Part shown: positions 1 to 64,000 of the stretch, piece by piece | How the letters are laid out: each line of letters starts with the position of its first letter | How positions within the stretch are numbered: the stretch's first letter is position 1 | Origin: Sordariomycetes sp. S80-01Y | Taxonomy: Eukaryota; Ascomycota; Sordariomycetes | Direction: 5' to 3' | Length of the DNA: 64,000 nt | Assembly (NCBI GenBank): GCA_037042185.1 | Contig: JAXQJY010000033.1 | Coordinates: forward strand, 1,612,001 to 1,676,000 | The notes under the pieces: generated by a model | What the model saw: only the letters and a program-made list of their open reading frames with translations | What the model was told of the DNA's origin: nothing | The model's database searches: none | Translations under genes and position numbers: made by a program

Positions 1-2169
1 CGTCGGGCACGTTGGGGCAGGTCTTGGGAACCTGGAGGTTGAACACCTCGTAGTTCTCGTACTCGACCTTGGCGAGCTCGCCGGAGTGGATGGCGTCGAG
101 GATAGCACGGGTGTACTTGAGAGGGCATCGCTTGCCACCCTGGGCGTAACCGGCACCAGCCCAACCAGTGTTGAGCAACCAGGCGTTGGCCTTGTGCTGC
201 TGGATCTTGTCTGCAAGCATCTTGGCGTAGCGCATGGGGTGGAGGGCGAGGAAAGGCTGAGCGAAGCACGAGGAGAAGGTGGCCTGGGGCTCAGTGACAC
301 CATCCTCGGTACCAGCCATCTTGGAGGTGTAACCAGAGATGAAGTGGAACATGGTCTGAGGACCGTCGAGCTTGGAGATGGGAGGAAGGACACCACGGGC
401 ATCGCAGGTGAGAAGGATGATGTTGGTGGGCATGTTGGTCGACAAGCAAGGGATCTTGGCGTTGGGGATATACTCGATGGGGTAGGCGCAGCGAGTGTTC
501 TCGGTGAGGGTGCAGTTGTCGTAATCAACGTCACGAGTCTCGGGATCGAAGACAACGTTCTCGAGAACGGAGCCGTACTTGATGGCGTTGAAAATGTCAG
601 GCTCCTTCTCGGCGGAGAGACCAATAGTCTTGGCGTAGCAGCCACCCTCGATGTTGAAGACGCCGCGGTCAGACCAGCAGTGCTCGTCATCACCGATCAG
701 GGCACGGTTGGGGTCGGCAGACAAGGTGGTCTTGCCGGTACCAGATAGACCGAAGAAGACGGTGACATCGCCGTTCTTGCCCTCGTTGGCAGAAGAGTGC
801 AGGGTCAGGACGTTGTGCTTGATGGGCATCTCGTAGAAGAGAACGGTGAAGATACCCTTCTTCATCTCACCGGCGTACTCTGTACCCAGGATGACCATCT
901 CCTTGGCGGCAAAGTTGATGGCGACGGAGGTGGCAGAGGTCATACCCTCGGTGTAGCGGTTGGCGGGGAAGGAGCCGGCATTGTAAATGGTGTAGTCGGG
1001 GTGGAAGTGCTCGAGCTCCTCACGAGGAGGGCGGATGAGCATGTTGCGCATGAAGAGCGCATGGTAGGCACGGGCGCAGATGACGCGAACGCGGATGCGG
1101 TACTTCTCGTCCCAGCCGGCGTATCCATCTACGACGTAGATGCGGTTGCGGGTGTTGAGGTAGTCGACGGCACGCTCGCGGTTGATCTTCCAGACCTTTA
1201 CATGTTGTCAGCTTCGAGCTCCCAAAGAACGGATGATGATGGCCGGATAGACGCGGCTCTGCTGCTGCTGCATCACATGCCTGCACCCTCTGTGGAGAAA
1301 TGGCCCGTGCATGCAGTGGCAGCCTAGGCCTAAGCCTGAGCCTGAGCCTGAGCCCATCACGCTGGTGACCAAAAAAATCAAATACGGGGATCGGGAGAAG
1401 TCGCGACTGGTCGGTACGCAATTGCGGGGAACCCCAATTCGCTGGAACCACTTGAACGTGTGCATGACGCCAGTTGCAGCGACCTGGACGCCCCCAGAAG
1501 GCACGCGACCGCAAGATGTGTCAGAGGAACCGCACTTTCACGCTCTAGACAACGCCAATTGGCGACGCCAACCGAGAGGTCGGGCGGTTCAGGGGCTCTA
1601 GACTGGGCTCGTGCGAGGAAACGGGAATTGAAGGGAGACATGAAATGTGAGGAGAATCAACTTACCTCAGGCGACATGGGCTTGTTGACGGGACCCCACC
1701 AGACATCGTTCTCTGATGAAGGCTCCTTGACAATGCGCTTGTCGAGGGGTGAGCGGCCAGTCTTGGTACCCGAGTAGGCGGTCAGGGCACCGGAGGATGT
1801 GATGGCTGTGCCGGTCTCGTAGACGAGGGCATCTTCGTAGAGGGCGGCAACCGAGGGGTTGGCAATGATGGACACGCGGTCGTAGTCAATGTGCGCCGTC
1901 TCGTGCAGCTCGTTCTCCAGCTCGGTGTGAGGAATGTGAGGCTGGACACCGCCAGGGTGCAGCGCGGTCTTGTTAACAGTGTGGTTCAACACTGGTCACA
2001 TCGGTCAGCATCATATCATGTGTGTGTGTGTGTCTACTATACAAGAGACGAGGGGGATGGGGGACTAACTCTTGCGAACGTCGGTGTCGGCGGTGAGGAT
2101 ACGCGACTTTGGGTTCGAGACGGAGGGATTGGGATAGGGAGAAGCAGTCCTCCAGACGGGGTCCTTCAT
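1..2169 (-). CDS. acuF: Phosphoenolpyruvate carboxykinase (ATP), 3' end beyond window
   Basis: Cytosolic gluconeogenic enzyme converting oxaloacetate and ATP to phosphoenolpyruvate, CO2 and ADP. Reading the minus strand, I place exons at 2169-2070, 1991-1666 and 1195 to the window edge, giving about 540 residues. Exon 2 carries the motif [14 protein letters not shown]. Exon 3 carries GLSGTGKTT, the ATP P-loop, near residues 291-299, and the downstream segment GDDEHCW. Start: the ATG at 2169 adds about 34 residues before [15 protein letters not shown]; the second Met is split by intron 1 (A from exon 1, TG from exon 2), so it could not be used if that intron is retained. Intron 1 is 78 nt with a TG run. 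Intron 2 is 470 nt, far longer than others here, but [12 protein letters not shown] joins the family sequence exactly. The symbol follows Aspergillus usage (acu-6 in Neurospora, PCK1 in yeast). Expression is usually induced on acetate or other gluconeogenic carbon; no site was proven here. Confidence 0.95.
1323..1352. repeat. Hexamer tandem repeat inside PEPCK intron 2
   Basis: Five head-to-tail hexamers, CCTAGG, CCTAAG, then CCTGAG three times, lie in the 470-nt second intron of the PEPCK gene. This is a short degenerate minisatellite, not telomeric TTAGGG. Confidence 0.8.
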
Positions 2170-5014
2170 GGCTCTTATAAAGTTTGGGACGGCAGTGCCA
2201 ATCGCTCGATCTTGATAGCATTGCCAGCGTTAGCCAAGCTTCGGAAGTGTCACCAGCAGGGGAGGGTGTGAGTTCGGAGCGCTTCGGTTCTCCACGCTAT
2301 CTAGACATCCAGGCGGTGCCTGACTGCCCGATCCAGCCATCACGGTTCCGTGAGTGGCCGAGGATAGTCGACCGCACGCAGCTGTCGTGAGGTCGTGGCC
2401 AGCAGTCTTCGGTGGAGCCAAAGCGGTTTGGGCCAAGGTGAGCACGAGGATATGTCGGAACCTGGGCGACGTTCACGGGCGCTGCTGCCCCTCCACGCCC
2501 ATGAATCGCGAAGCGCTGCCCCCGAACCCCTGCAAGCTTCGGGATCTGACTTTACTGTGGAGATGCACTTACAGTTCTGTGAGTAGGCGGCTCGGGTCAA
2601 GCTTGGTGCTCGAGAGATTGAAGATGGTGAGAGGATCATGTCATGAGGATGACGATGTTATAGATGGGAGGCCAGCCCGACCCCTCAGTTTGAGAAGCGA
2701 CGGAAAGAAGGAGAGGCTGGACGGATGGAAGTCTAAGTCGACGAAAGCAGCGTCATGATTGCCAGACTTGGCAAGATGGCTACGACACCCCGCAATCGAT
2801 TATTGCTTCCGTGGCGACAGTGACCGCAGCAGCAGTAGCAGCAGCAACAACAACAGCTTCTTGGATGCATTTGTTTCCATTGCCCCAAAACTTCATCAAT
2901 ACGTAATTAATCCCTACTTAATCCCGGACGCTCCAGGTCGCTGCAGTAGCCAGAGGCCGCCGAAGTTAACGGTGTTGTCCACGGAGCGGTGTAACTGCTG
3001 CGGCTCCCTTGGGCGCCCGCACGCCCGGATCAAGATCACGACTCTGACGGGCCGTCCGTCCGCAGCAGCAACAACCATAACAACACACCGGGACCGAGGC
3101 AGAAACGCTGCGTCAGACAAAAAAGCTAAGACAGATGAATAATTAGTTGTTTTAAACACCAGCTCCGGACCCGTTGCGCGGGAGCAGCTGGCTTCGACGG
3201 TTTGTGTCCTCGGAAGGTCAACTCAACTTACACGAGGCTTCAGCGCCCGAACCCTCTCGCCCGAGCACTGCCGGCGCGGACCCGCCTCGCAAAGAAGCAA
3301 AATGGGCGTCCGGCTAACCAAAACACGGTCAAGAACAGGAAGAGCCTTCACTCGGTGACCTATCAATAGATCCTTCTCTAATCTTAAAATACAGTCACCT
3401 GGCCGGAAGAGAAACTTGCGAGGCCTGCCAGCCCGCCTGCCTGGTCAGTGCTGAGCTGAGTCTCGCCCCGGCCGATGCTAACCCCTAACCGCAAGCCGCC
3501 CCCCCTGAAGCCTTACCCCACGATTTCTCTTCCCCATGCTCTCGCTCCCGTCCCCTCCATCCAGCTCAACTCGACGGGAACACCTCGAGTCGATTCGCCG
3601 TGCTTGGAGCTCCGTCTTTCTGGTTTCTTCTTCTTCGTCCTTATCAGTTTCGGGGACAGTGAAATGAGCCACGGTAGGTATTTTTTGCCCCTTCCGTCCT
3701 CTTCCTTTCAGCCTCGGCATCTTGCCGAAGCGGTTATCCTCGCCCCGCCACCAGTCTTCCGCGTCAACGTCAACCTTACGGAGTGCAGCCGTCTGACAGC
3801 CACTGATACGACGATCCAGAGGGAACCCAAGGCTCCCTTATCCCGAGACTGGGAATCCCCAATACCGTCCGCCTCTCGACCAATGAGCGCCTCCCCCGCA
3901 TGTTCTCGAACAACTTCCTCATGTGTCGTTCCGACTTTGCCCGGTTCAAGTCCAATCCATTAGGTACGACGCTATTAGTCGCACGCCCCTCCGTACCTCT
4001 CCCTCCAGATATGAAAACAAGATCCTGCCCAGTCATCAGGCGGAGGAAGGCAAGGACCAGACGGCTGTATGGCCGTGGTGCTATTGGCCGAGACAAGCAG
4101 GATGAGCCACGTTCTCATCCCGAGCCTCAAGATACGCGCCTCGCGTGAAGGCTTAGCCGGCCTAAGCCTGGCTTGCCCGGCCGTGTTCCCGCGGCAGCGC
4201 CTTCTGCCATCGTCAACCACCACCACAACGTACTTTGGCAGCCCAGTACCCTCACGGTCAACTTCCACCTCTCACTCCAATTGACCTTCAGAAAGCTGAC
4301 CCAATGCCCCTCTCCAATTGCCCACATAGGAGCCTCACCTCGGACAATGTCCGACGGCCTCATTCCGGCCTCCGTCTCTTCTTTGAAGAATGCGAAGCAC
4401 ATACCCGCACGTCGTCCGTGATCCACAGGGCCGTGCCCCGTGTCCGATTTTGCCGTAGCTATCTATCGCCGCCGCCATGTCGGACGGGAGCACCTCCGGC
4501 TTGTTTTCGTGCCTGGTGAGTACCGAAGCAAGGACGGATCGGGGCTGCGAAAGAGAAGGGTTCCCGCGGGCCATGTCAAAGGATGTTTCATGTGTTTTCG
4601 TGGGGGGCGCCTTGGATGGCGTTAGAATGGCAGCATCTGAGCTGGGAGGCTCGGCTGTAGTTACGACGAACTCACGAGTGACGGGACTCATTTCTCCAAA
4701 CGCTTGGTTTGGTGTCTAACACCGAGTGGTTCCAAGGTCATCGATCTCGTCGTCTTTATTGTCCTATATCTTGTGGACTCTCGTCAGGAGCAACTTTTTC
4801 CATCATCATCATTATCGAAGTTCCTGCTGTCGAGCTTCTTTACTGGCGCCGGAAGTACAATCCCGAGACACCAGACGACAACCTGCCGGCGATGGTATCC
4901 GCGGCAATCCCTACGCCTTCAGCGTCTTGGATTCCAATTGATAGGTCCCGTTGCTCCCAATGAGGTCCTCTATGCTATGCTTTTGCTCCAGCTGATAGTG
5001 GGCTCGGGCTTCAG
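2170..5014. promoter_or_regulatory. Gene-free stretch: PEPCK upstream region and eRF3 3' flank
   Basis: About 2.8 kb between the PEPCK start (minus) and the eRF3 stop (minus). It should hold the PEPCK promoter, with a TATA-like TTTATAA just before the ATG, and the eRF3 terminator. A CAG/CAA microsatellite lies at about 2825-2857. Pyrimidine-rich strings near 3520-3660 precede an ATG at 3664 that could begin a tiny two-exon reading frame (3664-3673 joined to 3755-3963, 72 codons). I do not recognise its product and do not call it a gene. Other open frames here overlap on both strands and look accidental. Confidence 0.5.
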
Positions 5015-7270
5015 TTAAGAAGAAGAGTCCGTAATAAGCTTGGTGATCTTTCCAATAGCAATAGTTTGACCCTGTGAAGAATGTTAGTTCTGCGGGTGTC
5101 TTAGTCGGAATTACTAGTCCAGCATACCTGATCACGCAGGGTGAAGCGTCCCATCTGTGGATAATCCTCGAACCGCTCGATGCAGACAGAGCCGGCGCCG
5201 CCAGTGACCTGCATCCTGGCAATGATACTGTCGCCCTTCTTGGCGTGCGAAGGCGCTTGCTTGCTCTTGCGGCCCGTTCCCTTCTGCAGCTTGTGCATTA
5301 AAGCGGCGAAAGTAACCTCTTCGATGGCGGAGTGAACGTGGAGCACGCAGTTGAATCCGGATGTCAGGATAGACTTGAGTTCCAGGATGCGAATTTGCGC
5401 CTCAAATTCGGCAACGCAGTGCACCAGTCGCTTGGGCGAGCAGATCACGAATCCGGGCAGGATGTCCTCTTCTTCAATGCCCTTCAGTCTCAAGCGCACC
5501 TGGTCACCGCACTGCGCGATGGCAATCTCATCCTCCTGCTCGCCGTAGACGGCAGACACTTCCAAGGGCTGCTTCCGGGGCATCATGACCAGGTTCATGC
5601 CCTTTTTGACCACACCAGCCTCAACCTTACCGTCAATCATGGTACCGAGATCGCGATACTTCGCGTTGACGGGCATCATGAAGGGCGCGTTAACCTTGCG
5701 CTCCAGAGCCTTCATGTCGTCCAGGTATTCCAGCAGCGAGGGACCATCCCACCAGGGACAGATCTCCTTGCCAACACGGTCCTTGATGTTCAACATCTGC
5801 TGAGCCGCGACTGGCATAAAGAAGACATCGGTCTTGAGGTTGTAGCCGGTTCCCTTCAGGAACTGGGAAAGCTTGCTTGTGCACTCCTTGTAGCGGTCCT
5901 CGGACCATTCGACGGTGGGGTCGTCCATCTTGTTGATAACAACAACGAGCTTGTTGACACCCTGGGTCTTTGCCAACATGGCGTGCTCACGGGTTTGCCC
6001 ACCTTTCTCAAAACCAGTCTCGTACTCACCCTTACGAGCTGAGATAACCAAGATACCGACATCGGCTTGGGAAGCGCCACCAATCATGTTTGGCACGTAC
6101 GTCTTGTGGCCGGGGGCATCCAGGATACTGTATCTGCGCTTCTCAGTCTCGAAGAAACCGCGGCCGACTTCAACAGTCTTTCCCTTGGAACGCTCCTCCT
6201 TGGTCAAATCCATGACCCACGACAAGTACCAAGACTCACGACCAAGGTCCTTGGCCTCCTTCTTGTACTTCTCCATCGTACGTTCGTCAACCATTCCAGT
6301 GGTCCATAGGATAGAACCACCCAGAGTTGATTTTCCTGCGTCAACGTGACCGATGAAGATGATGTTGACGTGCTCCTTGCCGTAAATCTCCTTCAGAGTC
6401 TCATCATCAACATCCGCCGCCTGCTCCTTGGTAACGGCATCGACGTCGCGCTGAGGTTTCTTATCTCCAGGTCCAACAGGGCTGGAGCGTCCAGACGAAG
6501 TCGGTGAGGTCTTACCAGAGGACTTCCCGCTAGCAGCCGCAGCCTTGCCGGTCTTCTCTCCGGTCTTCTCGATGGCTTTGGCAGCAGTCGTCTTTTGGCC
6601 GGCCTCGGCGGCACTTGTTTGATCGGGCTTGGGTTCCTCCTTAGGCTCCTCTTTCGGTTTCGTGTCGCCTCCGATAGATAGGACCTTGGCCTTGGGCTTA
6701 GCTGCGCCCGTGTCACCTCCAATGCTCAATACCTTGGCGCCTCCCTCCTTTGTGACGGTAGGCTTAGGCGCGGCAGCGACATTATCGGCGGGGGCGTCGT
6801 TCTTGGGTGCCGAGGGAGCAGCTGGCTGCTGTGGTTGCTGGGGTTGTTGGTACTGGTTGTACCCGCCTGCTGATGTCAGAACGGAAAATATCTGGGGAAC
6901 TTGGGAGCGACTTACCATAGCCTTGCTGCTGCTGCTGGTATCCCTGACTGAAGCCTCCTCCGTATTGCTGGTATTGTCCATAGTTCTGCTGGCCTCCGTA
7001 TTGTGGGTATCCATAACCCCCTTGCTGCTGGTAGTATTGCTGCTGTTGATACTGAGGTGCGAAGTTACCGCCGTACTGCTGTCCAGGCTGGAACGACTGA
7101 GCGCCTGGTGTGAAAGACTGGGCGCCGGGCTGGAAACTGTTCATGCCTGGGTTGAAGGCCCCTTGTTGCGCCTGGGCGGGGTTCATGTTGAGCTGCTGCT
7201 GGGCCTGGCGCGAGAGGTTCTCATCTTGCTGGGCGGAAGGGTCGTCCTCCCATGAGTTGAGGTGCGACAT
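5015..7270 (-). CDS. SUP35: Translation termination factor eRF3 with prion-like N-terminus
   Basis: GTPase partner of eRF1 in stop-codon recognition and peptide release in the cytosol. Exons: 7270-6916, 6866-5128 and 5071-5015, giving 716 residues. Residues 1-120 are rich in Q, Y, G and N, with imperfect SFxPGAQ repeats followed by QYQQQQYYQQQ-type runs, like the yeast Sup35 prion domain. The charged middle domain contains KVLSIGGDT twice (163-171 and 179-187). The EF-Tu-like part starts near 280: GHVDAGKST at 291-299, DAPGHKTYV (G3), NKMD (G4). The last 18 residues, ending TKLITDSSS, come from a 57-nt final exon after a 56-nt intron. The first intron ends in a tandem acceptor CAGCAG (6872-6867), so an isoform with one extra Ala is possible. 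The gene is divergent from the RanGTP-binding gene. Its paralogue HBS1 lies about 49 kb away in this window. Confidence 0.96.
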
Positions 7271-8421
7271 AGTTGATGGTAATGGGGGATTAGAGGGATC
7301 GAGGTGCGGTTGTGGCAGCGCGATGTTTCGAACCTATTTGCTTCGCGCAAAGAGGGATTCGTGGGGTATGTCGAGTTCGGGTCGGTTTCGAGTTCGGCAG
7401 TGCGGGTGACGCCTTCTTGTAGTATCGGCTTTTGGGTGCCGACGGTAGGAGAACAGCGTTAGACTTTGATACGCCAGGCTGAGTCGCTTCGGCCTTGTCC
7501 CTGGTATATCTGGTGGCGGTGGTTCCAGGTTGTGAAAATTCAAGCCCCACCAATATGACGCTCGGGGAAGGAGGTCGTCGCGGGTGCTTGGAGGGGTTAG
7601 CCGCACCGTGCCAAACTGTACGTTGTGGACAAGGAGGCTGGAGGTCAGGGCACCCTCGTGGCTATTAGGCATCAAGACAACCGCCGACGCCGATGAGTCA
7701 ACTTGGGCCCAAACATTCTCACAGGCCTGACCACATATCAGACGTAACTAGAGCTTAAGTTTGAGTACATGGAATGGTATCCCAATTATTCTCGTCGACG
7801 GATATGCCTCTGTCATCACTTGCTGCTACTGCCTCTGGAAGTTCAAATTGATTTGGCGGAGTGCGTGTGTCAAGCACTCCGCACTGTACGTCTCAGCCCC
7901 GCTATCAGCTTGGTACTCTGAGCTCCCAGCCCTCACCAATGCCAAAACTGATAACCATGATGACTCGGGCAACCGTAGAGGTTCGTACGCGCGAGAAAAT
8001 AAGTACCAGCTTATGTCTTTTCCCCTGAAGCTACATATCATCACGTAGAGGTGAAACCCAATCTAGCAATCTGCCATATAACTTGCAAGAGCACGTTGGG
8101 CTTTCCCTAGATTTATCCCTGAATTAGCCCCTTTCTCTGTCCTGTGCGGACCCGAATTGCGAGCGCACTTGTGAGGCGGCGGGAACGCCGCACTTGCAGC
8201 GTAATCAAATATCCTACTATGCTGTATTGCCAGTTTGTGGCACCACACTGTTTGTTGTCTTTGTGCAGGCGTGCTAATGGTCATGTCCAGACGTCCAGCC
8301 GCTGCCAGTGTTCAAGCGAGATTCAACATCAGATGACCAGTCAAACTCGAGGAGCTCCGACCTGGACATAGAAAATGTGTTACCCATTCACCTTGCGCAA
8401 AACTAGATTGAACAGCTCGTG
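7271..8421. promoter_or_regulatory. Divergent intergenic region, eRF3 / Yrb30-type gene
   Basis: About 1.15 kb between two start codons pointing away from each other, so it should carry both promoters and 5' UTRs. I see no further gene. Short open frames (7761-8048, 8063-8284) have no family resemblance. Confidence 0.6.
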
Positions 8422-10221
8422 ATGGAAGACCTCTTAGCGACCATCGGCTCCCAAGCCATGAAGTACGCCATCAGATCCGGCATTGTCCTCACATCGCGCT
8501 ACGCCCTCAAGCAATGTAGCCGTCTACTCACCGCAGTTGATGATCAAGATATTCTGGGTTGTGAGAAGCTTGAGCTTGCCACCTTGCAGAGGCTGCTTGA
8601 GAGCAAGATCGCTGTGATCGCACCTACCATCGATTTGGTAGAATTCAAGTGAGTCTGATGGACAGCCAAAGGGACGAGAGCTGACGGCATCTGCAGGTCT
8701 GGTCGTGGGAATGTTTTCCTTGATTCCGCCCTACCCCTGACGAAATCACTTCATAGTGGCATTGTCTCGCTCGGCCAACGCATGGAAAACACGATTTCCC
8801 ACATTGAGCAATTCAAAGACCCGGTTCCAGAAGAGCGGAACCAGATCGCCGAGATCATTGTCGACATTAAGGAATTACTTAACCGGATCGATCGCGAAAT
8901 ACCACTGCTTCAGCTTGCTATAACCGCATCAGGCGAGAGTTTGTCGAGCTCATTGCCTCCTGGCATCTCCCCGTCAAGGCTGCTGCAAGCGAGCACCCTC
9001 CTGACCTTTGGTGACAGCCAGTTCTCTCAAACGCCGGATCAGGCGGCACAAATTGGCCCGGGGTTTTGTTTGTCGTTGTACATGCTTTTCTTAGGGCATG
9101 CGCCACACTCGCGCAAATCCAACTGTGCAAGAAGCGAAGTAACCGGCCCGTACGGGATAGAAGAACAGGACCGCAAGCCGATCTGGCAAGAAGTTGTCCA
9201 CAAGGCTCGGGTGAGGCTTGTCAGAGTACCCGTGCAACAAGCACAATCTGGGAATGAGCCAACCCCCGAGTATCAGTATCGCCTGGAAATTGCCGAGGAT
9301 AGAGATGATGGTCGAGTCCACGAGGCGACTCAAGCGACAAGCCTTGGAAGCGGTTCCGGCTCGCAAAAACAGATGCCTCAGATGAAGAAGCCGTCCCACG
9401 CGTTGGAAGAGAGCATACCTGTTCACCAGATCTCCAAGATTTTCTATACCGACAGTGGGAGGTTATTAAATATTGGGGATGACTCGCAAGACGCGAAGAA
9501 ACCAGTGCTCCTTCTCAAGCGCGACGTCAACGGAAAGGGAAGTACCCAAGAGTCCGCTGAGCTAAACAAGTACAGTATAGAATATGGAGATGCCGAACAG
9601 CGGCTTTTGAGCGAGGATGACAGCACTCAGGCTGAGCTTGACCGACAGCTTCTCGGCGAATCGATTCCTATCTTAGAGGATGAGCCGTGTAGCAAGGGCT
9701 TCCCCAGACACCTTGATCCGGAATGGATTGCAATGGATATGTACGAGGATATCGTGGACGAAGATGAATGCTCGTCCGAAGCATCAAACTCTGATCTGGA
9801 GGCGACACAGGACGGGATCGCTTACACCAGCGCTGACCTCAAGCGGTCTTGCGATGAAAGGGCCCGGCCTCCCAACGCAGAGTTAGAAGCTCGAACGCGG
9901 AAGCTATCTCTCTGTTCAAGGGACGAGATGGGTTCTACGACGATGCCTGCGGAGGCAACAAAATTGCGCGTCGTCGCACGATCCCCTTTTGGCGGTATCA
10001 CAACATCTCTCTCCTTGATAGAGATGCTCATCCGCCTGGCTGGCCTCCAGGAGTTCCAGCAGACATCCCATCTGACCATCCCAGATCACATTCTAACATT
10101 CTTCCTCGAAGAGACGTCGACGACTGGTCTGGTGGGCGAGGCGCAATGGCGAGCACGCAAGGAGGCAAAGGCGCATGTAGGCTTTGATCCGTACTCAGAC
10201 AGCCCAGCGCAGCAACAATAG
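8422..10221 (+). CDS. RanGTP-binding protein, Yrb30-like
   Basis: Predicted to bind Ran-GTP and so affect nucleocytoplasmic transport, as yeast Yrb30 does. Exons: 8422-8648 and 8697-10221, with a 48-nt intron between them; 583 residues. The start is ATG MEDLLATIGSQAMKYAIRS; the in-frame GTG just before it is not used. The N-terminal block (about residues 1-200), with SRYALKQCSRLL, TIDLVEFKSGRGNVFLDSA and SLHSGIVSLG, matches from memory the fungal RanGTP-binding family (Pfam Ran-binding, PF05508). The middle is acidic and low in complexity, and the C-terminal block resumes with SLSLIEMLIRLAGLQEFQQ and DHILTFFLEE, a pattern I associate with the same family. The intron splits Lys76 and both flanks agree with the family. 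The family assignment rests on recalled sequence and was not searched. Confidence 0.85.
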
Positions 10222-10589
10222 TTCTCGACGAGTCACAAAATAGAGAAATGCTGTGTCGACATGGCGATGAAGTGGCTTAGGGAGGATATGCATAATCTGG
10301 CCCCTGTCGCGCGTGCTTATGAAGGAGTTGTGCCGTGACGGTCCGCCCAATGACGGGAGGTCGCTGCAGGGCATCGCCAGTGACGTCGCAGCATGTTTCC
10401 GTTGTTGGCCGCACCTCGTCACATCATGACGACCAGCCTCTCCCAAAATTTAACAAAATTGCCGCGCGGCCGCCTTTCTGTCATCTGAGAGTTTCGATAC
10501 TCTACTCAAGATCTTCGAAAAGCTATATGTTGCTTGATTCTACTGCACTTGGGCATTGAGACGACTTCTGGGACTTCAATCACCCCACC
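10222..10589. other. Short intergenic region between two plus-strand genes
   Basis: 368 nt holding the 3' end of the Yrb30-like gene and the promoter of the next gene. It contains a GC-rich palindromic GCGCGGCCGC near 10462-10471. No gene seen. Confidence 0.5.
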
Positions 10590-11529
10590 ATGGCACCTCT
10601 CTGTCGACGGATGCATCTCTTTGAGATTGATGACCAGACTTGGTAAGCTCAGTCGAAGTTGAGGAACTACGTGAGTTCCTCCAATGAGTGTGATTCTGAT
10701 GTGAAATAATAGGTTCCCTCCATTCCTTCGCCGTCTCGTCCAGACCGTCCTCCTGAAGACATGGCACATGCAACTGCCCTTCATCCAGCCTCTGTCCCCT
10801 GGCCGCATGATTGCCCAGCTGCTCATCCGCGAGCTCGGGACCGACCTCGGAAACTACACCTTCGTCGACTTCTGCGCCGGTGCAGGTGGGCCGACGCCCA
10901 TCTTAGAAAAGGAGATCAACCACCACCTACGTACCCGAACCAAGCCTGAAGCCCCCGTGCAGTTCGTGTTGACCGACTTACATCCCAACCTCGAGTCCTG
11001 GGAGCCGATTGCCAGGAAGAACCCGCACATTACGTACGAGAGGGAGCCGGTCGATGCAAGCAAGGCGCCTCCCCAACTGGTGCAAAGGGGTGACGGCAAG
11101 GGTCTGTTGAGATTATTCAACCTCGCTTTCCATCATTTTGATGATCCCCTCGCCAAAGACATCCTCAGGGACACTGTCGAGACGAGTCAAGGTTTCGCCA
11201 TCTTTGAGCTTCAAGGGCGCACGCTCGAGAGCTTCGTTGCAGTTAGTCTCTTGCCATTGTTGGTTATGGCTGCTGCGCCCCTTCACGCTTGGAGGCACAA
11301 GTCCTTGGCATCGTTGATTTTCACCTGGTTCATCCCAATCATTCCCGTCGTGTTGATGTGGGATGGATGGGTGTCTGCTTTACGCACGCGCGAGCCAGAC
11401 GAGGTTGAGGCGTTGCTACGTAGCTGTGGTGCTGATACTAGCAAGTGGCAGATCCAGAGCGGAAGTCAACAGCACCTATGGCCTATTGGGTATGTTGATT
11501 GGATCGTCTGCCGTCCCAACGACAGGTAG
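10590..11529 (+). CDS. Putative SAM-binding membrane-associated protein, function unknown
   Basis: Exons 10590-10642 and 10713-11529; the 70-nt intron splits Trp18 and gives QTW|FPPFLRR; 289 residues. The start ATG has a CCACC Kozak-like context. Residues 69-77 read VDFCAGAGG, which resembles methyltransferase motif I (DxGxGxG), and FVLTDLHPNLESW (102-114) could be the acidic post-motif strand. FNLAFHHFDDP (153-163) resembles a post-I loop. Two hydrophobic stretches at about 192-208 and 217-234 suggest membrane association, which is unusual for a soluble methyltransferase. I recall similar fungal proteins labelled hypothetical, so the substrate is unknown. The stop lies only 142 nt from the stop of the convergent JmjC gene, so the 3' UTRs may overlap. 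Methyltransferase activity is inferred from one motif. Confidence 0.8.
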
Positions 11530-11671
11530 CCAAACTCTGCCACATCGAGGCTTCATAGGCAAAAAGTTGTGGGCATATTGGGCTGGGTGAAAGTTCGTAG
11601 CGGTTTGGGGAAGGAGGCAGATTCGGCGTTGAAGCGGGATGATAAAAGGTGCATAGGCGAACGGTCAAACT

Positions 11672-12760
11672 TTATCGAAACCACCAATTGACTGAACCAT
11701 TCAGACCTCCCGACGAACCAATACTCTTGATAGAGTGCCACCAGCCTTTGGGAATGAAGAGGGCATCGCCCTCATCCATCCGGGCTTCATATAACATGTT
11801 TTCCATCGGCTTGCCTCCTTGAACATTCTCATTGTTCCAGATGGCATCTTGGAGCGCCTCGCGTTCCTTGCCCTTCATCATATCGTCAGAGCGCATGTGA
11901 GCTCCACTAGGATCCATTTGATTCCGCATCATGACCTCAAAGAAAACGAGGTGGCCAAGTTCAGGAGGGAGCAGCCTCACGAGCTTGGTGCTGCATATCT
12001 GGAAGAACATGTTGGGGTTCGGATCGCGATGGAGTGGAGTGTAGGTTGGCTCTGTTCCTATCCAAATGCTCGAAGCATAGATGTCTCCTTTCCCTGCCTG
12101 CCTCACAACTTGCGGGGCAGGAACATCTGCCTTCAACTCGGGTGGAAGGTCGTCCAGAGATGATTGAGCAATGTACAGCATTAAGCCTTCGCGAGAGGTC
12201 TCGCCCATCATTTGGTTGAACTCCAGAGCCTTCTTCAAGAGCCTCAATGGGGCGTGAAACTGTTTGAAAGTCCCAGTGCTGCCATCGCCCTGCTCAACCA
12301 GGCTCTGGAAGAGCCCCGCCATGATTTGATCTGTGAAATCTTGACTTTGCTGGAGCCAGTCTCGGAATTCCTTCACAGCATCAGAAGACGCATTGGCGGT
12401 GCCACCCGCCTCGGGGATATACAGCTCAAAGGGAAATGGGTGGCTCATATGAGCGTCCATGTATGACGAGAGTGTCCGCGGTTCAGGGCTGGGCCAGGGA
12501 TGTGAGTTTATGTTGGGGTCGGTGAACCATTTAGAGGCTGCCGGGAGAAGTTCTCGTATTGTTGAAGAGCCATGGCCTTTGAATTGAAATGGCTTCTCCG
12601 GGTTGAACGCGTGTTCGCGAAAGAGTGGGATGTCTGAGAGTTGTTGCGCCGGCGCGTTCTCGACTTGGAGTGTAGCATCGATGGACGTTGAGTACCGTCG
12701 AAGGGGGATATGATGGAGCGTACGACGCCTTGGAATGAGCCTTCTCAGCGCCGCACACAT
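11672..12760 (-). CDS. JmjC/cupin-domain Fe(II)-2-oxoglutarate oxygenase, possibly mitochondrial
   Basis: Single exon, 362 residues. The first ATG in frame is at 12760; the frame is open further upstream but only from a GTG, and that stretch is probably 5' UTR. The N-terminus MCAALRRLIPRRRTLHHIPL followed by RRYSTS is rich in Arg and hydroxylated residues and lacks acids, as expected for a mitochondrial presequence. The JmjC iron site is visible: H244-R-D246 in TYTPLHRDPNPN and the distal H342 in KGWWHSIKS, with a Trp-rich end SVNWWFR. Spacing fits small JmjC hydroxylases of the FIH/cupin_8 type rather than histone demethylases, since no PHD, JmjN or chromatin-reader domain is present. Substrate unknown. 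It is divergent from CK2-beta and convergent with the preceding gene. Confidence 0.85.
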   Translation of the reverse strand: MCAALRRLIPRRRTLHHIPLRRYSTSIDATLQVENAPAQQLSDIPLFREHAFNPEKPFQFKGHGSSTIRELLPAASKWFTDPNINSHPWPSPEPRTLSSYMDAHMSHPFPFELYIPEAGGTANASSDAVKEFRDWLQQSQDFTDQIMAGLFQSLVEQGDGSTGTFKQFHAPLRLLKKALEFNQMMGETSREGLMLYIAQSSLDDLPPELKADVPAPQVVRQAGKGDIYASSIWIGTEPTYTPLHRDPNPNMFFQICSTKLVRLLPPELGHLVFFEVMMRNQMDPSGAHMRSDDMMKGKEREALQDAIWNNENVQGGKPMENMLYEARMDEGDALFIPKGWWHSIKSIGSSGGLNGSVNWWFR

Positions 12761-13707
12761 AATGAAGGAATGGAAAATGAATACAAGATATACAGGAGCA
12801 AAAAGAAATGGATGTAAGATTGGAGTACCGGCGAAGAGAGACGGGATGTTGATATGGTTGAGGTCGGAGCCGGTAAAACCGGCCCACCGAAACCCGTGTG
12901 AGATGGCAGACAAAAACACCAGAGCGAGATTGAGGGCTTCAGAAATGATGAAAGCGTTGAAGCTCACCTGTCAACCTCAGTCTCAGAGACTCTGTCATTT
13001 TTCTAATATTTCAATGAGTTGATATACTTCCCTCTAGGCCAGGAGAGGACGAAACCATCTACTTCAGAATATCGACTTTGCAAAATGCACACCGAGTCAT
13101 GCCCTAAGCCATTCTGTCAGCTTTGCTGGAAGCAAGCCTGAGGAATTGGGGGAGGGGCTCTCAGGACACCCACCCTGCAGGTTGCACCGCCGCCAGTGCG
13201 CACCACAGCCACTGGCACTGGACAGGACCCATCGTCAACCACACTATCTCGACCGTCAGTCGTCCACCTCTGGCAATTCTCCGCGTCGAGCTTCAGTCCT
13301 GCCCGACCTCACTCCAGCATTGCCCCCCTGACCCTTAGCACATTCTTCGCCAGCAGTCGGACACCTCCCCGCCATCGACCATCAGCAGTGCGACCTTTCG
13401 CAGCACCCAGAGTTACTACCCTCCTGGGCAGTCTCTGACCGTACGACTCAGGCACGCACGCAACCCTCCTCGTCGCGCCTGATAGTTACCCGCCATCCCA
13501 ACCCGTCCTGCCGGCGCGTGCTGATCCCGTCATGCACCCTGAACCGTGATACAGCTCCCTGCCTCTCTCAACGTCTCCTTCACGATTGCACCGCCGCGAC
13601 CCCGACGCCCACAGGCACAAGCCCTTCGCCGTCCCAACCCCACGAAGCCAAGCCGCAAGACCCCGCGTTCGCTATCCCCGGCGACCAGAGAGCTCCTCGA
13701 CGCCGCC
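12761..13707. promoter_or_regulatory. Divergent intergenic region, JmjC / CK2-beta
   Basis: About 950 nt between two starts. Nearer CK2-beta it becomes strongly C/T-rich with CCATC and CCACC strings, typical of a fungal core promoter and 5' leader. An open frame runs into the CK2-beta start from a GTG at 13546 but contains no earlier ATG in that frame. Confidence 0.6.
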
Positions 13708-14783
13708 ATGTCGACGTCCTCAGCTGCGGCCGAGTCCTGGATCTCCAGCTTCTGCTCCTTGATAGGACACGAGTACTTCGCCGAAGTTTCCGAGGATTTC
13801 ATTGAGGATGATTTCAATCTCACCGGCTTGCAAAACCAGGTCGCCATGTACAAGGAGGCCTTGGAGGTCCGCCAGCCCGAACCTGTGTCGCGCAAACACA
13901 CACTGACTGTTGACAGATGATTCTCGATGTCGAGCCCGAAGAAGACGACGAAGACGAGGAGGAGGAGGATGAGGAGGACGAGTCTCTCATAGGCGAGGGG
14001 GCCGAGACCCTTGGTCGCGAACGGAGACATCACAGTAGGATGGCTAGCGACCTATCCGTCATCGAGTCCTCCGCCGAGATGCTCTACGGCCTCATCCATC
14101 AGCGATTCATCTGCTCTAGGGCGGGGATACAGCAGATGAGTGAGAAGTACGAGCTCGGCCACTTCGGAGCCTGCCCACGTACAAATTGCGAACAAGCACG
14201 CACATTACCCGTCGGCCTCTCCGACATCCCTGGTGAGGAGACTGTCAAGCTCTTCTGCCCAGCCTGCCTCGACGTCTATGTCCCGCCCAACAGCAGATTT
14301 CAAACTGTCGATGGCGCCTTCTTTGGCCGCACATTCGGTGCCCTCTTCCTCCTCACCTTCCCCGACTACGATCTCACCAAGCGCGGCGCTGACGTGCTGT
14401 CGCAAACGACGTCGCGGCTGAGCGGTCAAAACGACCTTCTGAACGGCATATACGCGAAGAACATTGCACCAGGCCTTGGAAAAGGCCGGATATACGAGCC
14501 CAAGATCTACGGGTTCCGCGTCTCAGAACGTGCCCGCTCCGGTCCGCGAATGCAATGGCTTCGGGAACGACCAGATGACATTACCGAACTCGACGAGGCA
14601 CGCATCTACGCCGAACAAAATCCCGACTCAGAAGACGAGGATACCGTGAACGGGTCGAACGGCAATGGCAAAATCGCCGTCGTCCGCAAACGAGCCCCTG
14701 GCAACGCGCGTTTGCGCCAAAGGCAGAGGCAGAACGGCAGTCCCATGCAGTTGTCGGCCAACGGCGCTGAGTCTGAGCTGTAG
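13708..14783 (+). CDS. ckb1: Casein kinase II regulatory (beta) subunit
   Basis: Regulatory dimer of the CK2 tetramer, which stabilises and directs the Ser/Thr kinase in nucleus and cytoplasm. Exons 13708-13866 and 13917-14783; the 50-nt intron falls between codons (KEALE|MILDVEP); 341 residues. [18 protein letters not shown] begins the conserved fold. Residues 60-75 form an almost purely Asp/Glu run, a fungal insertion that enlarges the acidic autoregulatory patch. The zinc ribbon is complete: C139-P-R-T-N-C144 and C167-P-A-C170, with GLSDIPGE between them and DGAFFGRTF after. The C-terminal tail after about residue 285 is basic and low in complexity ([16 protein letters not shown]). The start is the first ATG giving the family N-terminus. 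Which of the two yeast-type beta subunits (CKB1 or CKB2) this corresponds to is uncertain. Confidence 0.95.
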
Positions 14784-15505
14784 CAAAGCGAGGCAGCGAC
14801 TATGGGCCAAAAGCGACAAGCTGAGCCGTAGGATGAAGCTATGCCTGCCTTGCCGCCCAAGAAGGTCGTCAAAATTGCGGATTGTAGTTTTGATTTTGAT
14901 GAGCAGGCTCGGAGAAAGGCTTCCTCGGACGAAGACTATGGGGCTGTTCTCACCGCCTTGACCAGTCCTGTTCTTGAATTAAGTGCACTTGCGCTTCACG
15001 AGGTAGAGTGATGCGTAGACAATAGCGCAAGCTGTACCTGAGATGTCTCATCAAGGGAGGAAGCAACCCGCCCAGCTGAAGGGCGAGCAAAGGTGTTAGA
15101 GAACTGTGGGGACGATGCATATGCGGTTCACGTGCTGTGGAAGGGGGTTATTGGCGTTTACAGAGTCTGAACATTTCGGGAGCCTCGGGGTTCCCGTGGT
15201 TGATTACGAGTTTGCTTTCGCGTTGAATACAGGTAGTCGGGCATGGTTTGCTGAGGGTTACATAGACATTGTCGATGAGTCTGCGAATACAACGACTTGA
15301 TCACCTCCCTCTTTGTTTACTTTCAACCCTTCCTATATTGGTTCGCGTGAGGAATCGGGGTGAACGACGAGGACAGCGCTGATGGTGATGAACGGCTTTC
15401 TAGAACCTCGGCAAAGGGTTCGTCTTTGTCTGTCTATAACTGATTCAACCCGACTCAGTCCTTCGGCATGTCTTGCTACTAGAAAGGGCCTTCTCCAGCA
15501 CCACT
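14784..15505. other. Convergent 3' flanks of CK2-beta and PAN2
   Basis: About 720 nt between two stop codons facing each other; it should contain both polyadenylation regions. The 64-codon open frame at 15106-15300 has no recognisable features. Nothing else seen. Confidence 0.5.
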
Positions 15506-18500
15506 CTATTTCAAGGGCGACCCCTTCCCCGGCGTCCAGCTAGACCCGCCCCCGAACGCTCCAGCCGTCGCACCGCTCAAACGGTTAGGCGTCGTGGGCG
15601 CAGCACTCGTCGCGCTGTTCTCCACTGGCAAGGGCGGCGTGTCGGTCCTCTGGATCCCCTGGTCATCCCTCCTCGGAGGCTTGAAGTTAACATCGCGACC
15701 GACGCGGTAGATGTCCTGCAGCATCGCCTCCATGATGCCCGCATCCTCGAACTCGAGGAACTTCTTGTACAGCTTCAGCGCGGTCCTCGAGTCTTCGATC
15801 GAGTCGTGCGTCTCCATCTGGATGTCTTCCTTGAGGAGGTGCCAGGCCAAGAAGGCCAGTGAGAGCTTCCGCAGACGGGACTTGAGGAAGAATAGCTCGG
15901 CCGTGTCGATGACCTGGCTCTTGGGCACGTGTATGTTTATTACGCGGAAGTCCTGCTTGAGACCGTGGCCGAGAAACTTGCAGCCTAGATTGAGGAGGAT
16001 CCAGAGCTTCTTGTAAGCGATCTTCAGTGGCACAATGCAGTGACTCGCTATGCGTGGGTCGAGGTCCTGCTGCGTGATGCCTGAGTACGAGGTCAGATAG
16101 TCGACAATTGGCTCTCTTATAGCGATGTAGTCGTCGATGAACGGTACGCCCTCGTCCTCGCCTTGGCCCCGCACAACAGAGACGCGGGCGAGCGCGTATA
16201 CGATGGGACGGATGGTCTCTCGATCACCATCCGAGTTCATCTCAATCTCTGGCTGTCGCACCGCTACGAACTCCGTATCTAGCGCGATGACGGTGTCAGA
16301 ATTGGGAGCCTCCCGGTTAGGCGCAAGAACTTGGAAAGTCTTGCTGCTTGAATTAGGGATAGGGCTGTTTTCTCTGTCAGCGGTGCTCACGCTGCGACCT
16401 CTAACCACTTACCTATGATCTTGGTATAGCAGCGAGGTATCGAGATGATTCCTCCATTCGGTGTCGATTTTGTTATTTGCTTCTTTGACCTGATAACATA
16501 CAACTGAGGGCGTCTTCCACGCCGTGTTGAAAGTAAGCGCCTCCTCAGCGTTCGTGGATCGCACCAAGAAGTCATTGAACAGGTGCCACTGGCTACTTTC
16601 AGGTGCTTCTGGTTCCGCATGTGCAACTGTACGTCGTTAGCTTTTTGGAGCCTTCCGCAAACCGGTTTACACACCGTTGACCATTGACACGAGATGCGGC
16701 TTTTGTGTCTGGCCGTTCTCAATGTTGATTGCTGTCCCAATCAGAGAGTAGACAGTGATGTTATGCATCCCCCGTTGTAGGTGTAGCTTCAAGTCTTCCC
16801 CTTCATAACAGAAAAACTGGCCTTGCTCAACAATGATGCCAATCTCTTCGGGAAGCCACCCAGGCGTGGCCCACAACATCCGGTGCTCTTGGTTTGTGAC
16901 TGCAGTGTTGAGCATCAGAACGGCAGGTATGTTGTGGACCGTCTTGCGCGTCGCGATTGTCTGATACCGCTGGCATCGACTGCACCAGCCTTTGGTGGTG
17001 GTTTCTCGTTCTATGCTGTTCTTAAGCACTTGGGAAAACGTGATCCTTGGCATCTTTGCGTTGCGACCGGGATTCTTCTGGGCGGTCTTAGCAGCTTCCG
17101 CCTTACGGAGCTCTTTTCGACTCACAATCGAGGGATAAAGGAGGTCGTTCACATAGGACATCCCGGGCCTCGTGTACTCGCTTCGACAGTTCATGCATCT
17201 TATCGAACTTGTAGCATTGGTGGCCAGGATCTGTGATGTTAAGAGAGGTCCTCGATACCAAGGAGGTATGAGTGCTTACCTGCTCCATCGCCGCAGGGGT
17301 TGGCGACATAGTCTTGTAGTCATTGATAATTTTATCCAACAAGAAGCGCGTCAGCCCCTGGAGCATGACGTTTTGTGAGGAGCCATGCGGATCTTCTTCT
17401 AGCAACCCCAGTGGTCCCGCTACAAAGGTCAGTCCCCATTCGTGGTCAAAGTACGGGCTATTACCTTGCGGGTGATTGCTCAGCGTCTTCAAGAGATTGG
17501 TAGCTTGACAGATAGACCCCTCGGCCTTCTGCAGCATATCGAACAAGAATCCAAGTTCGCAGAGGAGACAAATCCCGCCAACACAGGCACTAGCCGTGTG
17601 CTCTAATGTCAAGTTCCGTATGAGGGGAGTGAAGTGCAATATCTGAAGCAGAGCATTGGCATATGAGTTGGATATGTGAGTCTCGAGCCCTGAGTAGCGG
17701 GTTTTGTTGTAGAAGCTGAGCGGTTAGAACGGTTCTGAAATCAAAAGGACGTCACTTACCCGAAATCAAAGTCGTCTACACCAAACTTGCTGTACTTGAT
17801 CTCAACAGTTCGGTACATAACCGGCACTTCCGACTTCTTGCTGTCCGGGACCATGTCGCCCAAGGGGCTTGCCAGATCATCAGCCTTGTCGTCATGTCTC
17901 GATGATTGGGCAGACTCGCGGGCCTTTTCGCTGAGAAATTTAGGCGCCTTCAAGCCAGCACTGGCGTTCTTGTCGACGTCTCTCGTATATTCGACTTGGT
18001 TGCGTCGAGTGACGCGTGAGTTCCTTCCGTAGAGCCCGAACTCCGTAGCTTTGAGTGAACTGAGAAACTGCGGGTCGTATTTGACTGGGGGCGCCCCAAC
18101 GTCACAAACGATTTCCGGCCAAGCTGATGCCAGTACTTCTCTATAGTAGGGCATGCCGATTGAGTTCAGGGGTCTGGATAGTCAGCGACTGGCAGCGAGG
18201 CAAGGTAGCGAACCTACGTTTCCGGAGTCCATTCAATTTGCGGGAACGGCTCATCTTGAGTAGATGTCTCCAAAGCAGTCGGAAGGTCCACAAAGTGAAG
18301 TTTCGTTGGAGAGCCCCAAAGGTGTATATGGTAATCGCCGTCCGTCAACACGATAGCCTCCCCTGACGGCGCTATCTCGAACATGCTCAGGTAGGTTAGC
18401 ACGTTGGCTTGGCGCACTTTGCTCGTGTTTGGATTCATCAGATCCACGACGTGCATCTGCCCGCTTTGGGACACAACGATACTCGTCGTCAACATCCTAG

Positions 18501-19517
18501 GATGCATTCGCACGTAGGCCGCGCCCGCCGGAAAGGGTATCGGAGGCATCGAGGACATCTTTTTTATGTCGAAGACGTTGAGAAAGGGATCGAGGACATA
18601 GTTTTGATTCTGCCTCAAAGAGTAGCCGCACGTTACTATGAAGTCGTGTTGGGCATCCATGTCGCTGATCAGGGCGGAATGAGCTGCCCATGTCTTGACC
18701 ACGCTGTAGTTGACCGGGTCGAGCAGATGCACCGAACCCGTTGTAGTAGCTGCGCATATGTACCGGGCACGTCTCATAAATGTGTAATGGTACTCTGTAG
18801 GCACCTTGAAGTCGTTAGCCATGATCCATGAACGTCCACCGTGCCACTTACTTGCTTGACGACCTCGCCTTTATTGAGGTCGATGACGAGCATGACATCT
18901 TGCGACCCGGCGACAATGATCTCAGAGGTCCCCTTCGATGTAAAGCTCATGCATCGTAATTCCTTCATGTCGGGATGCCTGTCCGGTCAGCATGTCCCTA
19001 GAATAGACCGGCTGCATGTCCCTACTTGATGTGCCATAGAGGAAGCCCGCGCCGGGAGGCCATGTGCACTTCCTTGCTTCCCAACGCCACAACACCCTTA
19101 TCATTCACCAGTATTTGCCGCACAGCCCCCTCGTTGTTGGCGTGGGCTTTGAAGGAGGTATATCTCTGAAGCTCGCTACCGAAGAAAGAAGTCACCCGGC
19201 CCTGGTTGCGCGTTAGAGCATGTATGGGTATTTTATATCGGGATGCGGGATCGTACGTAGTCATTGCCGGTCCAGAGAAGCTCTTGATGCGTGTCAAATG
19301 TCATTGTCGTTACTGGCGTGGGCATCGCATGGACGCCCGGAGGCGGAAACGAGATCCGGGAGATCTAGAAGCCCGTAAGTGGTCAGAATCGCTCATGATA
19401 TTCATATGGCTTGCACGCAGGGCAATTGAAAAGAAGGTCGGACTTCAAGCGCCTGAGAGCCCTTCGCCCGCTGCTCTGAGCTTCGGTGGTACTAACTTCA
19501 TCCCAGTCCGCGTCCAT
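15506..19517 (-). CDS. PAN2: PAN2, catalytic subunit of the PAN2-PAN3 deadenylase
   Basis: Poly(A)-specific 3' exonuclease that starts mRNA tail shortening with PAN3 and poly(A)-binding protein. Eleven exons on the minus strand: 19517-19497, 19364-19257, 19201-19026, 18978-18852, 18804-18218, 18173-17760, 17715-17465, 17419-17280, 17230-16675, 16626-16413, 16346-15506; all phases agree; 1144 residues. The first exon is only seven codons (MDADWDE). N-terminal WD40 region includes [20 protein letters not shown]. The middle is a ubiquitin-hydrolase-like domain: NSYANALLQ lacks the catalytic Cys, so it is a scaffold. The last exon is the DEDD exonuclease: [27 protein letters not shown]. Most introns are 44-66 nt; the first is 132 nt. 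The acceptor of the last exon is a tandem AAGCAG, so one codon may be optional. The tail after the exonuclease is Gly/Ser/Pro-rich. Confidence 0.95.
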
Positions 19518-20015
19518 GGTGGCTGGCTGCTCGCGTCGCAGCGCCACATAGTCCAATGGATCGTGATGTTGGGTCCAAGACCTTTAGAGGTTCGATGCGA
19601 CCAGCGCACGGAGCGCGGCAAAGGCGGTTATTGATGTTGGTGAATAGCTGTTGGGGTTGACGCAAGGCTGGAACCCAGTTGTGCTTGTCGCGGTGTCGCG
19701 AGGGGCGGTCGGGGTGGCTGACGAAAATGGGGCAGACGCCTGCGTCACAGCGTGATACTAGACAAACAGCTGAGCATATTCACAAGCATTGTCACGCGAG
19801 CGGGGCTAGTGTATGCGACGGCCTGAATGATGATTTCGCAATTTGTGATTATCTCATTTCACCAGTCTCTATGGAGATACTGCATACACCATCAGGGTGG
19901 GATGATGGCTTCTACTATCTGCGTTGATGTTGAGGTCCTATCGCCCCACGAATGTGTGCCTGCTGCCTTTCCACCCTCCCACGACGCGCCTGTCGTTCCT
20001 TGAACTCGGATTCCG
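19518..20015. promoter_or_regulatory. PAN2 upstream region
   Basis: About 500 nt between the PAN2 start and the stop of the methyltransferase gene, both minus strand. It should carry the PAN2 promoter; the ATG sits in a CCACC context. No other gene seen. Confidence 0.5.
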
Positions 20016-20936
20016 TCAGCAAAGTCGACAACCGTCCTGAGCCATTGGGATCTGCACAATCGTAAACTTGACAGGCACAGTCTTGTTGTCGCCGTCGACG
20101 GTGCCGGGCAGCCGATCAGACCCGGTACCATCAGGCTCCAGTTCGACCACCCAGCGAGTGTTGGTTATGGAGCCGATCTCATTCCATAGCTTCTGGAAGC
20201 TCTTCTTGTTGTGGACATAGATGGAGCTCCCTGTCGCGGACGGCTGATCCCCTGCCTCTGCTGAATCTGGCAGCCCAGCTTGTCTCCCAACGATGAGCGC
20301 GTTCACGGTGCCAGTCTTGAGGAATGCAACGATACGAATGCCAATGAAAAGCTGCTGTGTCCAGTCAAAGAGGTGAAAGAAGCTGTCGGCATGGACCATA
20401 GTCACTTGCCCCTTGAGCGAGTATATCCTATCGTCGCCAGGGTCGATAACGTCTCCCACAATAAAGCTTGCCTCGAGAGAATCTCTGTCGCGAAAGAGCG
20501 CGTACCCGAGGTCGATGAAAAGGGAGTTGACATCAGCCGCGAACAGCTGCGATCCAGCGACGCCATCGGCTCGCAGCTGGCGCAGAAAAACACCAAGGCC
20601 ACAGCCCAGGTCCAGCACAGCATCTTTCGACTGTGGCAGCTTGAGACGGAAGAGCACCTGCTGGTAGCGCTCATCATTCGGGTCGACCAGGTTAAGGAAC
20701 TTCCAGCGGCCGATGAAGGGTGCGTTCGAAATCGTCCATGCCTTTTCTCGCTGGGCGACTTATGTCAATGATTGCCGCCCAGCCAGCCGGATCACGCAAC
20801 TTACGATGCCAATAAGGTGCCTGTCGACCTCTTCAGCCGGTATCTTGCTGTAGTCGTGAAGCAACTCTCGGATCGCCCCGACGTCCGGGGGCAGATCCGG
20901 GATGAAGCTCCATCTCTGGAGCTCGACAATGTCCAT
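20016..20936 (-). CDS. Class I SAM-dependent methyltransferase-like protein
   Basis: Exons 20936-20805 and 20750-20016 with a 54-nt intron between codons (LIGI|REKAW); 288 residues. Residues 89-97 read VLDLGCGLG, a clear SAM-binding motif I, followed by FAADVNSLFIDLGY with the acidic residue that usually contacts the SAM ribose, then VTMVHADSFFHLFDW as motif II/post-II. The N-terminal part (WSFIPDLPPDVGAIRELLHDYSK split over residues 9-31, then FIGRWKFLNL) resembles a group of small fungal methyltransferases often found beside secondary-metabolite or stand-alone genes. No neighbouring biosynthetic genes are visible, so the substrate cannot be guessed. The C-terminus after VPVKFTIVQIPMAQ is short and could be affected by an unrecognised 3' intron. 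Confidence 0.82.
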
Positions 20937-23543
20937 CGTGCTTCATTGTGTCGAAGGAAATGTCCTTCTGCAGCAAGATTGGGAGCAAAGCCTCAGCCCA
21001 TCATTTGGCAAGAAGGATGCCAGTCGTTGCATCTGGTTGTCGCTGCTGCTTTTTTGAGAATTTTCGGCTACATACCACCTGAATGAGCAATGACAGCCTG
21101 GGCTAGCTGCATATCTAGATCGGTCCTCGCTCGATCTCAGCTGAGCGAGCTTAGTCCCAATGTGGCACCCAGCTCATAATTAGGGCTTTGCTGCACCTGT
21201 CTAGTTACGTTGCTTGAAATACCCCATGCTACAAGATGCAATTCCATGCCTTGTCAAGTTCTGGGTATACATAGCATCCTCGCCAACGTCTAGCATGCCG
21301 GCACAAAAAGGCTGGATTTGTTGACGGAACATCGCTCCGCGATCCGCCACTATTGGAAATGCAGGCGTGACAGCTACGTAACTTTTACCCGCTGTTGATT
21401 TCCTGGGTCTCTCCTGCGATTGTGTACTGAAGTTCTCTCTAGAGCTCGCGATACCTTCGTGTCTTCTCTTGGTCGCGATTACTTTCAACCGGACGGGTTG
21501 CGGAGTCGCTCAATGTCACCACCTGCTCAACGGCTCCCCTTTGAGCTTGAGTCAACTGTACGTAAGTGGTCCATATGTGATTTATGGCAATGGCCATGGC
21601 TTTTCCAAGTGCGTGAACTTCGAATTCCAACCGAAACACATATTCGTTCTTGCAAGGCCACAATTTTAAGAGCTCCTCGCCCCTCAACGTGGCTACAGTA
21701 AAGGAAAGATCGCCCTGTCTTGGTCTCTAATCGAGAGCCTTTGCAGTCGAGGGTTGTTGATAACAAATCCCACCGGGAGGATTGCACGCCTCGGGCAAAG
21801 AAGCCCGAATTTGACATCAAGCGCACTCGATCTGGACCACTTTCCCTCCACATCTCCATCCCGAATGCCCCCAGAGAAGCTTCCACGGCAGTGTTCATGT
21901 TCCTCAACAGGGGACAAAATCTAGGTATGGCTAGATATCAACATTCTCATGAACTTCAGACGACTAGTGAAAAGCGCTCTCAAGACGTTTGGAAGACGAA
22001 AGGGCCCTGGTCGGAACAGTGAGAAGAGGTAGCTGCAATGACGCCAAGGACCTAAATAGCAGGTCAGCCATGAGATTGTTGAGCCACAAAGCCCGCGCGG
22101 AGAATATTGAACGCTGGCCACGGATAATTCAGTCCTAGAATCGGAATAAAGAGGCATCGATCTGGATACTTTCTTGTCCAATGATAAATCCGTCTCGTTT
22201 ATGGGGTAAAAAACAAGACCCAGTCGCCTGGAGCTGTCTCCTTTTAGTTATAGTCCCCCTCGATGATAGGTAGTCGAGCGCCTGCGACACAGAGTAGATT
22301 TTTGTGTTACTGAAAGAATTGGAATTTCCTGTTGTCACTTCCTCCTCGCCGTGATGGGCGGACACAGCTATCGTCTGACCAAGCGTCCTGCACATTTCTA
22401 GCTTGCGCAAAACACCACATGCCCTGTGGCAGGTTGAGAAGGCTAGATATTAGACTTTGCACATCAACCCGCTTGGTCTGATTTGTCTAGTGCGGAAAAT
22501 CGGAACGCTCACAAACACGAAAATATCATGCTAACATCATCTAAATGCTTGGGATGTAGATCAGCATTGCCGTCAACAGATGTCGGCGGTACCTTGTCAC
22601 CTCCATACCTGGTGATCACGATGCGCACTGTCACATCCAATTTCGGAAAGTATGAAGTCGCGAACATGCACATTGAAAGACTTCTCAATTTTCCCAAGCT
22701 TTCGGGGCCTACCAAAATCACGAGTTCGGTATGCTTAAGCAGCTTGCTTGACATTGGGGCTCGACGTAAGCTCCTATTCCCCTATGTTGACCACTTGTCA
22801 ACGTGATCTAGATGGGCATCCCCTGAGATTTGAGTCTCGGAGTCAGCTTCAGGGCAGTTCTACGTCATCTACCATAGGCGGTTGTTCCGGATCCTCTATC
22901 TCCAGAGATGCTGGTAAGGTTGGAAGCCGAGCTGCGAGGTAAAACTAACCTCTACTAGAGTAATTCGACAATTAATCGATCAATTCACATAAGTATATGC
23001 AATAGCCGACATGCATAGCTACAACTTTAACCGAGGCGCTAGCTGTTGTGCCAGCCGAGCCATCACTTCCTAGTGCCCGTACTCTGCCAACGTGACGTCC
23101 ATCGCCACCCGGCTATCCACGGACAATCTCTGTCCATGATGGCGTCGTCGGTAGTCATACTACAAAGCTCACGTGGTCGATTACTGTTACTGGCTTGATG
23201 AGCGATGCCACCCTCTGGCGAACCCGAGGGGCATTCTTGTGCTGACATCAGGTATGTTGGCGTTGACGTCGGGGGTCACTCTCGACCCTCCTTTAGACGT
23301 CACCGGCACCTGCCACAGCAGTCTAAGAGTCATGCTCGTTTGACACAACTCGTCGAGCAATTCACTAGGAACGCCCTCGTCCTCCAAGAACCCGCACTTA
23401 GCCCCAACCATCCGTCATAAGATGCGGGGTGGCAAGCCGAGTCAACGAAGACAGCCTCTACCTTTAATGCCACGACCCCCCTCCTCGACTCGGTCGCTTG
23501 CGATCTCCATTCTAGTCACTTGGAGCCAAAAGAAACACCCTTT

Positions 23544-23561
23544 GGGCCGGCCGGCCGGCCC
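23544..23561. repeat. Perfect 18-bp G/C palindrome
   Basis: The string GGGCCGGCCGGCCGGCCC is its own reverse complement and contains overlapping CCGG and GGCC sites. It could form a cruciform or be a chance product of a GGCC tandem. Confidence 0.85.
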
Positions 23562-26403
23562 CAGGCCGTTGAAGAGACGCCGGCAAAGGTTTCCCCAGCG
23601 GGATGCTACGGGCGTGCTCGCAAGCGGCTTTAGACTTTCGCAAGTGCGATTATGGAGAGGCCATTCTGCCGACACGTGGAGGGTGTGTCGGCTGACTTTC
23701 GTCAGGATGTAGAGAAGAGCCTTCGAGAAACGCATTCCGATGGGAACGGAAGCCTTGATGGTCTGGAAATCGGATCCGTCGCTGGGGTAGGGAAATGGGT
23801 TTGACAGGCGGGAGGGAGGGTCGGTAGGAGGCATCGTGTAGAGCTTGAACTGGTCACTAGACCTGGTGCAGCGATTGTGAATTAGGAACGTACGATGATG
23901 CTCCTCCTTGTGATGTCGGGTCAATGGAATGGTTGTAAGCTGCCCTCACGTAAGTCGAAACCAGGAATACCAGATCCAACAGAGCATGTGAGGGCGACTA
24001 GGGCTCACGCCTCCAAGCCGACAACTACAATGGAACCCAATAGCCTCACCAATGACAGTACATCGCTCGGCTGGAGTAGCTGGTACATAGATCAAAACAA
24101 CACCGGTGGCGCGTTGCTTCAATTGCGACACGAAGACACCGCGAGGCGCGCCTCGATCGCGCATCGCGTCGCGGAGGTGCAGATGTCAAAAGGCTGGACG
24201 TTGACTACGGTGGTGGTTCGGCCGAGGTCGCGACGTGCTTTAGCGGGGTCTGCCAGCACCGTTTCAGTGCCCTCCCAGTCACAGCGCCTTCCAGCGCCCT
24301 TCAGCGCCTGACGTTGGGCCCTAGCGCCGGGGTCCTCAGCATCTTGGTGGTGTCCTCTGTCAGAAACGGTAGCCAAGACGCCTATTAAGGTTTCGACGCA
24401 CCCAGGAAAGGGAATTTGACAGGCGAGGCCAGCGACCGTCGTGCCGACACACCCCTCCTCCTCCGGGTAAAGACGGCGATGCTTCCGGTAGAGCATCACA
24501 TGCACTGCCAGCGTTTGCATGCTGCCAGTCAGCGCACCACCAGGTCACTGGACACCGCAAAAAGCAGAGCCTAACTTGATGCAAAATCAAATGTCGTGCG
24601 CTTCACATGTGCAACTTGCTTCCGTGATGGGCGGGCTAAACGTCGCTTGCTGACTTGGTCGCTTGTCGCTTGCAAGAGGAAATGGAGTCGGGACGACAGG
24701 CGCGCGAATGGAAGGGTTGGAATCAGGCAACAGAATTATCAGCCTTTCCCAGCGACAAGGATGCTGTGGTGAATTGATCCGCGAGATCAATCCCAAGTTT
24801 TCCGATCCGCGGTCCTTTTCGAGCCACGGATTTTCCATAGCCACACGCCCTACCCCGCCAACAACTTCCACGTGCTGTGGAATCCTTCTAGAAGCTCGAG
24901 TCGCCGATGCAACGTCTGGGACCGTTTTCGTCGGTTCCCGTTCTGGACTTGCCTTGCAGCTGGCTTGTCGCGACAAGTGAGCAAGGTAAGGTAGTGGTCA
25001 ACGGGAGGCTCTTGATGTAGCCGAGAACTTCTGCAACCGCACCTGACAGCGCTTCTGTCCTCGGTTATGCCATGGTTACCGTACCTCACTGTTCCTCAGT
25101 CAATTCAGGGTCGGTCAACCTGACCTCATCAAACACGTCCGAGCTCTCAATGCAACGTCGACTCCAGCCTCCACCCTGCCCATTGCCCTATCTCGCCGTC
25201 ACCACCACCCCCAAACGGGGCATCCCTCGACCTTTCCGTGACACAGGATTTGCTGATAGCGCAGTCTGCAGGCAGGGTGCGCACTGGCGACGGTGCTTCT
25301 GTCGGAACGACGCGGCACGGCTGTCACTTGCAAGGAGCTGCTGCGCTTGACTCGCACCGAGAGAAACGTGGCTCACCTCCTGTCCGGATGTCGTCTCGTA
25401 ATTAAATAGTCCCGTCCTGGACCGTTTCAACGCCCGCGCGCCGGATTGAGGCGCCCTCTTCCCCGGAAGTTCTCCGCGTTAGGCCAGGCGAGCGCATTAA
25501 CGGCCGTCAAGCCTACAGAGCATCGGCGACCGGGCAGCGGGCAGAGTAATTAGACGAGACGACGCCTTCGGAAGGACGCGCTGCATTCGGCCGGTCATTT
25601 GACTTCCTGGCGACGTGCCGTGTCTGTGGCTTCCTCCTCTGCGGACGCCAGTGAAAGCGACGGCACTTCCAACACCAATTACCTCAGTAGGTGATGCTTG
25701 CACCAGGGCAAGCCACGATGGAGGTCGTCGATTGAGTCAAGCGAAGCGCTGCCGCAGTGGTTGTCGAGAACAGCAATCCGAGCCTCGACGAACCCCCCTT
25801 TCGTCAAGTGGACAGACCCCCCGGGGCATGCAGGACATGGCATCGCGTCACATCGAGCCTCAAATCGAGGCCTCATCTGCCGGTGACGTACGACAAGCTT
25901 TCCCGCTGGGGGTGGAGGGGAGGATCCTCCTCCGCCTTTCCGCCGCGGAGTCGCCAGGTGATCACGATCCCGCTGGCGATGTCATCACGCGTGCCTCGAG
26001 GTTCCATATATTGCAGAGTTTTTTTCCACCTCGTCCCTGTCCTCTTCGGTGCGATTGCTGGCATTCGGCTGCCTGTTTGTGGAGGGGAGGAGCAAGGTTG
26101 ACGTAGTGCGAGGATGCCCCCGGATTCTGGGTGACACCCCGCAATCGCAGCCAGACGGGAGATGCGACCGGGATGTGTGCTGGAATGGGCACGAACTCTC
26201 GTGTGCCCGCGAAACTAGTGGAATTTAATCCATCAGAATAAAGAAATTCGAATTATTGTTATTATTAATTCCTTGCTTCTACTGAGCGCTTACCTACCGT
26301 TGGACTCAGATTCGAGCTCAACAGTGCAGCCACCCTCTTCCGTCCGTCCGTCACTTACAGCGACGTGTCTGGAAGCACACATCTCCTCCCACATACCACA
26401 TGC

Positions 26404-26422
26404 CCACCACCACCACCACCAC
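26404..26422. repeat. (CCA)n trinucleotide run
   Basis: About six CCA units in a non-coding stretch, followed by CGACCCAAAC. A simple microsatellite. Confidence 0.8.
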
Positions 26423-28774
26423 GACCCAAACAGTCGGTGAACAGCATAAAATTTCAATAAATGCAGGCGGAAGCCTCGCACAATGCGTCGCGGAAGCGAA
26501 TCCGCCCCGTGAGCCTTGATTGCAACCGCAAGGCGCAGCTGACAGCTTCCGATGTACGTTTCCGTCCAGACCGCCCCGTGCCTTCTCGCCTGGGCCACCC
26601 CGCGATGGGGGAGGGGGGCACTTCGGGACAGCACGCCGCGCGCACCGAGGCGAGCGAATCAAGCATCGTGCGGTGGTCAGGCGGGCCGCAAACATTGTTT
26701 ACGCATAGATGCAAAGTAAACACGGGACAGCAAACATTGTGAGGGCAAGAGTCGCCTGCCACGGTCCGTCGGGGACGGTCGGTCTCGTCCAGGACTTGGA
26801 CGGCGGCTCGCTGACGCGGCTACAGCGAGACTTACACGGTGGTGTAAACATGGCCCTTTTGGGCATCAAGCTGTCGGTTCAGGTGCTGATCGCTCACATC
26901 GATCCCCGCGATTGACGATCCGAGGCTGGCATTTGATCTGATCCCTCGACACCATCTCAGCCTGTGATTTCTAAAGCCAGCGTTGCGCGGCTCCGGTCGT
27001 TCTCGTCCCTTGAGGCCGACATGGCCCGATGCCATCATTGGAGTCATTCGGATCCGTCAAGCACTTCCAACGGGCTCGAGGGAACGAACCTCGCAAGCTC
27101 TCACTCAAAAGCGCCCGAGGCGTCGGGCAAGCACGTGAACTGCCTCCCGCCTCGGACGCGAGAGTAGCACAAATCTCATCTGGTACCTCTTCCCCCTTGC
27201 GCCGTGTAACGAAAGCCTCGTCACTCCCGAAGTCACATGTGCAGCTTGCGTCCTCGCCGCCAGCTCCCAAACCCAAACCCCGTCAAAGAAGGACACCGAA
27301 GTCGGCCGGGTAAAACGCACGAAGGGTCTGCCTTCGCCAAGCCCCGCGTCCTGTATTATGTGCTCCTGTGCAAAACTCTTCCAGATGTCGTGACTCACCA
27401 CCCACAGCACCACTTGGTGAATCTGCGCCGTCGCTGCCGGCGACCCTGTTTGCAGGTTTTTGTTTCGTCTTTTGACGAGATAGCCGACACGCAATACAAT
27501 TAGCAGGTCTGTGGATATGGGCCCCATATCCGGGCTCCTCCTTTGCGGCGCGAGTTGATCGAGGCTGGGCTAGAGCTGGAGCTGCAAACCTTAAAAAACG
27601 CGCAGCGTCTCGTTTCCTGTCAACTGTCAACAGCTTGGCCGCGAGGTGGTGTGCGGTGAGCAAGAGCTGATGCATCCTCTGCGTCCAAATCGCCAAACAT
27701 GGCCTAAGTCTGTAAATAAATCTCTGACGGGGGCCCGGGAGGGGATCTCTGTATCCGCAAAGCGACCGTGAAGTTTCTTCCCGCCCACCTCGCCCTCCCG
27801 TTGACGGCTCCTCAATATCGCCGACCCCTTCCAGAAGCAAGTGGAGATGAGGTTGAGATTCTCGGTAGTCGAATACCGACAATGCATCTGCTCAATACTC
27901 GTAGGGCACATTCCAAGCATCCGGTAGTAAAATGGGAATGAAGTGTCTTCAGCACTCGGTATCGGCCCTTTGGGGTGGGAGGGTGAAAGATGGAACGCCG
28001 GGTTTAGCTTCGTAAATACCAATACGGCAGTGCTCCAGTGCTGCCATTCGTTGCAGACTGAAGAGTGCAGCCAAGACGAAAGCTTATGGACCACTGGGCA
28101 CACCCGCTGTGGGCTCAATCGCCCTGCCAGCATCGTCACAAGCTTCAATCGGCAAAAGCCACCTCTCGGCACCGTTACGAAATCGCGGGGTGTTAAGTAT
28201 TTGGCTTTCTGGAGCAACTTAGTAGATCGTCGCAAGTATTGGAAGTTGTTCACAGGACGCAATCAGCTATTTTAATGATTTTTATTCATTTGTTTGAGCT
28301 CTTTTGAGGCCTCTGCCGTTTTGTGATGTTTTTGGCGCTTGTCGCGTCTTGGGAGGTTTATGTTGTTTTCCAACGCCCCTTTCGGTTGCCCGAGACTGTA
28401 CTGAAGTCTGCTCCTCTGCTTTTCCTGCCGCGCTCAAATCGTAATAAAATCAAATGCTATGCTAAGTCCGTTTCGTTCGCCCCGAGGGTTGCCCCCCGAC
28501 GGCTGAACGCCCTTTTGTCCGCTCTTGCTGCTTCAAGTGAAGCAGTCTCGAGGGATCGCAGAAAATCAAAGAGTTGCAAAGTGGTATCTTTTGCCATGTG
28601 AACGCCGCTCAATGCATGAAATAGATCGGAGGTATTAGCGAGGTCGAAACCTCTAGTGTTCGTTGCCGTGTGCCTGACCAACGCCGGGCTGAAGAAAATC
28701 ATGTCGTGAAAGGCCGGGGATTGGCCAGGTCATAAATATGTACAAGGTGAATGCTCGCCGAGGGACGTGGCTTT

Positions 28775-30529
28775 TTACCATCCCTTGGCGTGGTAGCCCT
28801 CGTCGCTGTCCTTGGACAGATAGTGGTAGAAAGCACCAGCGCTGTCATCCTCGCCAGTGTTCTTCATGCAAGCCTTCTCAGGATATTGCTTGAGGTTGGT
28901 GAGGTCTTGCGATGTGTGGCGGCGGACGAGGTGTGCGTTGTATGTAGAAGCAGCACGCTGGCGCTCCCAGGCCAGGCTGCGGCGGAGACTGTCCGTGAGT
29001 TCGTGTCCGATCATCTGTCGACGGGTTGCGCGCGGGGACAGGGCGCCGCCGGTCATGCCTTGCTGGCGCTGAGGAATGTTCTGGGCGCGGGAGCCTTCCT
29101 TGATGGGGTTCAAGGCAGGCTGGCGGGCGGACTTCATCATGAGGGGAGCATCGTCTGAGTCGTTGGGAGAGGCGCCGAGGTTGGATTTGCGCTGCTGCTG
29201 AGGGTCGCGAGAGATGGCGGGAGTCGATTGCGAGTTGTAGTTGCTGAGCTTCTTAGCCCTCTCCTCGCTGTCTGCAAGGCCGAGAGTGATGAGGGATCGG
29301 CGTGAGGTCAAGTTAACCTTGGAGTCGACCCTCTGGAAATATTTGTCATCAACGGACGACTTTCCGCTGTCCTCGATGGAGTCTTCCCAGTCGGAAGAGT
29401 CGTCATCGTCGTCGATGGCGCTGTAGTCGTCCTCGGAATCAGACTCGATGGCATTGTCGTAGTTGGGTGGGTGGGTGATGACGCGGTTGCTGAAAGAGGC
29501 CTGCTTCTTTTGCGCGGACAATCCAGCACTTGATCGCGAAGCAAGGGCGCTCTTCAGGGATCCTTCCTCCTCGGAAGAGCCTCCAAGCTTGAATTGGGCG
29601 GCGTTCTTGGACTTGGGTGCGAGGGCGGGAAGAACCGGCTGGCGGGTCTCGACGCTCTGGCCGGCCTCGCTGGAGGAGTAAGAGGCGCCGAGGGCGAAAT
29701 TGGCCTTTCTGCCTCCTGGACGCACCATCTTGGGTGCAGCAGATGGGGTCGTTTCGGAAATGGCATCGGTGGATTGTTGCTGAAGGAAAGAGGGTTGAAG
29801 GGTCTTGGTGGGATGCGAGCGAGGAGAGGGGGTAAAGCCACGGACGACTGTGGTGGTGCGCGGCGGCATCTCAGGTGAGGGGTGGGACTCCTCGGAGTGG
29901 AGATCCGAGTTCTTGGACGGTGATTGGGACTCAGTCGTGGTCGAGCCCGATCGGTGGATTGTGTTCTCAGTAGGCTCCGCCACCTTTGTCGGCGACGCCA
30001 TGATGGGCTTTTTGTTTGTGGTTGGGTTGTGCGTAGGGGCAGATAGAGGGGCCTTGTCCTTGACGATGGAGACGATCATCTTCTCGAAGTCGTCGGAACT
30101 AGTGTGGCGGTCTCCGGATCGGGTCCTGGTCGACGAGTCCTGTCGTTGGATCCTCGGACGGGCGATGTCGAGCGGGGCGGAAACCGATGTGAACTCGACT
30201 GTTTCGTCGTCGGCAACAGACTCAACACTGGTGGACAGTTGCGGGAGTCCGTGGAGTCGATCGGAGACGATGGGTACAGGTAATTGGTGGCTGTTGTTCT
30301 TAACGTTGCTGAGCGCGGCGACAGCGAGCTTCTGTTCGCTCTCGATGAGCTGCTCCTTCTGCCACAACCGCCAACTCAGGTTCTCAAGTCTCCGTCCTTG
30401 TTCTAGCGATTCGGCGCAGCGGGAGAAGACCGTCCACATGCTGTGGATGGTGGCAGGGTTGGCACAGTCGACCTTGTGGATGACCTTTTCATCCACAGTC
30501 AACACGTGTGTGTCTAAAGAGAATGGCAT
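28775..30529 (-). CDS. AreA-like-domain / DUF3295 regulatory protein
   Basis: Single exon, 584 residues, ATG at 30529. Residues about 24-57 (ANPATIHSMWTVFSRCAESL then EQGRRLENLSWRLWQKE) match from memory the short GATA-AreA-like module (formerly DUF1752) found in AreA/NIT2-type nitrogen regulators and in several non-DNA-binding fungal regulators. The C-terminus (about 490-584), with IGHELTDSLRRSLAWER, RRHTSQDLTNLKQYPEK and the end GYHAKGW, matches the DUF3295 family. The middle is Ser/Pro/Thr-rich with an acidic patch ESDSEDDYSAIDDDDDS and is probably disordered and phosphorylated. No GATA zinc finger is present, so it is likely a cofactor or signalling adaptor in nutrient response rather than a DNA-binding factor; this is inference. 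It is the only recognised gene between 20.9 and 46.2 kb. Confidence 0.87.
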   Translation of the reverse strand: MPFSLDTHVLTVDEKVIHKVDCANPATIHSMWTVFSRCAESLEQGRRLENLSWRLWQKEQLIESEQKLAVAALSNVKNNSHQLPVPIVSDRLHGLPQLSTSVESVADDETVEFTSVSAPLDIARPRIQRQDSSTRTRSGDRHTSSDDFEKMIVSIVKDKAPLSAPTHNPTTNKKPIMASPTKVAEPTENTIHRSGSTTTESQSPSKNSDLHSEESHPSPEMPPRTTTVVRGFTPSPRSHPTKTLQPSFLQQQSTDAISETTPSAAPKMVRPGGRKANFALGASYSSSEAGQSVETRQPVLPALAPKSKNAAQFKLGGSSEEEGSLKSALASRSSAGLSAQKKQASFSNRVITHPPNYDNAIESDSEDDYSAIDDDDDSSDWEDSIEDSGKSSVDDKYFQRVDSKVNLTSRRSLITLGLADSEERAKKLSNYNSQSTPAISRDPQQQRKSNLGASPNDSDDAPLMMKSARQPALNPIKEGSRAQNIPQRQQGMTGGALSPRATRRQMIGHELTDSLRRSLAWERQRAASTYNAHLVRRHTSQDLTNLKQYPEKACMKNTGEDDSAGAFYHYLSKDSDEGYHAKGW

Positions 30530-33500
30530 TACTGCCGGGGTGCGATCGCTCGAGCGTATATCGAGCTACTCGCGCCTGTGGTTTTGACGTTGATCGTGAC
30601 CTGAGGCGGGTGGGCTGTTGATGTATGGCTTAGACTGGTAGTCTAAACGGCACCAAAGAGCGATTGAACTAGGATCGATGGGAGATCGGCAACGGAATCG
30701 AAGTGCGGCTGTATCACAGCGAATCTGGAGTCGGGTGCAGGTAGTGGTGAGGCCGGCAAGATGTTGAGGTGATATAGTGGTGTTGATGTCAGCGGTGGGC
30801 GAATCGGCTTGATCGAGTCGAGGGTGATGTTGTGCAGTTGTGCAGAAAGTCAAATCGGAGACTTGACTTGACCCAAGCGATCTGGGGAAGCCGGCGTTGT
30901 GGTGAAGTCGAGGGAGGAAGTTGAAGGAAGTGGGATGGGGTGGAAAAGCGCGGTGTGCTGGTGTATGTATTTGAGAGTCCACGACCTGTCCGGGGGAGGA
31001 GCCCAACACCTACCCATCACGATTCATCCAACACCCACGCCGCGACCAGGTTCAGGATTGGGTACGTACCTCGCCGGCATGGGGGCGTGGGAGGGTGTGG
31101 CTAAGGAGGGGTGGGCTGGACGCACGGAGGTATCGCGGCGGATGACTGGGGTCCGTGCACTCTGTCGTGAAGGGGGGGTGTCGAGTCAAGCCAGTCCCTC
31201 GGTATACTTCCATGACCCGCAAGCCTTGGTGCGCCTTCTCGTACTGCCGGGGCTGGGGGGAATCAGGGCCGGTGGCAGCGAGGAGGGGCAAGAATCAGAA
31301 GTCTGGGTCGGGGAAGCGCGGACCTGCTCTGCCCTGCTGATCAGGTCCCCTGCCGCTTCAGGACAAGCGCTTCGAGCTGCGTACCCAACAGGCATCAAGA
31401 GTACTCCAAACGGAAAGGTGCGGTTTTCTCGCGCCATTCTCCTTTGAGTAGCAATTCTGGCTTCTCACCTTCTCCGTCAGCCCTGCAGTGACGGTCGCCG
31501 TTCTTCGCCTGGATGAGGTGCCTCGACATCTGGCTCCGACCGTTTCGACTTTTTGGCCTGTGCGCCCTTCATGTCTGCTCCAAGCGCTCGTGGTGATGTT
31601 TAACCGAGGGGCGCCGGCTGTGTCCCCCGGACGTCCTCCGTAGGATGCTCCCTGCTGACCGAAGACGATCCCTCGGTCAACGTTTCTCCAAGCTCGGCAA
31701 CCCCCAAGGATGCCGAAGCATGGGATGCAGCATGGGACTTTGGTGGTTAGGGAGCGTGGGACGACCTCGGCGTTGCTGCTTTACGCATGCGGTCTTCGAC
31801 TGTACCGTCAGTCACGTTCCGATAAGTCGCAGTGCATCCACGCGGTCGACAGTGTTTGCCATGGCCTGTCAATACGGAGGGCGCTACGGGCTACGATAAA
31901 CAGCATCCAGACCGTTCTGGAGTCGGGTAGGGACGTGTTCTGCGCCTCGGGTGATGCTTGGCCGACCACGACCACGACTAATCCTACTACTACTAAGTAC
32001 TAAGTAGTGATGCCAGCGGCCGTTACGGTGGCCCTCGCACGCCCTGGGCATGTGACATTCCCACGCCGCTCCTCCAGGGCATTCTGGGCCACTGGATCCC
32101 CTGGAGCCACTGGTCCAAGCCTCTGGGGAAGCAACAAGGGACCTCCGCGTCTGCCTGAGCCACCTCCGCCTCGCGACTCGTTCGCTCTGAGCGCTCGGAG
32201 TCCAGATTGAGCAGCGCCGATCGACCATTCACGTCACGGTCCCCAAATTCTGGACGCCGACTGGATTACTACATCCAGGCGCTGTCAAGCGCAGTTTGAT
32301 GCGCGCTTCGAGATCACGCGGCCACGGGCAGGCAAGGCAGCAATGTTCGCAAGCGGGACGACCTCTCCTGACTCCAGATTAAGCCCTTGGCTCCTGGAGC
32401 AGATTACGGCGCCATGTATCCCCGGGATGACGCCGTTGAGGCCAGTGAGGAACATGGCAGAAGAAGCACACAATGCTCCATTGGTGCCAACGCAAAGGGT
32501 CTGCGACACACGACTCGACCCCAAGGTCACGCTGCGCTCCTTACCTGCAGGCTCTGGCGCTGCTGTCGTCACTTCAGGTCTCAAAGTGCTGCGGTGCTGT
32601 CCAGCAGTTCCTCTCATCCGCGGCAATTGAATGTCAGGGTCCCGGGGTCGCTTGCACGATAGTCACCAGGCCAATTCCCCTCAAATAAACAGCGCATCGT
32701 GGCCGCCAACTCACGGCCGAGCGCACACATGACTTCCAGGCTCATTCCTTTGACGCCGCCGTTGTCCAGCGATGCTCAGGATATGCTGCTTGGGGTGAGA
32801 TCGAGTGTCTCCTCGATGACTCGTCAGCTCGCGCTGAAACTAGTGGCTCTCACTCATCCGCGGTAGCGGGTTGCTTTTTGTAACGGTGGCAAACGGTATA
32901 ATGGTCCCCGTGGCCGTCACGATCGATGGTGAGGAGACACGCGATAATTAAAACAGCTTTTCTCTAGCCGATGGAGACGATGGTTCGGCCCGCCTGTCAA
33001 GCCAGCCCCGGCTTCAGATATCACGATGCTGCCCAACGAGAACGACCGGTAATGACCGACCTGGGTTTTGAGGCAGAGTCGTCGCAGAGTGAAATGAAGG
33101 CTTCACGAACCGCGGGAACTTAAGTAGCTTCATGCCTTACAACTTGCACCCCCATCTCCACCTGCAATTTACCAACCCAGGAACCCAAAAGTCGGGACCG
33201 CGGAAGCCGTCCGGTGCGGTGGAATTCCCAAGGCAACGGTTAACCAGGGAAGATGACAGGTGATTGACAGCTTCTGATGGCTCTTCGGCTACGGCACTGT
33301 TGTCTGATTGTTCAATCATATGATAACGTGCCGGGACCACATCCGCTGCTCCCCGCGGCGTGTTGTTCAGAGATATCATTGTTGGCTCAAACTCCCGCCG
33401 GCATGAATGCTGGTTCTATTGAGATGCAACGTCCGTCGTGATTCATGGTCAAACGTGAGAAAGGCCCTGGGCTTCATCACAATGATTAGATCATTTTACA

Positions 33501-36500
33501 ACATTGAAATGGGCATTAGTACGTGGCCCTCCGCCCGCCGAGGGCCGTAACAATGGTTTTCTCGACATCCAGCCGCTTCCCAATGCGGTACTCCGTAACA
33601 GGATGAACTAGGAACCCCCTGGCGGTGCCAAGTCTCTGTTCCTGGGAGATCAGTGATGCTCACCGACAGACTGGGACGGGCGGACAACGATGAAGTACGT
33701 GCCAAAGCGGCTGGCCTCACCGTCGTCACTCATGATCAGCCGGGCTCGGTCATTGCTTTGCCTACTTCATGTCAACCTCGTCATCAACAAAACCTCAGCC
33801 GTCCCGCGTCGCTGTGGCTCAAACTAGCACTAGTAGCATCTCTATCCGAAAGCCACAGCGGCGTAGCATGGCTTGCCCGTTTCCTCCCCCACGAAGAAAA
33901 AGCGACGTCGGCTTCATGGCGTCAGGGGTATACACGACTGGCGGGAACGTTGCTTTCCATGTTGCCCCGCGGCAACGGTCTGGCTCCTTCGCTTTCCACG
34001 TTGGACCATGCCACAGGCCACGAGTCTCCAGGCTTGGGGTTTCGCAATGACGTCTCACCCCAGCGTTGCTGCGCCCGCGACCATCGCAACTTGACTGCTG
34101 ATTGCAAGGACGCCGTCGCACAGCCGATTCAACCCCAGCAGGATCCTCGACAAGCACTGACTCGGTTCCAGCGATCCACGAAATTGGCCCTCTGCGAGAG
34201 AAAACCTCTGGAACAATTCCCGACGGATGCCCAACGTGCCCCCCAGCTGTGGCTTCAGCCAGGGGGTCATGAGGGATTGGGGGCTTCCGCGTTCCCCGGA
34301 GGCAGGGTTGGGCGATATTTGGTGGTCGAATCAATTGGCTGCCTGGCCAGGGCTGGACATGACACTCGCAGCCCTGGAGAGGGATCAGGATTGGGGGCGG
34401 AACGGAGCGCTGCCGTCTCATCTGACGGCTGGCGTCGCAAGCTAGGCTCTTTTCAGGATCGTGGGGGAGCCCATCTCTTATGACAGGCGACCAGCGGGAC
34501 GGCGCGAAGGAGCACCAAGCTTCGCTCAATCAGCAACGAATTGCTTTTTGGCCTTGTTTTCGCGAGAGAACAAGCCCTCGGGCCCAAACCGGTGTTAATG
34601 GATCATTTGGGGTCAAGCTCAGGAACCCGGATCACTGTTTCATCTCCTACCCAAATTCGGAAGAGCAGGTCTCAGTTCTATCGTCATGATATCATTTGTT
34701 TGACAATTCGACCATCTGTACTCACGCCCCTTTCCCTTTCATCCTTACGAATAGTGCGACTTGAGCTCGCAAGCGTCACCTGACTCTACGCGGCCCAGTC
34801 AAGCAAGCAATCCATGCTAGCATCCCCCGTCACCCCTAATTCAGTCGCGCCCAGGCCAGGCCATCACCGTTACCAACCGTTCGGGTCGCGGAGGGTTGGC
34901 GGCAGGGGCCGTTTCCAGATCGCTGGGACCAAAAGGGATCCTCAGACGACCGCTTTGCTGGTGGCGATATCAGCATACAAGACCGTCACGAGAATTCTAG
35001 GTAATGCTGAGCAGTCCATGTGTCTACAAGTCGAGCCACAATGGCCCTCTCGACTCATCTGCGCGCCTCCGATCGAGTCAGAGGCTGATGACATTTGTGC
35101 CTGGCGCCAGCCACGATCCACCCCCCTCGCAGGTTCTCAGGTTCGTTTCCCTCGTGTCTCGGGCAGCGAAGCCTTGTTTCCCATGTTTCACAGGAGAGGC
35201 TCTTTCCCCAGATCAAGACCACTCGCAACCTCGCATCGGGTCTTGTCCAACGTACCTTGCGTGGTGGTGGATGTGCAGCTGCAGGATCTCGCAGCGTTGA
35301 ATGAAACGAGTGCCGCAAGTTTGCTTCTTTTTCAGCTTGGTTGGTGAGAGCCCACGAGAAAAGGGCGGAATTCTGTCAGATATCACACGGCGAGTGCCTG
35401 CGTCCAAGACATTCGACACAGAATATGGCCGATTGCATCTTGAACTTGTCTGAGCCGGCCGGCGCGGCCTGCGATCGAGACACCTTCACGAAGCTACCCG
35501 ATTGTCGTCGGCATGTCTCTTGTCTCGCACGCTCAGGCGGCGCGGCATCCATTGTTCGAGTACCGGCAGTCAGGTTCTGTCAAGGAGAGAAGAGAGATCT
35601 TGTTGCTTTTGCGAAGCTTAGCTGTCTCGAGCTGGCGAGCGGTTGTTGGCGATCTGCCTCTCCCCACAGCGCCACCTTCAGGATGGCCCCTGATTCGCGG
35701 AACTTGGACACCCGCCCAGGGATTCGAGCCAGCACGGCAGCAGCTCCGGACGGAGATCAGGGTCCCAGATCGCCCGGGCTGTCAAGAAGCTCATTTGCAC
35801 CAACAATAGCGAAGCATAAGACGGACGCCGGGCATCATCACGAGAGCTTTCGCCGGCATCAGAACAGCCATTCGCGGGCGTGCCCTGTTCCTGGCAGGGC
35901 GCCCCCTGAGGAACTTACTAGAGAGACGGGAAATGGCCCGAAGAGACCATTCCAGCTGGCTCATCTGCACTCGTAAGTGGCGCCGCCGCCCTGTGTCTTG
36001 CTTTGGCCGATTAGCGATCGCGTTCCCCACGGAGGCATTCTAATTTACCCCATGGACGGGACGTCGTCGAACCATCCCACCAGTGGCGCGTGTGCAGTAT
36101 GTGGTGACCAGTCGGCGACCACCCATCATGGCACGGGGGTGGACGGCCTGAGGTGGTCGAGACACGCTCTCCCGGCAGGCAAGCAGGAGGGAGAGCCCGC
36201 CAAGCTGGTTGATGGAGAGACATGTTTTTTTTCATTTTCTTTTTTACTTGTGGTTCTCTGTGTGCAGAGTGATAAGTTTACCCCATGCTGATCACGGAGT
36301 CGAGTCAGGCTGGGGAGGACGTGTAGCTGCGTGGAGCGCAGGGTCCTACTCATGTGAGCCCGTCCCCTCAACCCCCTTTCTACCTCGTACGGAGCTGTGG
36401 CCACGTCCCGCGACAAGGTCGCCCGAGGGCTGCGCGTTCCTGGATCCGTGGCATCAAGTGACGGTGCAGCCATGTTAGAAGTGCCCTTTCGTTGCACGCA

Positions 36501-39500
36501 CGGAGGGATCTGCGGACCCTGCCTGCGCATGATCACACCTCCCCCTCTCCGTCTGTGAAACGTGGCAGCGTGCGCTGCGGCGGTTGCCATTGAGGCTTTG
36601 CCGGCGCGTGACCAGCGGTGCTCGTGCACGGCGTGCTGGACCCCTGAATTGGAATTGGAGGGTCAATTGGCAGCATGTCTGAACCATGCAGAGCCTCGGC
36701 CGGGCTCGTCCAGCAGAACATGCCATGCGAGGCTGTCACGCGATGCTGGCCAAGATATTCAATGCTTCGTCCTGGACTCTGGAGAAGACGGTCGAGAATA
36801 CAATGGCCTGTGCACCCTCAGTGTCGGTCCACATGCTGCCCTTTTAGGCGTGGTATTAAATGGTGGATCCCTTGAGCAGGCAAAACGGTGGCTTCGGGGG
36901 TCATCGGGTGCAGACCCCCGAGACGCAGCGGTTTCCAGAACGAGCCTCCGTCCACCGAAGCTCGTCTTTTCCGTCTACCCCCTCTGAGGGACCGTCTGGC
37001 TCAGGTGACCAACTTGATAGGCTCGGGACTCTGGTCAAGCTCCCGCGATCAACGACGCCGGCCCTCTGTACACTTTGGAAAAACGCTCATCCGCAGCGCA
37101 ACAACCAGTCACAGAAGGTCACTCGTCTCCAGGTTTCCTCTTGAGGAGAGGAGAAAACCAGCGTCATGCAGGGTCCTGGGTCCTTTGAGTCCCGCCGTCG
37201 AGGCGGTGTCAGCTGGGCTAGAAGATTATTCGGGGCGACCGTCGCTTTCCACAAAAGGGGACCCCCGTGACGAGGCCCGTCTGTAGTTTGTCTTTGCCGG
37301 GTGTCTGCCTCCGGATTGACGGAGCCGCCGCCGAGAATGGCACAAGGCTCGCAACCACAGACCCCTCAGCCTGAGGCTCCGGCGGCCAGACTTCAGCCGG
37401 GGTCGATCCGAAGGGGGGGACTCACCCGGGCAAATTGCGGATCCAGCTTCCAGTTGGAGTCGCTTCTCCGCTGATGAAGTTGGAGAAGGCGCTTCTCGAA
37501 GCATGCCTTGGCCATTCAGCCATTCTCGCGTCTGCTACTCTTACAGGTTATGGGTGTGGTAGGTAGGGTAGGCTACAGCCCGGGCGTTCCACGGCCAGTT
37601 TGGCGAGACACGTTCCTGGTTCAGCTCTGGCGGATGCGAGTCAGGACAGGTCCGGTGGGTGAGACCCCGAAAGAAGCCAACGGGTGATTCTGCTCGACTT
37701 CCCCTCTTCTACCAATTCGAGGGCGCCGTTGGGGGCACCCAATAGAGCAATTGCGTGCACAGAGGCACCGTGGCTCCCCGCCAAACTCGGCTGCTGTCAA
37801 ATTCGCGCTCTGCCAGTGGCCGGTCCCTGGCCGTTTTGCCCTGGAGCCAGTTCGTCGGGTCGGCCTTGTCGGAAGTCTGAAGCCAAGGTGGCGTCTCCAC
37901 GGATCAGCTCACGCCGTTCGAGGTCTTGATGCCCGAGTAGATCCTCCATGGCGAGTCATCTTTCGCCATCTCCGCCCCAGTCCAGATACTATGGCTTGGA
38001 ATTGATCTCAAAGAATTGATTGATCAATTAATTCAGATGCGTGGGTACGTACGGAGTACGGAGTACGCACATGCTGTGTCGGTGCTTCTCAGGGTTCTAC
38101 TCCGGAGCGGGGCGCAACATGTATGAAGTAGCGTCCCGGGTGACAGCTGGGCCACGCCCTTCTGGCGCTCTCTTGCGCTGAGTGGCATTTACCCGCTTTC
38201 TCGCCCTGGCCGACTCGGAGCAACCAACATTACTCCGTAGGAGCCAAATTCGCATGTGGTTTTGGCGCGATATGCGAAGGGGAAACTCCGTGGTCAGGTC
38301 AGGCTTGCTGGGCACCAAGGTTCATTCGTCTTTACCGACAGTGCACCGACACCGGGGAATGTCCCGTCCTGCCCGTTGGGTAGCAGGACGATCAAGCTGC
38401 CAGATGAGGGAACATCCTGATTCCCCATCCAACGCCGTTGCTGGTTGTTTGATGTCAATCTGTCTGCCGATTCCCACTCGGACTTCAATTGCCCATCCCC
38501 TTATTGAGAATGCAGTCTCTCATCTTGTGACTTGGTGCGTGCGTGCAGCCCCGCAAGGGGCAATGGCAAAGGGTGAGGCCCCATCTGGTGGACCATCCGC
38601 TGCGATCACTTGACTTTTGTTTGCCGCAGTCGACGCAGGGCACTCCGGCTCGGAGTCCAGAGCGAAGCGGGTCTCGAGCACATGTCAGTCAGCTGGAGTT
38701 GAGTTTTCCTTCACCCCTCTGGGTCCTGCTGGCTCGGGCTCGGGGGTAAAAACTGTAGGAATTGAGAGGGGCGACTACCCATTCGACGCGCGTGTTCGAA
38801 TACGGTGTTGAAGTCCGGCAAATAGTCCGACCCATAGCGTGGCTTGCAGGTGTCACTCGTGAGGCTCGGCTGTCAAAATGGCGGGGATGCATGGGATTCC
38901 AGGTCCTTGGTACGGGGACGACGAGGTCTCGTGATGCTGAAGTGAGGCGGATTCTTGAATCTAGGCGCTCTGGGCAGTCTTTGAGCTTTAGTTTGCAGAG
39001 CCCGTAGTTGTTCCTAGGCTCGCAAGGTCTCACTCGGGTTCTATTGCCAGCATACTGCGCATCCGCTGCCCGCATGTGTCGGCTCGAGAACGGCTACCCG
39101 GTAACAGAGCACATGTTATGTCTTCCACGCGTTTAGTAGTCAATCATTTCTGCAGGGTATTTACTGCACTGCCCTTTTTCGGCGTCAGAACCGGGAAGTC
39201 AACGAGGCATTTGCTCCTAGCACGTGCGGAAGATTGGCGTTGAACCCTTTGTGCTTTCTACGCGTGAGAGTAGGCCACTCACGGAGTGACTGTACCTACT
39301 CATGAGTAAGTTTTACCAAAACAGCCACGACCATTGTCATATGGCTGAACGGGAGACCAATCAAATAATAAAGCCAAAAACTTCAATCAGATAAAACAAT
39401 TCGTGATTGGGTGATTCAACAGCAAGACACCGGTGCCTCTATTCCAGGGTTGTCCATTCTGGCAGATAGCCGCGGACTTGGATCGATCTCGATCAAGGAA

Positions 39501-42500
39501 GTCGATATCAAGATGGCAGCGCGCTTACATCAATCCTTTCTCACCCTCGCCTCCAAAACAAGCGCCCGAACGGACAAAGATAGACGCTCGCTACCACCCC
39601 GAGATCCCCCTCTGTTCGCTGGTCCAACACCTCACTGCAACCTCAGCTCGCGATGCAACCCTCCGCCACGGCGTGGTCGCCCCCTACCCCTCCACCATCA
39701 AGGCCTGGCTTTGTTTGCCGTTCCCCCTAGCCGCGAGCCAGGCGGCATCGTCTCCTAGACGGAAGGCTCAGACTGCGTTCATCATGACACAATGGCATCT
39801 GGCGCAGCCCTCAGCCCCGACTCAGATGGACGGTCAGCGGCGTGTGTGTCAGAATGGCCTTTGTCTGTACAAGCCACACGTGGACGTGCCGGTTGCAGGC
39901 CAGTGCCGATGCAGCCTGGGGATGGCAATGCTCCGCTGGGGTTTATTCTGGGAGCTTTTGTGCGACAATGGTTGTGCTTGGGTGGCTACTAGGCGCCACC
40001 CCTTTACGAGTGGCCGTCATGCAGCTGCTCCTGAGCGAGGGCAGAGGTGTGTTCCATGCCCCTCTTTGCGAGTAAATGTCCAGCGCAGGATATCAGGAAT
40101 TAGTCTATGCGTATCTCAACGACAGCTACCGTAAACTGGGACCGACAACTGAGCTGGTCGGAAATATCAAGGTCATCTGGTCGATGGCTAGCGCTATCAT
40201 GGCAGACGCCTCTTCCATTGCCCGGTCTTCATCGGCCCCTGAGCTTGACTAACAGTTTTGGATGGTATCATGGCCAGACCGCAGAGGACCTTCCATTTTC
40301 ATGGGATGTTCAAGACCTCAGTAATCGCTTGCAAGTCGGCGGACAGCGAAACCAGGGACCCCCACGGTATCTGCCATCGTCGGCCAACCCCGTAACGGCT
40401 AACCCCCACCCTTCCTCCTCAGCCCTCTGGGGTCGGTTGGCTCACGCCTCTTGATGATAGATGGGTTGGCTTTGCCTGGTGATGGTATTATAAGATAGAT
40501 TGGAAAATGGACGGCACGGCGTGTTGTGGGCACATCACTCTGGGCGTGCCATAGACTAATATCTGATACCCCCCTGGACCCCTTTTCCGGATGGGTGAGG
40601 CGTGGGGAGCTTGGGTGGCTGGTTGGTGCTTGCACTGGTCCAGAGTTGAGGGAAATAAGTGAATTAAATGGATAGGAAAAGAGTTGCGATTAAACCATGG
40701 TGACCCTGCCTGCTTGCTGGGGGCCGTCTCAGAGAGAGTGCGTCCGGAGATGTGTTGATGAAGGACGGCTGATGCGTCTTGAGATCCAGATTAGGTTGGG
40801 GGTAAATGCACCTTCTAGAAGCCATGGAAAAGAGCCTGCGCAGAGCGACAACCGAGAGCCTGGGCATGCTGATAAACCCCATGAGCATTTGATCCCAGCG
40901 GCCGCGAGGCAGCAGCGTGCAGTGCTTCTCACACGCCCACGTGGACAGCCATGTGAATCCTTCTGCACTCCTGTCAAACCCTTGTCCAAGAATCAAAACC
41001 TGGTCGAAATTGGCCTCTGACTCGGAGCTTTTCTCAGATAGACGGCCTTTTCCATGTTCCTCTGTCAACTTTGAGGAGGAGGAGGATTCGGTGGCGCTGA
41101 CGAAGGCAGGAAGTCGGTCAGGGGCGGCCGCTAGGTGGGCGGCCCGAACGACCTCGCGGCCCGCGCAGCCCCCAGACCAGTCTCCCCTTCCATCTGACGA
41201 CACGCTCGCGCGAATCCTCACGGATCGACGACAGGGGGCCCTCGTGAGCTTCTTTTGCCTCTGACCGACTCTTGCCTTGAGCGCCTACGGGCGTACGGGC
41301 GCTCGCGTTATCGTGTGTTTACGCACCCAAGGTTTCGCGGTGACGCCGAAGTGACACGTTGTCCGGTGTTCGGCAACCTCCTGCAGACCGGTAGGGGGAG
41401 CGAACTGGACTGCTAATTACGGTTTGATCACGTCGAGAATAGATGCAAGCGTGGGGGACGCAATCACAAGGACGCTATCGTTCCAGATTGCTGTCCAGCT
41501 TCCTGCAACATGACCCCCCGAGGCACATCATCCATCACCTCGGGTCTATAACCAGCTTCCTCTTTCGATACCTTGCCTCCACGCGCTTCCCTCACCGACA
41601 GCCAACGTGCGCTCAATGACTGGACGTCATATTCTTTCATTCAAGAACCATGATGCTGGACGGGAGGGAGCGTGCGCTCCGTATTACGTTAGAATGCGTA
41701 GGCTGAGTGGCTGGCCGTCGCCGGAGAATCCGGGGTGAGCGAGGGTGAATTGACAGCACGGCTACGGGGGGTCCCATTCGTTCGTCAGAAGGACTCGAAC
41801 GTATCAGCTCCGTGCTGATGCAAGTCGTGTCAACCACTGCGAGCTCGCAGCTAGGCAGACGACGTCCGTTTACTCGCAGATCAGGGTCTGGGGTTCGAGC
41901 AGATGCTCAGCCGTGCTGGCGGTGTCGACCGATTGGGCGGGTGAGTGGTGAAAATAATACAAGATTAAGATTTTCAAAATAAATTAATTTACCCTCCCGT
42001 GTCACCTTACGGTACCCAGCATGGAAGCACAACAGCCTGGCATCGCGCTTCAATACGGTGCATCCTCAGATGTCTCGCATTCGACCGGGAAGCTCTGAAA
42101 GCCACACGATGATGCCCAGAAGCCTGGCGGCTTGTTACGATATCTTTTGAGGATCTTCAATGTTTCTCCAATGGGCTCTCGCCGACCTGTACTCAGGTTC
42201 GCCATGGCTTGAGGCGGTCGAGTGGCCGCCGCCTGCGCTACACCATAGACAACCCCCGACCTTATGGCCGGTCCTTGTAATCTGGCAGAGTGCCTACAGA
42301 TAGATCAATTCGTGTGTTGTGCTACGCGGCCGGCAAACTTGAGGGGCTCCCGGCATCGAGCCAGATGGCGTTTTCAGCTGTTGAAAGCCTCCAAGCTTTC
42401 CGAGACGACGGAGTGATGGATTCGAGACCTGGGCCTCTCGAGGGGCATGGAACGTTCGCTAAGCCGCTGCAATATGGACACTGACATTCACGCGAGCCCA

Positions 42501-45500
42501 TCGTAAGCCTCGCGAGCTCATCCTTGGGGACCTCGCCCCAGGTCTGCCGCCACCCGAAGCCCGCCGCCTATGCTTCCAGGAAGAACCGCCCGCCACATGT
42601 GCGTCTCGCCGCGGTATACTGCAGTCACTGGGAGCCATCGGGTGGCCGTCAAGGTCGCCAGTGAGCACGTGCAACCTATTACTGTCAGCGCGCGCAGCCA
42701 GCCGCGCTGCGAGCGGGGGCAATCGGGTGCTACCTTCGAGAGCGAAGCAGTACACGATGATTGCTGCTGACTGTGGTACGATACTAGCACGATATCATGT
42801 GGTCGACAGGGTCTTGATCGAAGACAATCGTATCCGGCTTCTTCCCGTGCATTTCCCCAACCATGGCGAATTCAGGGGCAGAGGGGCGGGAGTGTAGGCT
42901 TCAGTTGACCTTGCCCGGTCAGCAGCACAAGAAGGCGTTCAGCCACAGCCGAGGCTGCCCAATGCTGGGACGCTCACAAGCGATACTGCATGATGACAAA
43001 GATGGCGAGGACCCCTTTCAGGGCCACAACTTGGCTGGCGAGGCTGTGGTACGGCAGGAGGGGTCGTACGGGGCAGGCGTCTTGGGTGTGAGTGTCAGTC
43101 AGCTGCTGTGACAGATGTTGCTCAACGGTGTAACTATTGACGGCGAAAGTAGGACGGCATTGGTATTGTTCTGCGATGATCTTTCGTGCTCGCGGGTGTA
43201 TGGAACGGGGTGTTATCCGTATCGGGATCCTCAAAGCTCGACACCATGTCGTAGTTCACATGGATCCAGCGTGAGATCAGCCCGAAAGACCCTTTGAAAG
43301 TGGCCATGTGAAACGGTTGTCATTCTGTACGCATTCGTTGAAAGCTACTGCGGCGCGGCCAGACCAGGACTTTGCATCTCCTGGAGCCGCCGCTGCCAGA
43401 GGTGTATGTGGATGAGGTTTCTCCGAAAAAGCGATAACGACCGCAAAGTCCCTGATAACTCATCAGAAACGTCGCTTAGTTGCCTTAACAGGCAAGTGTC
43501 CGAAGCAAGAGGAGGTCTCCTTGCGACAGGCCAGCACACGGCCAGCCACACCTCCGGAGCCGATAGTGGGCTATGCCGGAGTCCTTGAAGCATCGGCGAA
43601 ATTCAACATAAAATGACAAAAAAAAAACCTGAGAAGAGTACACGCCCAGGCACATGCCGTCCAATATCTTCAGGTTCACTTGCCATGCAGCCGAGCCCTG
43701 CACCCCAGATTGAGTGTCGTGCTGCGTAGTACCTCAAAGCGCCCTCCCGGAAGAACAGAGAGCAACTCCGAGGTCCATCCATCATCAGACAGGCATCTGC
43801 GCCGGGAAGACTCTCGATTGAGGGCGGAAAAGAGATTTGGCATATGATCAATCACCATGCCGCGTGTAGCTTCCGGCGGCTCGCATCGTGATGTGCCCGC
43901 CAAATTCGCCTCGGCTTCCTCGCAGCCTGCGGCACGGGTCTTACCGCCTCGTTGACGGCCACGCTCAGCAAGTCCCTGAATGGAAGGGCTGCCGTCACGC
44001 GGATGTATACCGGTGAGCGCGATCCATGTCAGGCACGTGTCCTTACCCTGATCCGCGGCCTATCGTCCAGGATAGTATGGATCAGGCGACTCCAATCCTT
44101 TCCGGTTCAGATCGTGCGGAGAGGCGCGACAATTGCAGCCGACGGATGAAGTTTCCATTCTTCCGCCCAGACGAGACGGGCTCTCTGATGCCTGGAGCGG
44201 ACCGTAATGAGACAGGTTGGCAGGGGTCAACTACTTTATCCGGGGGACGGTGGAAGGGTCGGGGAAACACCCGTCGCTTCTGGAAGATCGCCAGCACTCT
44301 CTGGGCTTCGTTTTGGGACTGATCGCCTCTCTGGCCAATATGATCACTTGACAAACGTATTTCATCCGCAACTCCCTGTCTGATTGTCGAGGGGTGGAAA
44401 TGAGGGCCTTCCTTCGGTGTAATTGAGCGCGGTCCCGTCAACGACAAGCATGCGCTGTCATCCGAGCCAGTCATGATTACCGCCTGTCGCGTGTAATGTC
44501 AACTCGAGTATTGCACATGGCCCCAGCCCACGGAACACGCAGAGACCTCGCAAAAGCAAACCAGCCTCACATGACGACGGCCAAGGGTATCGGACACACT
44601 CGATAATCAGACGCATTGCTGAGTTGTCCAAACCGTCACAAGGTCTGAAACCACACACACACTTTTGGCAAAATGGAACGTGGGGTTCCCCATTGTTGGT
44701 ACTCGATTTATCGATCCGACGTGGAGAGAGGCTTTGCTTGCAGATGGTTGCATCAGGCAGAGAGATATGTAGACACCCCCCCAAAGGATCGCCAGAAGCG
44801 GATGCTCGTTTCGTGATGGGCGAGGCTATGCGTTGGACGTCAGATGATGAGACGGAATTGGGCTGTTGGTGACGAGAATACTGACGAGACAATTTTTCAA
44901 ATTGCCCTATAACTGAGAAAGTATCAATACTCTGTGTCCTAATATGGAGTATCAATTACCCAACGCCATCGGGTTACGGAGTGACGGCAGGGCAGGCCGA
45001 TCCCTCCTACAAGCGTCAACGGCGGGCTGCAAGAAGGGTCGAGTGCAGCCTGCGATCTTCCTTCAGGCGACGCATGGCGGGTTTAATCAAAATAGATTGA
45101 AGAAATCAAGTACCGCGTGAGATGGGCCCGTGTGCTGTTTTAGTTGTGTGTGTTCGCGGTTGTTCGAGTCCCGACTCCTTGGAATGAGTTGGGGAATCGC
45201 TTCCAAAGTCTAGGCTGTACCAGCGCAAAGTGAATGCCAAGCGTTAGGATGTTTTGATGTTAAAATATTGAGAGCTGCTACGTATTCTTAGGGAGAATTT
45301 AGGGGCAGCTAATTGATCGTGTGATCGATAAAGGACAGAGGTGTAAAGGCTTCGGGATTGGAGCTCGCGAGACCCTTCAACCGACAATACAAGTCTTCAA
45401 GCAATATGAGTCTCCACGTCTAGGGAACAACGCAATTTGAAACCGATGATCCATAATATAATTCAATCTGCCGCGCACGGAAGCCATGCCTGTCTCGTCT

Positions 45501-46234
45501 TGTTGTTCCGTCTCGACACGAGTGAAGGTCCGACAGTCCACTACATGGACAGGGAGAGGGCAATAGCCTAGTAGGGAAGAATGTATCAATTTCTTCGGGC
45601 ATAAAAACATAATATCTATTATAGTACAATGATTTTTAATGTCTTCGGGGCTGGCTTAAGCTGCAAGTATTGATGCTACCGTAAACGGATGTCATGCAAG
45701 TCCTCACCATAGGCATTTTCTGTATCGAACTGCCAAACAGGCTCTTTCCAAGAGCTTGAAAGTGTGTTGAACTATGCCATGATATTGAGTCGGACTAGAA
45801 CCGCCTCATTGATTGTAGACGGATTACTTGCACGGTCAATAAGGGGTATGTTCCTGCGTGAGCTACATCCCCGTGGACTTGAGGAATCCAAGAGGCAAAG
45901 CCCGGATTTTGGAAGCGCTACCAAGACATTTCATGATGCCTATTGATAGTGGTCCAGAAAAGAGTGAACCTTCGGTATCTTTCCAACGCCAGAGGAAGCC
46001 TGGTATTATAACTAGGGATTCATCACTCGGTATAACTGACTAGTATCAAGTCGCTGGAGACGCACTGCAAGTCGACGCTCAAAAGACGTTCGAAGGAAAT
46101 TCCTGGGTTGCTCGGTGACAGATGGAACAATTTAGACCATATAATCACAGTATTATACAGAACGTGGCGCTCAAACGATATACACATCCTCGCTCGTATG
46201 ATTCATTTTCGTCATCAACTGCCCGGATTTCTCT
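30530..46234. other. 15.7 kb gene-sparse block upstream of the DUF3295 gene
   Basis: Lies between the start of the DUF3295 gene (minus) and the stop of the CHY zinc-finger gene (minus), so it is the promoter side of the former. Composition is GC-rich for most of its length, becoming less so near 45-46 kb; it is not the AT-rich sequence expected of heavily RIP-mutated repeats. Many open frames exist; the largest (33656-34483, 275 codons from ATG) is opposed by a 236-codon frame and resembles no family. The motif TACGGAGTA or its complement recurs (about 33585, 38050-38067, 38233, 44974). A weak tRNA-like fold sits at 41782-41862. I see no transposon ends, long terminal repeats or coding domains. 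Confidence 0.5.
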
Positions 46235-48343
46235 TCAAGCCCCAATCCTCTTGTGCTTCCTCGGGTCCTTACGACTCATCAGCCTCTGGTCCCTTGTACC
46301 CTTACCGCCCTCCCAAAACCCTCTACCCTTCTTCCCAATTACGCTGCGGCCACAGAAGTTGCACGCCTCAGGGTTGTAGTTTTGCTCGCGACTACAGTAG
46401 CCGCAAATCATGCGATTCGCCCACTCATTCATGTGATCTTCCGACTTGTCGTGACACTTGTCGCAAGGATGAACCTTGCTGCAACAGGAGAAGCGGAACC
46501 AGCGATATGACTTGCGGTAGTGCGAGCAGGCACCTCGCGCGGGGAGTGGCTCGCCGGCATGGAGACCAAGGCGCTCTTGCTTGCGACGAGGAGCGAGGTC
46601 TGGCGGTGGGAGTGACCCAGGTGTGATGAAGAGGAACTTGATCTCGGGAATCTTGAAGGTAAATCGACCGTGACAGTCGCGGCAGACGTTGGTCATGGAC
46701 TCTCCCCGAACGGAGACAAGCTCGAGACCAGGCGTGGAACACTTGGAGCAGGTCGGGACGAAGGTGCTTGGCAGCATATCGGCCACTTTGCAGCCCGCCA
46801 GGTCGATAAAGCCTGCTCGCGTAGAGTGTTCGTGGACCAAAGTCTGGCGGTATTTGGCAGCCATTGGGTTGTTGCACTTCTTGCAAACGTCAGCCTTGTC
46901 TTGGCCGGGCTTCAAGTTCTTGAACTCGTTGATAGTCTTGCATCGATTGCACTTCACACTGAGCGACAGGAGTGAGACTTGCAGAATCTCAACACCATGA
47001 AGCTCCACATTAGGGAAGCTCATCATCGTGCCGCGCTCAGGGGTGTCCTCCAGGAGAATCGCCGTTTCTCCAGCTACATCCTCCTCAAGCGCTGCGCCTC
47101 CCTCGTCGTCCTCATCCATGCCAGACGAGTCCTCGTCGCTTTCCGTTCGGACAAGACTCCATTCTGGCGGACGCTCGATATACTGAATGTGGCTTTCGTC
47201 TCCCTGGCGGATTATAGCGGGAGCATTGGCCCTGCCTGATCCAGTCTCTAGGCCGGAAGCCTCTTCGACCGGTACCTGAGGCTTAAGCTTCGCTGCCTCG
47301 GCCTTGGCCTTTCTCGCAGCTGCTTGTGCCTCCTTAATCAACTTGAACAAATTGCAAGACAGGTAATTGACCAAGGCCATAAGGTTGAAGCGGTCTTTCA
47401 GCTCCACAGCTTTTTGGGCAAACAGTTCCTCCACAGGCTCAGCATCCTCAGCTTCTGCTTCGACAAGGTGAACTCGGACATCCTGCAGAGGATAAAGAAT
47501 GGGAACAATCAGGTTGATAGTGCGGACCGACTTCACGCCAGGCGGCAGCTCTTCTCGTCGCTTCGGCTCGATGGGCAGAGTAAAGACAACGCCGTCTGCC
47601 GATCGGCGGAATCCCGACATTCGTCCCATTCGTGCCTCAACCGCCCGTACTTCACGTGCCCTCCGTTCCTTAGCCTCCGCAACTTGCTCTTTGGTGAATG
47701 TTGGCTCCCGTAAAACTGGCCTCGGTGATGGGTTCTGCGGAGCGCTCGACTGCACAGGTAGGGCTGCCGGCTCAGGGGTCGAGTGACGGTCGTCAATGTG
47801 TCTTGTGTCTTTGACGCCCTCGAAGTTTATCAGCTTGACCGTCTCAACTTTCTGCTCTGACAAGAACTGCTCTAGATTCTTGTCCAGCGCGTTCACCAGT
47901 GCAAGAAGTGTCGACTTCTTCCTCTCACGGGCCAGCCTTTCCCATCCCCTTTCGACGTTAATGCTGAAGCCCCTTGGGATGTTCCTATTCCGCACGGATA
48001 GAGTCGGCCTCTCCTCAGGATAATCCGGTGGCACACGTAGGTCGCAGTCGAGATAAGCCAACTCAAAGGGGAAGTCCGGATCTGAGGGCGTGAGTTTGAA
48101 AACAAGTGAAGTCGACTTGTCTGATGCGACTGTTTCCTGCGGTTGGAATCGCCGCCTTAACTGTTCGAGCTGATACCGTCGAGGGTCGTCCTTCTGTGCA
48201 GCAGGCACCGGCTTAGGGACTACGCGAGAGGAGGGAGACTCCGCGATAGCCTGTATTCGCGTTGGCGGAGAGCCATCTGGCTGTGTCTGTAAGGACATCA
48301 TGGTGTTGGAACGGGCTTGGTTTTGTAGAAGATGATCAATCAT
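46235..48343 (-). CDS. CHY zinc-finger protein with RWD-like N-terminus
   Basis: Single exon, 702 residues. The first ATG in frame is at 48343; a second Met pair (MMSLQTQ) about 15 codons on is an alternative start. The region around residues 70-130 (FKLTPSDPDFPFELAYLDCD then LRVPPDYPEERPTLSV) resembles an RWD domain strand pattern, and KSVRTINLIVPILYPLQDVR suggests a second one. After an acidic linker come zinc ribbons CNRCKTINEF...CKKC and CSKCSTPGLEL...CRDC. The C-terminus is a CHY finger: CSHYRKSYRWFRFSCC, HPCDKCHDKSEDH, ICGYCSREQNY, CNFCGRSVIGK, then a basic tail. In known proteins the CHY module occurs in Pirh2-type ubiquitin ligases and in yeast Hot13, a mitochondrial intermembrane-space factor. 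No RING follows here, so ligase activity is unlikely; the role is unknown. Confidence 0.88.
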   Translation of the reverse strand: MIDHLLQNQARSNTMMSLQTQPDGSPPTRIQAIAESPSSRVVPKPVPAAQKDDPRRYQLEQLRRRFQPQETVASDKSTSLVFKLTPSDPDFPFELAYLDCDLRVPPDYPEERPTLSVRNRNIPRGFSINVERGWERLARERKKSTLLALVNALDKNLEQFLSEQKVETVKLINFEGVKDTRHIDDRHSTPEPAALPVQSSAPQNPSPRPVLREPTFTKEQVAEAKERRAREVRAVEARMGRMSGFRRSADGVVFTLPIEPKRREELPPGVKSVRTINLIVPILYPLQDVRVHLVEAEAEDAEPVEELFAQKAVELKDRFNLMALVNYLSCNLFKLIKEAQAAARKAKAEAAKLKPQVPVEEASGLETGSGRANAPAIIRQGDESHIQYIERPPEWSLVRTESDEDSSGMDEDDEGGAALEEDVAGETAILLEDTPERGTMMSFPNVELHGVEILQVSLLSLSVKCNRCKTINEFKNLKPGQDKADVCKKCNNPMAAKYRQTLVHEHSTRAGFIDLAGCKVADMLPSTFVPTCSKCSTPGLELVSVRGESMTNVCRDCHGRFTFKIPEIKFLFITPGSLPPPDLAPRRKQERLGLHAGEPLPARGACSHYRKSYRWFRFSCCSKVHPCDKCHDKSEDHMNEWANRMICGYCSREQNYNPEACNFCGRSVIGKKGRGFWEGGKGTRDQRLMSRKDPRKHKRIGA

Positions 48344-51300
48344 CAACAAACCTGAAGGGGCAGTGGTGGGGGTGATGAAGTTAAGGTGAAGCCTGGTGAG
48401 TGATCGAAATGTGTTGCCTAGATGTTCAGACGGAAGGAATTTGAGATCATGAGGCCGTTACAAGACTCGCCCATCTTAAGAGAATCTCCATGGCTCGCAG
48501 TCTTGCGATGCTTAGGCAAGCATTCTAAACGATGATGTAGGATGATGCCGACTGGAATGGAGCGATTGGTGACTCATTGTGGAGAAGGTCTTAACAGGAG
48601 GATTCATTACACTACCAAATTCATGAGCCACACAGCGTGATAGCTGCTAGAAGTCTGTACATCACTGTTAAGCTTTTGTCCCCGTGACTTGCCATCATAA
48701 TGAATCTTCGCTTGTCATGAGAAAAGGGGTCTTGTTTAGATTTCACGACCCAACCCCCCTTTTCTCCTTCAGCCTAACCGTCAAGGACTCCCATCCCGCA
48801 CTGCTCCGTGCAGATGCGACCGCCATAGCCATATTGATACCGCAGAGGATGTCGCTTTGAGGGTAGAAAGCCCTACTGCCCAGCGATGGTGTTTATACGA
48901 GGTACCCTTCAGCATGGTCTTCTGGTGGAGCGACGATGGCTGCAGAGAGCGCGTTTGTCTGATCGTAGCATGGTTGACTTTGTAATTGCACTTCTTCGCA
49001 AGGCATCAATCGCGGACAGAACGACCACAGGTTGAAAACGAATCCGACGCGTCCGGGATTTCGTGTCTCAGATCATTTGCTGCCACCGGGAAGAAAAGAC
49101 GAATCGCAGCGAACTGAAGGGACAAAGAAGCGTGACTCACATGTGATTTGCAATGCCATGTCATCAAAGGTTCGCGCATACGCGTGCGACCGTCGACATA
49201 TCAATATGTGCATATACCGTCACATCAATTGGGCGGTAAGCTGGACGTGCAGATGGTGGGTTAGACGCCGTATCTCTGACTCTACCAGACGGAAGACCGG
49301 TGACGGCGCCATGACGGCCGCATAAACCCGTGATTGAAGCGAACATCTGACGACGAGAGTAAGATTCCTTTATCCCCAACGCGGGGCCCAGGCAGCTCAA
49401 AAACTGCGCCTCAAGAGTGTTGCTTTGAGGCGTAAGATCACGCCGGTAGTTGCATCAAACGGCAGTGATTCGATAGAAATCCAGACGACAGCCATCCCGT
49501 GGACCATTCATTTCTCCTTGGGGCAGGCGTGGATGGATGAAAACTCGAACGGACGAATCTAAATTCGTCAACAGAGCGTCTGATTCTACAGGCGCGTCGA
49601 ATAGACATGCGTCGCTAGCCCCCGAGGCGTTGCTCAACGTCCAGTCACAAACGTCTGAGCCTTTGTTGTCGCGGTTGCTGGTGATAGGGCAAAAAGAGGC
49701 GCCGCGGAGGCAGGGTAGGAAGCCACTGCTGGGGGCGCTCTGGGCGTCCTCGTGGGCTTGGGTGGCCACAGCTGAGGCGGTCGAGGGGAGGGTGTGCCGT
49801 GCCAACTCAGCAAATATCTGGCAGATGACCTCCCGCCAGATGCAGCCGCCAGGCGGTGAGGACGGGAGCGCGGGCAGATGCGCGCCATCAGGGCTGATGG
49901 ATGGAAGAAATCCGTATTGGTTGATTTAATCGTAGATAATTGATTTTCGACATTTTCCTGGGCTGCCGTTTCCTCGGTGGATCGGGGGTGAGCCGTAGCG
50001 GATGGCGAAGGCGATGCTGGATGCATCAGCTGCCGCCGTCACCGTTTGACGCAGATACTTGCAGGCCCAGCATGTCTAACGTTGCCGCGTCGTCGTTAGG
50101 CTCGGTGGTGATAGTTTCAATACCGTTTATTCGATATTTGTAAGCCTGGAGGATTTACTGCTGTTTCGGTGTTTGCTTGTGACGACGAACGAATATGACC
50201 AAGCTGTCGTTGGATTTCCCTGACGATGCTTCGGACACCATGCTGGTGTGGCTGATCACATATGGCCCCTATCCCGCGCCACACTGGTTACAGCGGTGAG
50301 ATCTCCATGATTTACTTCGACTTTTCCCATATCAAAAGCCACATTCAAGACCGACTTTGCGAAGTTCTTCACAAACCACCTCGGTTGAACTCAACCGAGC
50401 CAGAGGACACTACTGTCCTCGGCAAGACCTCTCGTGTCATGTCTCAATAAATCTCCGAACCTCCATCCCCGGAACCCCATCAGCTCACCGCGATCACATG
50501 GTCTTCCCGCGAAACCCCATGGTGCCATGACATGCTGTTCCCCATCACCTGTCCTACTCCAATAAGAATCATCATGACATCCCGTGTCTCTGCCTGGTCT
50601 GATGTCCTAGACACACCTATCGCCGGCTCACCGACAGCGCCGCATCTCGATGTTATCTCTAGAGCATATCCGCGTGCGCCACCTTGGGGAGGACCCTGCC
50701 ATCACCTTCTGTGAACCCGTGGGTCTCTTCAGAGTCTGGTATTTGGGGTCTAAGAGCCCCTGGATCGTGAACTTGAGCTTCATCGACGATATGTGCAATG
50801 TTAGTTTGATCTCATCTTCGATGAGCTTTGGGACTTGTCATCTGCTCGGCAAGGACATTTACTGCCTCTCACCATACTATACCTGGTGAACTCTTCGACC
50901 TTAATGATTATCATATGATATGTTTCACGGTCTCAGGCACAAGGGTAGTCGTTCGACGAAAGGAGTGGCTGTAGTATTGTCCCATCCCACGGAACAGGGC
51001 TTGTTTTAAATATTGAAGTAACCAGAAAATGGGTTGCTTAATATTTGCAAGCAACAATCCAAACTATTGGCTTTGTTCGGAGCTTTTAAAGTGCGCTGTC
51101 AAGCCGATCACGTTACCCAGGGCGCACTGTTGGATTTCTCAATATTCCCTTTCGGTGCGCAGGGTGAAGCCCATCGCTTCGATTCTGACTTTTGTCTAAG
51201 AGACTGAAACCTTAAAGAAGCGATAAAGTATGAGAGCCAGTAATAGAGCTTCGAGAGCACGTTCGCTTCAAACCATCACTGGGCTTGATCGCATCCGATA

Positions 51301-51733
51301 CGCAAATTAGTCGTTGTCGGCATCTAGATATGCTTTGTTCATAGCTATTGAATGTGATTTAATCTGTACCAACTCTTGAAGCGTAGTCTGTACTCATCGT
51401 AATCTTTGGTTCTCGAACGTCAAACGACGCAGCTAGGTTTTCGAGTTCCACGGCCATAGTACTGGAGTCCGTACCCGTGCGGACCTCAAGCACGAGGAAT
51501 CGCAGGTCTGTTGTATCTTCGGGACACCCGAGTTTATGAAGGTCCGCACGCCTGAGAAAACCAACATGAGCGGCTCCTCTGGGTATTTGAATCTGGCACT
51601 AAGGCTCAGGTCACCAGTGTATTCAGCGTTGCCCTTCGAGTGGGTACTTCGGAGGGAATGACTTTTGAAAGTTTCTCGGCTCTTCGAAGTAACCAGAGTC
51701 AACTGTAATATGGCAAACCACGCTGTCTGAGAC
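48344..51733. other. 3.4 kb without a recognised gene
   Basis: Between the CHY gene start and the stop of the Zn2Cys6 gene. It contains the CHY promoter. Two opposed 130-codon frames at 49537-49929 and 49634-50026 and a 79-codon ATG frame at 50650-50889 show no family resemblance. The part 50880-51430 is relatively A/T-rich and has no frame of note. Confidence 0.5.
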
Positions 51734-53375
51734 TCATACAAGCGATGGTGAACGAAGGGGAAGGACTGGGCCGTTGTTGATGTGTGGGATATCTGGTAGA
51801 GGCTCTTCAAAGCAATCGAAGCTACACAGTCATAGTAAGCGAGTGCTCAGTGTTTCTTGATGTGACTTACTCATGTTGCACACTTTCAATTGCGCGCTGG
51901 TTGTATATCGTAGCTTTGCCTCGGCTGAGCAGAAAAGGTCGCCACGTCTCATTTCGCCCTTCGTACGAGTACTTGAAACCCCTGGCCAAGGCCGTGGGCC
52001 ACCGGCCGTAGGCTTTGTAACTTTCAGGCAAGCATACTTGGATGTTCTCAATCCACTGAGAAAACATGTTCTGTTGATAGTTCCAGTTGCAGATGGCTTG
52101 ATCCTCGGTTCTGTGTCTGTCTCCACATTCGAGCTCCTTTCGGCTCATCACAAAATCCAAGGCCAGAAGGTGCATGATTATAAGCCGTGAGATGGGACGT
52201 TCTGGGTCTATGAAGGTAGAAAATTCCTCATTCGACAAATCACCAAGGTTTGTATACAGGTGCGAGTTTTCAAGGTAGGCTGCTGGTTGTTATTTACGAG
52301 CGTCTCAAGAGAGAAACATGACAGACATCGTACCTTGCGTTGGATCAGTAGCCGCGAATATTGCGACTCTTTGAATTCTGGCCAGATATTCCATATCGAC
52401 GGGGTTCTCGCACAAAGGCCCTAAAGCCTTGAGGCTCGTGACAAAGCCCCTGACAACAGCCATATCTAGCACGCTATCACTCGAACCGGCGTTGATGAGG
52501 TTGGCGACTCTTCGAAGATAGGGAGCTCGCGCTACGCTTATAAATCTCGACTCAGATGCATCATCAACATTATGGATCCCGACCACAAAGCCTAACCTCT
52601 TAGCAAATGATCATGCCATTTTGTGGCAAGGGAGACTTACATCCGCGAATCATGGAGAGAAAATCTGCCAAACCATCCGGGATGTAGGCTGACTGAAAGG
52701 TGAGAGTCAAAACAGCACCAAAAGCTGCATCGGCATCTGCTTGAGTCTTGTAGCCCTGGTTCAAAAACTCGTTCAACAGCTTGATGGCTTTGACCCTATG
52801 ATTAAGGGCTTCTTGTAGGTAGGTCCCCTTGTTTAGCATGCCCAAATGGGAAGCACCTAATCCAAGCATGGAATGTATCAAGAACTCATACTATGCGCAG
52901 TCAGAATCTAGCTGGACACGTGGGGAAGAAATGGGTTCCCTACGTGGTGTGATAACTGGCTAACGTCCTGCCACACACCCCATCCGTCAACAGGGAAGGT
53001 TGGATAGGCTGAAAATAAAAAATGCTGGAAGAACTTCAGATCTGTCATGGTGAAAGACGGTGACTCGTTCCGCAGAGGCTTTGGTACCGAAATCACGGTA
53101 TCCCAGGGCGACTCGTCCCCAGTGTTGCTTGAGCCGGGATATCTACACGCAAGGCCCAGTCTCTGACAAGGCCCGCAGCCGGGCGCAACCTCATCGCATT
53201 TGACCTTACGTCTCTTGCACACAAGGCATCCTGCTCTCGACTTTTTGTGACCTTTTCGAGGGATTGGCTTGCGTTTTGCAATGTGGGCTACCAAGCGGTC
53301 TGGCGTAGACGGTGTGCCTTGTGCCCTTGGTGTTGAGGTGCAGCAAGATTTCGACATGTTGAGGTCCTTGAACAT
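51734..53375 (-). CDS. Zn2Cys6 fungal transcription factor
   Basis: DNA-binding regulator of the GAL4-type zinc cluster class, expected in the nucleus. Exons 53375-52944, 52890-52641, 52591-52334, 52282-51871 and 51821-51734; introns 49-53 nt; 479 residues. The cluster is perfect: C50-x2-C53-x6-C60-x6-C67-x2-C70-x6-C77, preceded by basic KGHKKSRAG. This layout and the short linker resemble the sterol-uptake-control/Upc2-like subgroup of small zinc-cluster factors. The region from YEFLIHSMLGLGASHLG onward is the helical fungal-specific regulatory domain. The acceptor of exon 4 is a tandem CAGCAG (52285-52280), making one Ala optional. If the last intron is retained, the protein ends after SVQHE and lacks the final 30 residues, so the C-terminus is the least certain part. 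Target genes are not evident from neighbours. Confidence 0.9.
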
Positions 53376-53705
53376 TTATCGAAGTTCCGGTAGTTATGAA
53401 GCACTGTCTGGATTCCCACTTTGCGAGAGGCCAAAGTCTGCTGCCGGGGTGTGATGATGTGCATGCACACGTAGGTTAAGGATGAAGTCAGTGCTTAGTC
53501 TACCTCAGGTAGTGCGAGGATGCAAGTCTTGGCAGCTGATGCCAGCTACGCCACACCCCTCCACTGATGTGCCGGTACACGCAGTGTAGCACAGCATAAA
53601 GTTGTACCGCCTGTGGATAGATGTCCTATATTTAGGTTCTAGAGGGACTCATTCACCATTCGGTCATTACTCCTTTTGTTGAAGTTCCGTCCTATGTCTA
53701 ATCGT
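53376..53705. promoter_or_regulatory. Zn2Cys6 gene promoter and CCT5 3' flank
   Basis: About 330 nt between the transcription-factor start and the CCT5 stop, both minus strand. No gene seen. Confidence 0.5.
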
Positions 53706-55565
53706 CTAGAAGTCGTTCTCGTCCGCCCCCGACACAATCACATTATTCACCTTCAGCACCATCCGACACAGCTGGGTCGCCAACTGTAGTTGCTGCTTCT
53801 TCCCGATCAGGGGGTCGATGACAAAGGCGTCCTTCATGTCGTTGTTGCCGCGACCCATGCAGTCCACACCAAGCTTGCCTCGCCCCTCGGGCCCAGCCTT
53901 TACTTGTTGGCTCTTCACCTCTGCAAGGGTTGAGATCGGGCTAAGTCCGCTGTTCTCGGCGAGTGCCATTGGGACAGCATCCAGCGCCTCAGAGAAGGCG
54001 CGCATGGCGTATTGTTCCAAGCCAGGAGTCTTCGCGGCAGCGTCCTCAACAGCCAGGGAACACGCAATCTCCGCAGCACCACCTCCGTAAACCACGCGGT
54101 TGTCACGCACCAGGTTCCGTACAACGCAGAGAGCGTCATGCAGGGAGCGCTTGGCCTCGTCGATGATCTATAACGTCAGTCTTTGAGTCTTCACAGCTGC
54201 CCAGGTAGACTCACCATCTTGTTGCTGCCACGAACGAAGACCGTGACAGCGCGAGTGTTTGCGCATTCCTCAATGACCAACATCTTCTCGCGGGTTGTGC
54301 CGAAAGTCATCTCCTTGACGGTACCAGCCGTTCCAAGCTTCTCCGCCGAGAGGTCCTCGAAGCGGGGCACTATCCTGCCGTTGGTGGCAATGGCAATCAG
54401 CTCGATTTCAGGACCGCCTACCCATCGGACTGCGGGAAGCTGGTTCTGGAGAAGCAGATGGTTGGCCTCGTCGTCGAAACCCCACTGGCAGATTGCCAAG
54501 TTGGCGCCGGTGTCCTTAATTTGTTGGATCATCTCCACGAACTTGTCGTGCTCGTAACTTTGTAGCTTCTTGAACTCCTCGACGCTTGTGATGTCCAGCT
54601 TGTGCTTGGTCTTGGGCTTGGGTGGCTCGAAGGCGCAAGTCAAGATGGCGATCTTGGCATCGTGTACTTCTGAAGGCATCTGAGGGTGTGAGAAATCCTT
54701 GTCGACGATCACACCCTTCACCAGGAGCGTGTCCTCCAGAGCACCTCCAACCTTGCCGTCCACCTTGATCAACTCGAAATCGACGTCCTTGCGCTCGAGG
54801 TCGGCGACCGACAGAACAGCGTCCACAGCGATATTGGCGAACTGATCGTGGGCCTTCGAGACGATCTTGCTGCCCAGACTTGTCCGGGCGACTTTGTGCA
54901 GGTTCTTTGTGTCATCTTTGCTGAATTCAACAACGTCTGAGATCTTGTCCAACTCCGCACACGCAATGTCACAAGCTTGGTCGTATCCATCAGCAATGCG
55001 GATGGGGTGAATGCCCTTGTCAATGAGGTCCGCAGCCTGTTCCAGCATAGCTCCAGCCAAGACTACGACACCAGTTGTACCATCACCGATCTCGTCATCT
55101 TGCGATTTCGACAGTTCTACCAGAAGCTTGGCAACGTGGTTGCTGATTTCCATCTGCTGGAGAATGGTCGCGCCGTCGTTCGTTATCGTGATATCGCCAT
55201 CGGGGGAAATGAGGATCTTGTCGAGACCGCGAGGTCCGAGGGAGGACTTGACAATGTTTGCGACCGTTCGGGCAGCAAGAATGTGCGACTTAACGGCCTC
55301 GTTGCCGAACTGGCGCTTCTTCTTCCCCTGGCTGTAGGTTGTTAATCAACGAGTCGAGCATCGCAATGTTCGAGCACTCACTCTCTGACGACGATAAATG
55401 GACGGCCTTGCTCATCCTTCATCACCGCCGCTGTGAGTCTGTCAGTCGTGGGCTTTGCGAACCTCGTGGGCGAGCCCTACCGTTCGACACATCCAGATCT
55501 GCCCGCTGTTAGCTTCAATTTCCTTTCCCCGCCATCGAAGGTTGTGGAAGCTCACTCATCGCCAT
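53706..55565 (-). CDS. CCT5: Chaperonin TCP-1/CCT epsilon subunit
   Basis: One of eight subunits of the cytosolic TRiC/CCT ring that folds actin, tubulin and WD40 proteins with ATP. Exons 55565-55556, 55498-55481, 55430-55382, 55331-54215 and 54167-53706; 551 residues, normal for the family. The first exon is 10 nt and the second 18 nt; spliced they give [20 protein letters not shown], which agrees with epsilon subunits of related fungi and fixes the start. The ATP-binding loop GDGTTGVVV begins at residue 108, preceded by [11 protein letters not shown] and ITNDGATIL. The equatorial C-terminal half has [18 protein letters not shown]. The end is ADENDF. The epsilon identity rests on the N-terminal sequence and on [11 protein letters not shown] rather than on a search. 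Divergent from HBS1. Confidence 0.94.
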
Positions 55566-56209
55566 CTTGAAAGGAACTCGTGCCCGGTTTCGTGATTGAT
55601 GGTAGAACTTCGCGAATCAGAGTCGTCAGGCAAATTTGACAACCCCAAGAAGCGTTGAGTTGGAATTAGCCTGGAGGTTGTTGTCTTCACCGTTCCCAAA
55701 TTTTTTGACCATGGAAGCTTGCGGGCTCCTGAATGCTTGCTGCGGCTGCGGGGCAAACGATAGTCCGGCGGAGTGATACCAAACTGGCTATCGATAGACT
55801 CCTGAGATAAGCATGCCCCGCCATTAGGTCGCAAGAGCTTGGATCTGCCCCGCATCGACGCCATTGATGAGCTTCTGCTCCGAGCTGTTGTCGTTGCAAC
55901 AGTCCTAACCGAAATTTACGATTTCGTCGGTGTCTTGAACCTTTTCTTCAGAAAATTTCCATCGTCTTTCCTACTTGCATTTCCCGTGCCTTTTTTGAAC
56001 CGTCTACAGCGCTCCTCGAGCCGCACAATCTACGTTCTATCATCAAAGTTACTGGTAAGATAGTTCAAGCAGATCTCCTCGTTCTGCTTTTGCGGGTGTA
56101 GTGGCTTATATGTGCTAGGGAAAGCTCGCAAAACCTCTAGAAACATATCGAAGCGAACAGTTCTCTGGTGCATTGACACTGTAGTCCCTGCGACGGGTCA
56201 CCGGCCAGG
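55566..56209. promoter_or_regulatory. Shared divergent promoter region of CCT5 and HBS1
   Basis: 644 nt between two start codons facing away from each other. It must hold both promoters and leaders, so co-regulation of the chaperonin and ribosome-rescue genes is possible but unproven. Short frames here start from GTG or lie antisense. Confidence 0.6.
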
Positions 56210-58757
56210 ATGCCTCCTAGCCAGTATGTTGACGATTTCGATGACGACGGTCTCGACGATGACTATGACGCCGACGAGTATGGCGATACCGAAGGCATGA
56301 CGGCCGAGGACGAGGCTTCTATGGCAGAAGGTACTGCTGCGGTACGCAAGGAGCTCGGGAAGGAGGACTCAAACAAAGTCACCTTGAAACAGATCCAAGA
56401 TGCTCTGTGGAATTACTACTACGATGTTCCTAAATCTGTTTCGTACCTGAGGAAGACGTTTATCGCACCTCCACCAGCGAAACCAGCGCCCAAGCCCACA
56501 GCTCCTAAGAAGACAGCCGAAGGTATGTTCCGAGATCTTCTTCCTCCAACGTATTCTTTTGCGGCGGAATCGACTGGGGTAGACCAAACAAGTCCTGCAA
56601 TGGCGGAAGCCGCACCATGCTCTCGGAAACCATTTCCACTTCGACTCGAGCCACAGGAAATGTCCCCGCTCAGCTTTTTCCACGACATGCCATGGCTCCA
56701 AACACCGCTGGATCGACACACGCAGTTTGTAGAGGCCTGGAGGCCCTGCGGCGGCCTGCTTGGAGGCGGTGACGGCTCAGGCATGACGAAGCTGCAGAAA
56801 CTCGCTGCCGCCCGAAAGAAGAAGGCGGACGATCAGAAACAACAAGAGAAGACTACCCAAGTTGAAAAGGGCCTGGAGGGCATGCATGTTTCCAGCGCCA
56901 AAGAGGCGGGTGACACCAAAATAGCACCGTCTGCCAAACGTCAAAAGCTCTCTCCTGAATCCACACAGCCGGAGCCTAGTCAATCTCAAGATGAAGCGTC
57001 ACTGGAAGAAGTTTCAGGCGCGCCGGAACACGAGCACGCTAGAGTCGAAGAACCTGAACCTGGTCCTGTATCTTCACAGGCGGAGCCGTCAGCATTTGCA
57101 AGGACACTGTTTGGTTCTGCCCCAGGGGCGTCTCGGGCTAGGGCACAAGACATTTTCCCTATGCCTTCTACGCAGTCAACACTCTTCACCCCATCGAACT
57201 TCTCGCAGCCTAGCCCGGACGACGTCGTGTTTGAAGCCCAATCCAAAGGTTCGGGTTTTGCAAAGGCCAAGTGATGGGCTAATCCTAATCTCATATAGCT
57301 GGGCCTAAGCCTGCAGCGGCTCCAAAAGCGCCGAAAAAGAAGAACGAAAAGGTTGCTTCCGGATCAACGGATCAGGCTGTAGAAGGTGTCTCAAACCTGA
57401 CCATCACCGACGTACCGCCGCCTAAGAGTAAAGGACTGGACGTCGTCAAGGAATTTGAAAATAGCTCAAGCAAGCGCAGCGTTAGCTTCGTTGTCGTCGG
57501 TGAGTTCAATCTCCTTTGCCGGGTTCTTAATGCCTAACAAGTATAGGTCATGTTGATGCTGGGAAAAGCACTCTGATGGGCAGGCTGCTAATGGAGCTCA
57601 AGTTCGTCGAGCAACGAACTGTCGACAAGTACCGGAGGCAAGGCGAAAAGATCGGCAAACAGTCATTCGCACTAGCATGGGTTATGGACCAGAGGAGTGA
57701 AGAAAGAGACCGTGGTGTGACCATCGACATCGCGACGAACTACTTTGAAACGGACAAGACAAAGTTCACCATCCTGGATGCCCCCGGTCATCGCGACTTT
57801 GTGCCGAACATGATTGCTGGAGCAAGTCAGGCTGACTTTGCTATTCTTGTCATCGATGCCAATACTGGGGCCTACGAGAAGGGCTTGAAAGGGCAAACCC
57901 GAGAGCATGTCCTTCTTCTTCGCAGCCTAGGCGTGCAGAAGATTGTGGTGGCCATCAACAAGCTTGACATGGTGGGTTGGTCCCAGGATCGGTTCGACGA
58001 AATCAACAACCAAGTGACCGGATTCCTTAATGGCCTGGGATTTCAGGAGAAGCATATAGTCTTCGTTCCCATCTCAGGTCTTAATGGAGACAATATTGTC
58101 AACCCCATCGAAGACCCGGCAGCAGCTTGGTACAATGGAACCACCCTCGTTGATGCTTTGGAGGGCTCGGGACCTTCTACTGCTCGAGCTCTGCGCAAAC
58201 CCTTGAGGATGGGTATCTCTGAGGTGTTCCGTTCCGAGCAAGGGACGACCACATTGTCCGGACGCGTCGATGCAGGTACAATGCAGGTTGGAGACGTGCT
58301 CGTTGTGCAGCCGAGCGGCGAAAACGCTTACGTCAAATCAATAGTGGTCGACGGCGAGAAGCAGGACTGGGCTGTCGCTGGCCAGAACATCAACATCGCC
58401 TTGACCAACATCGACCCTATGCACATCAAGGTGGGTGACATATTGTGTCATCCGACGGATGCGATCGCATGCGGCGACACTTTCACCATGAAGGCTATGG
58501 CGTTCGAACATATCCTACCGTCACCAATCGATCTCCACAGAGGCCGACTCCACGCGCCTGGTCAAATCCAAACCCTTGTGGCGTCACTCGACAAGGCTAC
58601 CGGAGAAGTTGTCAAGAAGAAGCCCAAGGTGATTCAGCCGGGAGGCGTGGCTAGGGTAAAGATTAAGCTTGAGGCTAAAGTGCCTCTTGAGGCTGGCCAG
58701 CGCGTTGTCATTCGCAGCAGCGGGGAGACAATTGCTGCTGGCCTTTTGGAATCGTAA
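56210..58757 (+). CDS. HBS1: Ribosome-rescue GTPase HBS1, predicted to encode a SKI7-like isoform too
   Basis: eRF3-like GTPase that works with Dom34/Pelota on stalled ribosomes. Long form: 56210-57248, 57299-57499, 57547-58757, 816 residues. The N-terminal HBS1 domain is about residues 50-90 (VTLKQIQDALWNYYYDVPKS). The GTPase part begins GHVDAGKST at 414-422, then RGVTID, DAPGHRDF, NKLD; EF1A-like beta barrels follow to AAGLLES. The intron at 57249-57298 (50 nt) must be removed, since reading on meets a stop. A second, optional intron is predicted at 56523-56780: donor GAAG|GTATGT, acceptor CTCAG|GC, 258 nt, in frame, no stop. Removing it gives a 730-residue HBS1 form; keeping it adds residues 106-190 with SPLSFFHDMPWLQTP and GGLLGG, which I read as the SKI7-like module that links the exosome to the SKI complex. 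Which form dominates cannot be told from DNA. Confidence 0.93.
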
Positions 58758-59677
58758 CCACGGTGTCCTCATTGGTAGATCCACTACATAGAGCTCTTTA
58801 ACATCATGATGAAGACGCTGGCATGACTACCTGAGTGACTCATCCACACGCTTACGGTTGATTAGTTGATACAAGATTGTGAACAATAAGGCTACATTTT
58901 CTCTACTCGTATCCAGAGAGTGGTCGGTCCTCTGTCGACCTCCCAGTCTGCGCCGTCGTTGCTCGACTGAGTGGTGATGGATGCAACGTGGAGGTTTCAG
59001 CCCCACCATGGCGGGAAGATTCTCGAAGTGCCGTCCGGCTGTGACAGCAACTGCCATTGAGCTTGTCGAAAATGAGCAACTGGCTTCTAGAGGATACGTC
59101 GCTTCAAGGGTAACTTTATGCGCGAGAGTATACTCATCGGTGAGTCAACAGCAGACATTGACATCGCCTCCCTTGGGCGCCTTCTGGCGAGGCTCTACGG
59201 TAAGGCTGGCTCCAAGGTACAAGGCCAAGACAGTGTCGGTGCGTTTTTGCAACTGTGTCATTCTCTGGGGTTCTGTAGCTCACCGCTGTTTAACAGCCCT
59301 AGCGGACGACCAGGTCTGCGGTCATACAGTGCGAGTCACAGTGTCAACAGTGGACCCCTGTCACGTGGGGCAGCTCCAGGGGACGTGGCGGCAGGTGAAA
59401 TCTGGCCTTTTTGTGCCCTGGCATCTGGCCTCAACTTTTGGAGTGCGGGACCCTTAACGTACATAAGCCTTCTTTCTCCAACCGACACCTTCTTCCTCTT
59501 AACTGTCTCTTTTCCAACACCCACATTCTAACCGAGGCGTTGCAACAAGCTTGAGGATCTAGAAGAACCTCGCTTGAACATCACAGGCGAGCCCTTTCCT
59601 TTCTACTACACGCAACTGTTACCATTTGTTCGACTCGTTTTGCTTGAAGCGAAGCTACCTTCTACACCGCCGCCACA
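58758..59677. promoter_or_regulatory. BiP/Kar2 promoter region
   Basis: About 920 nt between the HBS1 stop and the BiP start. It includes CACGTG at 59362-59367 and GGACGTGGC at 59381-59389, two ACGTG cores 19 nt apart. Such cores are bound by Hac1/XBP1-type bZIP factors in the unfolded-protein response, so these are candidate UPR elements by inference. The final 220 nt are C/T-rich, as in strong fungal promoters. A 137-codon open frame at 59118-59531 has no family resemblance. Confidence 0.5.
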
Positions 59678-60622
59678 ATGGCTCGCTCGTCGAGGAGCTC
59701 AATGGCCTTGGGCCTGGGGCTTTTCTTCTGGATCGCCCTCCTCTTCTCTCCTCTAGCTATGGTCCAACCCGTAGCCGCTGACGACTCCGATAACGTTGGC
59801 ACTGTCATTGGTATTGTAAGTCAACACATTTGCTTCTCCTGGCCCAAGAGAGCGCTCTCTGACCGCCGCATCTAGGATTTGGGAACTACATACTCTTGCG
59901 TCGGTGTGATGCAAAAGGGCAAGGTCGAAATTCTCGTCAACGACCAGGGTAACCGAATCACCCCTTCCTACGTCGCCTTCACTGAGGAGGAGCGTCTGGT
60001 TGGTGACTCCGCCAAAAACCAGGCAGCCTCCAACCCATACAACACCATCTACGATGTCAAGTGAGTAACGTCCTCGGGAGACGCCATCTTGGGTCTAGAC
60101 TAACAAGGTACAGGCGCCTGATCGGTCGCAAGTTCGCGGACAAGGATGTCAAGGCCGACATGAAGCACTTCCCCTACAAGGTCATCGAGAAGGAGGGCAA
60201 GCCTGTCGTTCAGGTCGAGGTCAACGGCAAGGACAAGCAATTCACCCCCGAAGAAGTGTCTGCCATGATCCTTGGCAAGATGAAGGAGGTCGCCGAATCT
60301 TACCTCGGTAAGAAGGTTACCCACGCTGTTGTGACTGTCCCCGCCTACTTCAACGTGCGTATCCCAATCCCATATAACTATCAAGAAACACGAGATTAAC
60401 AGCTTGCAGGACAACCAACGCCAGGCCACCAAGGACGCCGGTATCATTGCCGGTCTCAACGTCCTCCGCATCGTCAACGAGCCCACCGCCGCCGCCATTG
60501 CGTACGGCCTTGACAAGACCGATGTCGAGCGCCAGATCATTGTGTACGACCTGGGTGGTGGTACTTTCGATGTTTCTCTCCTGTCCATCGACCAGGGCGT
60601 GTTCGAGGTCTTGGCCACCCAC

Positions 60623-60655
<33 letters not shown>

Positions 60656-61903
60656 CAGCGAATCATCAACTACTTCGCCAAGTCATACAATAAGAAGAAC
60701 GGCGTTGACATCACCAAGGACGCCAAAGCTATGGGTAAACTCAAGCGCGAGGCTGAGAAGGCCAAGCGTACCTTGTCTTCTCAGATGAGCACTCGCATTG
60801 AGATCGAGGCTTTCTTCGAGGGCAACGACTTTTCCGAAACCCTTACCCGCGCCAAGTTCGAGGAGCTCAACATGGACCTCTTCAAGAAGACCCTCGACCC
60901 CGTCAAGAGCGTTCTGGAGGACGCCAAGGTTGACAAGTCTGAGGTTGACGACATCGTTCTTGTTGGCGGTTCCACCCGTATCCCCAAGGTCCAGTCCCTC
61001 ATTGAGGAGTTTTTCAAGGGCAAGAAGGCGTCCAAGGGCATCAACCCCGACGAGGCTGTTGCTTTCGGTGCCGCTGTTCAGGCTGGTGTGCTCTCCGGTG
61101 AGGAGGGTACTGACGACATCGTCCTCATGGATGTCAACCCACTGACCCTCGGTATTGAGACCACTGGTGGTGTCATGACCCGTCTCATTCCCCGCAACAC
61201 TCCCATCCCCACCCGCAAGAGCCAGATCTTCTCTACCGCTGCCGATAACCAGCCTGTCGTCTTGATCCAGGTGTTCGAGGGCGAGCGTGGCATGACCAAG
61301 GACAACAGCATCCTCGGAAAGTTCGAACTCACTGGCATTCCCCCTTCTCCTCGCGGTGTTCCTCAGATCGAGGTCTCTTTTGAGCTCGACGCCAACGGTA
61401 TCCTCAAGGTTTCTGCCCATGACAAGGGCACTGGCAAGCAGGAGTCCATCACCATCAACAACGACAAGGGTCGCCTCACTCCTGAGGAGATCGAGCGCAT
61501 GGTTGCCGAGGCTGAGAAGTACGCCGAGGAGGACAAGGCCACACGTGAGCGCATTGAGGCTCGTAACGGTCTTGAGAACTACGCTTTCAACCTGAAGAAC
61601 CAAGTCAATGATGAGGAGGGTCTTGGTGGCAAGATTGATGATGAGGACAAGGAAACTGTGAGTCTAATCCCAACGTACCAGTGACCCGATTTGCGTAGCA
61701 CAGTTACTAATAATGAACAGATCCTCGATGCCGTTAAGGAGACTACCGAGTGGCTCGAGGAGAACAGCGCCGAGGCCACCACGGAGGACTTCGAGGAGCA
61801 GAAGGAGAAGCTGTCTAACGTCGCCTACCCCATCACTTCCAAGATGTACCAGGGCGCCGGTGGCGAAGAGGGCGAGGATGGCGAGTTCCACGATGAGTTG
61901 TAA
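59678..61903 (+). CDS. kar2: ER lumenal Hsp70 chaperone BiP/Kar2
   Basis: ATP-driven chaperone for protein import, folding and quality control in the endoplasmic reticulum, and sensor partner of the unfolded-protein response. Exons 59678-59815, 59876-60060, 60114-60354, 60410-61657 and 61721-61903; introns 53-63 nt; 664 residues. The start in context CCACAATGG gives a signal peptide (about 1-34: basic MARSSRSS, hydrophobic [13 protein letters not shown], then VAADDSDN). Hsp70 signatures are complete: [27 protein letters not shown] and [14 protein letters not shown]. The interdomain linker region reads [16 protein letters not shown]. The protein ends HDEL, the ER-retrieval signal, which separates it from cytosolic and mitochondrial Hsp70s. 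The long antisense frame over exon 4 is the usual by-product of Hsp70 codon bias. Confidence 0.98.
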
Positions 61904-62831
61904 AATGGGTCAAATTTACTGCATTTGTTTTTTGAGGTTCATACAAGAGAAAAAAAGTTAAATCCTCACAACGGAACCTCTCCGGTGTTGCGGTGGGCTT
62001 ACGGCGCATTTATGAAGGCAGTTGACGATCGCTTCGAATCTGCATAGAGCACTGGGGTGCAGTGTAGATGATAAATGTACAGCAACATTTAGACAAATGT
62101 GATTCTGGGCTGTGCCTAAGAGAGCTTGTCCTAGATGACCATCACATACCTGCGACGCAGATAGTCAGCATGGGCCTGAACCATACTACAATGGAAACAT
62201 CCAACTCAAGTAGGCTCAAATCAGCCGGTCAGTGTCTGATAGAGAGACCACCACGTTGCCTGTCAAAGTAATTGACAGCCACCCTGCGCCTGTTGCGCCG
62301 TGACTAGTTGTGAAGCAGCCGGCGGCGCCAACTTCCAAAGAGCTGCGGAGAAGAGGACAGCCCATAGGTTCATGCCGCCAGTAGTACATATGGCCTCAGC
62401 AACACTTACGACAACCGTGAGTGTTTGCTCTCGTCGCTTGTTCTGCTCCTGCGGGTTGCTGTTTGTTATATAAGAGATGTAATGGTTAAGTGGGCAATTT
62501 TGCTGACTAGCCCCCCTTTCACTCAATCCAACTTCACCTCACTTTAAGCCAACTCCTGAGGCAGCCACACCCAAAGGTAACCGTTCTCTGAATTGGTTTC
62601 AGAAGCCCTCAAATGTGAGGCTGTTTCTGTTCTGTGCCTTTCTTCCACATTCAAATCTGCGTCCTCGCAATCATTCTCTTTCACCCCCCTTCGCTCCGCA
62701 GCTCGCTTGCATGCGACTTCCTGCCCCTCACTTCCACACCTAAGACAAACAACATCCAGCGAATTGCAAGCCTTCGAGGTTTTCTTTTACTATCTGAAGT
62801 AACCACGGATTGTATTCATCCGACCGTAAAT
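61904..62831. other. BiP 3' flank and promoter of the last gene
   Basis: About 930 nt. The first part should contain the BiP polyadenylation signals, with an A-rich GAGAAAAAAAGTTAAA string near 61950. The final 250 nt before the next ATG are C/T-rich and promoter-like. No gene seen. Confidence 0.5.
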
Positions 62832-64000
62832 ATGACGAAACGCAAACGCGGAAGCTCACAGGCGACCGCCTTTCTCGAGTCTATCGACCAGCTCTTCAAC
62901 GAACAGCATAGCTCGGGACATCGGACTCCAGGCGACTTCAGAAGTGTCCGCAACCAGATTATTGGTCTACTCGACGACTGCAATGATATGAGCGTCAGCA
63001 AAGCATTTGCCAGCCACGACTTCAGGCTCGGCAACGGAAAGGCACCTGCTACAAAGGCTGCGAGGCCGCCGAGCTGGGTGAAGTTGAGCCAGCAGGAGAA
63101 ACTTAAGCTCACGAAGACGAGAAAGGCGCCTTCTTTTGTCAAATCTCTGCGGAATATGCTTATCCGGCAGGAAAAGGCGCACCAGAAACGTGTAGATGCT
63201 CTATTCGAGAGTGGTGGTGAATCAGAGGGACCGACGCGGAAACGTCGCAAGAAGAAGCAGCTCGACGGTGAGGGGGAGTATCAGCCTTCGCCGGGAAACA
63301 AGGCGAATATGCAGTCAAGTTTATCCTATGTTCATTCGCCACCCCCTCAGAAGCGGAAGAGCGTGCAGAAGAATTATGAAACGACGGGGAGTGCCTCTAG
63401 GGACCAGAAAGAAGACAGCACGGTACGGAAGCGAATCAAGCTGAGTGTCAAGGCGGGCTGGAACGAAGACGAAGATAAGAAGATGAGGAAGCCTGGACCC
63501 GTACACAAAGCCAAACCAACGGTCTTTGGGCAGGTTAAGGTGGGCTCTCAGGGAAACCCTGACATGGACTTCTCGTCACTATCCTCACCCTTCGACCCAT
63601 CTCCCGGCACGTACCTCTGGGGTGAGCCTAGGCAATCTTACTCCGTGGGCTCACAGATGACTGATCAGTCTCTTTCTAAATCTCAATCTTTCAAAGCGCA
63701 CACAAGAGGTCATCCTGGAAATCCAGCCCTTAAAAGCCTCGAGACTACGATATCGGATACTTCCAGCAGCCAGCAGCCCAAAAAGCGCAACGGGGGTGTA
63801 GCACCACGAACTCCAGTGAACGCATCCTCTGGGCCGCTTAGAGACCAGAGCCACACAGGGCTACCTCAAAAGACAGCTGCCTTGTACAGCCCAGCCCGTA
63901 AGGACGAGGCGGATGATACCAACGTCAGCAGCTACCATGAGGACGGCTCTGTGAACGAAGAACATGATGACTTCGACCAGCGCTACTCTAGCCTTGATAG
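62832..64000 (+). CDS. Unrecognised basic, low-complexity protein, 3' end beyond window
   Basis: Open without a stop from the ATG at 62832 to the window edge, about 389 residues. The ATG has a purine at -3 (TAAATATGA) and gives MTKRKRGSSQATAFLESIDQ. Clusters of basic residues that could act as nuclear localisation signals include TKRKRG, RKRRKKKQ and RKRIKLS. A conserved-looking N-terminal helical block runs from about residue 10 to 120 (FNEQHSSGHRTPGDFRSVRN, PPSWVKLSQQEKLKLTKTRK, NMLIRQEKAHQKRVDALFES); after that the sequence is Ser/Pro/Lys-rich and probably disordered. A possible short intron near GQ|GTTAAG at about 63530 is not needed, since the frame continues. I do not recognise the family; a nuclear role is suggested only by composition. 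Confidence 0.75.
   Translation, partial: MTKRKRGSSQATAFLESIDQLFNEQHSSGHRTPGDFRSVRNQIIGLLDDCNDMSVSKAFASHDFRLGNGKAPATKAARPPSWVKLSQQEKLKLTKTRKAPSFVKSLRNMLIRQEKAHQKRVDALFESGGESEGPTRKRRKKKQLDGEGEYQPSPGNKANMQSSLSYVHSPPPQKRKSVQKNYETTGSASRDQKEDSTVRKRIKLSVKAGWNEDEDKKMRKPGPVHKAKPTVFGQVKVGSQGNPDMDFSSLSSPFDPSPGTYLWGEPRQSYSVGSQMTDQSLSKSQSFKAHTRGHPGNPALKSLETTISDTSSSQQPKKRNGGVAPRTPVNASSGPLRDQSHTGLPQKTAALYSPARKDEADDTNVSSYHEDGSVNEEHDDFDQRYSSLD

Follow-up and report, generated by a model that had tools for sequence, protein, structure and literature searches.

The locus and its gene

The gene at 56210-58757, on the forward strand of the window (the whole 64,000-nucleotide stretch of DNA that was analyzed), is on its domain and motif matches an HBS1-family gene carrying SKI7 motifs (Table 1). 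Removal of the introns at 57249-57298 and 57500-57546 gives a protein of 816 residues, and removal of the segment 56523-56780 as well gives one of 730. Pfam recognized both the HBS1_N domain and an EF-Tu-type GTPase (GTP_EFTU, E 8.7e-52), bearing out the family assignment made in a preliminary description of this DNA. The two top PDB matches of the full protein were Hbs1 chains, 5lzw (named Hbs1l) and 3mca, which we take to be mammalian and from S. pombe, respectively; the 3mca chain matched the N-terminal part as well as the GTPase part. Hbs1 chains among the PDB matches have 710 residues in the case of mammalian Hbs1l and 592 and 611 aa in the case of two yeast proteins. The GTPase motifs GHVDAGKS, DAPGHRD, and NKLD are intact, and DAPGHRD (57777-57797) retains the catalytic His. 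The gene therefore combines an HBS1 N-terminal domain with an EF-Tu-type GTPase whose catalytic His is intact, a combination that marks the single SKI7/HBS1 gene of ascomycetes.

Table 1. Features of the HBS1/SKI7 gene, in window coordinates
Feature	Position	Strand	Remarks
HBS1/SKI7 gene, start to stop codon	56210-58757	+	Encodes 816 aa when no intron other than the two downstream ones is spliced out
HBS1_N domain, residues 16-89, common to all forms	56255-56476	+	Pfam PF08938, E 1.7e-22
5′ splice site GTATGT	56523-56528	+	Top-scoring donor in 56300-57250
Optional block of the preliminary description, 258 nt, 86 codons	56523-56780	+	No Pfam or PDB match
Candidate 60-nt intron, proximal 3′ site GTAG at 56582	56523-56582	+	T-rich, non-coding-like codon score, poor branch site
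Branch-site-like GTGAC (56769-56773) and candidate 3′ splice site CTCAG	56769-56780	+	Weak; gives 730 aa
S1-like motif MTKLQKLAAARKKK, beginning with an in-frame ATG	56783-56824	+	Compare yeast Ski7 N terminus MSLLEQLARKRIEK
Candidate distal in-frame 3′ site at 57092, branch-site-like TTCAC at 57073-57077	57073-57092	+	Intron 56523-57092
Exosome-docking helix EPSAFARTLFGSAP	57083-57124	+	Compare human SKI7 ARPSAFASTL, Arabidopsis AKSLFGSVP
Patch 4 / S3-type motif SNFSQPSPDDVVFEAQ	57194-57241	+	Compare yeast NFNRPSPDDIIQSAQ, human FDFKSASPDDIVKANQ
Constitutive intron, 50 nt	57249-57298	+	Donor GTTCGG weak, exact donor uncertain
EF-Tu-type GTPase and C-terminal domains, residues 405-814	57472-58748	+	Pfam; PDB; motifs
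Constitutive intron, 47 nt	57500-57546	+	Strong signals

The frame requires an intron at 57249-57298, where only 1 of 56 training donors scored at or below GTTCGG; donors at 57255 or 57227 would also keep the frame.

When the full protein was compared with the assembly (30.87 Mb, 16 contigs), the sole near-identical match among the best candidates scored was the gene itself. The next-best places reached at most 36% identity over the GTPase; the one on contig C16 is eRF3, and the 36%-identical one lies on C10. Searched on its own, the segment from the donor at 56523 to Patch 4 gave only its self-match below E 0.9, with one other match at E 0.96. No second HBS1/SKI7 copy was thus found among the best candidates scored in these 16 contigs and 30.87 Mb, in agreement with the single gene proposed earlier; being the only such gene in its genome is likewise characteristic of the ascomycete SKI7/HBS1 gene. 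The genome also contains matches to pelota, to the DSHCT helicase family (a single place on C10 and, on C13, two pieces next to each other), which includes both Ski2 and Mtr4, and to the Csl4 family (profile positions 73-111 of 112). These matches count in favor of the reading preferred below, as does the position of the strong donor, which lies where the published account of such genes sets the alternative intron (PMC3597508).

Queries for relatives found no fungal relative in viral or genome contigs. A 163-aa GTPase query of viral contigs gave no relative (13 stretches fit the pattern, 0 confirmed), nor did a query of genome contigs with the N-terminal 470 aa (55 stretches, 0 confirmed), and all 14 loci retrieved from genome contigs with a 63-aa GTPase query came from records titled as archaeal or bacterial and were left aside.

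Elsewhere in the window, matches were found for two further genes that had been named before. eRF3, another translational GTPase from the superfamily to which HBS1/SKI7 belongs, is encoded ∼50 kb away on the reverse strand (5101-7014, 637 aa) and matches the solved eRF3 chain 1r5b at E 2.2e-190. The best UCH_1 matches of the genome, in two pieces at 16562-17693 on the reverse strand, are consistent with PAN2. In a reverse-strand ORF at 28775-30529, one region matches DUF3295 (E 1.5e-114) and the N terminus carries an AreA-type GATA-like motif.

The 258-nt block and the SKI7 motifs

The preliminary description proposed that a 258-nt block at 56523-56780 is an optional intron. We recomputed its arithmetic and found it correct: the block starts with GTATGT, ends with CTCAG, is in frame and stop-free, and keeps Gly at both borders, so that 816 or 730 residues result. 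It contains SFFHDMPWLQTP (56672-56707) and GGLLGGG (56750-56770), and searched alone it had no match in Pfam or PDB up to E 10. Strings resembling SKLAALAAARKKK and GGLLGG may occur in other filamentous fungal HBS1 predictions as well, to which we give no weight; a literature search on the peptide strings gave no paper that was relevant by its title.

SKI7 motif matches came solely from direct window-by-window scoring of the protein; phmmer, given the linker and SKI7 motifs, returned no PDB match up to E 10. The core of the exosome-docking helix is identical to the human sequence at 8/11 positions and to Arabidopsis AKSLFGSVP at 6/9, and Patch 4 is identical to yeast at 9/15 and to human at 7/14. 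Each was by a wide margin the best place in the protein. Among 5000 shuffles, two did as well for the human helix core and none for the Arabidopsis motif, yeast Patch 4, or human Patch 4; the whole 18-residue helix was equaled by 16/5000. A Patch 4 (motif S3) accompanied by the exosome helix is a further mark of the single ascomycete SKI7/HBS1 gene, and both are present here. Human SKI7 is described as docking on the exosome at two places: residues 555-572 form a helix that binds at RRP43-MTR3, and residues 602-616, farther along, bind at CSL4 (PMC11540850). In the human SKI7 PDB chain 9g8m, these stretches read ALAARPSAFASTLCLRYP and ITPFDFKSASPDDIVKANQ, with residue numbers matched by offset.

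The N terminus of yeast Ski7 fitted best at the S1-like motif, with 6/14 residues identical and a score of 25 versus 12 for the next place. Because 99/5000 shuffles did as well and this was one of nine motif scans, we regard the match as moderate evidence. Yeast S2 had no clear match in the protein (3542/5000 shuffles as good), and the resemblance was dropped as not significant. The human SKI3-binding helix had no counterpart in the protein (3618/5000), and a likeness between it and the block was rejected as no better than shuffles.

Helix, Patch 4, and S1-like motif all lie downstream of 56780 and are therefore present in both the 816- and the 730-aa protein. The earlier identification of the retained block as the exosome adaptor was rejected on this ground. 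The earlier interpretation stands in part: the SKI7 motifs are in the gene, but those for the exosome lie outside the block that carries FFHDMPWLQTP and GGLLGG. In a single SKI7/HBS1 gene of the ascomycete type, S1 and S2 would be expected within the alternative segment. Here the S1-like motif falls outside the 258-nt unit; a longer unit ending at 57092 would include it. A role for the block in binding the Ski complex is possible; we infer it, and do not read it from the motifs, because the human SKI3-binding helix is without counterpart in the protein.

The S1-like motif also bears on a reading modeled on Candida albicans, whose gene is reported to use an alternative first exon starting at S1 (PMC3597508). 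Transcription would begin inside the block and translation at ATG 56783, giving an N-truncated, yeast-like SKI7. The motif does start at an in-frame ATG that has a purine at −3, and S1 likewise starts with ATG in yeast Ski7 and, according to the same account (PMC3597508), in four Candida species. However, four other in-frame ATGs lie upstream of 56783 in the block, and since all carry a purine at −3, ATG 56783 is not singled out. We consider this reading very improbable.

Splice signals and coding character after the donor

Splice sites were scored against a training set of 56 introns chosen by consensus-like rules (donor, CAG/TAG, branch-like site, length 40-110); ranks within the set are therefore relative and biased toward consensus. 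A first set of 50 introns contained obvious false introns and was discarded. Scoring was run twice, with branch sites lacking the A allowed and then with the A required. As controls we took 49 ORFs other than that of the gene itself, each running from stop to stop over 350 codons or more and together 91,770 nt long.

The donor at 56523 is credible as judged by its score, with 33/56 training donors at or below it. The in-frame 3′ sites that could pair with it, 56582, 56780, and 57092 if one donor is joined to two alternative sites, are all weak. With the branch A required, the in-frame scores were 7.53 for 57092, 6.77 for 56780, 5.21 for 56924, 3.79 for 57017, 2.10 for 56732, and 1.85 for 56582. 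The two highest-ranking 3′ sites downstream of the donor, 57079 and 56968 (8.97 each), do not keep the frame. Site 56780 had 0/56 training introns at or below it with the branch A optional and 4/56 with it required; 57092 also had 4/56 with the A required, and 56582 scored below all 56. Use of 56582, which would yield a SKI7 form of 796 aa, is not affirmed here because its branch-site match is poor.

Control ORFs contained 33 donors at least as strong as 56523 (0.36/kb) and 1051 3′ sites at least equal to 56780 (11.5/kb). Of these ORFs, 10/49 held an in-frame GT-AG pair that equaled or surpassed that of the block, with the two sites 40-300 nt from each other (19 pairs in total). Taken alone, the splice signals of the block are not beyond chance. 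Splicing there is plausible because the block follows the HBS1 N-terminal domain and precedes the SKI7 motifs, like the published alternative intron.

The open frame of the block is weak evidence because 86 codons of its composition would be stop-free with a chance of 0.05 and the other two frames hold only 2 and 1 stops. Its coding character is divided. Under a codon model that, like the coding windows, includes the gene's own long ORF, the first 60 nt look non-coding: their score is near the out-of-frame mean, and just 3.9% of 1370 coding windows are as low. They are also T-rich, with a T content at or above that of 50/56 training introns. The remaining 198 nt score in between, with 9% of 402 coding windows as low and 6.5% of out-of-frame windows as high.

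These measurements bear on the reading in which the gene is not alternatively spliced at all, the 816-aa protein being the sole product and doing both jobs, and GT and AG standing in the block by chance. The frame open across the whole block, the weak 3′ sites, and the frequency of equally good pairs in control ORFs all favor it. Against it stand a strong donor within the expected interval, the first 60 nt with their low coding score, and the report that the long form of L. kluyveri could not replace Hbs1 (PMC3597508). On balance, we think it unlikely.

Probable alternative splicing in one HBS1/SKI7 gene

The reading that we favor, and hold to be probable on the sequence features above, is that this is a single HBS1/SKI7 gene of a filamentous ascomycete whose one strong donor, at 56523, is used alternatively, most likely with alternative 3′ sites as in A. 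nidulans. The donor sits after the HBS1 N-terminal domain and ahead of the SKI7 motifs. The long form would come from use of the proximal site 56582 or from retention, and 56780 or a farther site such as 57092 would give the short form. The short mRNA would encode an HBS1-like ribosome-rescue GTPase acting with Dom34/Pelota. The part that would hold the exosome, EPSAFARTL of the helix together with Patch 4, lies downstream, outside the 258-nt block, and the block with the adjacent S1-like motif would more likely belong to a SKI7-specific segment facing the Ski complex. We infer from sequence that two mRNAs are made, which 3′ sites they would use, and which partner the block would bind. Counted against this reading are the weakness of the candidate 3′ sites, the out-of-frame position of the top two (57079 and 56968), and the 10/49 control ORFs with an equal pair. 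Our confidences in the readings overlap because the favored one covers two of its rivals as variants.

In the first variant, which follows the preliminary description, the 258-nt block is one optional unit with no proximal 3′ site, removed to make HBS1 (730 aa) and retained whole to make SKI7 (816 aa). The block is in frame and stop-free, with Gly at both junctions; no convincing proximal site competes, 56582 lying below all training introns; its 198-nt remainder is intermediate in codon score; and the mammalian Hbs1l chain, at 710 residues, is near 730. Yet the first 60 nt score as non-coding, the yeast Hbs1 chains (592 and 611 aa) are far shorter than 730, and neither protein would lack the exosome and S1-like motifs. 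Compared with the published systems, the unit is too short, because S1 and the exosome helix would remain in the HBS1 form; moreover, A. nidulans, S. complicata, and L. kluyveri are shown by RT-PCR to use alternative 3′ sites (PMC3597508). We regard it as a tentative possibility.

In the second variant, the HBS1 form is made with a farther in-frame 3′ site, 57092 being the best candidate. The intron 56523-57092 would be 570 nt long, removing the block, S1-like motif, linker, and first residues of the exosome helix, and would leave a product of 626 aa (67.7 kDa). This size is close to yeast Hbs1 (592/611 aa) and to the 70-kDa short form reported for L. kluyveri, and the published scheme sets S1 and S2 inside the alternative exon, with the intron just upstream of S3 (PMC3597508). 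Among the in-frame 3′ sites downstream of the donor, 57092 also scores highest (7.53 vs. 6.77 for 56780). The difference in score is small, however, and 3′ sites equal to 56780 are common in coding DNA; the branch-like site of 57092 is shared with out-of-frame 57079, and the cut would fall inside the exosome helix. An intron of this length would also be long here: of 52 introns found, 35 measure less than 100 nt, 9 exceed 200 nt, and 2 exceed 570 nt, the long ones possibly being false. By the same distribution, the 60 nt of the candidate intron to 56582 are a common size. Protein length is a weak argument for 57092 because the mammalian Hbs1l chain has 710 aa. We consider this variant doubtful, and less probable than the optional 258-nt unit.

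In many fungi, one gene is described as supplying separate forms for the rescue of stalled ribosomes and for the 3′ decay of the mRNAs concerned (PMC3597508), and the splice decision could therefore set the balance between the two tasks. With the exosome motifs placed outside the optional block, the possible reach of that decision is different: use of 56780 could control Ski-complex binding, and use of 57092 could control exosome docking as well. A more far-reaching version, to which we give little credence, is that the proximal 3′ site was lost in this lineage, that the whole stretch after the donor is coding, and that SKI7 is made by true intron retention; the product would then add a lineage-specific Ski-complex-binding element, with both isoforms keeping their grip on the exosome. 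If such a retained, fully coding intron were real, exosome binding could extend to the HBS1 form, and it would be Ski-complex binding, not exosome binding, that splicing turns on and off.

Comparison with known systems

That one ascomycete gene can make both HBS1 and SKI7, as the preliminary description had noted, is not new (Marshall et al. 2013, PMC3597508). The gene described here is probably one more case of that published system, with a probable alternative intron at 56523.

Relative to human HBS1L isoform 3/SKI7 (PDB 9g8m; PMC11540850), our protein has clear equivalents of ARPSAFASTL and SPDDIVKANQ, both located after the block, and none detectable of the human SKI3-binding helix. Human SKI7 is described as having a different C-terminal part without the GTPase (PMC6143672). 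In S. cerevisiae, Ski7 (PDB 5g06, 5jea, 8qca) resembles our protein in Patch 4 (9/15 identical) and the S1-like motif (6/14), and Hbs1 (PDB 3p26, 3izq) resembles it in the Hbs1-type GTPase. Yeast has two genes after duplication, however, and its Ski7 is reported to lack the N-terminal domain and the catalytic His, both kept here (PMC3597508); the His lost in duplicated yeast Ski7 genes is that of motif G3, according to the same source.

The L. kluyveri gene, like the present one, unites the HBS1 N-terminal domain, SKI7 motifs, and an active-type GTPase. Its long form is described as SKI7 and its short form as HBS1, with S1 and S2 between the two 3′ sites, whereas here the S1-like motif comes after the 3′ site at 56780 (PMC3597508). 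The A. nidulans gene is also the single SKI7/HBS1 gene of a filamentous ascomycete with the alternative intron upstream of S3, and two alternative 3′ sites in the second of its four introns are reported to be proven by RT-PCR (PMC3597508). Compared with that published description, our gene has one candidate donor with several unproven in-frame 3′ sites, and no stop interrupts its sequence between the donor and Patch 4.
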